Below, one piece after another: positions 1-64,000 of a stretch of 64,000 nucleotides of DNA. The translations under genes were made by a program, and so were the position numbers. Each line of letters begins with the position of its first letter. The stretch's first letter is position 1. The stretch covers positions 1 to 64,000 of the forward strand of contig NZ_QHJG01000005.1 in the NCBI RefSeq assembly GCF_003184185.1, given 5' to 3'. The notes beneath the pieces were generated by a model that saw nothing but the letters and a program-made list of their open reading frames with translations, ran no database searches and was not told the DNA's origin. Source of the DNA: Legionella qingyii. GTDB taxonomy: Bacteria > Pseudomonadota > Gammaproteobacteria > Legionellales > Legionellaceae.

Positions 1-81
1 ATGGACGAAGGTTTACGATTCGCAATTCGGGAAGGTGGCCGTACTGTTGGCGCCGGTGTTGTCGCTAAAATTATCGAGTAA
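1..81 (+). CDS. tuf: Elongation factor Tu, C-terminal end (partial)
   Basis: The first 26 codons and the stop are the C-terminus of EF-Tu, the GTPase that delivers aminoacyl-tRNA to the ribosome; the motifs [15 protein letters not shown] and VVAKIIE are diagnostic. The rest of the gene lies before the window. The stop is only five bases from the rpsJ start, so tuf and the S10 operon are very likely co-transcribed, as at the end of a str operon. Confidence 0.95.
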
Positions 82-86
82 TTACA

Positions 87-404
87 ATGAGCAGCAATCA
101 AAACATTAAAATAAGATTAAAATCCTTTGATCATCGGTTGATTGACTTATCAACTCGAGAAATAGTAGAGACAGCAAAACGTACTGGCGCACAAGTTCGT
201 GGGCCAATACCATTGCCAGTCCGTAAAGAAAAATTTACTGTATTGACTTCACCGCATGTTAATAAAGATGCTCGAGATCAATATGAATTACGTACTCACA
301 AACGTCTGGTCGTTATCGTTCATCCAACTGAAAAAACAGTTGATGCATTGATGAAATTAGATCTGGCTGCTGGGGTTGATGTTCAGATAAGCCTTGATGA
401 CTAA
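87..404 (+). CDS. rpsJ: 30S ribosomal protein S10 (NusE)
   Basis: A 105-residue S10, the normal length, with [12 protein letters not shown] near the N-terminus and the conserved GPIPLP loop. It is a small-subunit head protein and, as NusE, a partner of NusB in antitermination. It starts with ATG five bases after the tuf stop, so there is no room for the long S10 leader through which L4 regulates the operon in E. coli. It is the first gene of the S10 block. Confidence 0.98.
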
Positions 405-438
405 ATATTAGGGTGAAGGATATTAAAGAGGTGTTAGA

Positions 439-1089
439 ATGATGATCGGTTTATTAGGCCGTAAAATCGGTATGACGCGGGTTTTCATGGCAGATGGAGT
501 TTCAGTTCCAGTTTCTGTTGTTGAAGTTCACCCTAATAGAGTCTCACAAGTTAAAACCAAAGAAACTGATGGTTACTCTGCTGTACAAATAACTGGTGGT
601 ACTAAAAAAGCAAGCAAGGTTAACAAACCTTTAGCAGGTCACTTTGCAAAAGCTGAAATTGAAGCAGGTGACATGTTAGTTGAATTTTTAATTGATTCTG
701 AAGATGCATTCAAATCTGGTCAGGTAATATCAGTAGCAGATGTGTTTACTGCCGGACAGTTTGTTGATGTTGCAGGAATCACTAAAGGTAAAGGTTTTGC
801 TGGTACGGTAAAAAGATATAATTTTAGAACACAAGATGCTACTCATGGTAACTCCAGATCGCATCGTGTACCTGGTTCTATTGGTCAAAACCAGACTCCA
901 GGTCGCGTGTTCAAAGGTAAGAAAATGGCTGGTCACATGGGTAATGTTCGTTGTACAGTTCAAAGCCTTGAACTGGTGCGCGTAGATGCTGAAAGAAATT
1001 TACTTCTTATCAAAGGTGCTATACCTGGTGCTCCTGGCTCACAAGTTGAAATTAAGCCTGCAGTTAAAAAGCAAGTACGAGGTGAGTGA
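439..1089 (+). CDS. rplC: 50S ribosomal protein L3
   Basis: About 216 residues. The N-terminus ([14 protein letters not shown]) and the central [22 protein letters not shown] loop, which reaches towards the peptidyl-transferase centre, identify L3. Two ATGs stand in tandem at 439 and 442; the second matches the usual L3 start, and the AAAGAGG at 425-431 could serve either. The stop overlaps the rplD start by one base. Confidence 0.97.
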
Positions 1090-1694
1090 TGGAAATTACT
1101 ACTATAGATACAAATTCAAAATTAACACTGAACCAAGAAGTATTTGCGTATGGTTATAATGAAGGCTTAATTCATCAAGCTGTAGTAGCCTATATGAATA
1201 ACGCACGTAGTGGTAATAGTGCTCAAAAAACACGATCTGAAGTTAGAGGTGGCGGCAAAAAGCCATGGAATCAAAAAGGTACCGGTCGTGCTCGGGCTGG
1301 TACAATTAGAAGTCCAATCTGGAGAAGTGGTGGGGTAACTTTTGCTTCTAAGAAAAGAGATTATTCACAAAAAATTAATAAAAAAATGTACAAACGTGCA
1401 TTACGTAGTATAATCTCCGAACTTTGTCGCACTGGTAACCTTGTAGTTGTAAGTGATTTCCAATGTGAAAGCAAAAAAACTAAAGATTTTGTTAATAAAA
1501 TGAACCAAATGAGTGTAAAAAACGCTCTTATCATCATGACTGAAGTCGGTGAGAATGAATATTTTGGTTCAAGAAACTTAATTGATTATGACATCTGTGA
1601 CGTTACAACTATAGATCCTGTATCTTTACTCAGATTTGAGAAAGTTATTGTTACAGAAGCTGCAATTAAAAAAATTGAGGAACAGTTACAATGA
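1089..1694 (+). CDS. rplD: 50S ribosomal protein L4
   Basis: L4, 201 residues from the ATG at 1089, which shares one base with the rplC stop. The conserved extended loop [20 protein letters not shown] is present. In E. coli L4 represses the S10 operon through a leader upstream of rpsJ; no such leader space exists here. It overlaps rplW by four bases (ATGA), so translation is probably coupled. Confidence 0.97.
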
Positions 1695-1987
1695 ACGCTG
1701 AAAGATTGTTGATGGTTCTACGTGAACCACATACTTCTGAAAAAGCTACTGTCATAGCTGATAAGCTGAAACAGTTCACTTTCAAAGTATTGAAAACTGC
1801 AACTAAAAATGAAATTAAAATGGCGGTAGAGCATATATTTAACGTTAAAGTTAAAAATGTATCTGTTATCAATGTGAAGGGAAAAACAAAGCGTTTTAAA
1901 CAAACAAGCGGAAAGCGTAGTGATTGGAAAAAAGCATTTGTAACTCTTCATGCTGATCAAGATATTGACTTTACAGCTACCGAATAA
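1691..1987 (+). CDS. rplW: 50S ribosomal protein L23
   Basis: A 98-residue L23, the exit-tunnel protein that docks trigger factor and SRP. The family signature is seen in EKATVIAD and in [10 protein letters not shown] near residues 60-70. It starts in an ATGA overlap with rplD and ends 11 bases before rplB. Confidence 0.97.
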
Positions 1988-1998
1988 GGCAGATTAAG

Positions 1999-2826
1999 AT
2001 GGCACTATTAAAATCTAAACCTACATCGCCAGGAAAACGTGGCGAATTACGCGTGGTTCATCACCATATTCATAAAGGAAAACCACATGCTCCTTTAGTT
2101 GAAAAGCTAAAGAAAACTGGTGGACGTAATAACCAAGGTAGAATCACTGTAAGACATATCGGTGGTGGTCAACGTAATCAATATCGTATCGTTGATTTTA
2201 AACGCAATAAGGATGGTATTGAAGCCCGTGTTGAGCGTATTGAGTATGATCCCAATCGTACTGCTTTAATAGCATTAATTGTTTATAAAGATGGCGAAAG
2301 AAGATATATTATTGCTCCAGCCAATTTAAAAGCTGGTGATACTGTTATCAGTGGTGCAGATTCACCAATCAGTACAGGTAATTGTCTTCCATTAAAAAAT
2401 ATTCCTGTCGGTACTACAATTCACTGTGTTGAAATGAAACCAGGAAAAGGTGCTCAGGTCTTAAGAAGTGCTGGAGCAAGCGGGCAGATCGTTGCTAAAG
2501 AAGGTATTTATGCAACATTAAGACTTCGCTCAGGTGAAATGCGTAAAATACATGTTCTTTGCAGGGCAGTAATTGGTGAAGTAAGTAATAGTGAGCATAG
2601 TTTACGCGCATTAGGTAAAGCCGGAGCAAAACGCTGGAGAGGTATTCGCCCAACAGTTCGTGGGGTAGCTATGAACCCAGTTGACCATCCACATGGTGGT
2701 GGTGAAGGCCGGACTTCTGGTGGACGTCATCCAGTATCACCATGGGGCATGCCTACTAAAGGTTATAAAACCAGAAGTAATAAGCGTACTGATAGCTTTA
2801 TTGTCAGAAGACGTAAAAAGAAATAA
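1999..2826 (+). CDS. rplB: 50S ribosomal protein L2
   Basis: A 275-residue L2 of normal length. It has the [17 protein letters not shown] motif near residue 45 and the strongly conserved C-terminal [20 protein letters not shown] segment with the histidine linked to peptidyl transfer. It is required for subunit association. An ATG start lies 11 bases after rplW. Confidence 0.98.
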
Positions 2827-2844
2827 TTATTGAGAGGATATCAA

Positions 2845-3123
2845 GTGGCTCGTTCTATAAGAAAAGGTCCTTTTGTTGACCATCATTTGATTGCCAAAGT
2901 AGAGGCTGCAATTGAATCAAAATCTAAAAAACCAATTAAAACATGGTCTAGACGATCGACAATCGTTCCTGAAATGATTGACTTAACAATTGCTGTTCAT
3001 AACGGCAAAGATCATATACCTGTATATATTACAGATAATATGGTTGGTCATAAATTAGGTGAGTTTGCCATGACTCGAACTTTTAAAGGTCATTCTGGTG
3101 ACAGAAAGGCAAAAGGTAAATAA
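2845..3123 (+). CDS. rpsS: 30S ribosomal protein S19
   Basis: S19, 92 residues. I place the start at the GTG at 2845 ([10 protein letters not shown]), seven bases after a GAGAGGA ribosome site; an upstream TTG at 2830 would add five residues not found in S19. The motifs WSRRSTI and [16 protein letters not shown] are typical. It forms a head complex with S13. Confidence 0.96.
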
Positions 3124-3132
3124 GAGGATATG

Positions 3133-3468
3133 ATGGAAGTAACAGCAAAATTGAAAGGTGCTCCCTTATCCGCTCAAAAGGGCCGATTGGTAGCCGATAT
3201 GATACGCAATATGAAAGTATCTGGTGCGCTTGATGTCCTCAAGTTTACACCAAAAAAAGGTGCTCAATTAATGCTTAAGTTGTTAGAGTCAGCTATCGCA
3301 AATGCTGAAAATAATAATGGGGCGGATATTGATGATTTAAAAGTAGGTATGGTCTGCGTTGATGAAGCTATGACTTTAAAACGTATTAGTCCCAGAGCTA
3401 AAGGACGTGCAAATAGAATTTGTAAACGTACCTGCCATATCACGATTAAAGTGTCTGACGAGGAATAG
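3133..3468 (+). CDS. rplV: 50S ribosomal protein L22
   Basis: L22, 111 residues, lining the exit tunnel. The second of two tandem ATGs (3133) is preferred because AGAGGA at 3124-3129 runs into the first. Conserved: [13 protein letters not shown] near the start and [22 protein letters not shown] at the C-terminus, which includes the beta-hairpin bases contacted by macrolides. Confidence 0.96.
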
Positions 3469-3470
3469 CA

Positions 3471-4127
3471 ATGGGACAAAAAGTTAACCCTATAGGTATA
3501 CGGCTTGGTATTATTAAAGACTGGAATTCCAAATGGTTCGCAGGTAAGAAGTACGCTGAATTTTTAATTCAAGATATTAAATTACGTACAGATCTTAAAA
3601 AGAAACTTATGGCAGCTGCTGTGAGTAAAATTTTAATTGAACGTCCTGCTAATAATGCGGTAGTTACAATACTTACTGCCCGACCTGGTGTGATCATCGG
3701 GAAAAAAGGTGGCGGTATTGAGACATTACGTACAGAAATTTCTAATAAATTAGGTGTACCAGTTCATCTAAATATTGAAGAAATTAAAAAACCTGAGTTA
3801 GATGCAACTTTGGTTGCTGAAGGAATTGCACAACAATTAGAACAACGCGTCATGTTCCGACGTGCTATGAAACGTGCGGTTACTTCTGCTCTTAAAGCAG
3901 GTGCTAAAGGAATCAAAATTTGTGTTAGTGGAAGACTTGGTGGTGCTGAAATTGCTCGCAGTGAATGGTATAGAGAAGGACGTGTACCTTTACATACTTT
4001 CAGAGCAGATATTGATTATGGTACAGCAGAGTCTAAAACTACCTACGGTATTATTGGTGTAAAAGTCTGGATCTTCAAGGGCGAAATTCTCCCTCAAAAG
4101 AAAAGATCTTCTGACGTTGCCGAGTGA
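3471..4127 (+). CDS. rpsC: 30S ribosomal protein S3
   Basis: A 218-residue S3 starting [13 protein letters not shown]. The KH RNA-binding motif ([11 protein letters not shown]) is near residues 75-85, and the C-terminal domain carries [23 protein letters not shown]. It sits at the mRNA entry site with helicase activity. The start is two bases after the rplV stop. Confidence 0.98.
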
Positions 4128-4143
4128 GTGAGGATTAAGAATC

Positions 4144-4557
4144 ATGTTACAACCTAAACGTACAAAATACCGAAAACAGATGAAAGGCCGTAACAGAGGT
4201 TTAGCCTTACGCGGTAGCAACATCAGTTTTGGTGAATTTGGTTTGAAAGCTCTTGAGCGTGGTCGTTTAACTGCGCGTCAAATCGAAGCAGCTCGAAGAG
4301 CAATGACACGTCACATTAAACGTGGTGGTAAAATTTGGATTAGAGTATTCCCAGACAAGCCGATTACTCAAAAGCCCTTAGAAGTAAGACAGGGTAAAGG
4401 TAAAGGTAGCGTTGAATATTGGGTTGCTCAAATACAACCTGGCAAGGTTTTATTTGAAATGGAAGGTGTATCCAGAGAGCTTGCTATGGAAGCTTTTGAT
4501 CTGGCTAAAGCAAAACTTCCTTTCAAAGTTATATTTGAAGAAAGGAAGGTGATGTAA
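4144..4557 (+). CDS. rplP: 50S ribosomal protein L16
   Basis: L16, 137 residues, beginning [19 protein letters not shown] and containing [27 protein letters not shown]. It helps to position the A-site tRNA. The Arg hydroxylated in E. coli L16 lies in this latter loop. Its stop shares a base with the rpmC start (TAATG). Confidence 0.97.
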
Positions 4558-4751
4558 TGAAAAAAATTGATGAATTACGCAGTTTATCAGTAGAAGAACT
4601 GCAAAATGAACTGCTTTCATTGCGTAAAGAACAACTAAATTTACGAATGAAGAAAGCAAGCGGCTCACTAGATAAAACACATCTCATCACCATGGTGCGT
4701 AAGTCAGTGGCAAGAGTAAAAACAATGTTGACTGAAAAGGCAGGTAAGTGA
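4557..4751 (+). CDS. rpmC: 50S ribosomal protein L29
   Basis: A 64-residue L29, two long helices, with the conserved [26 protein letters not shown] pattern. It lies near the tunnel exit beside L23. It overlaps rplP by one base and is one base from rpsQ. Confidence 0.96.
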
Positions 4752-4752
4752 C

Positions 4753-5004
4753 ATGTCTAATAGTGAATCAAATGCCAGAACAATGGTTGGAAAAGTAGTT
4801 AGTGACAAAATGGATAAAACCATAGTTGTGATGATTGAACGTTCTGTTAAGCATCCAAAGTATGGAAAAATTATGAAACGTAGAGCTAAATTACATGCTC
4901 ATGATGAAAATCAAGTATGTAAAATTGGTAATATAGTAAAAATCCGTGAGTCTAGACCACTCTCTAAAACAAAAAGCTGGGTATTAGTCGAAGTAATTTC
5001 TTAA
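4753..5004 (+). CDS. rpsQ: 30S ribosomal protein S17
   Basis: S17, 83 residues, a primary 16S rRNA binder. Conserved: [24 protein letters not shown] and the C-terminal [13 protein letters not shown]. It is the last gene of the S10 group; an 88-base gap with a possible promoter separates it from rplN. Confidence 0.97.
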
Positions 5005-5021
5005 TCAACACTGTTGATTTA

Positions 5022-5051
5022 CTTTTAAAACCCTAAAAGGCCTGATATAAT
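5022..5051 (+). promoter_or_regulatory. Possible extended -10 promoter ahead of rplN
   Basis: The rpsQ-rplN gap holds a perfect TATAAT at 5046-5051 preceded by TG at 5043-5044, an extended -10 element. The best -35 candidate, CTTTTA at 5022-5027, is weak. It could provide separate transcription of the spc group. Position and sequence are seen; activity is inferred. Confidence 0.45.
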
Positions 5052-5092
5052 CAGCAACCTTTTTCTGGTCGAAATCAGAGCTGGAGTAAAAA

Positions 5093-5458
5093 ATGATCCA
5101 AATGCAGACAGTGCTTGAAGTGGCTGACAACAGCGGAGCACGTAAAGTTATGTGTATTAAAGTGCTTGGCGGGTCGCACCGTAGATATGCACGTGTAGGT
5201 GATGTAATCAAAGTTAGTATTAAAGATGCAATTCCCAGAAGTAAAGTGAAAAAAGGTGCTGTAATGAAGGCAGTTGTTGTTCGTACAGCACAAGGCGTTC
5301 GTAGAGATGATGGATCTTTGATCCGCTTCGACGGTAACGCTGCAGTATTGTTAAATAACCAAAACGAGCCAATAGGTACTCGTATATTTGGCCCTGTTAC
5401 TCGCGAGCTACGAGAGAGATTTATGAAAATAATATCTCTGGCTGCAGAAGTTTTGTGA
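5093..5458 (+). CDS. rplN: 50S ribosomal protein L14
   Basis: L14, 121 residues, starting [27 protein letters not shown], with [15 protein letters not shown] and [13 protein letters not shown]. It contacts 16S rRNA in an intersubunit bridge. First gene of the spc group, with GGAG at 5083-5086 before the ATG. Confidence 0.98.
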
Positions 5459-5471
5459 GAAGGATTTAGAT

Positions 5472-5801
5472 ATGAAACGTATTCAAAAAGGCGATGATGT
5501 AATTATAATTGCCGGAAAAAGTAAAGGTCATAGAGGTAAAGTCCTACGTGTAACTGACAATGGCGTTGTTGTTGAAGGTGGAAACTTGATTAAGAAGCAT
5601 GTTAAGCCTAATCCACAGAAGCCTGAAAACAAGGGTGGAATTATAACTCTTGAAGCACCAGTTCACGTTTCAAACGTTGCTCATTATAATCCAAACACTA
5701 ATAAAGCAGATAAAGTAGGATTTAAATTCATCGAGAGTAACGGTGAGAACAAAAAAGTTAGATATTTTAAATCTGACAATGAAATAATTGACCGTGTTTA
5801 A
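5472..5801 (+). CDS. rplX: 50S ribosomal protein L24
   Basis: L24, 109 residues, with an N-terminal KOW motif (GDDVIIIAGKSKGHRGKV) and KKHVKPNPQ. It is an assembly initiator for the 50S subunit. The gene is separated from rplN by 13 bases containing GAGAAGGA. Confidence 0.97.
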   Translation: MKRIQKGDDVIIIAGKSKGHRGKVLRVTDNGVVVEGGNLIKKHVKPNPQKPENKGGIITLEAPVHVSNVAHYNPNTNKADKVGFKFIESNGENKKVRYFKSDNEIIDRV

Positions 5802-5814
5802 TTAGGTGATTCAA

Positions 5815-6366
5815 ATGGCAAGACTTAATGAATTTTATAAAAAAGAAATCATCCCAATGATGATGAAACGGTTCAACTATTCCAGCGTTATGGAAGTTCC
5901 AAAGTTGCTTAAAATCACCTTAAACATGGGTGTTGGAGAAGCTGTTGGTGATAAAAAGGTAATGAACCATGCAGTTGAAGATATGACTTTAATTGCAGGA
6001 CAAAAGCCTGTTGTTACTAAAGCAAGAAAATCTATTGCTGGTTTTAAGATTAGGGAAGGATGGCCAATTGGCTGTAAAGTAACTCTAAGACGTCAACGTA
6101 TGTATGAATTTTTAGACAGATTGATTTCCGTAACTTTACCGCGTGTAAGAGATTTTCGTGGTTTAAATCCCAAATCTTTTGATGGAACAGGTAATTACAG
6201 TATGGGGATCCATGAGCAAATCGTATTTCCAGAAATTGATTACGATAAAACAGATGGTATCCGTGGTTTAGATATTTGTATTACTACGAGTGCTAAGACA
6301 AATGAAGAAGCTAAAGCTTTATTAGAAGCCTTTAACCTTCCATTGAAAGATAGAGATAAAAAATAA
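5815..6366 (+). CDS. rplE: 50S ribosomal protein L5
   Basis: L5, 183 residues from the ATG at 5815 (MARLNEFY); a GTG nine bases earlier lacks support. Conserved [38 protein letters not shown] and [17 protein letters not shown]. It binds 5S rRNA and contacts the P-site tRNA. Confidence 0.97.
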
Positions 6367-6376
6367 GGGTGAAATT

Positions 6377-6679
6377 GTGGCTAAAAAATCAATGCTTATG
6401 AGAGAGTTAAAGCGTAGCAAGCTTGTAAATAAGTACAGTAAGCGTAGAAACGAATTGAAAATATTGATTAAATCATCTGATGATTTTCAGGTAATTATGG
6501 ATAGTCAGTTAAAGTTAGCTAAATTGCCTGTTAATTCAAATCCTGTTCGTTTTAAAACACGATGTCAGCAATGTGGTCGTCCACATGGTGTTTATCGTAA
6601 ATTTGCTCTTTGCAGAATTTGCTTAAGACAACAACTAATGGTTGGTAATATACCAGGCGGAAGAAAATCTAGCTGGTAA
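6377..6679 (+). CDS. rpsN: 30S ribosomal protein S14, long form with a zinc-knuckle pattern
   Basis: A 100-residue S14 with a GTG start. It has the full length of the zinc-free E. coli-type protein but also carries Cys63-x2-Cys66-x12-Cys79-x2-Cys82, the four-cysteine spacing normally seen in the short (about 61-residue) zinc-binding form. The TGRPHG and RKF.LxRI frame around these cysteines matches S14. It acts in assembly of the 30S head. Whether zinc is bound is inference. Confidence 0.96.
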
Positions 6680-6700
6680 TTTTTTAATTGGAGAACGATT

Positions 6701-7096
6701 GTGAGTATGCATGATCCAGTTGCTGATATGCTGACCCGAATTAGAAATGGTCAACAAGCAAAACATCAGCAAATAACATTAACTTCTTCTAAGTTGAAAG
6801 AAGAAATTGCTCGAGTTTTAAAGGAAGAAGGTTATATCGAAAACTTCTTTGTTGAGTCTTTAGATAATAATCTTAAATTGATGACGATAAAGCTGAAATA
6901 TTATCATGGCAGACCTGTTATCGAGCTAATTAAGAGAATTAGTCGACCCGGATTGAGAGTATATAAGTCTTACAAAGATTTGTCTTCTATTCCTGGTTTT
7001 GGTGTGGCTATATTGTCTACATCACAAGGTATAATGACCCATATATCTGCAAAGATGAAAGGCGTTGGTGGTGAAGTCATTTGTGAAGTGGCTTAA
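6701..7096 (+). CDS. rpsH: 30S ribosomal protein S8
   Basis: S8, 131 residues, GTG start giving MSMHDPVADMLTRIRNGQ, seven bases after GGAG; an ATG two codons later is less like the family. The C-terminus has RVYKSYKDLSSIPGFGVAILSTSQGIMT. In E. coli S8 represses the spc operon by binding near rplE. Confidence 0.97.
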   Translation: MSMHDPVADMLTRIRNGQQAKHQQITLTSSKLKEEIARVLKEEGYIENFFVESLDNNLKLMTIKLKYYHGRPVIELIKRISRPGLRVYKSYKDLSSIPGFGVAILSTSQGIMTHISAKMKGVGGEVICEVA

Positions 7097-7113
7097 TACT
7101 TGCGAGGAATAAT

Positions 7114-7653
7114 ATGTCTAGAGTAGCAAAAGCCCCAGTAGTTCAACCAGCAAATGTTGAAATAACAATAGGTGATGGTGAGGTTACTGTAAAAGGGCCT
7201 AAAGGAACGCTAACCCAAAAGATTAATAGGTTAGTAAAAGTAACTAAAAATAAAGATTCTAACCATGTTGAGTTTGCTCCAGCTGCAAATGATCCAAAAG
7301 CTTGGGCTCAAGCTGGAACGGCACGAGCATTAGTAAATAATATGGTTAAGGGTGTAACTGAAGGTTTTGTTGTTACCTTGGAACTGGTCGGGGTAGGATA
7401 TAGAGCACAATCTAAAGATAAATCAATTTCTTTATCGTTGGGTTTTTCTCATCCTATTGAATACCACTTGCCTAAAGGCGTTGTAGTTGAAACTCCTAGC
7501 AATACAGTTATTTTACTGAAAGGGGTGGATAAACAAATTTTGGGCCAAGTAGCTTCTGAAATAAGAGCATTTAGACCACCAGAGCCTTATAAAGGTAAAG
7601 GTGTTAAACTTGCTGGCGAGTATATTGCTCGTAAAGAAGCGAAAAAGAAATAA
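7114..7653 (+). CDS. rplF: 50S ribosomal protein L6
   Basis: L6, 179 residues, two related alpha/beta domains. Conserved MSRVAKAPV at the start, VTVKGPKGTL, and near the C-terminus RxPEPYKGKGVKLAGEYI. It binds 23S rRNA beneath the L7/L12 stalk. Confidence 0.97.
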   Translation: MSRVAKAPVVQPANVEITIGDGEVTVKGPKGTLTQKINRLVKVTKNKDSNHVEFAPAANDPKAWAQAGTARALVNNMVKGVTEGFVVTLELVGVGYRAQSKDKSISLSLGFSHPIEYHLPKGVVVETPSNTVILLKGVDKQILGQVASEIRAFRPPEPYKGKGVKLAGEYIARKEAKKK

Positions 7654-7663
7654 GGTTTAAGTT

Positions 7664-8023
7664 ATGAATAAACACAACTCACGTAATCGACGTGGATTAA
7701 AAGCAAAAGCACTGATTCGCAAATCAGACAGAGCAAGACTTGTCGTTTTTAGAAGTGGTTTGCATATTTACTCTCAAATCATTCAGGCAGATAAGCTTGG
7801 TGATAAGGTTTTAGCTGCATGCTCAACAAACGATAAAGAATTACGTGCCAGTCTGACCGGAAAATGTAAAGTAGAACAAGCTAACCTAGTTGGCAAAATG
7901 CTTGGTAAGCGAGCGAGCGAGCAAGGCATTACTCAAGTTGCATTTGATCGTGCTGGTTATAAATATCATGGCCGAGTGAAAGCCCTTGCAGAAGGTGCAC
8001 GCGAAGCTGGATTGGATTTTTAA
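7664..8023 (+). CDS. rplR: 50S ribosomal protein L18
   Basis: L18, 119 residues, with [16 protein letters not shown] and the C-terminal [24 protein letters not shown] typical of the family. It binds 5S rRNA together with L5 and delivers it to the 50S subunit. The Arg-rich N-terminus is the usual RNA-binding tail. Confidence 0.97.
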
Positions 8024-8032
8024 GGAACGATT

Positions 8033-8542
8033 ATGGCATTCGATGAATCATCACCAAAATCAGATGGCTACCAAGAAAAGCTAGTATCGGTCAATCGTAC
8101 AGCTAAAGTTGTTAAGGGAGGCCGTGTTTTCGGTTTTGCAGTTCTTGTTGTTGTTGGTGACGGCAAGGGTAAAGTTGGCTTTGGTAGAGGTAAAGCCAGA
8201 GAAGTTCCAATTGCAATTCAAAAAGCAATGGAACAAGCTAAGAAAAACATGGTTTATATTCCACTTTCTGGATCAACTATTTTCCACGAAATTACTTGGA
8301 ACTATGGTGCTTCTAAAGTATTTATGAAGCCTGCAAGTGAAGGTACCGGAATTATTGCTGGCGGTGCAATGCGAGCTGTATTAGAAGTTTTAGGCGTACA
8401 AAATATATTAGCTAAGAGTATTGGTTCTACCAATCCAAGCAATATTGTAAGAGCAACAATCGCAGCTTTAACTAATATTGGTACCCCAGATTATGTTGCA
8501 GCCAAGCGTGGTAAAACTGTTGAAGAAGTTATGGCGGGCTAA
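8033..8542 (+). CDS. rpsE: 30S ribosomal protein S5
   Basis: S5, 169 residues, with the double-stranded RNA-binding-like N-domain ([28 protein letters not shown]) and [16 protein letters not shown]. The [15 protein letters not shown] segment is the classic site of spectinomycin and ram mutations. It contributes to decoding fidelity. Confidence 0.98.
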
Positions 8543-8544
8543 TT

Positions 8545-8730
8545 ATGGAAAAGAAAATTAAAATAACTTTGGTTAAGAGCATCATAGGCAGAAAGCCAAA
8601 GCATATTTCTATCGTAAAACAATTAGGTCTTGGTAAAACCAATTCGAGCGTATCACATAATGATACCCCAGCGATCCGTGGCCTTATTAATAAAGTTGAT
8701 TACCTATTGCTGGTTGAGGAGAGTGTATAA
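8545..8730 (+). CDS. rpmD: 50S ribosomal protein L30
   Basis: A 61-residue L30, with [25 protein letters not shown] and a C-terminal [14 protein letters not shown]. It lies two bases after rpsE and its stop overlaps the rplO ATG by one base. Confidence 0.95.
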
Positions 8731-9164
8731 TGAATTTAAATTCACTGTCACCAGATCCTGGTTCAAAACGTCCCAAAAGACGCTTAGGACGTGGTATAGG
8801 ATCCGGTTTAGGTAAAACTAGTGGAAAAGGACATAAAGGTCAAAAAGCTAGAGCCGGTGGTTACCATAAAATTAACTTTGAAGGCGGTCAAATGCCAATT
8901 CAAAGACGACTACCAAAAATGGGCTTTAAGTCACGAGTTGGTAGAACTGTAGATCAAGTTTGTCTCAGTGAACTTGCAAAATTATCTGCAGATGTAATCG
9001 ATCTAAATGTTTTGCGTGAAGCTGGTCTAATCAATAGTTCTATTAAAGATGTAAAAGTTATTTTGTCCGGTGAATTAACTACTGCCATCAAACTTAAAGG
9101 TTTAAGGGTCACTAAAGGAGCTCGTTTGGCCATTGAAGGTTTAGGCGGCAGCATAGAAGAGTGA
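8730..9164 (+). CDS. rplO: 50S ribosomal protein L15
   Basis: L15, 144 residues, with the glycine- and arginine-rich N-terminal [24 protein letters not shown] and [21 protein letters not shown]. It is a late assembly protein. It overlaps the preceding gene by one base and is closely followed by secY. Confidence 0.97.
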
Positions 9165-9166
9165 CT

Positions 9167-10495
9167 ATGAAAAACCAAAAACATAATGCAAGCCAATCAC
9201 GTGGTGGATTGGCTGAACTAAAATCTAGATTATTGTTTGTTGTTCTGGCTATTCTGGTTTATCGTTTGGGTGCACATATTCCTGTTCCAGGTTTGGACCC
9301 TGCACGATTGGCTAACTTTTTTAATGAGCAACAGAATACAATTTTTGGCTTATTCAATATGTTTTCTGGTGGTGCATTATCGCGTGTTACTGTTTTTGCT
9401 ATTGGTATTATGCCATACATTTCGGCCTCTATTATTCTTCAGCTTTTTACAGTTGTTTCTCCTAAGCTTGAACAACTTAAAAAGGAAGGTGAATCAGGGC
9501 GCAGAAAGATAAATCAATATACGCGATACTTAACTTTAGTGCTTTCTGTGTTTCAATCTTTAGGGATGGCACGGTGGTTAGCTGGACAACAAATTGCGCT
9601 TCAAGCTGACTTTTCATTCTACTTTACTGCAGTTGCTACCTTAGTTACAGGTACTATGTTTTTGATGTGGTTAGGCGAACAAATTACTGAAAAAGGTGTT
9701 GGCAATGGTATTTCACTAATTATCTTTTCAGGTATCGTATCGAGTATGCCCACGGCAATCGCTTCAGTTCTTCAACAAGTTAAAGAAGGACAAATGCAAG
9801 CATTGACTTTAATCATTATTGCAGTAGTGGTAGTTGTAGTAACAGGATTTGTAGTATTTATGGAGCGTGCACAGAGACGTATCAGAGTTAACTATGCACA
9901 AAGGACACAAGGTAGAAAGGTATATGCTGCACAAACCAGCCATTTACCTTTAAAGATAAATATGTCTGGGGTAATTCCTCCAATTTTTGCATCCAGTATT
10001 ATTTTACTACCAGCAACCTTAGCCCAGTTTTTCTCTCATACTAAGGGTTTAGGATGGCTTGCTGATGTTGGAATGGCCTTATCTCCTGGACAACCTTTAT
10101 ATTTAATTGTTTATGCAGTAGCAATTATATTCTTTGCGTTCTTTTATGCCGCACTGGTGTTTAATCCCAAAGATACTGCAGATAATTTAAAAAAATCTGG
10201 TGCATATATACCTGGAATTAGACCAGGGGAACAAACAACTAAATATATCGATGGTGTAATGACTCGTTTGACACTAGTCGGAGCACTTTATTTAGTATTG
10301 GTCTGTCTTTTGCCTCAGATCTTGATGTATACATGGCATGTCCCTTTTTATTTCGGAGGAACGTCTTTGCTGATTATCGTAGTTGTTATTATGGATTTTG
10401 TAGCTCAGGTACAAGCTCATTTAATGACTCAGCAATATGATTCTTTAATGAAAAAGGCTAATTTTAAAGGTACTAAATTACCTGGTCTTTTATGA
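9167..10495 (+). CDS. secY: Protein translocase subunit SecY
   Basis: The central channel of the Sec translocon, about 442 residues with ten hydrophobic segments. The plug region ([30 protein letters not shown]) and the cytosolic loops ending [23 protein letters not shown] are typical. The ATG at 9167 is preferred; a GTG at 9161 overlapping the rplO stop is the alternative. Its place between rplO and rpmJ is the conserved spc order. Confidence 0.97.
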
Positions 10496-10513
10496 TTTTT
10501 ATCGGAGTTAGGA

Positions 10514-10627
10514 ATGAAAGTAAGAGCATCTGTAAAGCGAATTTGTCGCAATTGCAAGATTATTAAAAGAAGTGGCACTATACGGGTTATTTGTAAAGAT
10601 GCCAGGCACAAACAAAAGCAAGGTTAA
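10514..10627 (+). CDS. rpmJ: 50S ribosomal protein L36, zinc-binding form
   Basis: A 37-residue L36, starting [14 protein letters not shown]. It keeps the zinc ligand pattern C-x2-C-x12-C-x4-H, so this is the zinc-containing form. The ATG at 10514 follows GGAG/AGGA closely. It is the last spc gene. Confidence 0.95.
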
Positions 10628-10662
10628 TATCTGCTTGATTTAATTTTATAAAAATAGTATTC

Positions 10663-10682
10663 TTCTGTCCCTTTCGACAGAA
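10663..10682 (+). promoter_or_regulatory. Hairpin in the rpmJ-rpsM leader
   Basis: A perfect 7-bp stem, TTCTGTC at 10663-10669 with GACAGAA at 10676-10682, six-base loop, sits 22 bases before the rpsM start. In E. coli the leader at this place folds into the pseudoknot bound by S4. A similar role is inference; no U-run follows, so it is not a terminator. Confidence 0.45.
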
Positions 10683-10704
10683 CAAATAACGTTCGGAGAA
10701 GTTA

Positions 10705-11061
10705 ATGGCTCGTATTGCAGGAGTAAATATACCTGATCACAAACATGTTGTGATTGCTTTAACAGCAATATATGGTATTGGTAAACCTACATCCTTAAAA
10801 TTATGTTCGACAGTTGGTATTGAACCTTCTACAAAGGTTTCAGAACTATCAGATGCTCAACTTGAGTCTTTGAGAACAGAAATTGCAAAAATAACCGTGG
10901 AAGGTGATTTGCGTCGTGTTGTGACAATGAACATTAAACGCCTTATGGATCTAGGATGTTATCGTGGTCTAAGACACAGAAGAGGGTTGCCATTGCGAGG
11001 TCAACGTACGAAAACTAATGCTCGTACACGTAAAGGCCGCAGAAAGGGCACTACCGTTTGA
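10705..11061 (+). CDS. rpsM: 30S ribosomal protein S13
   Basis: S13, 118 residues, beginning [13 protein letters not shown] with the conserved YGIG motif and ending [22 protein letters not shown]. It bridges to the 50S subunit through L5 and contacts P-site tRNA. First gene of the alpha group; CGGAGAAG precedes the ATG. Confidence 0.97.
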
Positions 11062-11082
11062 TTTTTCATGTAGGAAAGTAAG

Positions 11083-11481
11083 ATGGCAATAACTAAGTCA
11101 AAACAACAAAAAGTACGCAAGAAGGCAAAGCGTGTCGTATCTGATGGTATCGTTCACGTACATGCTTCTTTTAACAATACTATAGTGACCTTTACTGACA
11201 GGCAAGGTAATGCGCTGTGTTGGGCAACATCTGGTGGTTCAGGATTTAGAGGCTCAAGAAAGAGTACACCTTATGCTGCACAGGTTGCTACTGAGCGTGC
11301 TGCTGCTGTTGCAAAAGAATACGGTATGAAATCTGTGGCTGTATTTGTTCATGGTCCTGGCCCTGGAAGAGAGTCCACTATTCGTGAATTAATATCACAG
11401 GATTTTAAAATTGTTGAAATTACCGATGTTACAGGTATACCTCATAACGGGTGTAAGCCACCTAAAAAACGTCGTGTATAA
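11083..11481 (+). CDS. rpsK: 30S ribosomal protein S11
   Basis: S11, 132 residues, with [40 protein letters not shown] and the C-terminal [18 protein letters not shown]. It forms the platform near the Shine-Dalgarno helix. The N of HNGC is the site that forms isoaspartate in E. coli S11. Confidence 0.98.
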
Positions 11482-11497
11482 GACTCAGGAGTAATTA

Positions 11498-12118
11498 ATG
11501 GCTAGATATCTTGGTCCAAAATGTAAGCTATCACGTCGTGAAGGTTGTGATTTATTACTTAAAAGTGGTGTCCGTGATCACAAGTCCAAATGTAAATCTG
11601 AAAAATTACCTGGACAACACGGTGACAAAAAACCACGCCTGAATGGTTATGGAATTCAGCTCAGAGAGAAACAAAAAATTAGAAGATTGTATGGTGTTCT
11701 TGAAAAGCAATTCCGTGGCTATTACAAAATGGCTGCTCGTATGAAAGGCGCAACAGGCGAAAATCTAATGTCTTTACTTGAAAGACGTTTGGATAATGTC
11801 GTGTATCGTATGGGTTTTGCGAGCACACGTGCTGAAGCACGTCAATTGGTTACGCACAAAGCCATACTTGTTAATGATAAAATAGTTAACGTTCCATCAT
11901 TTTTAGTAAAAGCTGGTGACGTGATATCTGTTCGACAAAGAGCACGAAGTCAGGGTCGTGTCCAAGCAGCTTTAGCTTTGTCTGAACAAAGAGCTCCATG
12001 TGATTGGATTACTGTAGATACATCTTCTTTCAAAGGAACATTCTCTACAGCACCAACGTTAACTGACTTATCTTCAGACTACAACGTAAACTTAGTTGTA
12101 GAACTTTACTCTAAGTAA
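11498..12118 (+). CDS. rpsD: 30S ribosomal protein S4
   Basis: S4, 206 residues, [16 protein letters not shown], the GQHG motif, and an S4 RNA-binding domain around [30 protein letters not shown]. It initiates 30S assembly and in E. coli represses the alpha operon. Cysteines at 9, 17 and 32 do not form the four-cysteine zinc site of some S4 proteins. Confidence 0.97.
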
Positions 12119-12136
12119 GCTCGGAGAAATAGCTGA

Positions 12137-13129
12137 ATGTATACTGAAATCAATGAAATGTTGACACCTAATGTTCTTAAGGTCCAGGCAGAATCGCCCT
12201 ATAAAGCTAAAATAGTTTTAGAGCCTTTGGAGCGTGGCTTTGGTCATACTCTCGGCAATGCTTTGAGACGTATTTTGTTATCATCAATGCCAGGAAGTGC
12301 AATTACTGAAGCTTCGATTGAAGGTGTTCTACATGAATACAGCACGATTGAAGGTGTGCAAGAAGATGTCGTTGACATTTTACTGAACCTAAAATTAGTT
12401 GCAATTAAAATGTCAGTCGGTGAAGATGCTATTGTAACATTAAACAAGCAAGGTCCTTGTCAGGTTACCGCTGGAGATATTCAACTGACTCATGGATTAG
12501 AAATTATTAATCCTGAGCTCGTCATTGCTAATTTGAATGAAAAGGGCAAATTAAATATGACATTGAAAGTTGAACGAGGAATCGGATTTCACAGTACTGA
12601 TTCATTCATTAGACATTTCGATGATGAAGTAGAAAGAAAATCTGTTGGGAAGCTTAAAATTGATAATAGCTTCTCACCAGTTAAGAAAGTGGCTTATTAT
12701 GTTGATAGTGCTCGTGTAGAAAATCGTACTGACCTTGATAAGTTAACTATTGAATTAGAAACAAACGGAACTATTGATGCTGAAGAATCAATAAGGATTT
12801 CTGCAAGTATTCTTCAAAGACAACTTCATGCATTTGTTGATATGAAATTTGAAGAATCTCGATCTGATAATAAAGAACGCAATGATTTTGATCCTATTCT
12901 ATTACGTTCCGTCGATGATTTAGAGTTAACTGTTCGATCTGCAAATTGTTTGAAAGCAGAAAATATTCATTATATCGGCGATTTAGTGCAAAGAACTGAA
13001 AATGAACTCTTAAAAACACCTAATCTAGGTAAGAAATCTCTAACTGAAATTAAGGATGTTTTAGCTTCACGTTCATTATCGCTCGGTATGAAACTTGAGA
13101 ATTGGCCGCCAGCAAATCTTGGCGAATAA
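12137..13129 (+). CDS. rpoA: RNA polymerase alpha subunit
   Basis: A 330-residue alpha subunit. The N-terminal assembly domain (about 1-235) contains [26 protein letters not shown]. After an acidic linker, the C-terminal DNA- and activator-binding domain (about 250-320) has [18 protein letters not shown] and [22 protein letters not shown]. Embedded in the alpha operon between rpsD and rplQ, as in E. coli. Confidence 0.98.
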
Positions 13130-13147
13130 TGTTTAGGAGTTTTGGTT

Positions 13148-13531
13148 ATGCGTCACCGTAATTCTGGCCGTAGTTTTGGCCGTACAAGTAGCCACAGAAA
13201 GGCTATGTTTGCAAACATGTGTTGTTCTTTAATTGAGCATGAGTTGATAAAAACAACTTTACCAAAAGCGAAGGATTTACGACGTTACATTGAACCTTTA
13301 ATTACTGTATCAAAGGTTGATTCAGTGGCTACACGCCGTCATGCGTTCGATATTCTAAGATCTAAATCAGCTGTTGGTAAATTATTTAAAGATTTAGGTC
13401 CACGTTTTGTTGAGCGTCCAGGTGGTTACGTACGTATCATCAAGTGTGGATTCAGAGATGGTGATAATGCGCCTATGGCTATTGTTGAGTTATTAGACAG
13501 ACCTTCTGTTAGTGACGAAACTGAAGAGTAA
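13148..13531 (+). CDS. rplQ: 50S ribosomal protein L17
   Basis: L17, 127 residues, from the ATG at 13148 ([24 protein letters not shown]); a TTG six bases earlier is not needed. Conserved [13 protein letters not shown] and [24 protein letters not shown]. It is the last gene of the ribosomal block and is followed by a terminator. Confidence 0.97.
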
Positions 13532-13550
13532 TTATTTTCCCCATGATTTG

Positions 13551-13574
13551 AAAACCCGCTTTAAGCGGGTTTTT
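13551..13574 (+). terminator. Rho-independent terminator of the ribosomal block
   Basis: AAAACCCGC at 13551-13559 pairs with GCGGGTTTT at 13565-13573 around a five-base loop, and the U-run follows at once. It lies 20 bases after the rplQ stop and closes the tuf-to-rplQ transcript. Confidence 0.92.
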
Positions 13575-14065
13575 GTTCTATAAGGATTTAATGAAGACTT
13601 CATCGCAAGTTTCCTACTTATCTAATAGCCTCAGTAAAGAACTAATTATTCCTCTTTCTCTTTTGACAGTACGGCACACTCCTTTCCAGTGTACAATTTT
13701 GTGTATCGTGTATTTGATTGCAACTCAAATTTGCAGATACTAATGAATTAGCGATTATATGTATTATTCCTATTCTATGTGTGTTGACATGCAAATCTTG
13801 GGATTATGAGGGCGTTATCCACAAACGCTGGCCCGATTTATTCTCGTAATGCTCAGGATCCAACAACAATTATATGAGAAGGCTATTGGCAATAGTAGCG
13901 TTGGAGAATGGGACTGTTTCCATACACGTCGCATGAATTTAGGGGGAGTGGGGAGCTATCTGCAACCGCCGTCGCACTGGTGTTATTCCTCGACATCCAG
14001 ATCCAACTGCAATTACACGAGAATGCAGGAGCCATTGTATGGTAATTGGCTCCCTATTTCCTGAT
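13575..14065. other. Gene-free stretch after the ribosomal block
   Basis: Nothing could be assigned. A 71-codon open frame at 13849-14064 has no convincing ribosome site and a composition rich in Ser, Tyr, Cys and Trp, so I do not call it. No tRNA, repeat pair or insertion-sequence end was found. A TTGACA at 13784-13789 has no good -10 at normal spacing. Confidence 0.5.
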
Positions 14066-14266
14066 TCATTGTAACAATATTTTTTTTGCATCTTCAACTA
14101 GCTTGGAAATGGCCAGCAGATCACGATCCATTTCCACTTCATAAGCTTCGCCCCTAGCCTGGCCATGGTTCTTATATAAAGCTAAGTTCGCACCTAAACC
14201 AGCAACAAGTTTGCCATGGACAAAGGCAGATTCATGTTTACTTGAAAGGCGATTGTAAAATTGAAA
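14066..14266 (-). pseudogene. C-terminal remnant of the F-box-like gene, beyond an in-frame stop
   Basis: Beyond the TGA at 14267-14269 the same minus-strand frame stays open for 66 codons, down to a stop at 14066-14068. The translation reads like real protein (for example HGKLVAGLGANLALYKNHG, ending LVEDAKKILLQ). It is probably the original C-terminus of the upstream gene, cut off by one nonsense change such as TGG or CGA to TGA. Dot/Icm substrates normally carry their secretion signal in this part of the protein. Confidence 0.6.
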
Positions 14267-15346
14267 TCATCTCCTGAACTCATTAAAATGAAGAGGGAGT
14301 GGGTCAAAGGGGCGGTTTTCCTCGCAAATACGTTGTAAAAGCCACATCTCTTCACCCTGAGCTTTCCCAACTTCTTTGCACCAATAAGTATGAGCATCAT
14401 CTACTTTCCCATTCCTATCAGCCTCAACATAGAGCCTTTCACATGTTCTATAGTGATTAATCAGTTTAAATCCAGTACGACTATCACGATAATGTACGCC
14501 CTCGTGTTCAAATTGAATTCCATCGCGTTGCAAAGAGTATTGTAAGGTTTTGGCAATCAGTTGATGTTCTGCATCATTCGAACGGCGTCCGGAATTATTC
14601 TCCATGGAGTCGAAGAGCTCATGGAGTTGATCCCACTGTTCTGAACTTGGGTTCACATGAAGTTTCCTGACTTCCCTCGTTTTACGATTCGCATAATAAA
14701 AATGGACTTCATTCTTATCGTCTTGATAATAAATAATCCCATCCGGATTTTCTAATAGGGGGAAGGTAATTTTATGTTTGTTTCGGAAGTTTTTGGTTTT
14801 AAATTCAATAATTCCTTGGAAATCCTCGCCCGCTACTAATAAAGGGTCACGGTCTAATTTAATTAAATCAGCCCCACCTGTACCCATCTCAGCAGATTGC
14901 TGCTCGCATGTTGCTGCAAATTTCGGTGGAATATAGGGTATGATTTGATTTTTCATGTCCGAATCACAGAGAAATAGGATGAGTTGATAGGCGGATACCT
15001 GATAAAAATTCCTTTGGCGAGGGTCTGTGACGTGCCCTTTATCAAATAAGACGTCAGGTTTCCTTTTTGCAATTAAGATTATACCCGCCACATCCCCTTG
15101 TACCACACACATCCTGGCTTTGAGGGCTAAAGCGATGTCTAAGTTAGGTTTGAATAAATTATAGGTTGTTATGGATGATTGCGCTAAATTTGATAAATCT
15201 TGAATGGATAAATAACCAGCAATTTCTCCCTCAATCTCTTTGGATAAGAATTTAAAATCATTGCTTGGGTCTCTTGGAGTTAAGGAGAGCTTTTGTTTAC
15301 TACCTACCATAATATTGCCTGCCCAATCATTAATTACAGCGACCAT
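14267..15346 (-). CDS. F-box-like protein, putative Dot/Icm effector, probably truncated
   Basis: A 359-residue protein. Residues about 34-68 (LSKEIEGEIAGYL, then IQDLSNLAQ) fit an F-box, a eukaryotic module that recruits SKP1 of SCF ubiquitin ligases and is known in Legionella effectors. The next part (GHVTDPRQRNFYQVSAYQL, about residues 105-125) resembles a segment I recall from other Legionella effector-like proteins. No enzymatic motif was seen. The frame continues for 66 codons past the stop, so this is probably a nonsense-truncated allele. It stands alone on the minus strand between rplQ and ssb. The effector role is inference from the domain and host genus. Confidence 0.6.
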   Translation of the reverse strand: MVAVINDWAGNIMVGSKQKLSLTPRDPSNDFKFLSKEIEGEIAGYLSIQDLSNLAQSSITTYNLFKPNLDIALALKARMCVVQGDVAGIILIAKRKPDVLFDKGHVTDPRQRNFYQVSAYQLILFLCDSDMKNQIIPYIPPKFAATCEQQSAEMGTGGADLIKLDRDPLLVAGEDFQGIIEFKTKNFRNKHKITFPLLENPDGIIYYQDDKNEVHFYYANRKTREVRKLHVNPSSEQWDQLHELFDSMENNSGRRSNDAEHQLIAKTLQYSLQRDGIQFEHEGVHYRDSRTGFKLINHYRTCERLYVEADRNGKVDDAHTYWCKEVGKAQGEEMWLLQRICEENRPFDPLPLHFNEFRR

Positions 15347-15751
15347 TAAATATACATGTGCAATTGCATTCTGTCCATTTGATAACCACGCCGAGCTTCC
15401 TCCTTTTACATAAGAGAGCGCAAAATAAATGAACCAAGGTTAGTTTGTCCAGCAATATTGATGTCCTTTCACCTGGTTCATTACTCTTAAAATCGATGTT
15501 ATTCAAAATGATTGCAAATTAAATGTCACAAGGGCTGATTCACGTTTTAGCGCTATAGCGAAGAAGAGGTTCGCAAAGGATGACATGAATTTGAAGAGGA
15601 ATATTGTGTTATATAATTAGCTCGGGGAATATGAAGTGGTTTAACGAAAACTGAATTGTGATTATATTGGGTTCATTAACAAAAGCATTCCTGGGTTTCG
15701 CTTCCCTGCACCCAGGCTACAATTAGTTTAAATAACTTATTTTTAATTGCT
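15347..15751. other. Gene-free stretch between the F-box-like gene and ssb
   Basis: No gene seen. It holds a short palindromic repeat at 15690-15722 (listed separately) and a weak inverted repeat, ATGAACCAAGGT at 15429-15440 with ACCTGGTTCAT at 15471-15481. The rest is AT-rich without recognised signals. Confidence 0.5.
15690..15722. repeat. Short palindromic intergenic repeat (CCTGGGT family), copy 1
   Basis: CCTGGGT at 15690-15696 pairs with ACCCAGG at 15710-15716, followed by CTAC. The same core ACCCAGGCTA recurs at 20261-20340 and 34357-34402, always between genes. It is 30-40 bases after the ssb stop on the opposite strand, so it may also act as a transcript end. Confidence 0.65.
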
Positions 15752-16225
15752 TTAGAATGGAACGTCATCATCTAGCTGGTCAAAAGCATCTTGTGGTACT
15801 TGCATAGGTTGCTGTCTTGTAGCATTTTGGTTGCTTGGTGTAAATTGGGCTTGTGGCATCTCATCAAAACTGGATGATGCAGCCCCTCCTTTACTGTCTA
15901 GCATTTGAATGTCATTAGCTACAATCTCAGTAGTGTATCTATCTTGACCTTGCTGATCTTGCCACTTTCTTGTTCTTAAACTGCCTTCTATATAGAGCTT
16001 AGATCCTTTGCGTACGTATTCACCAGCGATTTCACCTAAGCGGTTAAAACAGACTACACGATGCCATTCGGTCCGCTCTTGCTTTTCGCCGGTTGCTTTA
16101 TCCTTCCATGCTTCACTGGTGGCAATTGATAGTGTCGTGACTGCATTGCCATTTGGTAAGTAACGTACGTCAGGGTCAACGCCTACGTTGCCAATTAGGA
16201 TGACTTTATTTATACCACGTGCCAT
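15752..16225 (-). CDS. ssb: Single-stranded DNA-binding protein
   Basis: SSB, 157 residues. The N-terminal OB-fold (1-110) starts [21 protein letters not shown] and has [29 protein letters not shown] Gln/Pro/Asn-rich linker follows, and the C-terminal tip DDDVPF is the partner-binding peptide that recruits replication and repair proteins. The length is normal. A GGAG site precedes the ATG. Confidence 0.96.
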
Positions 16226-16354
16226 TTTTGATCTCCTGTATGCGAAAGTTAGGAGAAGAGTATACCTAATTTATATATCCCTTGCACGGATGTGTTGAAA
16301 TAGAGCGCGGTTAACAAGGTTAATATATGAGGTAAGCTTAGAGTCAAACACAGG

Positions 16355-16978
16355 TTAATCAAAAAGGGTTTTATCCGAGCTTGAAACAAGTTCATACAGG
16401 CGTGTAATTTGTTTCTGGGTCACCCTATGGGTTGAAAGTGGTGGCAGGAGGGCTAAGTCAAAAAAATCAATTTCAGAAATTTCCAGATTTTCTTTTGCTG
16501 TCCCAGACAAGATTTCACAATGGAAGAAACATTTATAGGTATGAGGCCATTGTAGTGGATGATCATGTTTTTGTTTATCCCATAATGCAAGCAGTCGGAT
16601 TACAGAAACATCAAAGCCTGTTTCTTCCTTTGCTTCTCTGATTACTGATTCTGATGCGGATTCATTTGTTTCCGCCCAACCACCAGGTAAGGTCCATAGC
16701 CCATCTGAGCGTTCTTTAACTAATAGTATTTTATTATTTTGTAGAATAAAAGCACGAACATCTATTTTAGGCGTGGCATATCCTTGTTCTAATGAAAAGA
16801 TCTGTTTTATCTCCGAGAGTGGAGTATCTGAATATTTCGCCATAAATTCAGAAGCAATCTCCCGAAGTCTTAAATAACGTTCTTTATCAAATTCATTTTT
16901 TGAATAGCATAGTCCATTTTGAGCAATAGCTTGGATTTCTGTGATATATTTTAGCCAACTAAAATCAACTTTAGACAT
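16355..16978 (-). CDS. Nudix hydrolase with N-terminal Nudix-associated domain
   Basis: A 207-residue protein. Residues about 5-65 match the helical N-terminal domain found in YjhB-like Nudix enzymes (IAQNGLCYSKNEFDKERYxRLREIA). The Nudix box is complete: G-x5-E-x7-REA-K-EE-T-G-F near residues 98-120. Such enzymes split nucleoside diphosphates linked to another moiety; the substrate cannot be told. It is transcribed away from the MerR-QueF gene, with 92 bases between the two starts, so both could respond to the same operator. Confidence 0.85.
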   Translation of the reverse strand: MSKVDFSWLKYITEIQAIAQNGLCYSKNEFDKERYLRLREIASEFMAKYSDTPLSEIKQIFSLEQGYATPKIDVRAFILQNNKILLVKERSDGLWTLPGGWAETNESASESVIREAKEETGFDVSVIRLLALWDKQKHDHPLQWPHTYKCFFHCEILSGTAKENLEISEIDFFDLALLPPLSTHRVTQKQITRLYELVSSSDKTLFD

Positions 16979-17018
16979 AATGTATTATCCCTATAGAATG
17001 TTATTTTCATTTTATCTA

Positions 17019-17049
17019 TTGACTCTCACGTAACGTGATAGTTTAAAAT
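17019..17049 (+). promoter_or_regulatory. MerR-type promoter with operator dyad
   Basis: TTGACT at 17019-17024 and TAAAAT at 17044-17049 are separated by 19 bases, the over-long spacing typical of MerR-family targets. Inside the spacer is a perfect dyad, TCACGT (17026-17031), A, ACGTGA (17033-17038). The start codon of the MerR-QueF gene follows at 17071 after AGGAGAAG, so autoregulation is likely. The sequence is seen; regulation is inferred from how the MerR family works. Confidence 0.7.
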
Positions 17050-17070
17050 TCGTCTTCAGGAGAAGATTGA

Positions 17071-18321
17071 ATGAAATATTACCAAATAAAAGAGATTAGC
17101 CAAATGACCTCATTAACAATTAGGTCATTACAATATTATGATGAGATTGGTTTATTAAAACCAACAAAACGTTCCATGAGTGGCTATCGTCTTTATTCTG
17201 AAATGGATTTAATACGATTACAACAGATTACCACGTTAAAGTTTTTGGGTTTTTCTTTATCGACCATCAAAAAGATTACAGAAAATCCAAATTTTGATGT
17301 GATGGCATCCATTGGCATACAAGCACGCGAATTAACTGAGAAAGCTGCGCGGATTAATGAAGCGGCTTCTTTGCTTACTTACATTTCCAGCCAAATGGAA
17401 ATGGATCAGCCGGTAAATTGGAAAAGTACTGCAAAAATTATAGAAATATTGGAGTTAAATACAATGAATGATCACGTTCTGCAGAAATATCAATCTGAAG
17501 CTGCAAAATCTGAATTAGGGAAAAAATCTGCATATGATGATACGTATAACCCGGATCGGTTATACCCCATTCCGAGAACAGGCAAGCGACAGGAAATTGG
17601 AGTTGATCCAATGCAATTACCTTTTTATGGCTTTGATTGTTGGAATCACTATGAAGTTTCCTGGCTTAATGCTAAAGGAAAGCCTATGATCGCAATTGCG
17701 GAATTATTTTATGATTGCAGCTCACCTAATCTGATCGAGTCAAAATCATTAAAACTTTATTTTAATTCATTCAACAACACTCGAATTCAAAATGTTGAAG
17801 AATTAGAAAATATGATTAAAAAAGATTTACAAGAACGTGTTGGTGCGGAAGTTTGGGTGAAGATTCATCTTTTAGAGGCAACCAATCAGTTTGCGGTACA
17901 ACCGTCTTTAATGGGGGAGTCACTGGATCATCTTGATATAGAGTGTTCTGTATATCTTGTTGAGCCCTCATTTCTCACTACAAGTGATGAACTAGTAGAA
18001 GAGACATTATGCTCCAATCTACTGAAGTCAAATTGCCTGGTCACCAACCAGCCTGATTGGGGAAGTGTGCAAATTGCTTATAAAGGAAAAAAAATTAATC
18101 GCGCAGGTTTATTGAAATATCTTGTTTCATATCGAAATCATAACGAGTTTCATGAACAATGCATTGAACGGATATTTGTTGATATTATGAACTATTGTAA
18201 ACCCGAACAGTTGACTGTATATGGTCGTTACACAAGACGAGGTGGTTTGGATATCAATCCTTATCGTTCTACGGAAAAGACTTCATTTGCAGATAAAAAT
18301 TTGCGCTTGGTTCGTCAATAA
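17071..18321 (+). CDS. queF: Fusion of a MerR-family regulator to QueF (preQ0 reductase)
   Basis: One uninterrupted 416-residue frame. Residues 1-131 are a MerR regulator: winged helix-turn-helix (YYQIKEISQMTSLTIRSLQYYDEIGLL, GYRLYSE) and a dimerisation helix (about 75-115). Residues 132-416 are a full-length QueF of the long, two-module type (E. coli QueF has 282 residues). QueF reduces 7-cyano-7-deazaguanine to 7-aminomethyl-7-deazaguanine with NADPH for tRNA queuosine. Active-site residues are present: ESKSLK (223-228), Cys322 and Asp329 in KSNCLVTNQPDW, and HNEFHEQ. The QueF part begins at Met132 (ATG 17464), which has GGAG at 17451-17454, so a separate QueF may also be made. A MerR-type promoter lies upstream. 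Confidence 0.9.
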   Translation: MKYYQIKEISQMTSLTIRSLQYYDEIGLLKPTKRSMSGYRLYSEMDLIRLQQITTLKFLGFSLSTIKKITENPNFDVMASIGIQARELTEKAARINEAASLLTYISSQMEMDQPVNWKSTAKIIEILELNTMNDHVLQKYQSEAAKSELGKKSAYDDTYNPDRLYPIPRTGKRQEIGVDPMQLPFYGFDCWNHYEVSWLNAKGKPMIAIAELFYDCSSPNLIESKSLKLYFNSFNNTRIQNVEELENMIKKDLQERVGAEVWVKIHLLEATNQFAVQPSLMGESLDHLDIECSVYLVEPSFLTTSDELVEETLCSNLLKSNCLVTNQPDWGSVQIAYKGKKINRAGLLKYLVSYRNHNEFHEQCIERIFVDIMNYCKPEQLTVYGRYTRRGGLDINPYRSTEKTSFADKNLRLVRQ

Positions 18322-18328
18322 TAAAATC

Positions 18329-18385
18329 ACTACTTAGTAGATTTGAGTTATCCATAAAGTTAACTCAAATCGGAACATAAGTAGT
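18329..18385. repeat. 57-base imperfect inverted repeat after queF
   Basis: GATTTGAGTTA (18340-18350) pairs perfectly with TAACTCAAATC (18361-18371) around a ten-base loop. An outer pair, ACTACTTA (18329-18336) with TAAGTAGT (18378-18385), extends it. It starts eight bases after the queF stop, so it may end or protect that mRNA, although no U-run follows. Confidence 0.6.
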
Positions 18386-18453
18386 ATCATGACAAAAAAA
18401 TTTTTGGCAAGATCCTTATCTTACTGGATTTGAAACAACAGTTAATACAGTCA

Positions 18454-18577
18454 CAGGACTTACGAAAAATCCCAATCTCTTCGTTAAAAAATGATTTTAA
18501 TTCGGTTATTTAGTATATCTAAATTCCCTCATTAAAAACATTTTTTGCCTCGACCTTGGCGTTTTTCGTAAGTCCTG
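18454..18577. mobile_element. MITE-like non-coding element with 16-bp terminal inverted repeats
   Basis: CAGGACTTACGAAAAA at 18454-18469 is the exact inverse of TTTTTCGTAAGTCCTG at 18562-18577; the match extends to about 22 bases with two mismatches. The element is flanked on both sides by AGTCA (18449-18453 and 18578-18582), a 5-bp target-site duplication. The 124 bases carry no transposase, so it would need one supplied from elsewhere. The parent insertion-sequence family cannot be named from this window. Confidence 0.8.
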
Positions 18578-18720
18578 AGTCAATGGAAATCAAATGACAG
18601 TTCACGAAACAATTTTTACGTTTTTTCTGGAAACTAGGAACGTGATCATGGAGTGATAGGGGGTTATGACGTTTTAGAAGCGAAGAAGAGATAATTATCA
18701 CCCCGTTATACCCCCTTTTT

Positions 18721-20079
18721 TCAGGGAGATAATGTCGATAGAATTTTTTCTGCATTGCCTTCTGTGTAGCTTTCTCTGTTAACTCGCAAATAAATAACCT
18801 GCTCATTTTCTGCGAGTGCAACTTCAATAACGCCTTTAATATTTAATAGTTGAGTAATAATGTTTTCTTTTCTCTCGGACCAAGGATAGGGCAAGATAAG
18901 TGTTGAAACAGAGACGTTTGATTTCATTGAAATGGAAATAATTAACCATAAAACGCCTAGGATGGCATTAGTAATAAAGATTCCTTGACTACTGTCCCAT
19001 TGGTATAGCACGCCAGATAGTGCTCCGCCAATAAAAAGCCCTAAAAATTGGCTGGTAGAATAAATACCCATGGCAGTCCCTTTATTATTGGGATTTGCCT
19101 GTTTTGATACCAAAGAGGGTAGTGCTGCTTCGAGGATATTAAAAGCAACAAAGTAAATTAACATAAGGACGCACAAACCAAACCAATTTTGAAATGTATA
19201 CGCCAGTAATAATTGTGCTAAAGTCATTGTAAGAACTGAGGAAAGAAAAATGCTTTTCATGCGCTTTTTCTTTTCCGCAAGCACAATAAACGGGATCATC
19301 AGTATAAATGATATCAGCATGAGTGGCAGATAAAAATGCCACTGTTGGGATAAATGGCCTTGTTCCATTTGTTTTCTTAAGATAAAGGGGATAGCAAAAA
19401 ATGTTGCTGTGAGAATAAAATGCTGGCAGAAAATACCTACATTGAGGCGTTGTAGTTGCAAGTTGGACATAACTTGTTTGAATAAAGCGGGATTTGTTTC
19501 GCTATCAATATGAAAACGTTCATTTACAGGTTTAGGAATGACCAAATGAAGTAAAATGATTCCTGCTATTGCTAACATCGTAGTGAGGTAAAAAATACCG
19601 GCCAGGCCGAAATGATGTGTAATGGCAGGACTCACAACCATAGCCAGACTAAATGATGTCCCTATAGTCATACCAATGACCGCCATCGCTTTAGTCCGTT
19701 GTTCATCAGGTGTAAGATCGGCAAGTAATGCGATTAAAACGCTTCCAATGGCACCTGTACCTTGTAATGCTCTGGCAAGGATCATCCCATAGATAGAATC
19801 AGTTATAGCGCCAAGTAAGCTTCCACAAGCAAAAAGGAGCAAGCCCAAAGTAATCATGGGTTTTCGACCTATTTTATCGGAAAGCATGCCAAAAGGGATT
19901 TGGAGGAGCCCTTGAGCAAGTCCATAAATTCCTAGCGCAAAACCGACCAATGCAGGAGTTGCGCTTCGCAAATTTTCTGCATAAATGCTAAATACAGGAA
20001 TGAGTAAAAACAAGCCGAGCATGCGAAAAGAAAAAATTGCAGCTATAGGAAACACAGTTTTAAACCAAGAATGCTTCAT
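18721..20079 (-). CDS. yajR: MFS transporter of the YajR type
   Basis: A 452-residue protein with about twelve membrane segments, close in length and motifs to E. coli YajR (454 residues). Shared marks are FSFRMLGLF at the start, GIYGLAQGLLQIPFGMLSDKIGRKP (MFS motif A), ARALQGTGAIGSVL, and GTAMGIYSTSQFLGLFIGG. The C-terminal 65 residues form the extra ferredoxin-like YAM domain known in YajR. The family is a proton-driven transporter of uncertain substrate. It stands alone on the minus strand. Confidence 0.9.
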   Translation of the reverse strand: MKHSWFKTVFPIAAIFSFRMLGLFLLIPVFSIYAENLRSATPALVGFALGIYGLAQGLLQIPFGMLSDKIGRKPMITLGLLLFACGSLLGAITDSIYGMILARALQGTGAIGSVLIALLADLTPDEQRTKAMAVIGMTIGTSFSLAMVVSPAITHHFGLAGIFYLTTMLAIAGIILLHLVIPKPVNERFHIDSETNPALFKQVMSNLQLQRLNVGIFCQHFILTATFFAIPFILRKQMEQGHLSQQWHFYLPLMLISFILMIPFIVLAEKKKRMKSIFLSSVLTMTLAQLLLAYTFQNWFGLCVLMLIYFVAFNILEAALPSLVSKQANPNNKGTAMGIYSTSQFLGLFIGGALSGVLYQWDSSQGIFITNAILGVLWLIISISMKSNVSVSTLILPYPWSERKENIITQLLNIKGVIEVALAENEQVIYLRVNRESYTEGNAEKILSTLSP

Positions 20080-20434
20080 TCATTAATATATGTTTATCTT
20101 AATCGTGTGCCGATAGTACAAAGTTAACCCTCTAGAAACAAGATATTTGAAAATTTAATGATCTAATCATTGCTTTATCGATAAATAAAAATGAAAATGT
20201 AGCTTTTTGTAACTGTTCGTCCAAGGGCGTCGATTTACGAGCGCTTGGTATCTTGAAATCGTAGCCTGGGTGGAGCGAAGCGGAACCTGGGTTTTGTAGG
20301 GAACGAATTCCCGGGTTCCGCTTCGCGTTCACCCAGGCTAAACGCAACAGGGACATGATTTCTTAAGTGGGTACCATTGTTTTATCAACAGTTGCTTTTA
20401 TTTTTAATAAATTGAAGTTGATGAGGAATATTCC
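20080..20434. other. Gene-free stretch between yajR and the acyl cluster
   Basis: No gene. It holds the 80-base palindromic repeat at 20261-20340. GATGAGGA at 20419-20426 is the ribosome site of the reductase gene that follows. A plain -35/-10 pair for that gene was not convincing. Confidence 0.5.
20261..20340. repeat. 80-base palindromic intergenic repeat (CCTGGGT family), copy 2
   Basis: TAGCCTGGGTG (20262-20272) pairs with CACCCAGGCTA (20330-20340), and GCGAAGCGGAACC (20275-20287) pairs perfectly with GGTTCCGCTTCGC (20314-20326). The GC-rich hairpin stands out from its AT-rich surroundings. It shares its core with the repeats at 15690 and 34357, like a REP/BIME-type family. No linked transposase is in the window. 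Confidence 0.8.
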
Positions 20435-21190
20435 ATGAGTTTGGTTTTTGCAGATAAAGTTGGCTTGATTACTGGCGGTGCGCGAGGTATCGGTAAGGCG
20501 ACTGCATTAAAATTAGCGCAGGCGGGATGTGATATTGCTATAGTTTATTACAACAGTTCTGATGAGGCCCAAGCTTTAGTCGAAGAAATTCATACTATGG
20601 GGCGCAAGGCAATTGCTCTGCAAGCGAATGTGGCCGATCATCAGTCTGTAAAAGAAATGTTTGCTCAATTCCGCGAACACTTTAATCGACTTGATTTCTT
20701 GATTAGTAATGCGGCCAGTGGCGTTTTAAAATCGGCACTTAAGATGTCTACCAAGCATTGGCGTTGGTGTTTGGAAACAAATGCTTTGGCATTAAATCAT
20801 TTGGCGACAGAAGCTCGTTCATTAATGCCTAGAGGGAGTCGCATTATTGCTTTATCCAGTCTTGGTGCATCTCGAGCGATTCCTAATTATGCCTTTATTG
20901 GAGCTTCCAAAGCAGCTCTTGAAGCATTAGTTCGTTCTTTGAGTCTTGAGTTAGCTGTTGATGGGATTACAGTGAATACTGTTTCTGCTGGAGTAGTTGA
21001 TACAGATGCTTTAAAGCATTTTCCTAACAGAGAACAATTACTTGATGAATATCAGGCCCACTCGTTGACAGATAGACCATTGACAACACAAGATGTTGCC
21101 AATGCAATTTATCTCTTATGCTTGCCGGAAGCGGCCATGATTAATGCGCATACTTTATTCGTTGATGCAGGGTATAGTCAGGTTGGTTAA
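20435..21190 (+). CDS. FabL-like enoyl-ACP reductase (short-chain dehydrogenase)
   Basis: A 251-residue short-chain dehydrogenase. The Rossmann motif is TGGARGIG (13-20). Instead of the usual Y-x3-K it has Y152-x6-K159 in NYAFIGASK, the mark of enoyl-ACP reductases. Segments such as ISNAASGVLK, DTDALKHFPNREQLL and FVDAGYS closely match Bacillus FabL. It would reduce enoyl-ACP with NADPH at the end of each elongation cycle. It heads a cluster of acyl-chain genes, 88 bases before the carrier protein, so the likely task is very-long-chain synthesis. A FabG-type ketoreductase is the alternative. Confidence 0.78.
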   Translation: MSLVFADKVGLITGGARGIGKATALKLAQAGCDIAIVYYNSSDEAQALVEEIHTMGRKAIALQANVADHQSVKEMFAQFREHFNRLDFLISNAASGVLKSALKMSTKHWRWCLETNALALNHLATEARSLMPRGSRIIALSSLGASRAIPNYAFIGASKAALEALVRSLSLELAVDGITVNTVSAGVVDTDALKHFPNREQLLDEYQAHSLTDRPLTTQDVANAIYLLCLPEAAMINAHTLFVDAGYSQVG

Positions 21191-21229
21191 TACCTCATCA
21201 CTTTAATTTTGTGTCTTTAAAAAAATATA

Positions 21230-21238
21230 TGGTATAAT
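21230..21238 (+). promoter_or_regulatory. Extended -10 promoter ahead of the AcpXL-like gene
   Basis: TATAAT at 21233-21238 is preceded by TG at 21230-21231, a consensus extended -10. A weak -35 (TTGTGT, 21209-21214) lies 18 bases upstream. It would start transcription about 33 bases before the ATG at 21279. Activity is inferred. Confidence 0.55.
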
Positions 21239-21278
21239 TCCGGGCTTTTTAAATTAGCTGATCTCTGAGGAACAAAAT

Positions 21279-21692
21279 ATGAATGTAGCAGACGTTTATC
21301 CTAAAGTTAGGGAAATTGTTGCTGATGTGTTAGTAATTGATGCAGAAGACGTATCTCTTAACAGTCGATTGATAGCAGATCTAGGCGCCGAATCTATTGA
21401 TTTTCTTGATTTGGTTTTCCAATTAGAAAAAGAATTCAAAATTAAAATTCCTCGCGGTCAATTGGAAAAAAATGCACGTGGTGATTTGGCAGAAGATGAA
21501 TTTGAAAAAGGCGGCGTCATCACTGAGCAAGGTTTGCAGGTATTGCAAAACTATTTGAGTGAAGTTCCTGCAGATCAATTCAAACCGAACATGAAAGTTA
21601 ATGAAATACCCTTGTTGTTTACCATTGAAACATTTTGTAAATTAGTTGTTGCTGCGATCAACGAGCAACAAACTGCCGGAGCTGGGGCTTAA
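21279..21692 (+). CDS. acpXL: Specialised acyl carrier protein, AcpXL-like
   Basis: A 137-residue carrier protein, longer than the 78-residue housekeeping ACP. Ser39 in LGAESIDFLD is the phosphopantetheine site (the usual DSL is ESI here). The longer acidic protein and its neighbours (dehydratase, two ketosynthases, LpxL-type acyltransferase) match the rhizobial acpXL cluster, which builds C28-type chains for lipid A. Legionella lipid A is known to carry such very long oxo-acyl chains. It has its own promoter-like sequence. The function is inferred from the cluster. Confidence 0.8.
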   Translation: MNVADVYPKVREIVADVLVIDAEDVSLNSRLIADLGAESIDFLDLVFQLEKEFKIKIPRGQLEKNARGDLAEDEFEKGGVITEQGLQVLQNYLSEVPADQFKPNMKVNEIPLLFTIETFCKLVVAAINEQQTAGAGA

Positions 21693-21741
21693 TTTCGGTG
21701 TTACTTTTAAAATTAAGATTAATAGGGTTTAATAAATACTG

Positions 21742-22638
21742 ATGAGATTTTTATTTGTTGATCGTATAGTGGAGTCATCTCCTGGTCAGTTGATCAGGGG
21801 AATCAAACATGTTACCTCAAATGATACGTTCCTCACAGTTGATGAACAGGGGCGGCCTTGTTTTATCCCCTCTTTAATCGGAGAAACACTGGGGCAATTG
21901 GCCGCATGGAATGTGATGGCACTGCAAGGATTTACTCATAGGCCTGTGGCTGGTATCGTTGCACGTGCCTCCATGCATCGGCGAGCCTATGTCGGTGAAA
22001 CTTTATTGCTTGAGTCATTTATAGAACACTTGGATGATTCAGTCATGCAATATCATAGTGAAGCCAGGGTGGGTAGTGAACTTGTCTTCAGTATTGACGG
22101 TGCTTTAGGCCCTTTGCTGCCTATGGATGATTTTATCAATTTAGATGAAGTGAAGCAGCAATTTTCTGAAATTAACCGTCCTGGTGATTGGTCGGTTATT
22201 AGTAAAGAAAGTGGACCCGTGGAAGATGAATATCTGATAATGGGTTCGGATTTATCTGTAGTGCCCATGACATTTGATAGAATTCGCTCCAGTCAGCCAG
22301 GTATTAGTTTAATCGCTGAAAAAAGAATATCGCGAGCTGCTCCTTATTTTGCAGATCATTTTCCGAAGAAACCTGTATTACCTTTAACGGTATTATTGGA
22401 ATGCAAACTCAATTTAGCTTATGAATTTGTTCTGCGCGCAGGATATTCAACTCACTATCAAGTGAGTGAATTTCGCAAAATAAAAATGAATGAATTTGTC
22501 TATCCTGGCGATGTTCTTGAATGTTATGTAACAGTAAAAAAACAAACGGAAGACGAGTTGATCCTGGCTTATCGCAGCGAGGTAGCCGGTAAACGTGTTT
22601 GTGTTGTGGATGTAGTACTTATTCCCAGAGGTAAATAA
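21742..22638 (+). CDS. Double-hotdog 3-hydroxyacyl-ACP dehydratase (FabZ/FabA-like)
   Basis: A 298-residue protein with two hotdog-like halves. The C-terminal half (about 185-298) has the FabZ-type APYFADHFPKKPVLPLTVLLE, with the catalytic His in DHFP and the Glu in LLE. The N-terminal half (1-150) has the matching FIPSLIGETLGQLAAW but lacks the His. It would dehydrate 3-hydroxyacyl chains on the neighbouring carrier, the position of fabZXL in rhizobia. It ends one base before the next start, so translation is probably coupled. Confidence 0.75.
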   Translation: MRFLFVDRIVESSPGQLIRGIKHVTSNDTFLTVDEQGRPCFIPSLIGETLGQLAAWNVMALQGFTHRPVAGIVARASMHRRAYVGETLLLESFIEHLDDSVMQYHSEARVGSELVFSIDGALGPLLPMDDFINLDEVKQQFSEINRPGDWSVISKESGPVEDEYLIMGSDLSVVPMTFDRIRSSQPGISLIAEKRISRAAPYFADHFPKKPVLPLTVLLECKLNLAYEFVLRAGYSTHYQVSEFRKIKMNEFVYPGDVLECYVTVKKQTEDELILAYRSEVAGKRVCVVDVVLIPRGK

Positions 22639-22639
22639 A

Positions 22640-23938
22640 GTGAAAAAAAGACGAGTCGCTATTACAGGTTTGGGAGCGGTTTCCCCTTTAGGACTTGATG
22701 TCCAGTCCACATGGTCTAATTTATTGGCAGGACATTCCGGAATTGCTGAAATTAAACAATTTGATGCCAGTGCTTTTCCAACTTATATTGCGGCTGAGGT
22801 AAAAAACTTTACCCTCGATCCCAAATTAATTACCAAACGTAGTCGCTTTTCTGTGCACTTTACCCGCTATGCTCTTGCAGCTGCTCAACAGGCTTTTGAT
22901 GATGCAGGGATCGTGCCTACAGAACAAACAGCAAGCCAGTGGGGGGTAGTTACAGGCAGTGGTATGATGACTGCCGAATTTGATTATCTATCTCGATTTC
23001 AACAAATTTGTGCTCAAAATGGTGAAGCAGATTGGGGACGTTTGCTTGCTAATACACAAGAATTTTATAAATTATCTGATTTTGGTAAAACGACGCCAAA
23101 CTCAGGGTTGTCTTTATTGATTCAACAATTCGGAATCAGCGGTTATGCCTCGTCCGTTCACACCGCGTGTGCGTCAGGTGGCCAAGCTTTAGGATTAGCA
23201 ATGCAAGTAATTCGTCGCGGCGAAGCAGACTTCATGTTAGCTGGCGGATTTGATTCAATGATTAATCCTTTGGGATTATCTAGTTTTTGCCTATTAGGTG
23301 CCTTATCAACTTACAACAGTACACCGGAAACCGCGAGTCGACCTTTTGATGCGACACGTAATGGTTTTGTCTTGGGAGAAGGAGCTGCCTTTTTAATTCT
23401 TGAAGAATGGAGTAAGGCAAAAGCGCGAGGTGCTCGTATTTATGCGGAATTGGCTGGTGAGGGGAACTCTCTAAGCTCTTATCGAATTACTGATTCACAT
23501 CCAAATGGTGACGGTGCTATTCAAGCTATCGAACGTGCTCTTCAGGATGCAGGAGTACAGGCTTCTGATGTAGATTATATTAATGCACATGGTACCTCAA
23601 CCAAAATGAATGACTTGAGTGAAACAAATGCGATTAAAGCAGTTTTTGGCGAGTCTGTCGCAACCTTGCCTGTAAGTTCGACTAAAGGTCAAACAGGACA
23701 TTTGATTGCTGCGGCAGGCGCACTTGAAGCGGTGTTATCAGTTAAATCCATAGAACAGGCACAGATACCTAAAACGGCCAATTTAACAACCCCCGATCCA
23801 GAATGTGATTTGGATTATGTGATTGATGGTCCACGTGAACGTTCTGTGGGAGTCGTTTTATCCAATTCTTTTGGATTTGGTGGCTCCAATAGCTGCTTGT
23901 TGTTTAAGCATCCTGAATTTGGGGGAGCAGATTTATGA
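22640..23938 (+). CDS. fabF: Beta-ketoacyl-ACP synthase II-type, catalytically complete
   Basis: A 432-residue ketosynthase of the FabF fold, GTG start. All three catalytic residues are visible: Cys177 in HTACASGG, His317 in NAHGTST and His354 in GQTGHLIAAAG. It elongates acyl-ACP by Claisen condensation. It overlaps the next ketosynthase by four bases, suggesting that the two are made together and may pair. A dedicated role in very-long-chain synthesis is inferred from the neighbours; the housekeeping fabF should lie elsewhere. Confidence 0.85.
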   Translation: MKKRRVAITGLGAVSPLGLDVQSTWSNLLAGHSGIAEIKQFDASAFPTYIAAEVKNFTLDPKLITKRSRFSVHFTRYALAAAQQAFDDAGIVPTEQTASQWGVVTGSGMMTAEFDYLSRFQQICAQNGEADWGRLLANTQEFYKLSDFGKTTPNSGLSLLIQQFGISGYASSVHTACASGGQALGLAMQVIRRGEADFMLAGGFDSMINPLGLSSFCLLGALSTYNSTPETASRPFDATRNGFVLGEGAAFLILEEWSKAKARGARIYAELAGEGNSLSSYRITDSHPNGDGAIQAIERALQDAGVQASDVDYINAHGTSTKMNDLSETNAIKAVFGESVATLPVSSTKGQTGHLIAAAGALEAVLSVKSIEQAQIPKTANLTTPDPECDLDYVIDGPRERSVGVVLSNSFGFGGSNSCLLFKHPEFGGADL

Positions 23939-25212
23939 GTCAGGACAATAGAGTATTTATCACAGGTCGAAGTGCATTAACTGCATCAGGTTCTACCGCA
24001 GATGCAACTTGGAATGCAATTCTTTCTGGTAAAAGTGGGATTGCTGAAATAGCTCAATGGGATTTGTCACAATGGTCTCATCGTTTGGGGGGCGAACTAA
24101 AGGAGTTCAATCCTGCAAAAATGCTACCAGATCGCAAGTTGATGAAAGTCATTTCGCGTCAGGATGTGATGGGAATTAATGCTGCAGTACAAGCAATCGA
24201 GCACAGTCAAATGATTGCGTATCGCGATACTCTTGAAGATCCTAATTCATTTAATGAGCAAACCGCTGTTTTTGTAGGCTCACCTGGAAATAAATATTTT
24301 CAACAATATGATTTTTTACCGTTGTTGGCAAAAACTCAAGGCGATATGCAGCAATTTGCGCAGCATTTATTTGAAACAGTCCATCCGATGTGGTTATTAC
24401 GAATATTACCTAATAATGTTCTTGCATACACAGGGATTACCTATGAATTTAAAGGTCCCAATCATAATGTAACCAATCATGCTGCTGGTGGAACACAAGC
24501 TTTATTGGAAGCATTTCACGCAATTCGTAGTGGTCAGGCAGAACGAGCTGTCGTTGTTGCCTATGATATGGCTATTGAGCCGCAAGCTCTATTTTACTAT
24601 CAGCAATTGGGGGTCTTGAGTACTCAACATTTAAAACCTTTTGACGAAGCCCATGATGGCACCATATTAGCCGAAGGCGCTGCTGCTTTGGTCTTGGAAA
24701 GTGAAGCCAGCATGCGTGCGCGCTCAGCAACGTGTTACGGTGAGATAATCGGCGGTTTATCAACCAGTGAAACAGAAGGATTATTTTCTGTGGATACAAG
24801 CGGGCAAAAGCTTGCTGAATTGATGCAACGTACTTTGGATGTTGTAAAACTAAATACTCATGATTTAGGTTTTATTGTTGCTCATGGAAATGGTAATAGT
24901 AAATCAGATTATAGCGAATCTCAGGCAATACAAAATGTTTTTGCCGAAGAGGAAGTTCCAGTAACCGCTTTCAAATGGTCTATGGGACATACTATATGCG
25001 CCTCTGGTTTGATTGACGCAGTAATGACAACCTATGCACTTTCATCTAAATGTGTGCCAGGGATAGCTAATTTGCAAAATATTGCATCCAGTTGTAATGG
25101 TTTATTCGTAAGTGCAGATCATCAACCTCTAAAAAGAGGACCTTATGCACTGACAATTAATCGAGGATTTGCAAGTATGAATGCGTGTTTGGTGATCAAA
25201 GCTTGTGACTGA
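23935..25212 (+). CDS. Ketosynthase-like protein without the nucleophilic cysteine
   Basis: A 425-residue protein of the FabF fold. Where active ketosynthases have T-A-C, this one reads VTNHAAGGTQAL (179-190): the Cys position is Ala183 in an ungapped alignment, or His182 if a gap is allowed. Both catalytic His are kept (His317 in VAHGNGN, His352 in SMGHTICASG). This resembles the chain-length factor (KS-beta) of type II polyketide synthases, which pairs with an active KS. It overlaps the neighbours on both sides, by four and eight bases. A scaffold, decarboxylating or length-setting role is inference. Confidence 0.8.
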   Translation: MSQDNRVFITGRSALTASGSTADATWNAILSGKSGIAEIAQWDLSQWSHRLGGELKEFNPAKMLPDRKLMKVISRQDVMGINAAVQAIEHSQMIAYRDTLEDPNSFNEQTAVFVGSPGNKYFQQYDFLPLLAKTQGDMQQFAQHLFETVHPMWLLRILPNNVLAYTGITYEFKGPNHNVTNHAAGGTQALLEAFHAIRSGQAERAVVVAYDMAIEPQALFYYQQLGVLSTQHLKPFDEAHDGTILAEGAAALVLESEASMRARSATCYGEIIGGLSTSETEGLFSVDTSGQKLAELMQRTLDVVKLNTHDLGFIVAHGNGNSKSDYSESQAIQNVFAEEEVPVTAFKWSMGHTICASGLIDAVMTTYALSSKCVPGIANLQNIASSCNGLFVSADHQPLKRGPYALTINRGFASMNACLVIKACD

Positions 25213-26053
25213 ATTAGAACAAAAAGTTAATAAATTGCCCGTGAGCTGGCTAGGACGATTTGTCCATAAATTTTTACCCTATAAGCGGCAAATAGTTATG
25301 GCCAATATCGATCGTGTCTTCGGTGATCAATTAAGTAAAGCGCAAAAAAAGCGACTTGCTATATCGTATTACTCTCATTTGCTTAAATCCTTTAAAGAAG
25401 CAATCCAATTGCGTTTTATGTCTGAAGATGATTTACGTAATCAGGTCGAGGTTCGGGGTCATGAAAACATGTTGGCGGTTGTAGCACAACAAAAAGGCGT
25501 TTTGGTTCTGACAGGGCATTTTGGAAATTGGGAAGTTGCACCCATCGGCGGTGTTTTAAATTTTAAAGAATTTCAGGGGCAGTTTCATTTTATCCGTCGC
25601 ACTTTATCGATCAAATTTATTGAGCGAAGTTTGTTTAAGCAATATTATCAAGTCGGTTTAAACGTTATTCCTAAAAAAAACTCGCTAGATAAGGTTTGCG
25701 CCGCTTTAGAGCAAAACCATGCAGTGATTTTTGTTCTTGATCAACATGCTTCATTAGCGAATCGAGATGGTATTGCCGTAGAGTTTTTTGGTACGAAGGC
25801 AGGAACTTATCGGAGTTTAGCAACTTTATCACGTTATACGGGAGTACCAGTAATTCCTGCAGCAGGCTATAGATTACCGAATGGAAAACATGTTTTAGAG
25901 TTTTATGATCCTATTCCTTGGAAAGATTATGGAAGTGCTCAAGAATCGCTTTACCATAATACATTGGCTTATAACCAAGCTTTAGAACGTATTATTTTGG
26001 CCCATCCTGAGCAATGGAACTGGATGCATAAACGTTGGAAACTCAAATTGTAA
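25205..26053 (+). CDS. lpxXL: Lipid A acyltransferase of the LpxL/HtrB family, LpxXL-like
   Basis: A 282-residue inner-membrane acyltransferase. The H-x4-E catalytic motif is His105-FGNW-Glu110, with LVLTGHFGNWEVAP around it. LDQHASLANRDGIAVEFFG and the C-terminal HPEQWNWMHKRWK are standard for the family. The start is a GTG inside the end of the preceding gene (8-base overlap). As last gene of the cluster it would move the very long chain from the special carrier to lipid A, the role of LpxXL in rhizobia. Its stop is four bases from that of the convergent gene. Confidence 0.82.
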   Translation: MTELEQKVNKLPVSWLGRFVHKFLPYKRQIVMANIDRVFGDQLSKAQKKRLAISYYSHLLKSFKEAIQLRFMSEDDLRNQVEVRGHENMLAVVAQQKGVLVLTGHFGNWEVAPIGGVLNFKEFQGQFHFIRRTLSIKFIERSLFKQYYQVGLNVIPKKNSLDKVCAALEQNHAVIFVLDQHASLANRDGIAVEFFGTKAGTYRSLATLSRYTGVPVIPAAGYRLPNGKHVLEFYDPIPWKDYGSAQESLYHNTLAYNQALERIILAHPEQWNWMHKRWKLKL

Positions 26054-26057
26054 TAGT

Positions 26058-28328
26058 TTAATTACTTATTGCAGTTTTAAACGATTCAATATGCTCCACT
26101 TCAAAGGTATCTTCCTCTTCTTGTGTAGGCTTTTTTATTTTGGCAAAAAAACCTTCAGCCCAATGGAATGCGCTTTGTGCATATACAGTTGCTTCACATG
26201 CATATTCGGAAATCACTTTAGAGGCGCTTGTAACAAAGTCAGTGCTTTCCTGTGTTTTTAAAGGCTTGGGGTTGGGGTTGATTATTAATTCTGGCATTGG
26301 ACAATCCAACTCATCAGAAACATATTGGAGATGATCAGAATCTTCATTGACTTCTGCAAGCAATGAATCCACCTCACTACGTTGTTTTTCTTTTAATATT
26401 AATTCTAACAAACGGAATCGATTTACAATAAATGGATTTTGGTTTTCTTTAAGCCAGCGACACAGCTCCTCGTTGCTCTCTTTATGGGTCATTACGTAAT
26501 GATACAAGGTATGGAGTTTATGTCTTGTGCTTAATTCTTTTTTAGGCATTGGCAGTAATGAATAACTATCGAATGCTTTAATAATGTCTTCAAATTTTTC
26601 CTGTGTTAATGGCAAACTAATTTTGTTTAACAAATCCAGAAGATCTTTACCTGGGTCCGGGACTTGAAGGTTTTTTTTTGCTCGATTTGTGAAGGTTTTT
26701 TTATTGTTTTCCATTGGTGCCCATGACTCTGGAGCAACATAATCAGGTGGGTTGGGTTTAAAAAAACCAGTCCATCCATAAGTCCAGCATCGTTTAATCC
26801 ATTTAATTAGATTAGCAAAAAATCCTTGATTTTGAGTATAGGTTAACTCTTGCCGTGCCTCTATAATCGCTTGTTGAGCCACTTGAATAATTTCCTGATT
26901 ATTTTCGGAATTAAGATTTTTTAGCGCTAAGGAACACAAATCGATCACGCGTTGATAATTTTCTTTCCCACCACGTAAACCAAAATAACGGATGATCCTC
27001 TTTGCATCAAATAAAAACAATTGATAGCTGAGTTGTTCATCAAAAAAAATGGGATGATTTAAAAATGCAGTAAATATTGCTTCCTTAATCGTTCCATCTA
27101 ATTCAGGACGTCTTAACATAAAACCGATATGGTGTATTGCTTGATTTCGCGATCTTAGGTTTTCTGATCCAGCATAAAATTCCATGTAGTCATTAATTAG
27201 TTTCGTGATAGGTGCTGGGCTGCCTTTATAGTGTATTAAAAAATACTCAAAACAATTAATTGACTTGTCATGTTTAATCAATCCCTCTATAAAGGGGTTT
27301 TCATCGGAGTTTAATGATTGATTTTGTTCTTTTGAACCCCCGGGAATGGTTGGGTTTAAATAAACAGTTTGGAGCATTCGTTGAATATTAATTCGCTTAT
27401 TTTGATAAAATAATGCAACATTTCCTAGTTGTGCATTATTTCTTAAATAGCGATTCGTTAAAAAAGCAGTCCTTTTCGCTAATTCTTTAAATGCAAGTTT
27501 ATCATTTAGGAAAAAAAGTAATTCAATTGCTTCCAGCGAAAAAGAATGATTTTTATCTAATAATCTTTTTGCTAGTTGATTAATATAACTTGCATAAGCC
27601 TTATTGTAATGGCCATTGAGATATAAACGTATCGCCAAAATCAAATGAGATTCTTTATTCGCATACTCTAAAAATTTAATAGGTATGTTATTAAACAATC
27701 CTAAATGCTCAATAATATTGATAAGGATTAGTTCTTTCTGATTCGACTCCATTTTGCTTAATTCATCGATGACATTGGGGCCTGCAATGTTCATTAAATG
27801 GGCTAAGACGTAATGGGCATTTGGCATGGATGAAAAATGGTAGAGCCAATAGGTAAGAACCTTGTGTCTCTCATAGAGAGGGCATTGCTCAATTAGAGCC
27901 TCTATTTGTTTTTTGGTTAATTGATGGAAGTGAGGAATTGAGCAAAGAATACTTACTGCTGCCTCGGGTTCCAATTTGCCAATTAATTGAGTGGAGAGTG
28001 TTTCTAAATCAAGTTGGTGAACTAGAATATTAAGACGTGACGGGATATGATGATCTTGCTGCGTTAACCTATTTAATAATGAATCGCCTCTTAAATAAGA
28101 CAGGAATTCTTTTTGACTTAATAAATGAATAATTAAGAGGGATTTTACTTTTAGACTTTGCACTATTTTTATGGACTCAAGAATGTTTGGGGCAGTAAAT
28201 TGTTCCTTTTCAAGGGTTGTTAAAAATTGAGTTTGGCTTCCTATATCCTTGTTGATCTCCTTTAAGTACTCAGGGTTTCCCATCGCAGCTTTGAATAAAT
28301 CAAAACTTTGTATTTTGCTTCCTGTCAT
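26058..28328 (-). CDS. Large helical protein, putative Dot/Icm effector
   Basis: A 756-residue, Leu-, Lys-, Asn- and Glu-rich, almost wholly helical protein with no signal peptide and no recognised enzymatic motif. A hydrophobic, Trp-rich segment lies around residues 500-525. The C-terminus has an acidic run, EEEDTFEVE, about 13 residues before the end, like the E-block found in many Dot/Icm substrates. AAGGAGAG precedes the ATG. It converges on the lipid A cluster and is preceded by a structured repeat. I do not recognise the family; HEAT- or TPR-like solenoid repeats are possible. Confidence 0.6.
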   Translation of the reverse strand: MTGSKIQSFDLFKAAMGNPEYLKEINKDIGSQTQFLTTLEKEQFTAPNILESIKIVQSLKVKSLLIIHLLSQKEFLSYLRGDSLLNRLTQQDHHIPSRLNILVHQLDLETLSTQLIGKLEPEAAVSILCSIPHFHQLTKKQIEALIEQCPLYERHKVLTYWLYHFSSMPNAHYVLAHLMNIAGPNVIDELSKMESNQKELILINIIEHLGLFNNIPIKFLEYANKESHLILAIRLYLNGHYNKAYASYINQLAKRLLDKNHSFSLEAIELLFFLNDKLAFKELAKRTAFLTNRYLRNNAQLGNVALFYQNKRINIQRMLQTVYLNPTIPGGSKEQNQSLNSDENPFIEGLIKHDKSINCFEYFLIHYKGSPAPITKLINDYMEFYAGSENLRSRNQAIHHIGFMLRRPELDGTIKEAIFTAFLNHPIFFDEQLSYQLFLFDAKRIIRYFGLRGGKENYQRVIDLCSLALKNLNSENNQEIIQVAQQAIIEARQELTYTQNQGFFANLIKWIKRCWTYGWTGFFKPNPPDYVAPESWAPMENNKKTFTNRAKKNLQVPDPGKDLLDLLNKISLPLTQEKFEDIIKAFDSYSLLPMPKKELSTRHKLHTLYHYVMTHKESNEELCRWLKENQNPFIVNRFRLLELILKEKQRSEVDSLLAEVNEDSDHLQYVSDELDCPMPELIINPNPKPLKTQESTDFVTSASKVISEYACEATVYAQSAFHWAEGFFAKIKKPTQEEEDTFEVEHIESFKTAISN

Positions 28329-28629
28329 GGCGCTCTCCTTTTAGTCAAGCACCAGTTTCCCAAATAGATTTCTTTCGAACTCTATCGAGGCGGCAAATTA
28401 CTTTGTCGATGTGGTGCTCGAATCCTCATGTACTCCGTGTACACTCCGGTTCTGCGCGCTCCTCTTCCTCCCGTATGTACTCGCTGCAGCGAGTTTCGAA
28501 AGAAGTTTAATGGGGCGGTGCGAGTGTGAGGTCGTTCTTTCAGGATAACTCTTTGTAAATAAAATTCAATACTTGTGTTAATTTTGCATAAAAAGTGAAA
28601 TTGATATGAAGATGAGCCAGTATCTATTT
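28329..28629. other. Gene-free stretch between the helical protein and dapF
   Basis: No gene. The middle is taken by the structured repeat at 28370-28504. The remaining 125 bases next to dapF are AT-rich without a recognised terminator. Confidence 0.5.
28370..28504. repeat. Structured intergenic element with inverted ends
   Basis: TTCTTTCGAACTC at 28370-28382 pairs with GAGTTTCGAAAGAA at 28491-28504 (one bulged base). Inside are a perfect 16-base palindrome, ACTCGCTGCAGCGAGT at 28479-28494, and a C/T-rich, GC-richer core. The length of about 135 bases and the base content suggest a dispersed intergenic repeat, but only one copy is in the window. Confidence 0.5.
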
Positions 28630-29460
28630 TTAAAACAAGAGACCTTCATATACAAAAACGGCCGGACCAGTTAGGGTGATTGATTTATTAGATGCTGGCC
28701 AGTCAATAAACAAATCGCCACCAGGTAAGGTAACTTTTATTTGTTTATCCAGTTGATGGTATAAACGTCCAATAGCAGCCGCTGCAACAGCGCCACTTCC
28801 ACAAGCCTGTGTTTCCCCACAGCCACGTTCATAAACTCGTAATTTAATATGCTGAGGACTGATAATTTGCATAAATCCAACGTTGGCTTGAGCCGGGAAG
28901 CACGAATGTAAACTGATTTGTTTTCCTAGAGTATCAACTGGTGCTGTTTCTGTATCGGTTACCAATAACACCGCGTGTGGATTTCCAACACTTAAGGCAT
29001 GGAAACGGACCATTTTTTGGGATTGAAGTTCTAAAGAATACTCTATAGCTTGTTGCTCCGCTCGCAGTGGAATAGTTGATGGAGCTAATTGAGGAATTCC
29101 CATATCGACGCTTACACTAGAGTCTGAATTGATATGTAAATTCATCTGTGTCGTTCTGGTCGCAACGGTTACGTGATTTTTGTTGATTAAACCGTAGTAT
29201 TTTGCAAATAAAGCAAGGCAACGTGCTCCATTACCGCATTGCCCCACTTCCTGGCCATCGGCATTAAAAATTCGATAATTAAAGTCAATACCATCTTGTT
29301 GGCTGGATTCAATCAACAAGCATTGATCAAAACCGATACCTGTATGACGTTGAGCCATAGTGGCGATTTGTTGGGGGCTTAGATTAATATTCTGATGGAT
29401 CCCATCAATCACAATGAAATCATTGCCTAAGCCATGCATTTTGGTAAATTTAATTTTCAT
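28630..29460 (-). CDS. dapF: Diaminopimelate epimerase
   Basis: DapF, 276 residues, converts LL- to meso-diaminopimelate for lysine and peptidoglycan. The start MKIKFTKMHGLGNDFIVID is diagnostic. The two catalytic cysteines are Cys75 (GQCGNGARC) and Cys220 (QACGSGA). The lptM gene lies just upstream on the same strand, an arrangement common in gammaproteobacteria. Confidence 0.97.
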   Translation of the reverse strand: MKIKFTKMHGLGNDFIVIDGIHQNINLSPQQIATMAQRHTGIGFDQCLLIESSQQDGIDFNYRIFNADGQEVGQCGNGARCLALFAKYYGLINKNHVTVATRTTQMNLHINSDSSVSVDMGIPQLAPSTIPLRAEQQAIEYSLELQSQKMVRFHALSVGNPHAVLLVTDTETAPVDTLGKQISLHSCFPAQANVGFMQIISPQHIKLRVYERGCGETQACGSGAVAAAAIGRLYHQLDKQIKVTLPGGDLFIDWPASNKSITLTGPAVFVYEGLLF

Positions 29461-29483
29461 ATTTTTATCAATTAAGTCGATAG

Positions 29484-29597
29484 TTATTTACTTGCTGAAC
29501 TTTTTGTTGATTCTGGCAAATAAAGAGGTCCTTTTTGCCCACAAGCCGATAAGAATATGACAAGACAAACCATAAATAAAAAGTAAATTCGTTTCAT
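29484..29597 (-). CDS. lptM: LptM-type small outer-membrane lipoprotein
   Basis: A 37-residue lipoprotein, MKRIYFLFMV at the start, hydrophobic signal peptide, lipobox LSAC with Cys19, then GQKGPLYLPE. The CGQKGPLYLP segment is the hallmark of the YifL/LptM family, which helps the LptD-LptE lipopolysaccharide translocon to mature. It ends 23 bases before the dapF start and is probably co-transcribed with it. Confidence 0.9.
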   Translation of the reverse strand: MKRIYFLFMVCLVIFLSACGQKGPLYLPESTKSSASK

Positions 29598-29680
29598 TAA
29601 AAATAAGCACGTTAACGATTAGAAGGTAACTATCTATTTAATTGAGTAAAAATTCAAGCAATATCCAATTTTTTTAAAGT

Positions 29681-29712
29681 AACCCGGGAAAATTTAATAA
29701 AAATCCCGGGTT
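29681..29712 (-). terminator. Probable terminator of the 1,008-residue gene
   Basis: AACCCGGGA (29681-29689) and TCCCGGGTT (29704-29712) form a perfect 9-bp stem with a 14-base loop, eight bases after the stop of the minus-strand gene at 29721. The bases that follow on that strand (ACTTT) are a poor U-run, so termination is only probable. Confidence 0.5.
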
Positions 29713-29720
29713 CTACTACT

Positions 29721-32700
29721 TTATACTTTGCGATCCAGTGCTCTTACTGTTCTTTCGTCATCAACTTCATTATCAATCGATACATGAAGCTCTTTTCTAT
29801 ATTCGTTCAATGTAGAAACAACATTTTGTCCCAAGGGTTGCCAAAATAAAAACGATTTTATAGATGAATAACCTACACTGTTATAAGCGGCGAGTGCAAT
29901 TAATCCGAGGCCGACAACAAGAATACTTGCAGCAATTACGACATTTCTGATATATCTAATTGATCGCGGACAACGGTGCTTTGTCAGAATCGGTTCAACT
30001 ATATCAAGCCTATTAAAAAATTCGCGCGCACGATCTTTAGGGTGGGGAAATTCCGCTTCATTTTTTAAGATTTTAAGTAGTTTGGCTACTTCTGTAATTT
30101 TCTCTTGTGTTTTAGCATCGGCTTTTTTTATTTCATCATCTTGTTCCAACTTTTTGGGTCTACCGGATAATTCAGATTTGAGTGAAGCCAAATATTCTGC
30201 GGTTAAAGGAATGAGTTTTCTCTTAATGAGTAGTAAATGCTCAGCCTCTTTCTCATCGTTTAGTGCTGTATGATATTCGATTTTTTTGCATTGTTCTGTT
30301 TTTAATGTAGTGGCAATATTTTTCTTTTGTTGTTCTTCTTTTTCTAGATTTTGCTGTATATCTTGAATACCAGCCACTAATTGTTTCTTTTCTACTTCTA
30401 AAGCAGTCTTTTTTTGCTTTTCTTCCTCTAGATTTTGCTGTGTATCTTGTATATCAGCCACTAATTGTTTCTTTTCTACTTCTAAAGCCGCTTTTTCTTG
30501 CTTCAGTCGATCAACTACCCCGTATTTGTTAATAGCATGGCGTTCAACTAACTCTTTAAACGTACCTTTTTCTGCCGGTTCAGGCAAGGCATTAGGTCGG
30601 TCTCGATAAAATTTTTGTGCTGCAACATCAATTAACGCTTCGGCTTCTTTTCGGAGAGACAGTTCATGTTTATTGAAAACAGCTTCTTCGGTCGCAAGCT
30701 CGCGTACTTGACCCAATGCTGCAATGTCATCAATAAAGACTTCGATTTGATGATACAGTTTTTCAAACTCATCAAAAGAACTGCCATATTGTTCCTCAAA
30801 TCGTATTACAAGTTGGTCGACTAAATTTTCTTCAGCTTCACTTTGAGGCAGTTTATCTTTCAGTTGTTGGCAAATGTATTCTATTTTTATTTTTATCGGA
30901 TGATCTGCTAATTTAGCAAAATCAGGACTATTAAAGATCGCGGCAATTTCCGGGTTAATTTCTGAATTAGAAGCGTCTTCATCTTTATTGATCTGAGTTA
31001 ATAAGGTATTAAAAAAGCGCTGCAAGTTTGCATTGATTGGCGTTTGCAGACGATTAAAATCATCTTGCAAGTTTGCGTGCTGTTGTCCCGCTGTTTGGGT
31101 AATTACATTTGAACTCAAAATTTGAAGAGCTTTGACAAATTCTTGTATGGTTGTATTGTCTATTTCTAATAATTTGTTAAATTCTTGAAATGTTGCAATG
31201 ATGGCTTCAAAGAGGTCTTGCTTTTCTATTTGCTTACTCTCTTTACTCCAGTCATCTATCAGATATTGCTGGCTTACTCTTTGAAGTAATGTACCAAAAG
31301 AACTCAAGACATCTTTACGGGCATCCTCACTATCAAGTATTGCAGCGGGAGCAATTGAATGTTCAGTAACAGACGATGAAAGATTGGTAATGGCTCTAAT
31401 GTTTTTAGATAATACAGCTTTTGCGGATCTAATTAGATCTGCCAGAGTTTGATCTTCATGCGAATCAACTTGAAGTATTTTGAAGAAATACTCTTTCATT
31501 AAAAAACTGTGCTCTTCGTTAACATACCCAAGGTTTTTAGGAAAAATCTCAGTTAGGAGTCCATATTTATGGTCAGTGCGTAATACTTTTCTTTGTGGCG
31601 CTACGCCCATAGCAAGGTAGCAAGTCATATTGAATGCTTCATAGGCTGCTCTATTTGCATAAATTTTGTCATAAAGCTTGCGAAATATGGTTGGAAAATC
31701 AAGTTTTGCTACATCAACACCATTATCAATTCCTATCTCGTCCAGAAAAGCAATATATTTTCTACCTAGACCGGTGCGCTCATGAAAAATTTCTTGAGCA
31801 TCTTTAAATTCAACACCATGGTTGACTAAAAAACGAAGTAATTTAAAGATCATTAATTTTTGCACGTGGGTCGATTTAGTGTTTTCAGGAGAAACGACTT
31901 TGCTTCGTTGTGACGCATTACTGCCAGCAGAACCTGTACCATGATGACCAGGTAGGGTGTTGCGAATGAGTACCTGATTTTCAGGATCTGAAGCTTCCGG
32001 ATAGATTGGTGTAAAGCCCCAATCTGAATGTTCATTTTCGTAATAGACAATTTCTGCGTATTTAACAATCGGTGGAATAGTAAAAAATCTCGAGTCGTAC
32101 CAAGTTACTGGCCAGACGTCCCCAGGGACAGGGTCAATGATAAAAAGGCTCATAGATACTTTGGCGATATTGCGTTTTAGTTCATTAAACCATTGCTCTT
32201 GAGCTACATTATCTTTAGGTAATTGGGTAAATAAGGGTTTGATAATGTCAGGGGTATTATAGCGCTTTTCCTTTTGTCTCTCTGCTTGCTGTCTGACGAG
32301 CTCTTTTATTAATTGCTCGAAATTTTGACAAGAGTTAATGGCTTCTTTTATCGCATTGATTTCATGAGCAATCAGAATCGATTCAACTCCACCTCTACTG
32401 TGTCCAATCTCATTAAGTTCAGTTTGTCCGCGAACAAGAGCATTTAAAGCAATACCTAGCCCAATTCCAATTTTTTCGCCAACATTGGTTCCATCATTTT
32501 TAGGGCCATTAACAACCCTGACTTTTAAAGATTGATAAGGAACAAGCTGTTTGTGATCAATAACTGGGTCATCTGTTTTAATCAACGTAGAAACAATACT
32601 CAGAGTTTCTCCCTTAGGGTAATACTCCATCACTGTATCCCCTAATTTTACAGGTGCTTTTTTCTTGTCTTTTAGAGTAGGAGTATAGATTGTGCCTGTC

Positions 32701-32747
32701 CCCAACATCGTAAGGGTAAATGATTTAGATTCTATTTTATCAAACAT
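29721..32747 (-). CDS. Lipase-motif, coiled-coil membrane protein, putative Dot/Icm effector
   Basis: A 1,008-residue protein. Near the N-terminus, GHSRGG at 115-120 with Ser117 is an alpha/beta-hydrolase nucleophile elbow, so this part may act on lipids or esters. Long helices fill the middle. Two near-identical 28-residue coiled-coil repeats containing ALEVEKKQLVA lie around residues 745-805. One membrane segment is at about 935-957, followed by a charged tail ending ALDRKV. There is no signal peptide. Large size, coiled coil and one C-terminal membrane anchor fit a Legionella effector, but this is inference. A hairpin follows the stop. Confidence 0.6.
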   Translation of the reverse strand: MFDKIESKSFTLTMLGTGTIYTPTLKDKKKAPVKLGDTVMEYYPKGETLSIVSTLIKTDDPVIDHKQLVPYQSLKVRVVNGPKNDGTNVGEKIGIGLGIALNALVRGQTELNEIGHSRGGVESILIAHEINAIKEAINSCQNFEQLIKELVRQQAERQKEKRYNTPDIIKPLFTQLPKDNVAQEQWFNELKRNIAKVSMSLFIIDPVPGDVWPVTWYDSRFFTIPPIVKYAEIVYYENEHSDWGFTPIYPEASDPENQVLIRNTLPGHHGTGSAGSNASQRSKVVSPENTKSTHVQKLMIFKLLRFLVNHGVEFKDAQEIFHERTGLGRKYIAFLDEIGIDNGVDVAKLDFPTIFRKLYDKIYANRAAYEAFNMTCYLAMGVAPQRKVLRTDHKYGLLTEIFPKNLGYVNEEHSFLMKEYFFKILQVDSHEDQTLADLIRSAKAVLSKNIRAITNLSSSVTEHSIAPAAILDSEDARKDVLSSFGTLLQRVSQQYLIDDWSKESKQIEKQDLFEAIIATFQEFNKLLEIDNTTIQEFVKALQILSSNVITQTAGQQHANLQDDFNRLQTPINANLQRFFNTLLTQINKDEDASNSEINPEIAAIFNSPDFAKLADHPIKIKIEYICQQLKDKLPQSEAEENLVDQLVIRFEEQYGSSFDEFEKLYHQIEVFIDDIAALGQVRELATEEAVFNKHELSLRKEAEALIDVAAQKFYRDRPNALPEPAEKGTFKELVERHAINKYGVVDRLKQEKAALEVEKKQLVADIQDTQQNLEEEKQKKTALEVEKKQLVAGIQDIQQNLEKEEQQKKNIATTLKTEQCKKIEYHTALNDEKEAEHLLLIKRKLIPLTAEYLASLKSELSGRPKKLEQDDEIKKADAKTQEKITEVAKLLKILKNEAEFPHPKDRAREFFNRLDIVEPILTKHRCPRSIRYIRNVVIAASILVVGLGLIALAAYNSVGYSSIKSFLFWQPLGQNVVSTLNEYRKELHVSIDNEVDDERTVRALDRKV
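30344..30511 (-). repeat. Two tandem 84-bp repeats within the coding region
   Basis: CTAGATTTTGCTGT at 30344 recurs at 30428, and the following 60 bases are almost identical, giving an 84-bp period. This equals 28 residues, exactly four heptads, so the coiled coil keeps its register when a copy is gained or lost. Near-identity suggests a recent duplication. Confidence 0.8.
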
Positions 32748-32986
32748 ATTCTTGCCACTTGTTGAACATATTATTGCCAGTTATTGGCGCACTGTAGCGC
32801 ACTATAATTCATGTTGACTAATAATGGAATAGGTTGAGCGCCTTTATTGTTTTAAAATTCCACAATTTGGTGCCAATTTGTTTTATATTTGATGCTATTA
32901 GATTCAAAAAATATAGAAAACGTATAACTTGCACTGTGCTAATGCATTAGCGATAATTTCCCTTTTTGTCTGCGAGGGGATTTGTT

Positions 32987-33643
32987 TTGAATGTACTTAT
33001 AAATGAGTCACAGGCTAAGGCCCAGGCATGCGTTATTTGGATGCATGGATTAGGCGCTGATGCTTCCGATATGATGGGTTTAGTCGATCAGTTGACGATC
33101 GCAGATGTCGGGATACGCCATGTATTTATTAATGCCCCCCAACGTCCAGTGACTTTAAATGGTGGCATGGTCATGCCTGCCTGGTATGATATTATGGGCA
33201 TGAAACTCATTGATAGAGAAGATAAAGAAGGAATTGAGCAATCCGAGTTGCTGATTCGTAAAGTCATGGATGACCAATTAAACGATGGTTTTGCGTACAA
33301 TCAGATTTTTTTGGCAGGATTTTCACAAGGAGGGGCGATGGCATTGCATACCGCTCTTCATACGACAGCGCGTTTAGCGGGAGTTGTTGCTTTATCTGCT
33401 TATTTACCTTTAGCGGTGCATACCAGACCAAAGTTGGATAAAAGCACGCCTTTTTTTATGGGAGCAGGACAATTTGATCCCTTGGTTTTGCCTCAATGGA
33501 CTGAATCAAGTAAAGATTGGTTATTGAATAAAGGATATGAACATATTTCTTATTATAAGTATCCTATGGAACATTCAATTTGTTTTGAGGAAATTAAAGA
33601 CTTAAGTCTTTGGTTTAGAGATAAAATTCGGGGAGAAGCATAA
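32987..33643 (+). CDS. Carboxylesterase/acyl-protein thioesterase-like hydrolase
   Basis: About 218 residues, alpha/beta hydrolase of the EstB/YpfH type. CVIWMHGLGADASDM gives the oxyanion region, GFSQGGAM the serine elbow, with Asp in GQFDPLVLP and His in MEHSICFEE completing the triad. It hydrolyses short esters or acyl thioesters; the natural substrate is unknown. I prefer the TTG at 32987 (GAGGGGA about eight bases before); a TTG at 32966 would lengthen it by seven residues. It overlaps ratA by one base (TAATG). Confidence 0.85.
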   Translation: MNVLINESQAKAQACVIWMHGLGADASDMMGLVDQLTIADVGIRHVFINAPQRPVTLNGGMVMPAWYDIMGMKLIDREDKEGIEQSELLIRKVMDDQLNDGFAYNQIFLAGFSQGGAMALHTALHTTARLAGVVALSAYLPLAVHTRPKLDKSTPFFMGAGQFDPLVLPQWTESSKDWLLNKGYEHISYYKYPMEHSICFEEIKDLSLWFRDKIRGEA

Positions 33644-34077
33644 TGCCCATAGTGAAAAAGTCACGTACGGTGAATTATACCTGTGAACAAATGTTTTCAT
33701 TGGTGAATGAAGTAGAGCGGTACGCAGAATTTCTACCTTACTGCGCAGAAAGCTTGGTACATCATCGCGATGAAGATGAAGTGCAGGCCACTTTAGTTAT
33801 TGGCGCTGCCGGTATGAGTAAGTCATTTACCACACGTAACATGCTGCAAGTTAATAAAATGATAGAAATTCGTCTTGTTGATGGTCCGTTCAGTCATTTA
33901 GAGGGGTTCTGGCGGTTTGATGAAGTTGAAGAGGGATGCAAAATCTCTTTTGATCTCGAATTTGAATTTGCTGGACGCATGTTCTCCATGCTTCTAGGGC
34001 CTGTATTCGAACAAATAACGGATAAAATGGTCGATTCATTTTGTGAGCGAGCCAAGGCAATTTATGGTCAGGGTTGA
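33643..34077 (+). CDS. ratA: RatA/COQ10-like START-domain protein
   Basis: A 144-residue single START/polyketide-cyclase fold. YxCEQMFSLVNEVERYAEFLPYC near the start and the C-terminal FxMLLGPVFEQITDKMVDSFCxRA are typical of RatA. E. coli RatA was described as blocking 70S assembly, while the eukaryotic relative COQ10 binds ubiquinone; a quinone role is equally possible. It overlaps rnfH by 14 bases, the conserved ratA-ratB pairing. Confidence 0.88.
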   Translation: MPIVKKSRTVNYTCEQMFSLVNEVERYAEFLPYCAESLVHHRDEDEVQATLVIGAAGMSKSFTTRNMLQVNKMIEIRLVDGPFSHLEGFWRFDEVEEGCKISFDLEFEFAGRMFSMLLGPVFEQITDKMVDSFCERAKAIYGQG

Positions 34078-34336
34078 GCTCATTTATGTGGCTTTAGACA
34101 AGACCACGATACATATGACTTTAGAGCTCAAACAGGGAGCAACGGTACTTGATGCGCTTAATACATCAGGAATATATGATATTCATCAGGAAACACGAGG
34201 CATGCCTGTTGGAATTTATGCAAAACAGGTTTCTTTAGAACAGGTGTTGCAAGAAGGTGATAGGGTAGAGATATACAGACCCCTGGTTTTAGATCCAAAA
34301 GAGAAGCGTCGGCAAAAGGCGATTCGCACTCGATGA
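34064..34336 (+). CDS. rnfH: RnfH family protein (RatB)
   Basis: A 90-residue ubiquitin-like beta-grasp protein, MVRVELIYVALDKTTIHMTLEL at the start, ending VEIYRPLVLDPKEKRRQKA, the RnfH signature. The start is the ATG at 34064, inside the end of ratA. Partner and function are poorly known; despite the RatB name it is not an established antitoxin. Confidence 0.88.
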   Translation: MVRVELIYVALDKTTIHMTLELKQGATVLDALNTSGIYDIHQETRGMPVGIYAKQVSLEQVLQEGDRVEIYRPLVLDPKEKRRQKAIRTR

Positions 34337-34356
34337 TATTCAGAACTTGAGTATAA

Positions 34357-34402
34357 GCAGCGCAGCGGAACCTGGGTTTCGCTGCGCTGCACCCAGGCTA
34401 CA
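34357..34402. repeat. Palindromic repeat (CCTGGGT family), copy 3, between convergent genes
   Basis: GCAGCGCAGCG (34357-34367) is the exact inverse of CGCTGCGCTGC (34380-34390), a very stable 11-bp stem. CCTGGGT (34371-34377) can pair instead with ACCCAGG (34391-34397). The two pairings exclude each other. It lies between the convergent rnfH and bamE and may end both transcripts. Confidence 0.75.
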
Positions 34403-34428
34403 ATTCCTCAAAACTTTATAAATCCTGC

Positions 34429-34791
34429 TTATTCTTGATTTATGTCAGGTTCATTCATTGACGCTACGCCTGGTTTTAGCTTGCCGCGTTCGATACGTGC
34501 CAGAATACCGTTTTGAAAGTATAAACTCACGGTTGACATGGTCATATATCCTCGGCCTCTACGCCAAGTGTATGCATAGTCCCAGCGGTTATCATTAAAC
34601 GTAGGACTTAACAAACTGGTTCCCATTAATATAGCAACATCATTTTTACTCATTCCTACTTTGAGTCGATCTATTTTTGACTGTGGCAACAAATTTCCTT
34701 GTTGTACTACTCGTCGAGACAGATCAAACGATGAGCATTGCGTAAGGGTTAAAGTGCATACAATTCCTAGTAGAAAAATTATTATTCTCAT
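34429..34791 (-). CDS. bamE: Outer membrane assembly lipoprotein BamE
   Basis: BamE/SmpA, about 120 residues, a lipoprotein part of the beta-barrel assembly machine. The body has QGNLLPQSKIDRLKVGMSKNDVAILMGTSLL and WDYAYTWR, matching the family. I take the start at 34791, which gives a proper signal peptide ending LTQC (the Gln before Cys is unusual); an ATG at 34821 would add ten residues. It is divergent from fur, a common arrangement. Confidence 0.9.
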   Translation of the reverse strand: MRIIIFLLGIVCTLTLTQCSSFDLSRRVVQQGNLLPQSKIDRLKVGMSKNDVAILMGTSLLSPTFNDNRWDYAYTWRRGRGYMTMSTVSLYFQNGILARIERGKLKPGVASMNEPDINQE

Positions 34792-34959
34792 TTTTTTGCC
34801 TATCGTGAAAAATTTCGCCATAATAACACGTCATTTACTGAAAGACACCTTTAACCTGGAAAAGCAGTTGAAACCATACTGGGCAAGCTAAAAGTACCGA
34901 ATCTTCTGGAATTTTTTCAGGTGTAGAGAAGACAAATTCGTTACTGCGAAGGAGCATTG

Positions 34960-35379
34960 ATGGAAGAGAGTAAGCAGCTAAAAAATGCTGGATTGAAGAT
35001 TACTTTACCACGTTTAAAAGTATTGCAAATATTGGAGCAATCTCCTAACCATCATTTAAGCGCAGAAGGTGTTTATAAGGCGTTATTGGAAACAGGAGAA
35101 GATGTTGGTCTTGCTACGGTTTATCGAGTGTTAACGCAATTCGAAGCAGCAGGGTTAGTGAATCGACATAATTTTGAAGGAGGACACTCAGTATTTGAAT
35201 TGAGTCAAGGAGCGCATCATGATCACCTAGTTTGCATCAAATGCGGCTGTGTAGAAGAGTTTGTTGATGAAGTCATTGAACAAAGGCAGAAAACCATAGC
35301 TGAACGCGCTAATTTTCAGATGACGGATCACGCATTGAATATTTATGGGATATGTCCACGTTGCCATAAAGGACAATAA
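34960..35379 (+). CDS. fur: Ferric uptake regulator Fur
   Basis: Fur, 139 residues from the ATG at 34960, with GGAG at 34951-34954. The winged helix covers 1-85 (LKxxGLKITLPRLKVLQIL, DVGLATVYRVLTQFEAAGLV). The metal-binding part has HHDHLVCIKCG with a CxxC, and a second CxxC (CPRC) at the end. It represses iron-uptake genes with Fe2+, and in Legionella virulence-linked genes. Confidence 0.95.
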   Translation: MEESKQLKNAGLKITLPRLKVLQILEQSPNHHLSAEGVYKALLETGEDVGLATVYRVLTQFEAAGLVNRHNFEGGHSVFELSQGAHHDHLVCIKCGCVEEFVDEVIEQRQKTIAERANFQMTDHALNIYGICPRCHKGQ

Positions 35380-35397
35380 AAATTGTTGGCAGTTATA

Positions 35398-36804
35398 TTA
35401 TTCTTTTTTTCCCAAAAGGAAATAAGTTTTCACATTACCAATCCCTTTCATTTCTGTAGTACCTCGTGGTTCAATAAGGAATTCATCTTGAAGCATAAAG
35501 GCCATTTTTTCCGAGATATGAATTTTATTAGGAAGGGAGGTTTCCTCCAGTCGACTGGCTAAATTAACTACATTGCCCCATATGTCATAAACGAATTTTT
35601 TATGACCTATAATTCCTGCGATTACGGTACCATATGTGATACCAATCCGAAATTGAAGATTCATCTGATTTTCTTGATTAAAAGTCAGCATTCGTTCCAG
35701 AATGGCCAAAGCATAATTCGCGATATTAATAGCATGTCGAGTTGTTTGTTCGGGAACTCCTGATACTGCCATGTAGTTATCACCAATAGTTTTAACTTTT
35801 TCTACATGATATTTTTCAGTAAGTTTATCGAGCTCGGCAAATAATCGATTTAGAATATTTACCGTTTTTTTAGCGCCCAATTGTTCAGTGAGTTGCGTAA
35901 AATTAATAATATCTGCAAACATGACACTGGCTTGGGTATATTCATCAGCAATATCTTCCTCGCCCATTTTCAAGCGTGAAGCAATCGCTTCTGGCAAAAT
36001 ATTCAAGAGTAATAAATCATTTTCCTCATTTACCCTCGATAATGTCTTTAATGCATGAATAATAAAAAAGAGCATGAGTATGGTTGATAGAAGTGAAAGC
36101 GCAAGTGCCAAGGCAATGATTTTTGACATCTCGATATCAATTTTTTCGTTAGTTAAGAATGTTCGACTATCTATCAGGGTAAAAAACTCTTGTAAGGGTT
36201 TCATTACCTGTAATTTGGCGCTCATATAATCAGCGCCAAAAACCATTTGTTGCGCTAATTGAGGATTAGGTTTGCCGATAATGGTGTAATCACCTGATTT
36301 ATCTTGATATTTTCCATCAAATAAATTCATGGCTTTGATTTCAGTTTCTGAGAGCTGATTACTTTGGTTTTCTGCTTTAGCCAGTAAAGAAAATTCTTTT
36401 AGCGTAAAATGATGTTCCAACATCATTGCAGATAACGATTTTGCTGAGCCATAAGGTTGGGGACGTTTGTTATCAATAACCAAATCCCAATACAATTCGT
36501 CATAATTTAAAGGTAGAGGCGAAGTTCCATTACGTATGCTTAGAATTTCATTATAGTACTTACGGTATTTTTGCTCGCCAGTTACCACATAAAGGCGAGC
36601 CATCTCAGTTAAATCATCGGAGCTTTGACGAAGTTTATTAGCTAACATATATAATTGATAGCGCTCATTTCCATCAATGACCTCTTGAACTGCAATGTGT
36701 TTTAATGCAAATAAGCAAATGATCAGGCTCACTAAAGAGAGCGTTAAGAAGAAGAAAAAGTAGTATAAAAGACGCGTGTTTTTAAGATGAAGCTTTTTGA
36801 GCAC
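35398..36804 (-). CDS. Membrane-bound class III adenylate cyclase
   Basis: A 468-residue protein: membrane segment about 12-36, an extracytoplasmic sensor region 40-225, membrane segment about 226-250, then a class III cyclase domain 285-465. Metal-binding Asp298 (MFADIINF) and Asp342 (KTIGDNY), purine-specifying Lys338 and Asp407, and transition-state Asn414 and Arg418 are all present, so it should be active and prefer ATP. The sensed signal is unknown. It diverges from an MBL-fold gene that might degrade the product. Confidence 0.88.
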   Translation of the reverse strand: MLKKLHLKNTRLLYYFFFFLTLSLVSLIICLFALKHIAVQEVIDGNERYQLYMLANKLRQSSDDLTEMARLYVVTGEQKYRKYYNEILSIRNGTSPLPLNYDELYWDLVIDNKRPQPYGSAKSLSAMMLEHHFTLKEFSLLAKAENQSNQLSETEIKAMNLFDGKYQDKSGDYTIIGKPNPQLAQQMVFGADYMSAKLQVMKPLQEFFTLIDSRTFLTNEKIDIEMSKIIALALALSLLSTILMLFFIIHALKTLSRVNEENDLLLLNILPEAIASRLKMGEEDIADEYTQASVMFADIINFTQLTEQLGAKKTVNILNRLFAELDKLTEKYHVEKVKTIGDNYMAVSGVPEQTTRHAINIANYALAILERMLTFNQENQMNLQFRIGITYGTVIAGIIGHKKFVYDIWGNVVNLASRLEETSLPNKIHISEKMAFMLQDEFLIEPRGTTEMKGIGNVKTYFLLGKKE

Positions 36805-36980
36805 GTTTAACTCTTTTACTTAATTAACTTACATTCAAGAATAGCTTATTTACATAATAATGGAGCAATTTCTAATAACTAATTTTAAATGCTATTCTTT
36901 AAAGAAGAATCTGTCTGTTTTATTAGGGAATTTTTAGGACGAGCTAGACTTGATCCTTAAATTAGCTCAAGGATTAATTA

Positions 36981-37748
36981 ATGAAATTGTTATTTTTAGG
37001 GGCCGGCAGCGGTATCGGAACGGATTTCGAAAATTTTCAATCAAACATGCTACTTCTAACAGATAGTGGTAAGAAACTACTGATAGATTGTGGTACAGAT
37101 ATTCGTTTTTCATTAACTAAAGCAGGATACCATTCTCAAGATATTGACGCATTGTATATTAGCCATTTACATGCCGATCATATTGGTGGTATCGAATGGT
37201 TCGCATTTCAACGAAAATTTGCCTTCCAAAAGAATAAAATGCCACTTTTAATTATTCATGAACACTTAGTACATCTATTATGGAACAGTAGCCTTAGTGG
37301 AGGGTTAAAAACACTTGATGATAAAGAGGCAACTTTGAGCGATTATTTTAATGTTCACGTAGTTCGTACTGGCCATGGTTTTAGTTGGGAGGGCCAGAAA
37401 CTAAACCCCGTGCAAACAGTTCATATCTATTCTAATAAGGAGTTGATGCCAAGTTATGGTTTGGATATTAGTTATAATAAAAAACAGTACTTCATTACTA
37501 CTGATGCGCGATTTACGCCGGAACGCTTCGCACCATATTATCGAGATGCTGCTCTGATTTTTCATGATTGTGAAACCTTGGAAACGCCCAGCGGAGTGCA
37601 TGCTCATTTTAATCAGTTAGTTACATTAGATCCTGAAATTAAAGCCAAGATCTGGTTATATCATTATAATGATGGGATGCTTCCTGATGCACAAGCTCAT
37701 GGTTTTGCAGGTTTTGTTCGTTGTGGTCAGGAGTTTGATCTCAGTTAA
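36981..37748 (+). CDS. Metallo-beta-lactamase-fold hydrolase, RNase Z-like
   Basis: A 255-residue MBL protein. The metal site H62-x-H64-x-D66-H67 (SHLHADHIGG) is complete, with further ligands in VRTGHG, TTDAR and a late His (YHYND). The start MKLLFLGAGSGIG resembles RNase Z and the arylsulfatase/cyclic-nucleotide phosphodiesterase branch. Because it is divergent from the adenylate cyclase, cAMP breakdown is a testable idea; tRNA 3' processing is another. No RNase Z exosite arm was seen. Confidence 0.75.
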   Translation: MKLLFLGAGSGIGTDFENFQSNMLLLTDSGKKLLIDCGTDIRFSLTKAGYHSQDIDALYISHLHADHIGGIEWFAFQRKFAFQKNKMPLLIIHEHLVHLLWNSSLSGGLKTLDDKEATLSDYFNVHVVRTGHGFSWEGQKLNPVQTVHIYSNKELMPSYGLDISYNKKQYFITTDARFTPERFAPYYRDAALIFHDCETLETPSGVHAHFNQLVTLDPEIKAKIWLYHYNDGMLPDAQAHGFAGFVRCGQEFDLS

Positions 37749-37933
37749 AAACGAGTAATTACTTACTTAATCAGTTCAATTTTAAAGACAAAGTCCGATT
37801 GGAAAAATTGTTTCTTGAAATTATATATTATTGCCAGATTATAAATCGTTCATTCTTTCTCAAGAATGAGAGCTATCTAAATGACTTTATACATAATTAC
37901 ATAAGAAAAACTCCAGTTTATTCTTAAAGTTTT

Positions 37934-40900
37934 ATGTATTTCATTGATATAATGTCCATCCTTTTCGAATGGTTAATATGGATATTTATGTGGATTGTAT
38001 GGATTGCGCTTTCGCGACCTTACACGTTTATTGTAATGGCTCTGATGCTTCTAATTATTGGGCCCTTAGCAATAATGCGTACTCCTACAGATATTTTTCC
38101 TGACATCGATATCCCGGTTGTGAGCGTTGTATGGAATTACGCGGGCTTGCCTCCTGATGAAATGGGAGATCGCATTGCGAGTGTATTTGAGCGAGCCGTT
38201 ACTACCACAGTGAATGATATTGAACATATTGAATCCTCGTCGCTGATTGGCGTCAGTGTGATCAAATTATTCTTTCAGCCTGATGTGAATGTTGACTTGG
38301 CTTTAAGCCAAGTTACAGCAATCGCACAAACGATGCTCCGTAGCTTGCCACCAGGGACTTTGCCACCATTGGTATTAAGCTATAAAGCGTCAACAGTTCC
38401 TGTTTTACAACTGGTGTTATCGAGTGCAACCATCCCGGAACAAAAGTTAAATGATTTGGGAAATAACTTTCTTCGTACTCAGCTTGCAACAGTACAAGGA
38501 GCAGCGGTACCGTATCCCTATGGAGGAAAAATACGTCAAATCCAGGTCGATTTAGATCTGCAAGCCATGCAAACCTATGGTATTTCCGCACAAGAGGTGA
38601 ATAATGCAATTCTTGCCCAAAACCTGATTATTCCTGCTGGAACACAAAAAATAGGTGAGTATGAGTACATTGTTAAATTAAATGGTAGCCCGCTTTCAGC
38701 AGTTGAATTAAATGATGTGCCAGTTAAATCAACACCTGGTCGAGTTTTATATATTCGTGATGTTGCCCATGTACGCGATGGATTTGCACCGCAAACCAAT
38801 ATTGTCCGAGTGGATGGGAAACGGGCAGTAATGATGTCAATTCAAAAAACCGGCAATGCGTCTACTTTAGATATTGTGAATCGTGTTAAGGCTTTATTAC
38901 CTAAAGTTAAGAACATGCTTCCGGAAGGACTTAATTTGTCCAACTTCGCAGATCAATCAATCTTTGTTACCGCAGCGATTCGCGGGGTTATTACAGAGGG
39001 GGTGATTGCGGCGGCATTAACTGGGCTTATGATTTTACTCTTTTTAGGTAGTTTACGTAGCACGCTTATAATTACTTTGTCCATTCCTTTATCCATCATT
39101 GCCTCGATTACTATCCTTTCTGCTTTGGGAGAAACGATCAATATTATGACTTTAGGTGGTTTAGCACTTGCTGTGGGTATTTTAGTTGACGATGCTACGG
39201 TTGCTATTGAAAACATTAACTGGAATTTGGAGCAAGGTAAGGAAGTAGAGCAAGCAATTCTTGATGGTGCGAAACAGATAGCAATACCTGCCTTAGTATC
39301 AACTTTATGCATTTGTATCGTGTTTGTTCCTATGTTTTATTTGGGGGGTGTCGCCCAATATTTATTCGTACCTTTAGCTGAAGCCGTAATTTTTGCCATG
39401 CTCATGTCTTATATTTTATCACGTACCCTGGTTGCTACCCTGGCAAAATATTGGTTGCACAAACATGAGCTGATGACGGAAGAGAAGAATAAGGGACGAT
39501 TTGCTCGCTTACACGAAGCATTCGAAGAACAATTTGCACGATTACGCGTGCAGTATTCTAAATCATTATCTTGGGCATTAAACAATGCTAAAGCGTTTAT
39601 TTTTTATTTTTTAGGTTTTGTTGCTATTTCAATATTATTGCTTTGGCCATGGCTTGGTTCAAATTTTTTTCCTAATGTGGATGCTGGACAAATTAAATTG
39701 CATATTAGTGCTCCAACCGGAACCCGGGTAGAGGAAACGGCACGAATTGTAGATAATATTGATACCGTGATTCGACAAGTAATACCGCCTAAGGATCTGA
39801 GTAGTATTGTTGATAATATTGGTTTACCTGTAAGCGGAATTAATTTATCGTACAGCAATTCTGCAACGAATGGACCGGAAGACGCAGATATCTTAATATC
39901 TCTAAAAGAGGGGCATCGACCCAGTTCGGAATATGTGCATCAATTAAGATCCGTTTTAAGAGAACATTTTCCAGCAGTGACGTTTGCATTTTTACCTGCT
40001 GATATAGTAAGCCAAATTATCAATTTTGGTTTGCCATCACCTATTAATATTCAGGTTATTGGCTTAAAAAAAGAAGACAATGCGCATTATGCCAATAAAC
40101 TGATGAATCAGCTAAAACGAGTACCAGGTCTCACCGATGTTCGAATAAGACAGTCTAATAATTATCCTGAGTTTTTTGTGGAGGTTGACCGTAGCTTGGC
40201 AAATGAACTTGGATTTACTCAATTCAATGTCGCCTCTGATTTATTAGTGACTCTATCAGGCAGTTTTCAAACGACACCCACATTTTGGTTAGATCCTAAA
40301 AATGGAGTGTCTTATCCGATTGTTACGCAGGCACCGCAATATGTGATGACTTCATTAAATGATTTGCTTAATATTCCAATTGGAAGTTTAACTTTGCCTA
40401 GTCAACTGCAAATTTTAGGTTCTTTTGCAAAACTGAAACGTACTTGGACCTCAGTTGTCGAGTCACATTATAATGTTCAGCCAGTTATTGATATTTTTGC
40501 TTCAATCCAGGATAGAGATTTAGGCTCGATAACCAAGGATATCCGAAAGACTATCCGTGATACGCAGAACGAGTTGCCTAGAGGGTCATCTGTAGCGATT
40601 CGTGGTCAGATTGAAACTAAGGAGCATGCATTCAATGGTTTATATTGGGGATTAGCTTTTTCGATTTTATTAGTTTATCTGTTGATTGTTATTAACTTTC
40701 AATCCTGGGTTGATCCATTTATTATTATTACCGCATTGCCTGCTGCGATTGCAGGAATTGCCTGGATGTTATTTATTACTCATACCGCATTAAGTGTGCC
40801 TGCTCTAACAGGAGCAATTATGTGTATGGGAGTTGCAACAGCAAATAGCATCCTAATCATTAGTTTTGCTCGCGATCATCTTGCAACTGAAAATGATCCC

Positions 40901-41152
40901 ATGAAAGCAGCCCTTGAGGCAGGACAGACTCGTTTAAGACCCGTAATGATGACTGCATTGGCCATGATAATCGGTATGTTTCCTATGGCATTAGGTTTGG
41001 GAGATGGGGGAGAACAGAATGCTCCGTTGGGACGGGCAGTAATCGGCGGGTTATCTTTTGCAACGATGGCCACGCTTTTTTTTGTCCCTTCGGTTTTTTA
41101 TGTGATTCACGAGCGCAAGTTGAAGAAGAAGCAAAGGAAGGATCATGCTTAA
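37934..41152 (+). CDS. RND efflux pump, inner-membrane transporter (system 1)
   Basis: A 1,072-residue RND protein with the 1+5+1+5 membrane layout and two large periplasmic loops. The proton-relay pair Asp-Asp is in LAVGILVDDATVAIEN (about 419-420), which puts it in the hydrophobe/drug (HAE) branch rather than the metal branch. It is odd in starting with an extra Trp/Ile-rich N-terminal stretch before RPYTFIVMAL, and in being the first gene; most such operons start with the adaptor. It overlaps the adaptor by eight bases. Substrate unknown. Confidence 0.88.
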   Translation: MYFIDIMSILFEWLIWIFMWIVWIALSRPYTFIVMALMLLIIGPLAIMRTPTDIFPDIDIPVVSVVWNYAGLPPDEMGDRIASVFERAVTTTVNDIEHIESSSLIGVSVIKLFFQPDVNVDLALSQVTAIAQTMLRSLPPGTLPPLVLSYKASTVPVLQLVLSSATIPEQKLNDLGNNFLRTQLATVQGAAVPYPYGGKIRQIQVDLDLQAMQTYGISAQEVNNAILAQNLIIPAGTQKIGEYEYIVKLNGSPLSAVELNDVPVKSTPGRVLYIRDVAHVRDGFAPQTNIVRVDGKRAVMMSIQKTGNASTLDIVNRVKALLPKVKNMLPEGLNLSNFADQSIFVTAAIRGVITEGVIAAALTGLMILLFLGSLRSTLIITLSIPLSIIASITILSALGETINIMTLGGLALAVGILVDDATVAIENINWNLEQGKEVEQAILDGAKQIAIPALVSTLCICIVFVPMFYLGGVAQYLFVPLAEAVIFAMLMSYILSRTLVATLAKYWLHKHELMTEEKNKGRFARLHEAFEEQFARLRVQYSKSLSWALNNAKAFIFYFLGFVAISILLLWPWLGSNFFPNVDAGQIKLHISAPTGTRVEETARIVDNIDTVIRQVIPPKDLSSIVDNIGLPVSGINLSYSNSATNGPEDADILISLKEGHRPSSEYVHQLRSVLREHFPAVTFAFLPADIVSQIINFGLPSPINIQVIGLKKEDNAHYANKLMNQLKRVPGLTDVRIRQSNNYPEFFVEVDRSLANELGFTQFNVASDLLVTLSGSFQTTPTFWLDPKNGVSYPIVTQAPQYVMTSLNDLLNIPIGSLTLPSQLQILGSFAKLKRTWTSVVESHYNVQPVIDIFASIQDRDLGSITKDIRKTIRDTQNELPRGSSVAIRGQIETKEHAFNGLYWGLAFSILLVYLLIVINFQSWVDPFIIITALPAAIAGIAWMLFITHTALSVPALTGAIMCMGVATANSILIISFARDHLATENDPMKAALEAGQTRLRPVMMTALAMIIGMFPMALGLGDGGEQNAPLGRAVIGGLSFATMATLFFVPSVFYVIHERKLKKKQRKDHA

Positions 41153-42290
41153 ATCAATTCAATCATTTGGACAGGACCACAAACATAGACGACGTATTAT
41201 CGCGATTGCAGTTTTTTTATTCATCATGTTGGTGATAGTTTTTTTTCGTGTTTATGCAGCGATTCACTTACGTAATGAAACTCTTGCTGATGCAGTTCCT
41301 GTAGTCCGGGTGATGAAAGCACAACAAGAGAAAGGGGTTGATAAAATTATTTTACCAGGCAATGTGCAAGCTTGGCACGAATCACCTATTTATGCACGTA
41401 CTAACGGTTATATAAAAAAATGGTATGTTGATATTGGCAGTCACGTTAAAAAAGGCGATTTGCTTGCCGTCATTGAAACACCTGAGCTCGATGCACAGGC
41501 GCGTCAAGCAAGGGCCGATTTGAAGACCGCGATAGCAAATAATCAATTGGCACAGATTACTGCAAAACGTTGGCTTAATTTAGTTAAAACAGAATCGGTC
41601 TCCCAACAAGAGACGGATGAAAAAGTAAGTACGGCTGCGGCTTTAGAGGCTGCGATGTTTTCGGCTAAGGCTAATTTGCAACGATTACAAGAATTAGTCG
41701 GATTTGAACGTGTTATTGCTCCTTTTGATGGTGTCATTACGGATCGCGCCACAGATATTGGTGACTTAATTGATGCAGGAAGCAGTTCCACAGCACAACC
41801 TTTATTTCGTATTGCCCAAACCAGCCCTTTGCGAATTTATGTCAAAATTCCTCAGTATTACTCGTCACGGATTAAACCAAATATGACCGTGGAGCTCCAT
41901 TTTGCGGAGCATCCCAAGCAAGTTTTTCCTGCCAAACTGTTTGAAACAGCGCAAGCAATTGATCCTGATACGCGTACTTTGCTCGCTCAATTTATTTCCC
42001 CGAATAAAAATGGGGAGTTATTACCGGGGGGGTATACTGAAGTCTGGTTTACTTTACCCATTCCTCCCAAAACTGTGATTCTTCCTGTCAATACCTTGCT
42101 TTTTCAGGCTCAAGGATTACAAGTAGCAACTTTGGATAAAGACAACAAGATTGTTTTAAAATTGGTCACTCTTCGACGCGATTTTGGCGCAACAGTTGAA
42201 ATTGCCACAGGAGTATTGCCAGGTGATCGCGTTGTGCTTAATCCTCCTGATGCCATTGTGAATGGGGAAACTGTGCGAGTTGTTTCATGA
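41145..42290 (+). CDS. RND periplasmic adaptor (membrane fusion protein), system 1
   Basis: A 381-residue adaptor with one N-terminal membrane segment (about 20-42), a lipoyl half-motif (VDIGSHVKKGDLLAVIETPELDAQARQA), a helical hairpin, the second half (ERVIAPFDGVITDRATDIGDLI) and a C-terminal beta-barrel. It joins the transporter to the outer-membrane channel. It overlaps the transporter gene by eight bases and the channel gene by four. Confidence 0.88.
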   Translation: MLKSIQSFGQDHKHRRRIIAIAVFLFIMLVIVFFRVYAAIHLRNETLADAVPVVRVMKAQQEKGVDKIILPGNVQAWHESPIYARTNGYIKKWYVDIGSHVKKGDLLAVIETPELDAQARQARADLKTAIANNQLAQITAKRWLNLVKTESVSQQETDEKVSTAAALEAAMFSAKANLQRLQELVGFERVIAPFDGVITDRATDIGDLIDAGSSSTAQPLFRIAQTSPLRIYVKIPQYYSSRIKPNMTVELHFAEHPKQVFPAKLFETAQAIDPDTRTLLAQFISPNKNGELLPGGYTEVWFTLPIPPKTVILPVNTLLFQAQGLQVATLDKDNKIVLKLVTLRRDFGATVEIATGVLPGDRVVLNPPDAIVNGETVRVVS

Positions 42291-43729
42291 AAAAATTGAT
42301 TGGCCCTGGAGCGCTTGTTTTTGCATTAATGGGTTGTTCTTTAGCTCCAACATATCATCGCCCGATCATGCCTATCCCTGAGCACTTTAAAGAACCAGGA
42401 ACATGGGTGGAAATTAAATCGACACCACGAATCGTTACGCCGGATGCCTGGTGGCAAGCGTTCAATGATCCTGTATTAAATAATTTGGAAAATCAACTGA
42501 ATGGAGCAAACCAAGATTTGAAATTGGCCTATGCTCATTTTCAGGAAGCAATTTCATTAGTACACGTTGCCCGATCGTATTTTTTCCCCACCATTCAGGG
42601 GTTATTCAATGCAGATCGCCAGCAAAACTCACGAACGGTAGCGAATTCTGTAAAAACCCCCGTATTTAACCAGTTTTTATTGGGTGGTTTTCTCGCTTAT
42701 GAGCTTGATGCTTGGGGAAGTGTTCGCAATTCGGTTCTTGCCAGTGAGCGTAATGCTACGGCAAGCGCTGCTGATGCTGCTTCGATTCGTTTGAGTTTAC
42801 AAGCAGAACTTGCAAATGATTATTTTGCATTAAGAGGGAGTGATGAGGCGCAACGTATATTAGATACTACCGTTATGGCTTATCAAAAAGCGCTTTATTT
42901 GACGAAAAATCGTTATCGAGGTGGGGCTGCGCCTATAGCCGATGTTGATGAAGCAGAAACTCAGCTTGAGAATGCAAAAACCATGGCTGCAGAAATGCGA
43001 TTACAGCGAGCCCAACTTGAACATGCAATCGCAGTATTGATTGGGGAAATACCCAGTAATTTTTCTTTGGCTCCTGCCAAATCACCTAAGGTTTTTCTGG
43101 AAATAGCCCCTAATATTCCTTCAACCCTTCTAGAGCGAAGGCCTGATATCGTTGCGGCTGAGTCTCGAGTGCAAGCGGCAAATGCAAATATTGGCGTAGC
43201 ACGAGCTGCTTTTTTCCCTGTGATTGACTTATCTGGAAGTTCTGGTTTTCAGAGTCAAAGCCTTGCAAATCTCATTTCAAAGCCAAGCCTTTTTTGGGCT
43301 CTGGGTCCGTTGAGTTTATTGACTTTAACTCAACCTGTAGCACAAGTGACGATTTTTGATGGTGGGCGATTGCGAGGTCTACTAAATCAAGCCAAAGCCC
43401 AGTATTTTGAAACAGTTGCTGCTTATCGACAAACCGTGTTAACTGCATTCCAGGAGGTGGAGGATAATCTGATTGCGATTCACCAGCTCGATCAGGAATA
43501 TCGAAGCCAAGAGGCGGCAGCTCGTGCGGCAAAACGAGCTTGGGATCAGGAGTTATACCGATACAAAGGAGGGTTGGTTACATTTTTGCAGGTTGTGGTT
43601 GTTGAAAATACTGCACTGCAATCAAAACTTGCATTAGTTAATATCCACACCCGTCGTCAAATTGCAAGTATTCAATTAATTAAAGCTTTAGGCGGCGGGT
43701 GGTCTTTAGATGCAGGCAAAAAAAGATAA
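42287..43729 (+). CDS. Outer-membrane efflux lipoprotein (NodT/OprM family), system 1
   Basis: A 480-residue TolC-like channel with a lipoprotein signal (LMGC, then SLAPTYHRP). It shows the two-fold repeat of the family, each part with ERRPDIVAAESRVQAANANIGVARAAFFP or a related sequence. It completes the tripartite pump; the ATGA overlap with the adaptor indicates coupling. Confidence 0.88.
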   Translation: MKKLIGPGALVFALMGCSLAPTYHRPIMPIPEHFKEPGTWVEIKSTPRIVTPDAWWQAFNDPVLNNLENQLNGANQDLKLAYAHFQEAISLVHVARSYFFPTIQGLFNADRQQNSRTVANSVKTPVFNQFLLGGFLAYELDAWGSVRNSVLASERNATASAADAASIRLSLQAELANDYFALRGSDEAQRILDTTVMAYQKALYLTKNRYRGGAAPIADVDEAETQLENAKTMAAEMRLQRAQLEHAIAVLIGEIPSNFSLAPAKSPKVFLEIAPNIPSTLLERRPDIVAAESRVQAANANIGVARAAFFPVIDLSGSSGFQSQSLANLISKPSLFWALGPLSLLTLTQPVAQVTIFDGGRLRGLLNQAKAQYFETVAAYRQTVLTAFQEVEDNLIAIHQLDQEYRSQEAAARAAKRAWDQELYRYKGGLVTFLQVVVVENTALQSKLALVNIHTRRQIASIQLIKALGGGWSLDAGKKR

Positions 43730-43821
43730 GATAGGGATAAAGGCAAAAGGAGTTTGGACAAATATTTATATCATACTCCAGGAATCACTCTTGCCTTAAT
43801 TCTACATCATAACGTTATTTG

Positions 43822-44208
43822 TTAATCAAGATTAATAGTATAGGAATAGCTACCCATGCCATCGTATACTGTATTGATGTAGCGAATTCCATTACAAGAA
43901 GCACTAACAACTGGATGATTCATTAATGGTCCATCTTTAATATCAAGAACACACCAGTTCTCTGAATCATAGGCAACAGTAACATGAGCATAACCAGAAC
44001 GGCATGCAAATGAGTCTAATATCTCAAAACTACGTGGCCCAACTATGTGGAGCATCACATCTGGATCATTAAATCCGCTTACGACATAGATACCAGGGTG
44101 GGAAGTATCGCTTAAGCGAAAATAATCTTTATATCCACACCAAGATTTATCTGCATGAGCATTCATCATCATTAAGCTGGTTGTAGCCAGAAGAATCCAT
44201 TTTTTCAT
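43822..44208 (-). CDS. Small secreted protein of unknown function
   Basis: A 128-residue protein with a signal peptide (MKKWILLATTSLMMMNAHA, cleavage likely before DKSWC). The mature part has four Cys, enough for two disulfides, and many aromatic residues in alternating patterns that suggest beta-strands. No family recognised. AGGTGTTC precedes the ATG. It sits alone between two efflux operons on the opposite strand to system 1. Confidence 0.65.
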   Translation of the reverse strand: MKKWILLATTSLMMMNAHADKSWCGYKDYFRLSDTSHPGIYVVSGFNDPDVMLHIVGPRSFEILDSFACRSGYAHVTVAYDSENWCVLDIKDGPLMNHPVVSASCNGIRYINTVYDGMGSYSYTINLD

Positions 44209-44283
44209 TTCAGAACACCTTTTTTATTATTTTTATTATTTAGAGCCGATGGCGATTATAGGGAAGTATTGATTCAAAAACAA

Positions 44284-45819
44284 TCACTCTGCTGTAATCC
44301 TTACGGGTGAGCGTACAAAGGTGGGCTGAGCAAGCCAAATCATGGCAAGCAAGAATATGAAAATCCAAGCTGCGAGTCTGAATATGTCGTTCGTAGCGAG
44401 CATAAATGCTTGATTGATTATCGTTGCATAGAGGACTCCAAACCCTTTGAGCCCCGAAATTCCCAATGAATGCAATTGATTGAGTGATTGTTGAACTAAG
44501 GGATTGTACGCGGTTATTTGCTCCACCAGATGGCTTTGATGTAACGCTTCTCTATGATTCCATAAGGTGACGCTGATTGATGTGCCAAAGCTGCTACCTA
44601 AAATTCGACAAAAGTTGACAAGGCCCGATGCACTCGCCAAGCGATCAGGAGGCAGTTCAGTCAAAATAAGTGCAATTAATGGGGTAAAGAAAAAGGCAAG
44701 GCCAATCCCTTGAATAAATCGAGGTCTAATCAGTTGAATAAAACTCATTTCAGTGTAAAAAGTAGATTGCCATATGCATGTCCCCGCAAACACAATAAAC
44801 CCAAGGCTGATAATAATGCGTAAATCAAATTTACCCATATAAATACCGACAATAGGTGTTAAAAAGAAGGGTAAGATCCCTACAGGAGCAACTGCAAATC
44901 CTGCCCAAGTTGGGGTGTAACCCATTTGCGTTTGTAGCCATAACGGGAAAATAACTACAGTGGAAAAATACACCATAAACCCTAAGGTTAAACTCATTGT
45001 CCCAATAGTAAAATTGCGATTAGCAAATAAATATAAATCAATAATTGGATGTTTTTGTGTTAAAAGCCAAATGATTAAAAAGCTAAGCGTAACTGTCGAG
45101 ATGATTGCTAAAGAAACAATAAACGGTGAATGAAACCAATCTAAATCATGTCCTTTATCTAATAAAATTTGCAAACAGCCAACGCCTATTGATAATAATA
45201 TCAAGCCAATAAAGTCAATTGGTAATTTAGTGATAGGTGTCTCTCTTCCACTAAGAGTAATCAGCGTAAATGTTACTGAAAAGATACCTACAGGGACGTT
45301 AATATAAAAAATCCAGGGCCAGGTATAATTATCGGTAATAACCCCGCCCAGAATTGGACCAAATATTGGTCCCACAACAGCAGTCATGGTCCATATACCA
45401 GTTGCCAATCCTCTTTTTTCAGGAGGATAATTAGCCAGGAGAATACTTTGTGATAAAGGAATCATTGGTCCAGAAACCGCACCTTGAATCACTCGGAAAA
45501 AAACCAACATTTCCAAACTCATTGATAATCCACAAAGCACAGAGGCGATTGTAAATAAGGTTGAGGAGAAAATAAATAAACGAACCTCGCCAAAACGCTT
45601 GGCTAGCCATCCAGTTAGCGGCAGCATAATGGCTTGACTTACAGCAAAAGAAGTTATAACCCAAGTTCCATTATCTGGACTAACGCCTAAATCGCCTGCA
45701 ATGGTCGGAATGGCTACATTAGCAATCGAGATATCAAGGACATTCATAAAGATAGCCAATGACAAAGAAATGGTCATCAGAACTAATCTACTACCAACTA
45801 GTGGAAGATGATCAGCCAT
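44284..45819 (-). CDS. emrB: EmrB-type multidrug transporter (DHA2 family)
   Basis: A 511-residue MFS protein with fourteen predicted membrane segments. Family marks are LDISIANVAIPTIAGDLGVS, NGTWVITSFAVSQAIMLPLTGWLAKRFG, RVIQGAVSGPMIPLSQ and the EmrB-type GxxxGPxxGG in segment 5. It pumps hydrophobic compounds by proton exchange together with EmrA. Its ATG overlaps the emrA stop by one base (TAATG). Confidence 0.9.
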   Translation of the reverse strand: MADHLPLVGSRLVLMTISLSLAIFMNVLDISIANVAIPTIAGDLGVSPDNGTWVITSFAVSQAIMLPLTGWLAKRFGEVRLFIFSSTLFTIASVLCGLSMSLEMLVFFRVIQGAVSGPMIPLSQSILLANYPPEKRGLATGIWTMTAVVGPIFGPILGGVITDNYTWPWIFYINVPVGIFSVTFTLITLSGRETPITKLPIDFIGLILLSIGVGCLQILLDKGHDLDWFHSPFIVSLAIISTVTLSFLIIWLLTQKHPIIDLYLFANRNFTIGTMSLTLGFMVYFSTVVIFPLWLQTQMGYTPTWAGFAVAPVGILPFFLTPIVGIYMGKFDLRIIISLGFIVFAGTCIWQSTFYTEMSFIQLIRPRFIQGIGLAFFFTPLIALILTELPPDRLASASGLVNFCRILGSSFGTSISVTLWNHREALHQSHLVEQITAYNPLVQQSLNQLHSLGISGLKGFGVLYATIINQAFMLATNDIFRLAAWIFIFLLAMIWLAQPTFVRSPVRITAE

Positions 45820-47027
45820 TATGATTTTGTCCTTGGAAGGAACATATCGGGGGAGTTTGCATGTAAAATTTCGTCAATAAGGGAATTTACTTCTGCGAGC
45901 TGTTTTTTATAAATTTTTGTGTGATATTTTATCTTAGACTCGGTCGTTTGTGGAATCCGATTGCCGTCTAAGTGATGCGTATCAATAGTCACTCGCATGG
46001 ATAATCCTAGTTGTAATGGAATTTTTTTCAATTCAATGGGGTTTAAACTAATACGCACAGGAAGTCTTTGCACGATTTTAATCCAGTTCCCTGTTGCATT
46101 TTGTGGTGGGAGTAAAGAAAAAGCTGAGCCTGTTCCCGCATTTAAACCAACAACCTTTCCATGATAAGTCATTTCAGGGTAAGCATCAGCATAGAGAGTA
46201 ACTGGCTGACCAATGCGAATATCATTTAGAGAAGATTCTTTGTAGTTTGCATCTACCCAAGTATCGTGGAGTGGAATAATCGCCAGCATGACGGAGTTGA
46301 GCGATACTTGCTGTCCCGGTTGCACACTACGTTTTGCGACGTAACCAGTAATTGGGGCGGCAATAGTTGTTCTTTGAAAATTCAGATAAGCTGTTTTTAG
46401 ATTGGCTTTGGCAGTTTCAACAAGTGGATGAGTATACAGATGTGCATTTTCAACCAACGCAAGAGCTGCATCTAGTTGATGCAATGAGCTATCATAAGTT
46501 GCTTTTGCCGCTTCCACTGTTGTTTTATAATGTTGCATCTCTTCACGGGATACAGCTCGATTACCAACTAGCCCTTCGCGACGTTTTAAATCCAATTGCG
46601 CTTTAACCAGATTTGCTTTGTTTACATTCACATTTTGTTGTACCTGAGCGGCATTTTCAAAATACTGACGTACTTGTCGGACGGTTTGTGCCAGATTTGC
46701 TTTCGCTTTTTGTAGCGCTATTGCATAATCGGTAGGATCCAATTTAATTATGATTTGGCCTTCAGTAACCAATTGAGTTTCATCAGTGTTAATCGAGATA
46801 ACAGTACCGGAGATTTGAGGCATCAGTTGCACCATATTTCCGTTGACGTAGGCATCATCGGTATAGAGTTCAAATCGTCCCCAAATGAGCCAATAGAGAA
46901 TCCATATCAATGCAGTAAGTAAAAAAATACTGCCGAGGGCGAACATAGCAATTTTTCGTTTATATAATGTTTTAACTGTTGCACCAACTTTTTTCGATTC
47001 GACTTCAGTTTCTTTTTTTTCGGCCAT
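45819..47027 (-). CDS. emrA: EmrA-type periplasmic adaptor
   Basis: About 402 residues: short cytoplasmic N-terminus, one membrane segment (IAMFALGSIFLLTALIWIL), lipoyl half-motifs (YVNGNMVQLMPQISGTVISI, and IAAPITGYVAKRSVQPGQQV), a long coiled coil between them and a barrel domain with WVDANYKES, typical of EmrA. The start is the ATG at 47027; a GTG at 47045 would overlap the preceding gene. It links EmrB to the outer-membrane channel encoded just upstream. Confidence 0.9.
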   Translation of the reverse strand: MAEKKETEVESKKVGATVKTLYKRKIAMFALGSIFLLTALIWILYWLIWGRFELYTDDAYVNGNMVQLMPQISGTVISINTDETQLVTEGQIIIKLDPTDYAIALQKAKANLAQTVRQVRQYFENAAQVQQNVNVNKANLVKAQLDLKRREGLVGNRAVSREEMQHYKTTVEAAKATYDSSLHQLDAALALVENAHLYTHPLVETAKANLKTAYLNFQRTTIAAPITGYVAKRSVQPGQQVSLNSVMLAIIPLHDTWVDANYKESSLNDIRIGQPVTLYADAYPEMTYHGKVVGLNAGTGSAFSLLPPQNATGNWIKIVQRLPVRISLNPIELKKIPLQLGLSMRVTIDTHHLDGNRIPQTTESKIKYHTKIYKKQLAEVNSLIDEILHANSPDMFLPRTKS

Positions 47028-47031
47028 AATT

Positions 47032-48438
47032 CTATAGCTCTCCACCTAAAGCTGCTAATAAGGCTACAAAAGCTTGCTTTTGACGTGTTTGTAAATTATT
47101 CAAAATAGCTTTTTGCTGGATTAGTAACTGTTTTATTTCAATTAGTTGGGTGTAATCAATAATTCCTTGAGTATAACGCGCCTGGAATAATTTGTAATTG
47201 GATTGGATATTAATTAACGCTTGGTTCTGTGCTGTAATTTGAGTCTTAAGTATTTTTAGAGTAGAAAGTTGATCGCTGACTTGTTGTAATGAATTTAAAA
47301 TAGTTTGATTATACTGGTTCACTGCAAGTTCAAATTGTGCATAGTTAACCCCAAGATTCGCTCTTCTTGCACCTGCATCAAAAATAGGTAAATCAAAAGC
47401 CGCAGCGGCATTATCGTTTTGGAGCCATATATTAAAAGCTTTGCTAAAGTATAGACTTTGTAAGCTGAGTAAACCCTTCAAATTAATATTGGGGAAAAAA
47501 GCGGTTTTTGCAACATTCACTTGATGTGCTGCAGCTTCAGTAAGAGCACGTGCTGAAGCAATATCAGGTCTTTGTGCGAGTATATTTGCTGGGATTATTG
47601 TGGGTAACTGGAGTTGCTTTTCGTCATAAACAAAAGGTGCTGGATCAATTTGTGTATTTAAGGGGTTTTTACCCATTAAAACGGCTAATTGATGTCGCGA
47701 TTGCATTTCAGCACGCTTGTAATCCTCTATGGATAAGATGGCTTCCTGAGCATTAGCCACCGCTGTTTGTACAGGAATATTTGATTCAATGCCTTGTCGT
47801 TCGCGATCTGCGATGATATCAGCAAGCTGCTTTAACAAGCGTGCGTTTTCTTTGGCCAAATGTTGTTGGATAATGTTATTTTGTACTTCAAAATAAGCGG
47901 TCGCAATAGAAGCACTCAAAACAAGCTGGGTTTCGGCTAGATCCATTTGTGCCGCAAATGTTTCACTTAATCTAGTGGCTAAGGTTTCTCTATTTTTGCC
48001 CCAGAAATCGAGCTCATAATTAAATTTTAAGCCAATATCTGCAACTTTTGCTTGATCGATTTTTATCGAGTTAATTGGAGGCGGTATTTTGCCATGTATT
48101 GGAAAGTAAAATTGTTCCAAATAACCGCTCGAGCCTATAAATGGCCATAATGATGATGAGGCGACTTTTGCAAGTTGTTGGGCTTGTATCACTCGTGCTT
48201 TGGCACTGTGCATATCAGGGGCATCAGCAAGAGCGACAGAGATGAGTTGAGATAAATGGGGATCATTAAATCGTTTAAAATGATGCACTGATTTGCTTTG
48301 TTCAGGTTTTTTATAAACGTGTTTTACTGCTAGCTTAGTTGAATTGAGTGGTTCTGTACTCGTATGGGGTTCACCAAACAGAGAACAGCCTGTTGATGCG
48401 AACGTGATTAAAATACAAGTTACTAAAGAGAATCGCAA
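47032..48438 (-). CDS. Outer-membrane efflux lipoprotein of the EmrAB system
   Basis: A 468-residue NodT/OprM-type channel with lipobox STGC after a 17-residue signal. RPDIASARALTEAAAHQVNVAKTAFFPNINL is the family signature. It is the first gene of the operon on this strand; its stop falls four bases before the emrA ATG. Together the three genes encode a complete EmrAB-TolC-type exporter. Confidence 0.88.
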   Translation of the reverse strand: MRFSLVTCILITFASTGCSLFGEPHTSTEPLNSTKLAVKHVYKKPEQSKSVHHFKRFNDPHLSQLISVALADAPDMHSAKARVIQAQQLAKVASSSLWPFIGSSGYLEQFYFPIHGKIPPPINSIKIDQAKVADIGLKFNYELDFWGKNRETLATRLSETFAAQMDLAETQLVLSASIATAYFEVQNNIIQQHLAKENARLLKQLADIIADRERQGIESNIPVQTAVANAQEAILSIEDYKRAEMQSRHQLAVLMGKNPLNTQIDPAPFVYDEKQLQLPTIIPANILAQRPDIASARALTEAAAHQVNVAKTAFFPNINLKGLLSLQSLYFSKAFNIWLQNDNAAAAFDLPIFDAGARRANLGVNYAQFELAVNQYNQTILNSLQQVSDQLSTLKILKTQITAQNQALINIQSNYKLFQARYTQGIIDYTQLIEIKQLLIQQKAILNNLQTRQKQAFVALLAALGGEL

Positions 48439-48607
48439 AATTTATTTCCCTTTATATGCGTGAAATTGGATAATGTATCAATATTTTTTGAGAAATACAT
48501 TAGTGATCATATTACTTAAACTGACTATTAATTTCTAACTTTATAAAAATATGGACTAGAATTATGTACATAAAGGAAATTTTTAAAAACAACAAGAGGG
48601 GAGAATT

Positions 48608-48745
48608 ATGAATACTCTGAAAAAAATAGCGATCGTAAGTATTTGTCTTACAACACTTGGCCTACTAAGTTCTTGTGGAACGGTTCATGGCTTTGGAAAA
48701 GACGTATCTACTGTGGGTAAAGACATTCAAAAAGCATCACAATAA
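48608..48745 (+). CDS. Entericidin-like small lipoprotein
   Basis: A 45-residue lipoprotein: MNTLKKIAIV start, lipobox LSSC with Cys23, then GTVHGFGKDVSTVGKDIQKA, which matches the entericidin A/B family (CxTxxGxGxDIxxxGxxI). Entericidins are stress-linked cell-envelope lipoproteins. AGAGGGGAG stands before the ATG. Only one copy is seen, with no paired antidote/toxin gene. Confidence 0.85.
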   Translation: MNTLKKIAIVSICLTTLGLLSSCGTVHGFGKDVSTVGKDIQKASQ

Positions 48746-48755
48746 TTTCTTTACG

Positions 48756-48772
48756 ACTCCCCTTAGGGGGAG
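48756..48772. terminator. Hairpin shared by two convergent genes
   Basis: CTCCCC (48757-48762) pairs with GGGGAG (48767-48772) around a short loop, ten bases after the entericidin-like stop. It overlaps the stop of the convergent gene at 48763. The U-run is missing, so it is a weak terminator candidate. Confidence 0.4.
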
Positions 48773-49365
48773 CCTAATTCTGGATGATAAGTTAAATCTT
48801 CATCTATCCCTGAATTAATATAAAACTCACAAGTGTGGGGTGTTGCGGTAATTGTAATGAATTCATTGCCACTGGTTAAAAAATGATGATGCTCAATTGC
48901 ATCAGGATGAAGATTAAAAAAATGTCCCTTAAAATCATATTGTTGGACTATTTTTGTTAATGAGTTAACTTCGGCTTCTGTGCCATGTGAGGTTATTTCA
49001 TCACCGTCAATTTCTTCTTTTTCCCCACCGATAAATCGAAGTGATATGATGTCAATCGGAATATGAGGAAATAGGTTAAATTCGGCACGAAGACCTTCCA
49101 GGAAATCTTCAAAGGTTTCTTGGGCTAACTGGTCTTTGTTTTTATTTGAATATCCAAAGCCTGACCAATGATATAAGCCACAAAAATTGATTTTTTCTTC
49201 AAGCTCCTCATCCCAGTATTGGCCTCTAATCATAAAAGCAATGCACGTACAAACCCCATCAGTAATCAATGCAGTAAATTGATCGTTTGTGAATGCAAGG
49301 TCATCCATCTCAACAGTTATTTTTGAAAGTATTTTAGGTGTGGTGAAAAAGTGTCTAGATTGCAT
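48763..49365 (-). CDS. Hypothetical protein
   Basis: A 200-residue soluble, acidic protein without signal peptide or membrane segment. A central loop is very acidic (GGEKEEIDGDEI). The start TDGVCTCIAFMIRG and a later HPDAIEHHHF vaguely recall the Cys/His layout of CheD-like deamidases, but the match is too weak to claim. No operon partner; it is convergent with the entericidin-like gene. Confidence 0.6.
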   Translation of the reverse strand: MQSRHFFTTPKILSKITVEMDDLAFTNDQFTALITDGVCTCIAFMIRGQYWDEELEEKINFCGLYHWSGFGYSNKNKDQLAQETFEDFLEGLRAEFNLFPHIPIDIISLRFIGGEKEEIDGDEITSHGTEAEVNSLTKIVQQYDFKGHFFNLHPDAIEHHHFLTSGNEFITITATPHTCEFYINSGIDEDLTYHPELGSP

Positions 49366-49455
49366 AAAAAATTCATGTGACTTGTATTAAAAAAAAGCAT
49401 TATACAGGAACAAGATTGTGAGTCCTACTCTTTTAATGTCCATTTTATAATTAAT

Positions 49456-50733
49456 TTAAACAGACGGCGCGATTTTAGGGAGGGCTTGAATTCTTCGGTT
49501 TTTGGCCCCAAGCTCTTTTTTTATAAAAGGCTGCCATTGCCATGAAGGGATATCGTACTTTTGTGCATGAAATAATTCGTTTAAATGAGCGATTAATGCA
49601 TCTTTATCGGGCAAGTCAGGGGTGATTTGAATTGTAAATTGATTTAAAGCGTGTTGTTGGATGGTGTAATCATCGAATTCAAAAGTGAAGGAGGCCATTT
49701 TCTGACGTATCAGATCGGCAAAGAGGGGAAATACCTTATTATTTTGGGTTGCATAACAAATATCACCTACACGGCCTTCAATCCTTTCCAGCCTGGTAAA
49801 AACGTCATTTGATTGTTCTTCAATCAACACATCATCTAAACGATAGCGGATTATGGGTTGTGTTGTTCGCAATAAATCCGTGATAATAGGTACAAATCGC
49901 TTTTCGTCCAACCACTCCTTTTCGATAATTAAATATTCTTCATTCATTAGTAAATGATTACTGTCTTTATCACTAATGGCTAAAAATCCTTCCGTGCATT
50001 GATATACTTGCGCGACCTGACAATTAAAGGCGTTTTTTATAATTTCTTCATCACGTTGTTCCATAACTTCAGCAACAGCAAAAATTTTTTCGGGAGTAAT
50101 TGATAAGCGTTGTTTTTCCCTTGATAAAGCCAGTAATACAGAGGTCGGTGCTGATAAAAGGGTGGGTTGTATTTTATTTAAGCGATCAAGATGGATTTCG
50201 AAGTTTTCGAGTAAATCAAAAAAATGAAATTGAATTTTTTTACCTTTGCTGAGATTTGTATAGAGCTTATTATTAGCTCTAAGGAAAAAGGCAATGCGCT
50301 CTTTTCTCTTTAAGCCTTTGGGCAAGGCCTTAGCTAATAAAATGCCAGCCCAGGCATCGCGTTCTTTTTCATTGACAAGAAATAAACCCCGATTTCCTGA
50401 TGTGCCAGAAGAAAGTCCAACGGCAATCCCATTGATTAAGGCGGAAAAATCGCGTGTGCTTTCTGCTTTTAAAGCCAGCTTCAAGGCCTGATCCTTCGTT
50501 ATTTTGACCGTATTTATTTCATCAAAGTGCTGCATCATTATTTTTTTGTTGATAATTGGCCATTCCTTAAATGGCTTATCCAAATAGGGTTGATAAAAAG
50601 GAGATTTATATAAGGTTTTTTTTATTAACTTTCTAAATTGCTTTTCCTGATAAGCAGCTAATTGGTCTCGTGATTTAAATCGTTTTCGCAGAAATTGGGT
50701 ATTGAAATAATAATAAAGAAGTCTAAGTATCAT
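49456..50733 (-). CDS. Adenylate-forming ligase, F390 synthetase/PaaK-like
   Basis: A 425-residue enzyme of the phenylacetate-CoA ligase/coenzyme F390 synthetase branch. The ATP loop is SSGTSGNRG (about 108-116), with the QCTEGFLA and RYRLDD motifs and a RIEGRVGD hinge following, so activation of a carboxylate with ATP is likely. The substrate is unknown. The ATG at 50733 overlaps the preceding stop (ATGA). It is the last of four coupled genes with KAS III-like synthase, reductase and MBL hydrolase; in the olefin pathway the ligase OleC closes a beta-lactone, a possible parallel. Confidence 0.8.
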   Translation of the reverse strand: MILRLLYYYFNTQFLRKRFKSRDQLAAYQEKQFRKLIKKTLYKSPFYQPYLDKPFKEWPIINKKIMMQHFDEINTVKITKDQALKLALKAESTRDFSALINGIAVGLSSGTSGNRGLFLVNEKERDAWAGILLAKALPKGLKRKERIAFFLRANNKLYTNLSKGKKIQFHFFDLLENFEIHLDRLNKIQPTLLSAPTSVLLALSREKQRLSITPEKIFAVAEVMEQRDEEIIKNAFNCQVAQVYQCTEGFLAISDKDSNHLLMNEEYLIIEKEWLDEKRFVPIITDLLRTTQPIIRYRLDDVLIEEQSNDVFTRLERIEGRVGDICYATQNNKVFPLFADLIRQKMASFTFEFDDYTIQQHALNQFTIQITPDLPDKDALIAHLNELFHAQKYDIPSWQWQPFIKKELGAKNRRIQALPKIAPSV

Positions 50734-51551
50734 GCTCGAATCCCTGAAAGACGTGCCCGTATGTGCTGACAATGGGATGGAATCATATCGATTTTTTTAT
50801 TATTTTTAAAAAGTAGGTGCAATTTCTTGATTGTTTGCTGATAACTTTCTTTATTATCGTGAATCAAGTAAGTGAGATTACTTGGAAAAATCATTTTCTT
50901 AAAAGTTTCTTGATGCCAACAACTGTCTGCAAGCAAAAAGGTTTCTTGAGCCGCTTTAAAGTATAAACCTATTTGTCCCTTGGCATGTCCTGGTAAGGGG
51001 ATCGCAATGAGCTTTCCATCCTTAAAGAGATCAAATCCAGTGGTAAAAGGGAATAGATTGGCGTTCAGCGCAACTTCGTTTTTTAATAAAACCAGGCGCT
51101 CATAAAAGTCTTTAGGAAGTAATCCGGGTAAGAATCCCTGCATTAATGCTTTTATTCCTTTTTTTTGATGTATGTTGCTTATGGCATCAGGATGACAGAA
51201 AAATTGAGCATTAGGAAAATCTTTTAAACCACCAATGTGATCTGCATGAAAATGTGAGATCACAACTCCTTTAATTTCTGAAGACTGGATATTATGTTCT
51301 GCTAATTGTTCTTTAAGTGATTTTTTCAGTAGTACCGGTGTTAGGTTTCTGTAAAGGGAAAAAGGAAATTTTCGGGTTAATTCGTAGAATCGGTTGCTAT
51401 AACCCGTATCGAATAGAATATAACCTCGAGTTGGATGTTTGATTAAAGCACAGAGGGCAGGGTATTCGCTTTGTTTCCAATGAGCATTCTGCAGGGTCAT
51501 TCGCGCACAATGTTTGCAAAAACCAACTTCAAATAATTGATACTCTATCAT
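50730..51551 (-). CDS. MBL-fold hydrolase, lactonase-like
   Basis: A 273-residue metallo-beta-lactamase-fold protein with a full H-x-H-x-D-H site (SHFHADHIGG), a later His in PLPGHAKGQIGLYF and Asp in LLADSCW. This layout is shared with AiiA-type N-acyl-homoserine lactonases. It might open a lactone or cleave a thioester made by its operon partners. The start is the ATG at 51551, overlapping the reductase stop (ATGA). Confidence 0.8.
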   Translation of the reverse strand: MIEYQLFEVGFCKHCARMTLQNAHWKQSEYPALCALIKHPTRGYILFDTGYSNRFYELTRKFPFSLYRNLTPVLLKKSLKEQLAEHNIQSSEIKGVVISHFHADHIGGLKDFPNAQFFCHPDAISNIHQKKGIKALMQGFLPGLLPKDFYERLVLLKNEVALNANLFPFTTGFDLFKDGKLIAIPLPGHAKGQIGLYFKAAQETFLLADSCWHQETFKKMIFPSNLTYLIHDNKESYQQTIKKLHLLFKNNKKIDMIPSHCQHIRARLSGIRA

Positions 51552-52531
51552 GATCTTTGATACCACTCCGCAAAATGTTCTATTCCTTGTCTGATATTGA
51601 CTTTAGGTTGATAACCTAAATCTTTTTGGGCCGCTTCAATATTTAATGTTTGCCCCATACATAAAACAGCTGCACTGTATCGGGTTAAACGTGGTTCTTT
51701 TCGAATAAATGGGAGGCTATAGAATTCTTCTGCACACGCAGCATATATTTTTGCAATCGAGTAGGGGATAAATTTAGGTATAAATGGCTTTTGTAAGACA
51801 CTAAAAAGTTCGGAAATAATGCTTATTAGCGCTCGTGGTTCACCATTGGTTATATTGTATTTGTTACCGCAAAATTGTTGATCCGCTTGTGCTGCTAAAA
51901 GCAGACTTTCTACAACATTTTCAACATAAGTGATATCAATTACATTTGTTCCATTTCCAACAATAGGCAGTACCCCTTTTTTTTCATTTTGGAGGATGCG
52001 CGGTAAAATGGCCCGATCATAAGGGCCAAAAATTGCTCGTGGGCGTATCGTAATCACATTAAGGCTTTTTTCTTGAAAGGCCTTATCAATCAGAGCTTCA
52101 GCAAGTAATTTGGTTTTTACATAATAGTTGGCCGGTCTTGAGGGTAACGGAACATCTTCCTTGATATTATGTTGTTCCGTGAAATTAAAATAAATACTTG
52201 GTGATGAAACATGAACTAAGCGCGTATTTAAGGGAGTTGCTTCAATTACATGTTGGGTGCCTAGCACATTGGCATCATAAAAATCTTTATACCGTCCCCA
52301 AGGACTAGATAGGGCCGCACAATGAAAAATAGTTTGAGCATTCTGAGTTATTTTTTTTAACTTCTCTTGATGTAGTAAATCGACAGTTATAAATTGTGCG
52401 CCAGATTGAGTAATGATTTTGCCAAGCTGCTCATTGCGCCCCAGGGCGATTACCTCATGGCCGTCTTTGAGCAATCTTTGGGTCAAATTCAATCCGAGAC
52501 AACCCGTAGCTCCTGTTACAACGCAAACCAT
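51548..52531 (-). CDS. NAD(P)-dependent epimerase/dehydratase-like reductase
   Basis: A 327-residue extended short-chain dehydrogenase, close in type to 3-beta-hydroxysteroid dehydrogenases and OleD. The NAD motif is TGATGCLG near the N-terminus; the active-site YYVKTK gives Y-x3-K, with a Ser in HVSSPSIYF. It probably reduces a 3-keto group made by the KAS III-like partner. The ATG at 52531 lies one base after that gene's stop, with GGAG nine bases before. Confidence 0.82.
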   Translation of the reverse strand: MVCVVTGATGCLGLNLTQRLLKDGHEVIALGRNEQLGKIITQSGAQFITVDLLHQEKLKKITQNAQTIFHCAALSSPWGRYKDFYDANVLGTQHVIEATPLNTRLVHVSSPSIYFNFTEQHNIKEDVPLPSRPANYYVKTKLLAEALIDKAFQEKSLNVITIRPRAIFGPYDRAILPRILQNEKKGVLPIVGNGTNVIDITYVENVVESLLLAAQADQQFCGNKYNITNGEPRALISIISELFSVLQKPFIPKFIPYSIAKIYAACAEEFYSLPFIRKEPRLTRYSAAVLCMGQTLNIEAAQKDLGYQPKVNIRQGIEHFAEWYQRS

Positions 52532-52532
52532 A

Positions 52533-53519
52533 TTAGTACTCCAAGATGATACCACCAGCTGCCAGCCCAGCTCCGGTACCCATTAATAACACTAATTGCC
52601 CACGTTGTAACTGTTTGCTATTAATTAAAGTGTATAATGCGGTAGGAATAGATGCGGCAATTTGATTTCCATAATAGGGATAAATAGAAACAAAATTTTC
52701 AGTTGGAATATTTAATCTCTTCTGCACGTGATGCATCGCGAGCAAGCTTGCTTGATGCGGGACGAACCAATCTATATCACATAGGTTAAGCTTGGCTTTG
52801 CTGAAGAGATTGTCCATGAGATTGTCTAATAATTTGGAAGCTAATTTGAATACTTTTTTACCTTCCATATAAAATAGACTTTGTTCTATACGCAGTAACG
52901 GATTTTTAGCTGGTAAGCGCGTACCTCCTGCCTCTATTTGACAGAACGTAGAACCAATACTATGCGTTTCATGATGTGATGCTAGAATTCGATTTGTTCC
53001 ATTACTTTTTTCAAGCACACAGGCTGCAGCACCATCGCCGAAAATAGTGCACGTCTCCATATCTTGCCAATTCAATCCTGCCGACGCGATATCACTAGAA
53101 ACAATTAGAGCACGTTTAAATCGCTCTCCCTCGATTAAATATGATGCAATGTCTAAGGCATTAATAAAACTTAAACAAGTACTGTTTACATCAAAACATG
53201 CGGTTCCTGATTGTTCCAATCCTAGTTGTTTTTGAATTAATGCAGCAGTACAGGGAATTGCTTGTTCACCTACGCCGCACGCGCTGATGATGACATCAAT
53301 ATCGGTTAATTGTATATTTGCTTTTTGGATTGCAATTAATCCCGCTTGTGCTCCCATATAAGACGTTGTTTCATCAGCAGATGCAAAGTGTCGCGAAATC
53401 AATCCGGACTTTTTTTGTACCGTTCCTTGGGGCCGATTAAGTTTTAAATCAAGTTCAGTGGATAGAACTTTATTTCTGGGTAAATAACTCCCCATTCCTG
53501 TTATTTTTACAGCAGGCAT
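52533..53519 (-). CDS. KAS III-like 3-oxoacyl synthase
   Basis: A 328-residue thiolase-fold enzyme of the FabH/OleA branch. The catalytic Cys is in VNSTCLSF, His in FVPHQAS and Asn in GNQIAASIPTAL, all intact. It joins an acyl starter to a malonyl-type or second acyl unit. I take the ATG at 53519 (AAGGA seven bases before); ATGs at 53537 and 53558 are alternatives. As the first gene of a four-gene operon divergent from an RND pump, a special metabolite rather than bulk fatty acid is likely. The housekeeping fabH should be near fabD elsewhere. Confidence 0.83.
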   Translation of the reverse strand: MPAVKITGMGSYLPRNKVLSTELDLKLNRPQGTVQKKSGLISRHFASADETTSYMGAQAGLIAIQKANIQLTDIDVIISACGVGEQAIPCTAALIQKQLGLEQSGTACFDVNSTCLSFINALDIASYLIEGERFKRALIVSSDIASAGLNWQDMETCTIFGDGAAACVLEKSNGTNRILASHHETHSIGSTFCQIEAGGTRLPAKNPLLRIEQSLFYMEGKKVFKLASKLLDNLMDNLFSKAKLNLCDIDWFVPHQASLLAMHHVQKRLNIPTENFVSIYPYYGNQIAASIPTALYTLINSKQLQRGQLVLLMGTGAGLAAGGIILEY

Positions 53520-53709
53520 ATTTAGTTCCTTACTCATTGATCGTCCATAGAATTTCAAGATAGACCATGAAAAGTAGTGCTCATTGTACTGCGTGTTTAT
53601 TTTTTATTCAATTAAATTAAACTGCAATACCTTCACTAAAAATAACAATTCTGTTCACTGAAACTGTCAACCCACGAGGATCCATGATAAATTAATAATT
53701 ATTCATCAG

Positions 53710-55221
53710 ATGATTGGCAAAGGATTGTCGTTCGTGTTTGATTTTAGACCGCATATAAAAGTTTTTATACTGGTTTCGCTGAGTACAGTGTTGCAAACTT
53801 CTTGTATGGTAGGACCTAATTTTCATTCACCCAAGCCACCAAAAGTCAAAAAATATACTGAAAAACCATTACCGAAAAAAACCGTAAACACACCTGGAGC
53901 AGGTGGTCAGGCACAAAGGTTTATTACCAATAAAGAAATCCCTATTTTGTGGTGGGAACTTTATCATTCACCTGAAATCAATCAACTAATTCATATGGGA
54001 TTAGCAAATAGCCCCAATTTAGCTGCAGCCTCAGCCGCTTTGCGTCAAGCTCAGGAAAACCTTAAAGTTCAAATTGGCAATTCAATGTGGCCGTCTATAG
54101 ATGCATCTCAGATGGTACAAAGGCAGCGTTATTCAGGTTTGCAAATAGGTATTCCAAGTGACAGTGTGACGTTTAATCTGGTTTATACTTCATTTAATTT
54201 ATCCTACACCCTGGATGTTTTTGGTGGAGCACGGCGTCAAATTGAAGCATTGAAAGCTCAGGTTGATTACCAGCAATTTCAAGTAATTGCTACTTATTTG
54301 ACGCTGACTTCTAATATCGTTACCACCTCAGTGGCTGTTGCATCTTACCAAGCACAAATTGAAGCTACAGTTGATTTGATCAAAGCAGAACAAGGGCTTC
54401 TTAATGTTTTAAATGACCAATATCGTTTAGGGGGTGTTTCCAAAGAAAATGTATTGACCCAAGAAACCTTACTTGAACAGACCAAAGCAACTTTGCCACC
54501 ACTCCAAAAAAACTTATCTCAGGCCAAACATGCTTTATCTACGCTCGTAGGGACTTTTCCAGAGGCTCCTTTGCCCATTATTCAATTGGACCGCTTAAGG
54601 CTACCTACGGAGTTGCCTGTGAGCTTGCCTTCAAATCTGGTGCGTCAGCGTCCTGATGTGCGTGCCTCTGAAGCATTACTTCATCAAGCATGTGCACAAA
54701 TTGGAGTAGCAACAGCCAATTTATTTCCACAATTTACTATTACCGCCAATGAGGGATGGCTTAATACCTCGTTTGCAAACATTTTCACCAAAAGGAATGA
54801 AGTTTGGGCTCTAACCGGCCAAGTAATGCAACCTTTGTTCCATGGCGGCGCTTTATGGGCGCAACGACGTTCTGCAATTGCAGCTTATCAACAGACCGCT
54901 GCGCAGTACAAACAAACGGTATTGCAAGCTTTTCAAAATGTAGCGGATGTTTTAAGAGGAATAGAAACCGATGCGCGTACATTGCAAGCGCAAATAAAAG
55001 CTGAAAATGCCGCTCGAGATTCTTTAAACCTGACCCTAAAGCAATATCGTTTAGGTGGGGTAAGTTACATCAATTTATTAAACGCACAACAGCAGTACCA
55101 ACAGACGCGAATTACTCGTATTCAAGCACAAGCTGCGCGTTACAGTGATACGGCCGCATTATTCCAGGCCTTAGGCGGGGGCTGGTGGCATAAACCTTGG
55201 TGTGTCAAAGAGTGTCTATGA
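53710..55221 (+). CDS. Outer-membrane efflux lipoprotein (NodT family), system 3
   Basis: A 503-residue channel with a lipoprotein signal (LQTSC, then MVGPNFHSP). RPDVRASEALLHQACAQIGVATANLFPQFTI is the family motif. It is the first gene of an OMF-adaptor-RND operon and starts 190 bases from the divergent KAS III-like gene. It overlaps the adaptor by four bases. Confidence 0.88.
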   Translation: MIGKGLSFVFDFRPHIKVFILVSLSTVLQTSCMVGPNFHSPKPPKVKKYTEKPLPKKTVNTPGAGGQAQRFITNKEIPILWWELYHSPEINQLIHMGLANSPNLAAASAALRQAQENLKVQIGNSMWPSIDASQMVQRQRYSGLQIGIPSDSVTFNLVYTSFNLSYTLDVFGGARRQIEALKAQVDYQQFQVIATYLTLTSNIVTTSVAVASYQAQIEATVDLIKAEQGLLNVLNDQYRLGGVSKENVLTQETLLEQTKATLPPLQKNLSQAKHALSTLVGTFPEAPLPIIQLDRLRLPTELPVSLPSNLVRQRPDVRASEALLHQACAQIGVATANLFPQFTITANEGWLNTSFANIFTKRNEVWALTGQVMQPLFHGGALWAQRRSAIAAYQQTAAQYKQTVLQAFQNVADVLRGIETDARTLQAQIKAENAARDSLNLTLKQYRLGGVSYINLLNAQQQYQQTRITRIQAQAARYSDTAALFQALGGGWWHKPWCVKECL

Positions 55222-56369
55222 TGAAAGAAATTTTTTTGAAAAAACAGATGATCATTATGTTGGTTTCCGTGGGAGTTCTTTTCGGCCTGATTTTTGGTTG
55301 GAAGGCTTTTTTTCATTACATGAGAAACCAATTTTTTCTCCAAATGAAGTCACCTCCAGTTACGGTGTCCACGATGAAGGTAGAGCCTTCATCATGGCAA
55401 CCCACTTTAAAGGCAGTAGGCAGCATACGGGCACGATTAGGTGTGAATGTCACTACAGAGCTTGCGGGTATGGTACAAACAATTTATTTCACCCCAGGTA
55501 CAGCAGTTAAAGAAGGCACTGTTTTGGTGCAATTGAATGCAGGAGCTGAACTTGGATTATTGCACTCATTACAGGCGCAAGTTGAATTGGCAAAAATTAC
55601 CTATAAACGCGATAAAGCGCAATATATGGTTCATGCAGTAAGTAAACAGACTCTAGATGCTGATGAATGGAATCTAAAAAACTTACAAGCTCAAGTTGCA
55701 CAACAAGCTGCAACAGCGGAAAAAAAGACGATACGTGCCCCTTTTTCTGGCCAATTAGGTATTAATAATATTAATCCAGGACAGTATCTTAATGTAGGAG
55801 ATGCGGTAACTACATTACAGTCTTTAGATCCGATTTATGTTGATTTTTATTTACCCCAACAAGTTTTAGCAAAGTTAGAACTTGGGCAAACAGTACATGT
55901 TGTTACCGACACGTTCCCCGATGAAATTTTTCAAGGAAAAATCACTACTATAGAACCTATTGTAGATAGCACTAATCGTAATGTTCGGGTGGAGGCGACT
56001 CTGCCTAATCCTGATTTTAAATTGAAGCCAGGTATGTTTACTCGAGTAGAGGTTGTTACAGGAGCGAAACAAAACTATCTAACGTTACCGCAATCGGCAA
56101 TTAGCTTTAATCCTTATGGTGATATTGTCTATCTGGTTAAAGACAGCGGACAAAAAGATAAAAATAATCAACCAATTCTTGTAGTGAAACAGATTTTTGT
56201 GACCGTTGGAGAAACTCGAGGCGATCAAATCGCTATATTAAAAGGGTTACAAGCAGGAGATATTGTAGTTACCAGTGGCCAATTAAAGCTTAAGAACGGC
56301 AGCCAGATCATAATAAATAACAAAATACAACCGAGTAATGAGGCCTCACCAGAGATAGTTGAGAAATAA
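55218..56369 (+). CDS. RND periplasmic adaptor, system 3
   Basis: About 383 residues with an N-terminal membrane segment (about 10-32), lipoyl half-motifs (LAGMVQTIYFTPGTAVKEGTVLVQL, and IRAPFSGQLGINNINPGQYL) and a C-terminal barrel with DSTNRNVRVEATLPNP, typical of the MexE/AcrA-like group. ATGA overlap with the channel gene. The transporter follows after 144 bases holding a repeat. Confidence 0.88.
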   Translation: MMKEIFLKKQMIIMLVSVGVLFGLIFGWKAFFHYMRNQFFLQMKSPPVTVSTMKVEPSSWQPTLKAVGSIRARLGVNVTTELAGMVQTIYFTPGTAVKEGTVLVQLNAGAELGLLHSLQAQVELAKITYKRDKAQYMVHAVSKQTLDADEWNLKNLQAQVAQQAATAEKKTIRAPFSGQLGINNINPGQYLNVGDAVTTLQSLDPIYVDFYLPQQVLAKLELGQTVHVVTDTFPDEIFQGKITTIEPIVDSTNRNVRVEATLPNPDFKLKPGMFTRVEVVTGAKQNYLTLPQSAISFNPYGDIVYLVKDSGQKDKNNQPILVVKQIFVTVGETRGDQIAILKGLQAGDIVVTSGQLKLKNGSQIIINNKIQPSNEASPEIVEK

Positions 56370-56395
56370 CGATAATACAACGTGATGATAGTTTT

Positions 56396-56469
56396 GTAGC
56401 CCGAACTAGGGGGGACTGGATTGAGTGAACGTCTCATTCCCGGGTTAGGCCGCGCTTCATCCAGGTTAC
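56396..56469. repeat. Degenerate palindromic intergenic repeat
   Basis: A 74-base sequence from GTAGCCCG to CCAGGTTAC. The right half, TTCCCGGGTT and ATCCAGGTTAC, resembles the right arm of the repeat at 20261-20340; the left arm has decayed. It splits an operon between adaptor and transporter and might lower downstream expression. Confidence 0.5.
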
Positions 56470-56513
56470 GAAGTTACTCGTTTGGATAAAAGAATAATCT
56501 AAGGATTGTAAGA

Positions 56514-59500
56514 ATGCGGTTTACGGATATTTTTATTAAAAGACCTGTACTGTCTACAGTGATTAGTTTGATGCTTTTAGCAATGGGCTTACGCTCTATT
56601 AATTCTTTGCCCATAATGCAGTATCCATTTACTCAAAATGCCATAGTGACCGTTACTACAGTTTATACCGGGGCTGATCCCGATGTTATTGCCGGTTTTA
56701 TTACTACACCCTTAGAAAATTCCATAGCACAGGCTAATGGTATTGATTACATGACATCAGTTAGTTCTCCAAGTACCAGCACGATTACAGTAAATCTTCT
56801 ACTGAATTATGATCCCTTAAAAGCATTGTCAGATATCACTACCAAAGTGAATGCAGTTCTGAATCAGCTACCTAAAAATTCTCAACAACCAGTAATTACT
56901 GTGTCGGTGGGGCAAACGATTGAGTCAATGTATATAGGATTTTACAGCGATGAATTGCCAATCAATAAAATTACCGATTATTTGATTCGTGTAGTACAGC
57001 CTAAATTACAGGCGGTTAATGGCGTACAAAAAGCAGAGATCCTCGGGAATCAAACTTTTGCTTTACGCGCCTGGCTGGATCCGGTGAAGCTGGCTGGATA
57101 TGGTATTTCTGCAGCAGAAATCGGAGCTGCTCTTGCAAATAATGATTTTATTTCCGCAGTAGGTCGTACGGATGGACAGATGTTTATTCAAAACCTGACT
57201 GCAAGTACCGATCTTACTGATGTGAATCAATTCAAGAAGATGGTCATTAAAGCCCAAAATGGAGCAATTATTCGTTTGGAGGATGTCGCTACGGTGAGTT
57301 TAGGGGCCCAAAATTATAATTCTTCAGTCAGTTTTGATGGGCGAACAGCAGTTTATATTGGTATTGTTGTGGCACCTTCCGCTAACCTTTTGACAGTAAT
57401 TGATGATATTAAAAAAATATTTCCAACCATTCAGGAACAATTGCCTCAAGGATTGCAAAGCAAGATCGTATATGATGCCAGTTTATTTGTTAATTCTTCC
57501 ATTCATGAAGTTATTCTTTCTTTATTAGAAGCATTTTTTATTGTAACCGCGGTTATTTTTATCTTTCTTGGCTCGCTTCGATCCGTTGTTATTCCAATAG
57601 TTGCTATTCCCTTATCTCTGATTGGTGCATTTTGGATTATGCTCATCCTGGGGTACTCAATTAACCTGCTCACTTTATTAGCGTTAGTGCTTGCAATAGG
57701 CTTGGTAGTTGATGATGCGATTATTGTTGTAGAAAACGTACAACGTCATATTGAAGAAGGAAAGACTCGATTTAAAGCGGCTTTATTGGGAGCACGGGAA
57801 TTAGCAAATCCAATTATTGCAATTACAGTGGTTTTAATTGCTGTTTATTTGCCGGTGGGATTTATGGGCGGTTTGACTGGTGCTTTGTTCACAGAGTTTG
57901 CCTTTTCACTTGCAGGCGCAGTCACTGTTTCTGCTGTAATTGCATTAACTTTATCTCCGATGATGTGCTCTAAATTCCTTAAATTAGGTGATGGGGGGGC
58001 TAAAGGACGATTTATGACTTATGTTGATAATTCGTTTGCAAAACTAGAGAAATTTTATGAACGAATTTTATCTAAAACATTAAATCATCTACCGGTAGTT
58101 ATTGTCTTTGCTGCGATTATTCTTTGTAGTAATTACTTTCTGTTTATTACAACAGATTCTGAGTTGGCACCACAAGAGGATTTAGGTGTCATTATTGCTC
58201 AAGTTACCGCTCCAGCTAACTCATCCTTAGCTCAAACTAAACTTTATGCAAATGAGGTGAATGAAATTTTTAAAAAATTTCCTGAAACGGATCACATCTT
58301 TCAAGTCGATGGAGTTCAAGGGTTAAATACTTCTATTATTGGTATGGTTTTAAAACCATGGGATCAACGCCAGCGAACCTCGAATCAATTGCAACCGTTA
58401 GTGCAAAATGAACTTGATAAAATTGCAGGCGCTAAAGTAGCTGCGTTTCAGTTACCTTCTTTACCAGGAGGAGGGAGTGGTCTTCCTATTCAATTTGTTA
58501 TTAATACGACGGAAACTTTTGACAAATTAAACGATGTGTTACAGCGTATTTTAGATAAAGCGTATGCTTCGGGTATTTTTGCTTATATTGATCCGGATCT
58601 CAAAATCGATCAAATTCAGACAAAGATTAATTTAGATCGCGATAAAATCTCCGAGTTTGGTTTGACCATGCAGGATATTGGTAATTTGTTTGGCTCAGCA
58701 CTTAGTGAGGGATATATTAACTATTTTAATTACGCAGGTCGTTCTTATCAGGTTATTCCCCAAGTGATGAGAGACACTCGTCTAAATGCGGATCAGATAT
58801 TAAATTATTATATAAAAACTGCTTCTGGAGACTCAATCCCTCTTTCCACCGTTGCGAGTCTGCAACGACAAATTGTTCCTGAATCTTTAAATCACTTTCA
58901 ACAGCTTAACTCAGCAACAATTTCTGCCGTTGCTTTTCCTGGCGTATCAATGGGGAAGGCGTTGGATACTTTTGCCACTATTGCCAAGGAAGTTTTACCT
59001 CAAGGGTATTACATAGATTACGCGTCGCAATCACGACAATTTATTCAAGAAGGTTCTAGTCTGATCACTACTTTTTTCTTCGCGCTCATTATTATCTTTT
59101 TATCATTAGCTGCCTTGTTTGAAAGTTTCCGTGATCCGCTTATTGTATTGATTAGTGTGCCCATGTCGATTTGTGGCGCGATGATTTTTGTTAGTTTAGG
59201 TATTGGTGAAGCAAATCTTAATATCTATAGCGAAGTAGGTTTGGTTACCTTAATTGGTCTTATCAGCAAGCATGGTATTTTGATTGTACAATTTGCCAAT
59301 GACTTACAAGCCAATGGACAAAAAAAGTTAGATGCAATTAAAGCGGCTGCTGCAATTCGATTGCGCCCTATTTTAATGACTACCGCGGCTATGGTTTTAG
59401 GAGTTATCCCTTTAATTTTTGCTACGGGCGCCGGTGCTGCGAGTCGCTATAACATTGGTTTAGTGATTGCAATGGGTATTTCAATTGGTACTTTATTTAC

Positions 59501-59597
59501 TCTTTTTGTTGTTCCTTCAATGTATCTTTGGTTAGCAGAAGATCATACAAAAAAAGCTGAAGCGGAACATTTGAGTGATGAAGAGTCTTTAGGATGA
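56514..59597 (+). CDS. RND efflux pump, inner-membrane transporter (system 3)
   Basis: A 1,027-residue HAE-type RND protein, usual length for AcrB/MexB relatives. It begins MRFTDIFIKRPVLSTVISL; the proton-relay Asp pair is in LAIGLVVDDAIIVVEN (about 400), and the late GLISKHGILIVQFAN motif is typical. With the channel and adaptor upstream it makes a full tripartite pump. The neighbouring biosynthetic operon hints at its cargo, but this is inference. Confidence 0.9.
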   Translation: MRFTDIFIKRPVLSTVISLMLLAMGLRSINSLPIMQYPFTQNAIVTVTTVYTGADPDVIAGFITTPLENSIAQANGIDYMTSVSSPSTSTITVNLLLNYDPLKALSDITTKVNAVLNQLPKNSQQPVITVSVGQTIESMYIGFYSDELPINKITDYLIRVVQPKLQAVNGVQKAEILGNQTFALRAWLDPVKLAGYGISAAEIGAALANNDFISAVGRTDGQMFIQNLTASTDLTDVNQFKKMVIKAQNGAIIRLEDVATVSLGAQNYNSSVSFDGRTAVYIGIVVAPSANLLTVIDDIKKIFPTIQEQLPQGLQSKIVYDASLFVNSSIHEVILSLLEAFFIVTAVIFIFLGSLRSVVIPIVAIPLSLIGAFWIMLILGYSINLLTLLALVLAIGLVVDDAIIVVENVQRHIEEGKTRFKAALLGARELANPIIAITVVLIAVYLPVGFMGGLTGALFTEFAFSLAGAVTVSAVIALTLSPMMCSKFLKLGDGGAKGRFMTYVDNSFAKLEKFYERILSKTLNHLPVVIVFAAIILCSNYFLFITTDSELAPQEDLGVIIAQVTAPANSSLAQTKLYANEVNEIFKKFPETDHIFQVDGVQGLNTSIIGMVLKPWDQRQRTSNQLQPLVQNELDKIAGAKVAAFQLPSLPGGGSGLPIQFVINTTETFDKLNDVLQRILDKAYASGIFAYIDPDLKIDQIQTKINLDRDKISEFGLTMQDIGNLFGSALSEGYINYFNYAGRSYQVIPQVMRDTRLNADQILNYYIKTASGDSIPLSTVASLQRQIVPESLNHFQQLNSATISAVAFPGVSMGKALDTFATIAKEVLPQGYYIDYASQSRQFIQEGSSLITTFFFALIIIFLSLAALFESFRDPLIVLISVPMSICGAMIFVSLGIGEANLNIYSEVGLVTLIGLISKHGILIVQFANDLQANGQKKLDAIKAAAAIRLRPILMTTAAMVLGVIPLIFATGAGAASRYNIGLVIAMGISIGTLFTLFVVPSMYLWLAEDHTKKAEAEHLSDEESLG

Positions 59598-59631
59598 TAA
59601 TTATTAATTAGAATAATAATTCGCGATAAGA

Positions 59632-62600
59632 TTAGGAAAAGCTAACTGGGATAGCAGGTGCTGCATATTTTTTTGCTTCGACCTCTTTGGGTGTTTGGGG
59701 CGGGGCAAATAGGCCAAAACGTTTTGTTAATTCTCCGATTTCAGGAGGCTTTTTTACAGCTTCATTAAGCTGGTCAAGAAGCTTCTTTCGGGTAGGGGTA
59801 TATAAATTTAATGCTTCCAACAGTGAGAAAAAACACATTTTTAAGTACGTAAAACTAAAGGTATTAACTTGCTTATGTGTCAGGATGATTCTTGTGAAGT
59901 TAGGATCTTTAACTACGTGAGCTCTTATTTGTCGCAAACGCTCATGAACTTCTAATGTTGTATCAGTAGCAATCTCATTTAACTTATTAATGCACTTTGA
60001 TTTTACATATAAAGTTTCTTTACTTTCAAATAAAGAACTTTGTTTATGTATCGCAATTCTGGAGTTTTTGAAATAAATTTTAAATTGAGCCAAAGCCACA
60101 AATACTTCATCAAGATGATGGTAGTCCACATAGTACTTTTTCTCAAATTTACTGATTTCTTTTTGCAGCAATTTATTGATGCTTAGATCAATATCTTCAG
60201 CTGTTTCTGACTTAGCAACTATTTCAGTTTTAAGTTTAAGCAAATAAGCCTTAAGTTGGGCTCTATATTCTGAATCAGTATATTGTAAGCTTAAATTGTC
60301 ATTGCACATCTTTTCGAGATGTTTGCCAAACGACTCAGTAGCGAATTGTTTAATAAAAGTCAGTTTCTCTTGTTTCTGAATTGGAACTAAATCCTGAAGA
60401 TAACTCAATTTCTCTTTTAAGGTATCTAAACGCATTTGATATGTTGCTTTTAGACCAAGATAATAATGATGACTTGCAGTGATTAACGCCTCGATTTCGG
60501 TAAAATGTGGGTCGTATGCTTTGAGTCCAAAATTACATAGTTCATCAAATTGATGGTCCTCAGGATACTGGCTTGGCGGAATTTCAACTTTCTTATCCCG
60601 CTTGAGTTTAGTCAGTTTGGGAAGTGCTTTTTTATAAGCCGCATTTAACTCAACTTTGGCTTTTTCCAAATCCTCTTTTGATAGGTTTGGCGCAGTGAGA
60701 GCAAAGGCTTCAAATGGAGTAGTAACTACACGATACCAATGATAAAGATTTTCAATATCTTGATATTCTTTGTCTATTTTTTTAAGAAATTTTCCTACAT
60801 TACGGATCCTTTTTTTAGTTATGCTAGTTCTTTGTTTCAGTGGTTCTTCATCACAAACTAACTTGATGCATTTTTTAGATTTTAAATCGAGTGGGTGTAA
60901 CAATCCCTTAAAGAATTCATCAGTAATTTGCCGTAATGGGCCTGAAAGTGCTCCTGGAGCGAGTCCTAATTTGTTTTCCCAGAGATCTGCCTCAAAAAGC
61001 ATTGGGGTGAATACGGTAGATCGCATCTTCTCTAGATTATCAATTATTCCATCGTGAGAAGTAGTCGTAAATTCATTTAGTTTGGTGGTGAGTTCCTGGT
61101 ATAGGTAAATCATGCGTGGGGTTTGCAGGAACAATTTAAAATATGAATTAGAATTATTAATCAGATCTTCTATAAATAAGGTTGCTTTTTTGGCTCGCAG
61201 ATGTAATTGGTTAAGTTCCTTAGTAGTTAGGAAATTAGTATTTTTTAATGCCCTAATATGTTTGGGGCTAATATAAAAAGCATTCAGAACATACCAAAGT
61301 GCATTGTATTGCACTTTGGTTGTGCCGTATGGAACTTGTTCAGGACTTACCTGATATGCATCGGAGTGTTCTTGGAACGTTGCATAAAGCTCTTGGGCCT
61401 TATCAAGTAAATTACGGGCTATTAATCCTAAATGTGGATCAGCAGCCAAGCGCTTGGATGACTTAATGATTTCATTAAGATGTCCATAAGCATTTAATAA
61501 ATAATAAACATAACGACTTTTAGCACTCTTGTTATTTAATTTTTCTAACTCAAGAGCAATCCCTTCTAAATGAAATAAACTGTTAAATATGTCTTTTAAA
61601 GCGCAAACTTGTCTGCTTTGAGCTAATCTCTTGTTATTATCCTCCATTTCCGGGAATGGTGGTGAGGATTGCGGATTTACAGTTTCCTTAGCTTGGTTCA
61701 ATATCCCTTCGGGTGATATATCAACCACTCTGGGCAATGATTGCTGTAAACCTTGGGGTGTTAATGCAGTTTGCATTGCATTGTTAAGTAGTTGAGTTAC
61801 CCCAAACAAGGATTGTCTAAACTCATGAATGCATTTGGAATAGTTATTATGTTGGATAACATAGTGCTCTCTGCCCGTTTGGGGCTCTGGTTTTAGTGTA
61901 GTTAACCTATTTTCTTGGGTAAATTTTTTCTGCGCTAAGTTATAAAAACGCTCCGTTCTCCGATTCCATTCCTGAGTAATGTCTGCAAAGAACTCTTGGA
62001 AGTGTATATCGAGATCCAGAAACATTCGCATGGATGGTGCATTCTTTATAGAGATTTTATTGTTCGATAAGATAGCCACGAGATATTTATCAAGCTTTAA
62101 AGCTTCCTTTTTCATCTCAGGGGGTACGGCACAGATAAAGAAGGGTTGGAAAATGCTATATAAATTACGACATTGATCTTTTACTTTGGGATCAATGCGA
62201 TTTAGAAGTAACATATTTCCTTTAATTTGAGGCTTTGTACGGATTTCTTTTCTGAGTAATGCGATAAATTGAATATAAGCATTTTGAACTACCAGAAATT
62301 TGGTATGCTTATTTCGATACCACTGGTAGACTTCAAGTGCTTGGTCTGCATTTAATTCTTCGCGATTTTGCAGTAAATTATCCCCATTAACTGTTTTAAA
62401 TCGCAGTCTTTTCTCTTCCTCTCGTTTGCTTCTCAGAGCACTTGACTCATTTTCATCCAGAAACCTGACTTTTGCAAAATCATAATACATTTGACTTTTA
62501 TCTTGCCATTTGGCAAGAAAATCCTGGACGTGTTCATCCAGTTTTAAAAACAAAGACGAAGGTGGTGCTTCTAAGATTTCTACTGGTTTATTTGCAAGTA

Positions 62601-64000
62601 ATGCAGCTAAATATTCTTCGAAATTTTGTGCTGAGTCTCGAAGTTTCGGTGGGATTGCAAACTTGAAAAAAGGCTGAAAGATTGGATATAACTCTCGACA
62701 TTCCTCTTTGGCTTGTTCATCAAGACTCGTTAATAATAAGTTATTCCCATAGAGTTGCGGTTTTCTTTCGATCTGCTTTTTTATTATCTGAGCAAAGCGA
62801 GTGTACGCCATCAGGATTTTTTTAAAGTCACTTTTATTGCACCATTCGAAATTAATATGATCGATGAAGGTGTGAATATTTTTATCCAGTCCAAGAAAAA
62901 GTTCTGTAGATGGAATATTTTTGACTGTTTTTTGCGCAAATAAAGCCGATAAATAGGATTCAAAATGTTTCGCCGATTTTTTAAGTTCAGAGGTTATGAT
63001 TGAACTTAAATAAGGTTGGAGTACTTTCCTTTTTTCTGCGTCGTTAAATTCAGGTAAGATGATTGAGGTTATGTAAGGTTGAAATATCTTAAATAACTGT
63101 TGGCACTCTTTTTTTAGTTTAGTGTCAAGTAAGCTTAGATCCAAATTCTGTTCATAACGTTCGGGTTTTGCTTTTATTTGTTCATTTATTATCTGTGAAA
63201 AGCGCAAATAAGCATTTTGGATTCGTTGAAACTGTGCTTTTGTTAACCTTGATTTTTTATCTTTACCTTGTTCGACTTGTAGCGGGATCGTTTCATCAAG
63301 AGTGTAGACATTTGTTTTTTCACTATATGGGAATAAAGCTAAATTTGCTTTTTTATGTACCGAATCAATTAAATCTTTATTTAAATTAATGTGAAAAAGT
63401 TGGCTGTTTTCATCTTTAGTAATTAAATCAGTGAGCTCTTTTTCTTTTTTTATAATTAGGTCTGCAGAAGGTTGTCTCATAAAGCGTTGCAGAGATTTTC
63501 CTATAAAAGTGTACCAGTCTTGTTTTTTTTCCTTTTCTTCAGGTTGTACTAAATTAGAGATAATTATTTGATTTAAATCGATGTCCAGTTGAGTCATGTA
63601 AGGTTTAAGCAGCTTATAGTGATTTATAAGTTCTTGTTTCACATCGAGAGGGAGCTTGGATAAATGAACGGTTTTATGTTTTTTTAATAGTTCAAAAAAT
63701 GCCGTGCACGCGGCCTGCGCTTTTTGAATTTTATACAATGCTTTATTGGCCTTATCTATCCTTTTATAGACCATTTCCAGCCTTAATTCGATAAATCGAT
63801 GATCTTCGATTTCGAGTAACTCTTCTCCTTTGGTTTTAAAATCAATTACTTTTTTAGGTAGATAAAGGAGTTGGTCATACAAGACTTTGACTTTTTCCAT
63901 CAAAGGAACAGACAAAGTTCCAGGCTTAAGCATGGCATTGTCTTCAATTTTATCAACCAAACTAAATAGGCCGGGCAATACGTCGTATTTGAGTTGGGCT
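59632..64000 (-). CDS. Giant helical repeat protein, putative effector (5' end outside the window)
   Basis: At least 1,455 residues; the frame is open to the right edge, so the start is probably beyond it (a TTG at 63978 is the first inside). Helical and Lys/Glu-rich, without enzymatic motifs. Three related repeats lie at about 255-380, 390-500 and 566-685 (numbered from the TTG), each with a YxxFxxxI helix, a KP..N.L.L..LD segment, IFQP[FY] and an LFL.LD-like end. Size, helical content and Legionella context suggest a Dot/Icm effector of the SdhA/SidH kind; I recall SdhA as about 1,430 residues, but I cannot confirm identity here. Confidence 0.6.
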   Translation of the reverse strand, partial: AQLKYDVLPGLFSLVDKIEDNAMLKPGTLSVPLMEKVKVLYDQLLYLPKKVIDFKTKGEELLEIEDHRFIELRLEMVYKRIDKANKALYKIQKAQAACTAFFELLKKHKTVHLSKLPLDVKQELINHYKLLKPYMTQLDIDLNQIIISNLVQPEEKEKKQDWYTFIGKSLQRFMRQPSADLIIKKEKELTDLITKDENSQLFHINLNKDLIDSVHKKANLALFPYSEKTNVYTLDETIPLQVEQGKDKKSRLTKAQFQRIQNAYLRFSQIINEQIKAKPERYEQNLDLSLLDTKLKKECQQLFKIFQPYITSIILPEFNDAEKRKVLQPYLSSIITSELKKSAKHFESYLSALFAQKTVKNIPSTELFLGLDKNIHTFIDHINFEWCNKSDFKKILMAYTRFAQIIKKQIERKPQLYGNNLLLTSLDEQAKEECRELYPIFQPFFKFAIPPKLRDSAQNFEEYLAALLANKPVEILEAPPSSLFLKLDEHVQDFLAKWQDKSQMYYDFAKVRFLDENESSALRSKREEEKRLRFKTVNGDNLLQNREELNADQALEVYQWYRNKHTKFLVVQNAYIQFIALLRKEIRTKPQIKGNMLLLNRIDPKVKDQCRNLYSIFQPFFICAVPPEMKKEALKLDKYLVAILSNNKISIKNAPSMRMFLDLDIHFQEFFADITQEWNRRTERFYNLAQKKFTQENRLTTLKPEPQTGREHYVIQHNNYSKCIHEFRQSLFGVTQLLNNAMQTALTPQGLQQSLPRVVDISPEGILNQAKETVNPQSSPPFPEMEDNNKRLAQSRQVCALKDIFNSLFHLEGIALELEKLNNKSAKSRYVYYLLNAYGHLNEIIKSSKRLAADPHLGLIARNLLDKAQELYATFQEHSDAYQVSPEQVPYGTTKVQYNALWYVLNAFYISPKHIRALKNTNFLTTKELNQLHLRAKKATLFIEDLINNSNSYFKLFLQTPRMIYLYQELTTKLNEFTTTSHDGIIDNLEKMRSTVFTPMLFEADLWENKLGLAPGALSGPLRQITDEFFKGLLHPLDLKSKKCIKLVCDEEPLKQRTSITKKRIRNVGKFLKKIDKEYQDIENLYHWYRVVTTPFEAFALTAPNLSKEDLEKAKVELNAAYKKALPKLTKLKRDKKVEIPPSQYPEDHQFDELCNFGLKAYDPHFTEIEALITASHHYYLGLKATYQMRLDTLKEKLSYLQDLVPIQKQEKLTFIKQFATESFGKHLEKMCNDNLSLQYTDSEYRAQLKAYLLKLKTEIVAKSETAEDIDLSINKLLQKEISKFEKKYYVDYHHLDEVFVALAQFKIYFKNSRIAIHKQSSLFESKETLYVKSKCINKLNEIATDTTLEVHERLRQIRAHVVKDPNFTRIILTHKQVNTFSFTYLKMCFFSLLEALNLYTPTRKKLLDQLNEAVKKPPEIGELTKRFGLFAPPQTPKEVEAKKYAAPAIPVSFS

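What the first reader, a model, noticed from the sequence alone, without database searches (positions are those of the whole stretch)
17071..18321. MerR regulator fused in one frame to a complete QueF enzyme
Residues 1-131 are a MerR DNA-binding and dimerisation unit, and 132-416 a full QueF with its nucleophile Cys322, Asp329 and ESKSLK motif. QueF proteins are normally free-standing. The fusion suggests an enzyme that also acts as a transcription factor, perhaps reporting preQ0/preQ1 or NADPH state to its own promoter and to the divergent Nudix gene. An internal ATG at 17464 with GGAG, aligned with the usual QueF start, could also give free QueF.
Basis: partly seen in the sequence, partly recalled or inferred. 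Interest (0 to 1): 0.82.

Follow-up and report, generated by a model that had tools for sequence, protein, structure and literature searches.

The report
Queuosine enzyme fused to own regulator
In Legionella and close relatives, the enzyme that makes a building block of the modified tRNA base queuosine is joined to a DNA-binding regulator that appears to control the gene's own promoter, and a second start inside the gene can make the enzyme alone, so one gene looks like both sensor and catalyst.

Summary
The 416-codon frame is real. Residues 1-131 are a MerR-type DNA-binding half; 144-416 are a complete bimodular QueF. The fusion is widespread: 40 of 143 genomes searched in the family carry it intact in one frame.

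It resembles a TipA-class autoregulator whose antibiotic-binding TipAS domain is replaced by QueF. Three TipA traits are present. (1) A TipA-class operator lies in the 19-bp spacer of the gene's own promoter in 33 of 33 distinct fused genes, while flanking DNA has diverged. (2) An internal Shine-Dalgarno (TTG or CTG, then GAG) and ATG at codon 132 occur in 33 of 33. (3) Of 45 operator sites in 45 genomes, 39 precede merR-queF copies and most others TipA-like or derived genes. MerR was lost repeatedly, leaving linker remnants and the internal start; the operator then usually decays.

Best model: full-length MerR-QueF senses active-site occupancy, probably by preQ0, and switches its own promoter, while the internal start supplies free enzyme. 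Architecture, operator and internal start are supported by comparison; ligand and direction are inferred. The Nudix link is not supported (10 of 27 fused loci).

The parts
17019..17024 (+). -35 element TTGACT of the autogenous promoter
   Evidence: TTGAC begins 47-55 bp before the ORF in 33 of 33 distinct fused genes
17025..17043 (+). 19-nt spacer with TipA-class operator; palindrome TCACGTAACGTGA at 17026-17038
   Evidence: 21-position consensus TTGACYCTCACGTNNCGTGAT matched at 18-21 positions in 33 of 33 fused genes; alike to published mta, skgA and tipA promoter DNAs
17044..17049 (+). -10 element TAAAAT at 19-bp spacing
   Evidence: TANNNT at the same spacing in 33 of 33; hexamers listed
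17058..17062 (+). Shine-Dalgarno AGGAG for the full-length product
   Evidence: read from the sequence
17071..17463 (+). MerR half, codons 1-131: winged HTH (4-71), long helix (77-110), helix 117-131
   Evidence: Pfam, secondary structure of the model, dN/dS 0.065
17451..17454 (+). internal Shine-Dalgarno GGAG (codons 127-128, TTG GAG)
   Evidence: GAG 33 of 33, TTG 32 of 33
17464..17466 (+). internal start ATG, codon 132
   Evidence: Met 33 of 33 genes and 75 of 75 proteins; only in-frame ATG with an SD-like 4-mer upstream in five or more of the 33 genes
17464..18321 (+). QueF half (enzyme; TIGR03138 match at residues 144-416) with stop codon
   Evidence: Cys322 and Asp329 in 75 of 75

Best explanation
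One gene encodes an autoregulatory sensor-enzyme pair on the TipA plan. The full-length protein (1-416) is a TipA-class DNA-binding half joined by a flexible linker to bimodular QueF. As a dimer it sits on the operator inside the 19-bp spacer of its own promoter and switches that promoter by the MerR DNA-distortion mechanism. The QueF half replaces the TipAS ligand domain: when the active site is occupied, most likely by preQ0 as the covalent Cys322 thioimide, the DNA-binding half is released to activate. The internal start at codon 132 makes QueF alone, which does most of the preQ0-to-preQ1 reduction, consumes the signal and closes the loop. Supported by sequence comparison: the fusion and its conservation, the autogenous TipA-class operator, the internal start signals, an intact active site, and that the fused form is the only intact QueF found in most genomes that have it. 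Inferred: that both products are made, activation rather than repression, preQ0 as signal, and the feedback.
For: Fusion 1-416 in one frame in 40 of 143 genomes; 26 of the 27 intact-fusion genomes among 45 in the genus show no separate free QueF; QueC over cut-off in 44 of 45 and Tgt in 45 of 45. The MerR half is nearest to TipA-class proteins: P0078-P0087 at 38-54% identity, 9 of these 10 with TipAS; MtaN, 3QAO, SkgA and TipA among solved structures. Operator: 33 of 33 fused genes at 18-21 of 21 positions, 25 of them at 21; among 226 gene pairs under 75% protein identity the operator-to-(-10) stretch is 83% identical against 33% just upstream; L010's operator agrees with published mta DNA at 25 of 26 positions, the window's at 21 of 26. 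Of 45 sites in 45 genomes, 39 lie directly before a merR-queF copy; reversed-pattern control 1 site; the other six examined. Internal start. Natural losses: in G035 MerR is gone but operator, linker remnant and internal start remain, and in G013 the MerR half is broken while the only QueF found stays open. Median dN/dS 0.065 for the MerR half and 0.066 for QueF in 19 genes. TipA precedent for two starts, autoregulation and covalent Cys capture: PMC7762955, passages.
Against: No expression, binding or ligand data were available. MerR has been lost several times with QueF kept, so regulation is dispensable in some lineages. A search for MerR residues 1-115 within 1.5 kb upstream of 55 free queF genes found one weak hit, so most free genes show no MerR remnant beyond the linker. 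Two of 50 free queF genes score 18 or more of 21 for the operator (G035's and L024), so operator and MerR are not perfectly coupled; in the tree test they went together in a mean of 4.5 of 6 independent pairs, never opposite, sign-test p 0.0625, not significant. TipA-like genes in the same family have the same type of site (G022, G028), and 41 of 45 genomes match P0078, a count that includes the fusions themselves, so a sister could also read this operator. G007 has the fusion but no site within two mismatches. Four further invariant columns use a single codon, and codons 126-128 rank only sixth of 414 three-codon windows in nucleotide conservation. Only a monomer was modelled.
Confidence: 0.6

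Rival explanations
1. Ligand-free homeostat. The full-length protein controls its promoter regardless of preQ0; free QueF made from the internal start pairs with the QueF half of full-length chains, giving mixed dimers with one DNA-binding half that cannot hold the operator. The circuit counts QueF dose rather than ligand.
For: Bimodular QueF is a homodimer (V. cholerae 3S19, figure-legend passage in PMC5372742); MerR regulators act as dimers (established knowledge); two products would share one dimerising enzyme domain. No extra ligand response is needed.
Against: TipA-class relatives are ligand-switched, and QueF already binds a ligand covalently.
Confidence: 0.22
2. Redox switch. The full-length protein reports oxidation of the active-site pair Cys322-Cys364, not preQ0.
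For: Cys322 and Cys364 are in the invariant list for the 75 fused proteins; the equivalent pair forms a disulfide in B. subtilis QueF and the second Cys is kept in all 1375 bimodular QueF sequences of that study (PMC5372742, passages).
Against: By that study the pair is equally conserved in ordinary bimodular QueF, so it is not specific to the fusion.
Confidence: 0.1
3. The MerR half is a passenger: a chance joining tolerated because the internal start supplies the enzyme.
For: MerR half broken in G008 and G013, deleted in several lineages.
Against: MerR half dN/dS 0.065, equal to QueF; operator kept in 33 of 33 fused genes across diverged flanks and below 18 of 21 in 48 of 50 free ones.
Confidence: 0.04
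4. One reading: the fusion also controls the divergent Nudix gene.
For: In the window the operator region begins about 40 bp upstream of the Nudix start at 16978.
Against: Nudix is adjacent in 10 of 27 fused loci; the -35/-10 pair points towards merR-queF; L. longbeachae (L008) and L. santicrucis (L076) loci keep the operator without Nudix.
Confidence: 0.1

Closest known systems
TipA class (TipAL/TipAS of Streptomyces lividans; Mta, SkgA)
   Same: MerR winged HTH and coiled coil, alike operator sequence at the promoter, autogenous control, two start codons giving full-length regulator and C-terminal domain alone, covalent ligand capture by a Cys in the C-terminal domain (PMC7762955, passages)
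   Different: C-terminal domain is QueF, a catalytic enzyme, not TipAS (PF07739); no link to drug resistance seen
Bimodular QueF (TIGR03138; V. cholerae QueF 3BP1, 3S19)
   Same: Full-length match above cut-off, same fold (TM-score 0.95 normalised to 3S19, 50% identity), catalytic residues kept
   Different: Carries a 131-residue DNA-binding extension; its usual start lies in frame inside a longer gene
preQ1 riboswitches
   Same: Would also couple queuosine precursor level to a queuosine gene
   Different: RNA-based; no Rfam match at 16200-18700; here the sensor would be the enzyme itself
Enzymes that are also transcription factors, such as PutA, BirA, NadR (recalled, not looked up)
   Same: Enzyme and DNA-binding activity in one chain, acting on own genes
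   Different: Different folds; no internal-start enzyme-only product known to me for these

Membership tests
TipA class of MerR regulators | N-terminal MerR winged HTH and coiled coil | tested here: met
   PF13411/PF00376; helix 77-110 in the model; MtaN, SkgA and TipA hits
TipA class of MerR regulators | C-terminal TipAS domain PF07739 | tested here: not met
   No TipAS in P0001 at E up to 0.1; QueF instead
TipA class of MerR regulators | Operator of the CTCACGTNACGTGA type between -35 and -10 at long spacing | tested here: met
   33 of 33 with 19-bp spacing; compared with published DNAs
TipA class of MerR regulators | Autogenous: operator at its own promoter | tested here: met
   39 of 45 sites directly before merR-queF copies; the other six examined. 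Binding itself not tested
TipA class of MerR regulators | Two starts, full-length and C-terminal product | tested here: inconclusive
   Start signals conserved and still in place where MerR is gone, in G035; products not observed
TipA class of MerR regulators | Ligand-induced activation | not testable with these tools
   No bench data
Bimodular QueF | TIGR03138 above curated cut-off, both T-fold modules | tested here: met
   398.9 bits against 293.45; QueF_N and QueF; fold match to 3S19
Bimodular QueF | Catalytic Cys, Asp, active-site Glu and QueF-motif Glu | tested here: met
   Cys322 and Asp329 75 of 75; Glu223 and Glu362 in the invariant list; residue roles from PMC5372742 passages
Bimodular QueF | NADPH-dependent reduction of preQ0 | not testable with these tools
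   No separate free QueF in 26 of 27 intact-fusion genomes of the genus is indirect support

The most novel reading that the evidence does not exclude
The catalytic intermediate is the transcriptional signal: a TipA-class activator reads the covalent preQ0-Cys322 adduct of its own enzyme domain, so turnover itself sets promoter output, with the internally started enzyme as built-in feedback. It would be a protein counterpart of the preQ1 riboswitch and show that a TipA sensor domain can be replaced by a metabolic enzyme.
Probability: 0.3. Interest if true: 0.88.

Novelty: new variant of a known kind. Interest (0 to 1): 0.72.

Why it matters
If right, a core tRNA-modification enzyme senses and controls itself at the DNA level, at a locus where no riboswitch was found. 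It would show a modular swap of an antibiotic sensor for an enzyme within the TipA plan, with natural losses of each half already present in related genomes. It also exposes an annotation gap: the fused entries that bear a name are called QueF, preQ(1) synthase, GTP cyclohydrolase or 7-cyano-7-deazaguanine reductase, with no mention of the DNA-binding half in the names as shown.

Tried and rejected
Riboswitch or other RNA family near the gene: no Rfam match at E up to 1 in 16200-18700. Strong RNA structure around the internal start: none (z 0.52). Ordinary sigma-70 promoter: the scan allows 16-18 nt spacers only and found 7 sites against 6.9 expected in 16900-18500, so it cannot see the 19-nt promoter; no terminator-like site. 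Further operator targets: two 2-mismatch sites in fused genomes were checked; one lies at a decayed TipA-like gene (G009), one inside a dihydropteroate-synthase-like coding frame (G010, named by eye). Phage origin: 96 phage records match the query, none covers 80% of it. MerR remnants (residues 1-115) upstream of free queF: 1 weak hit (L049) in 55 upstreams. Literature, all judged by titles and abstract starts of the rows listed: QueF+MerR+fusion+Legionella 0 papers; QueF+MerR 10 papers, 9 listed; 7-cyano-7-deazaguanine reductase+MerR 6 papers; queuosine regulation 3 papers; Legionella+queuosine 17 papers, 12 listed; MerR enzyme fusions 31 papers, 12 listed. None of the listed rows concerns this fusion. 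The library lacks most subscription journals, so this is weak evidence of absence.

Full report
The frame 17071-18321 is open over 416 codons. Pfam and NCBIfam give a MerR half (4-71) and a complete bimodular QueF (144-416, TIGR03138 398.9 bits against a cut-off of 293.45). Solved-structure relatives by sequence are V. cholerae QueF for the second half and, best first, MtaN, a MerR-like regulator (3QAO), SkgA and TipA for the first. A model (mean pLDDT 83.5, 65 sequences) shows two folded halves joined by residues 130-150, the only segment under pLDDT 50; the internal start falls in that joint. Foldseek matches the enzyme half to 3S19 at TM-score 0.95 normalised to the target, and the first half to SkgA, 3QAO and MtaN.

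IT IS CONSERVED. Of 114 proteins found with residues 1-140, 74 bear MerR, QueF_N and QueF domains; those with a named organism are Legionella, Fluoribacter or an unclassified gammaproteobacterium. Across 143 genomes of the order, all placed in one family, 40 hold an uninterrupted full-length match in one frame, 27 in the genus of the nearest genome and 13 in five other genera; one more (G092) is cut by a contig end. Within the 45 genomes of the genus, 27 have an intact fusion, 2 have a broken MerR half with intact QueF (G008, G013) and 16 have free QueF only; 26 of the 27 show no separate free QueF, G045 being the exception (frames cross-checked). QueC is over cut-off in 44 of 45 and Tgt in 45 of 45, so the fused form is likely to be the working reductase. 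The window's own assembly is not held, so this cannot be said of its own genome.

THE MERR HALF AND ITS PROMOTER ARE TIPA-CLASS. The closest MerR relatives without QueF are proteins of 248-262 residues at 38-54% identity, 9 of the first 10 with a TipAS domain (P0078-P0087; P0078 confirmed). I compared 33 distinct fused genes from the loci; identical genes were counted once, and the frameshifted L045-L048 and MerR-broken L108 were left out. All 33 carry TTGAC, a 19-nt spacer and TANNNT, with 16-24 bases from the -10 to the ORF. Against a 21-position consensus, 25 score 21, six 20, one 19 and one 18. In 226 gene pairs under 75% protein identity, the operator-to-(-10) stretch is 83% identical while the 31 nt just upstream are 33% identical. 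The promoter DNAs used for TipAL, Mta and SkgA in PMC7762955 (methods passage) match the consensus at 18, 20 and 18 of 21; L010's operator agrees with mta at 25 of 26 positions, the window's at 21 of 26. Intact Legionella TipA-like genes have the same type of site (L130, L175), and L175's product has a TipAS domain.

THE SITE IS AUTOGENOUS. With up to two mismatches, 45 sites occur in 31 of 45 genomes; the reversed-pattern control gives 1. By their coordinates 39 of the 45 lie directly before a merR-queF copy, broken copies included. The six others are: two at TipA-like genes (G022, G028), one at a decayed TipA-like gene (G009), one inside a coding frame (G010), one before a free queF (G035) and one before a MerR-only remnant (G044). 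So no site lies at another queuosine gene. One fused genome, G007, is missed at this stringency.

THE INTERNAL START IS UNDER SELECTION. In 33 of 33 fused genes codon 132 is ATG and codon 128 is GAG; codon 127 is TTG in 32 and CTG in one. GAG is 32% of Glu codons in these genes and TTG 22% of Leu codons; of nine invariant Glu columns only 128 is all GAG, the others having 4-20 GAG of 33; column 132 is the only one that is ATG in all 33. Five of 161 degenerate invariant columns use one codon only; the other four are AAA, TAT, TAT and TTT. By plain nucleotide conservation codons 126-128 rank sixth of 414 windows, so the signal lies in the codon choice, not in a peak. In 75 fused proteins (P0001 plus 74; two short ones, P0028 and P0059, dropped) Met132 is 75 of 75. 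Codon 132 is the only in-frame ATG with an SD-like 4-mer upstream in five or more of the 33 genes, and it has one in all. The conserved Met alone could be a protein constraint; the codon choice at 127-128 is hard to explain that way.

NATURAL EXPERIMENTS. G035 has lost MerR but kept promoter, operator (21 of 21), the end of the linker and the internal start; its queF is the only one found in that genome, which is 88% complete. L024 keeps a 19 of 21 operator and a linker remnant; L029, sister to fused L017, keeps the -10 and 16 of 21; in the other free genes the best match is 15 of 21 or less. In one search, 34 of 34 fused and 2 of 50 free genes score 18 or more. A quick tree of 84 QueF halves (34 fused, including L108 whose MerR half is broken, and 50 free; duplicates and most genes under 56% identity left out) needs at least nine changes between fused and free. 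A tree cannot tell gain from loss, but the single junction and the linker remnants (L090, L024, L022, L030, L041) favour one fusion and several losses. Upstream of 55 free queF genes only one weak match to MerR residues 1-115 was found, while one search shows stop-bearing upstream remnants in others, such as G129 and G108. The operator goes with MerR in a mean of 4.5 of 6 independent pairs, never against, p 0.0625: suggestive only. Median dN/dS in 19 genes is 0.065 for the MerR half and 0.066 for QueF.

MOBILITY. Copies also sit on plasmids: four Legionella plasmids of about 144-150 kb with a two-piece, frameshifted copy, and an L. adelaidensis plasmid with an uninterrupted one. Seven of 45 genomes carry the frameshifted version, and each also holds a copy with intact QueF on another contig.

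MECHANISM. MerR regulators bind long-spaced promoters and re-align -35 and -10 by distorting the DNA (PMC9909328, passages). In the TipA class the unliganded C-terminal domain hinders DNA binding, and ligand binding, covalent through a Cys in TipAS, relieves this; tipA is autoregulated and has two starts (PMC7762955, passages). QueF forms a covalent thioimide with preQ0 at the Cys corresponding to Cys322, and bimodular V. cholerae QueF is a homodimer (PMC5372742, abstract start and passages). From this I infer a feed-forward loop: preQ0 on the full-length protein activates, free QueF removes preQ0. The direction of control and the ligand are not shown. A ligand-free dose-counting loop through mixed dimers is the main rival; a redox switch at Cys322-Cys364 is possible.

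VERDICT. A new variant of a known kind: it works like TipA in operator and two-start layout but is not a TipA member, because the TipAS domain is absent; its enzyme half is an ordinary bimodular QueF by every feature tested.

Noticed in passing
L045-L048, and G001, G002, G008, G010, G017, G022, G031: A frameshifted merR-queF copy on Legionella plasmids of about 144-150 kb or plasmid-like contigs, with the same scores in all seven genomes; in G008 the other copy has instead a broken MerR half, so each copy keeps a different intact half.
   Followed up: partly
L001 2283-3224 (-), also in L002, L003, L005 and shortened in L004: A second MerR gene (313-314 aa in four of the five; no TipAS match by Pfam in L001) beside the Nudix gene in five relatives, about 39-47% identical to the MerR half; not seen in the window stretch compared.
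   Followed up: partly
window 14267-15346 (-): 359-aa ORF without any Pfam match at E 0.01 and without a counterpart among the loci compared; by eye its N-terminal part looks F-box-like (not tested).
   Followed up: partly
L011 2445-3896 (-), L012, L013, L021, L045-L048: The plasmid and island versions of merR-queF share a block with a D12-class adenine DNA methyltransferase and a shikimate-kinase-like protein with a LuxR-type HTH.
   Followed up: partly
G044, locus L140: A MerR-only remnant with an intact operator and truncated QueF, in a genome that has a separate free QueF.
   Followed up: partly
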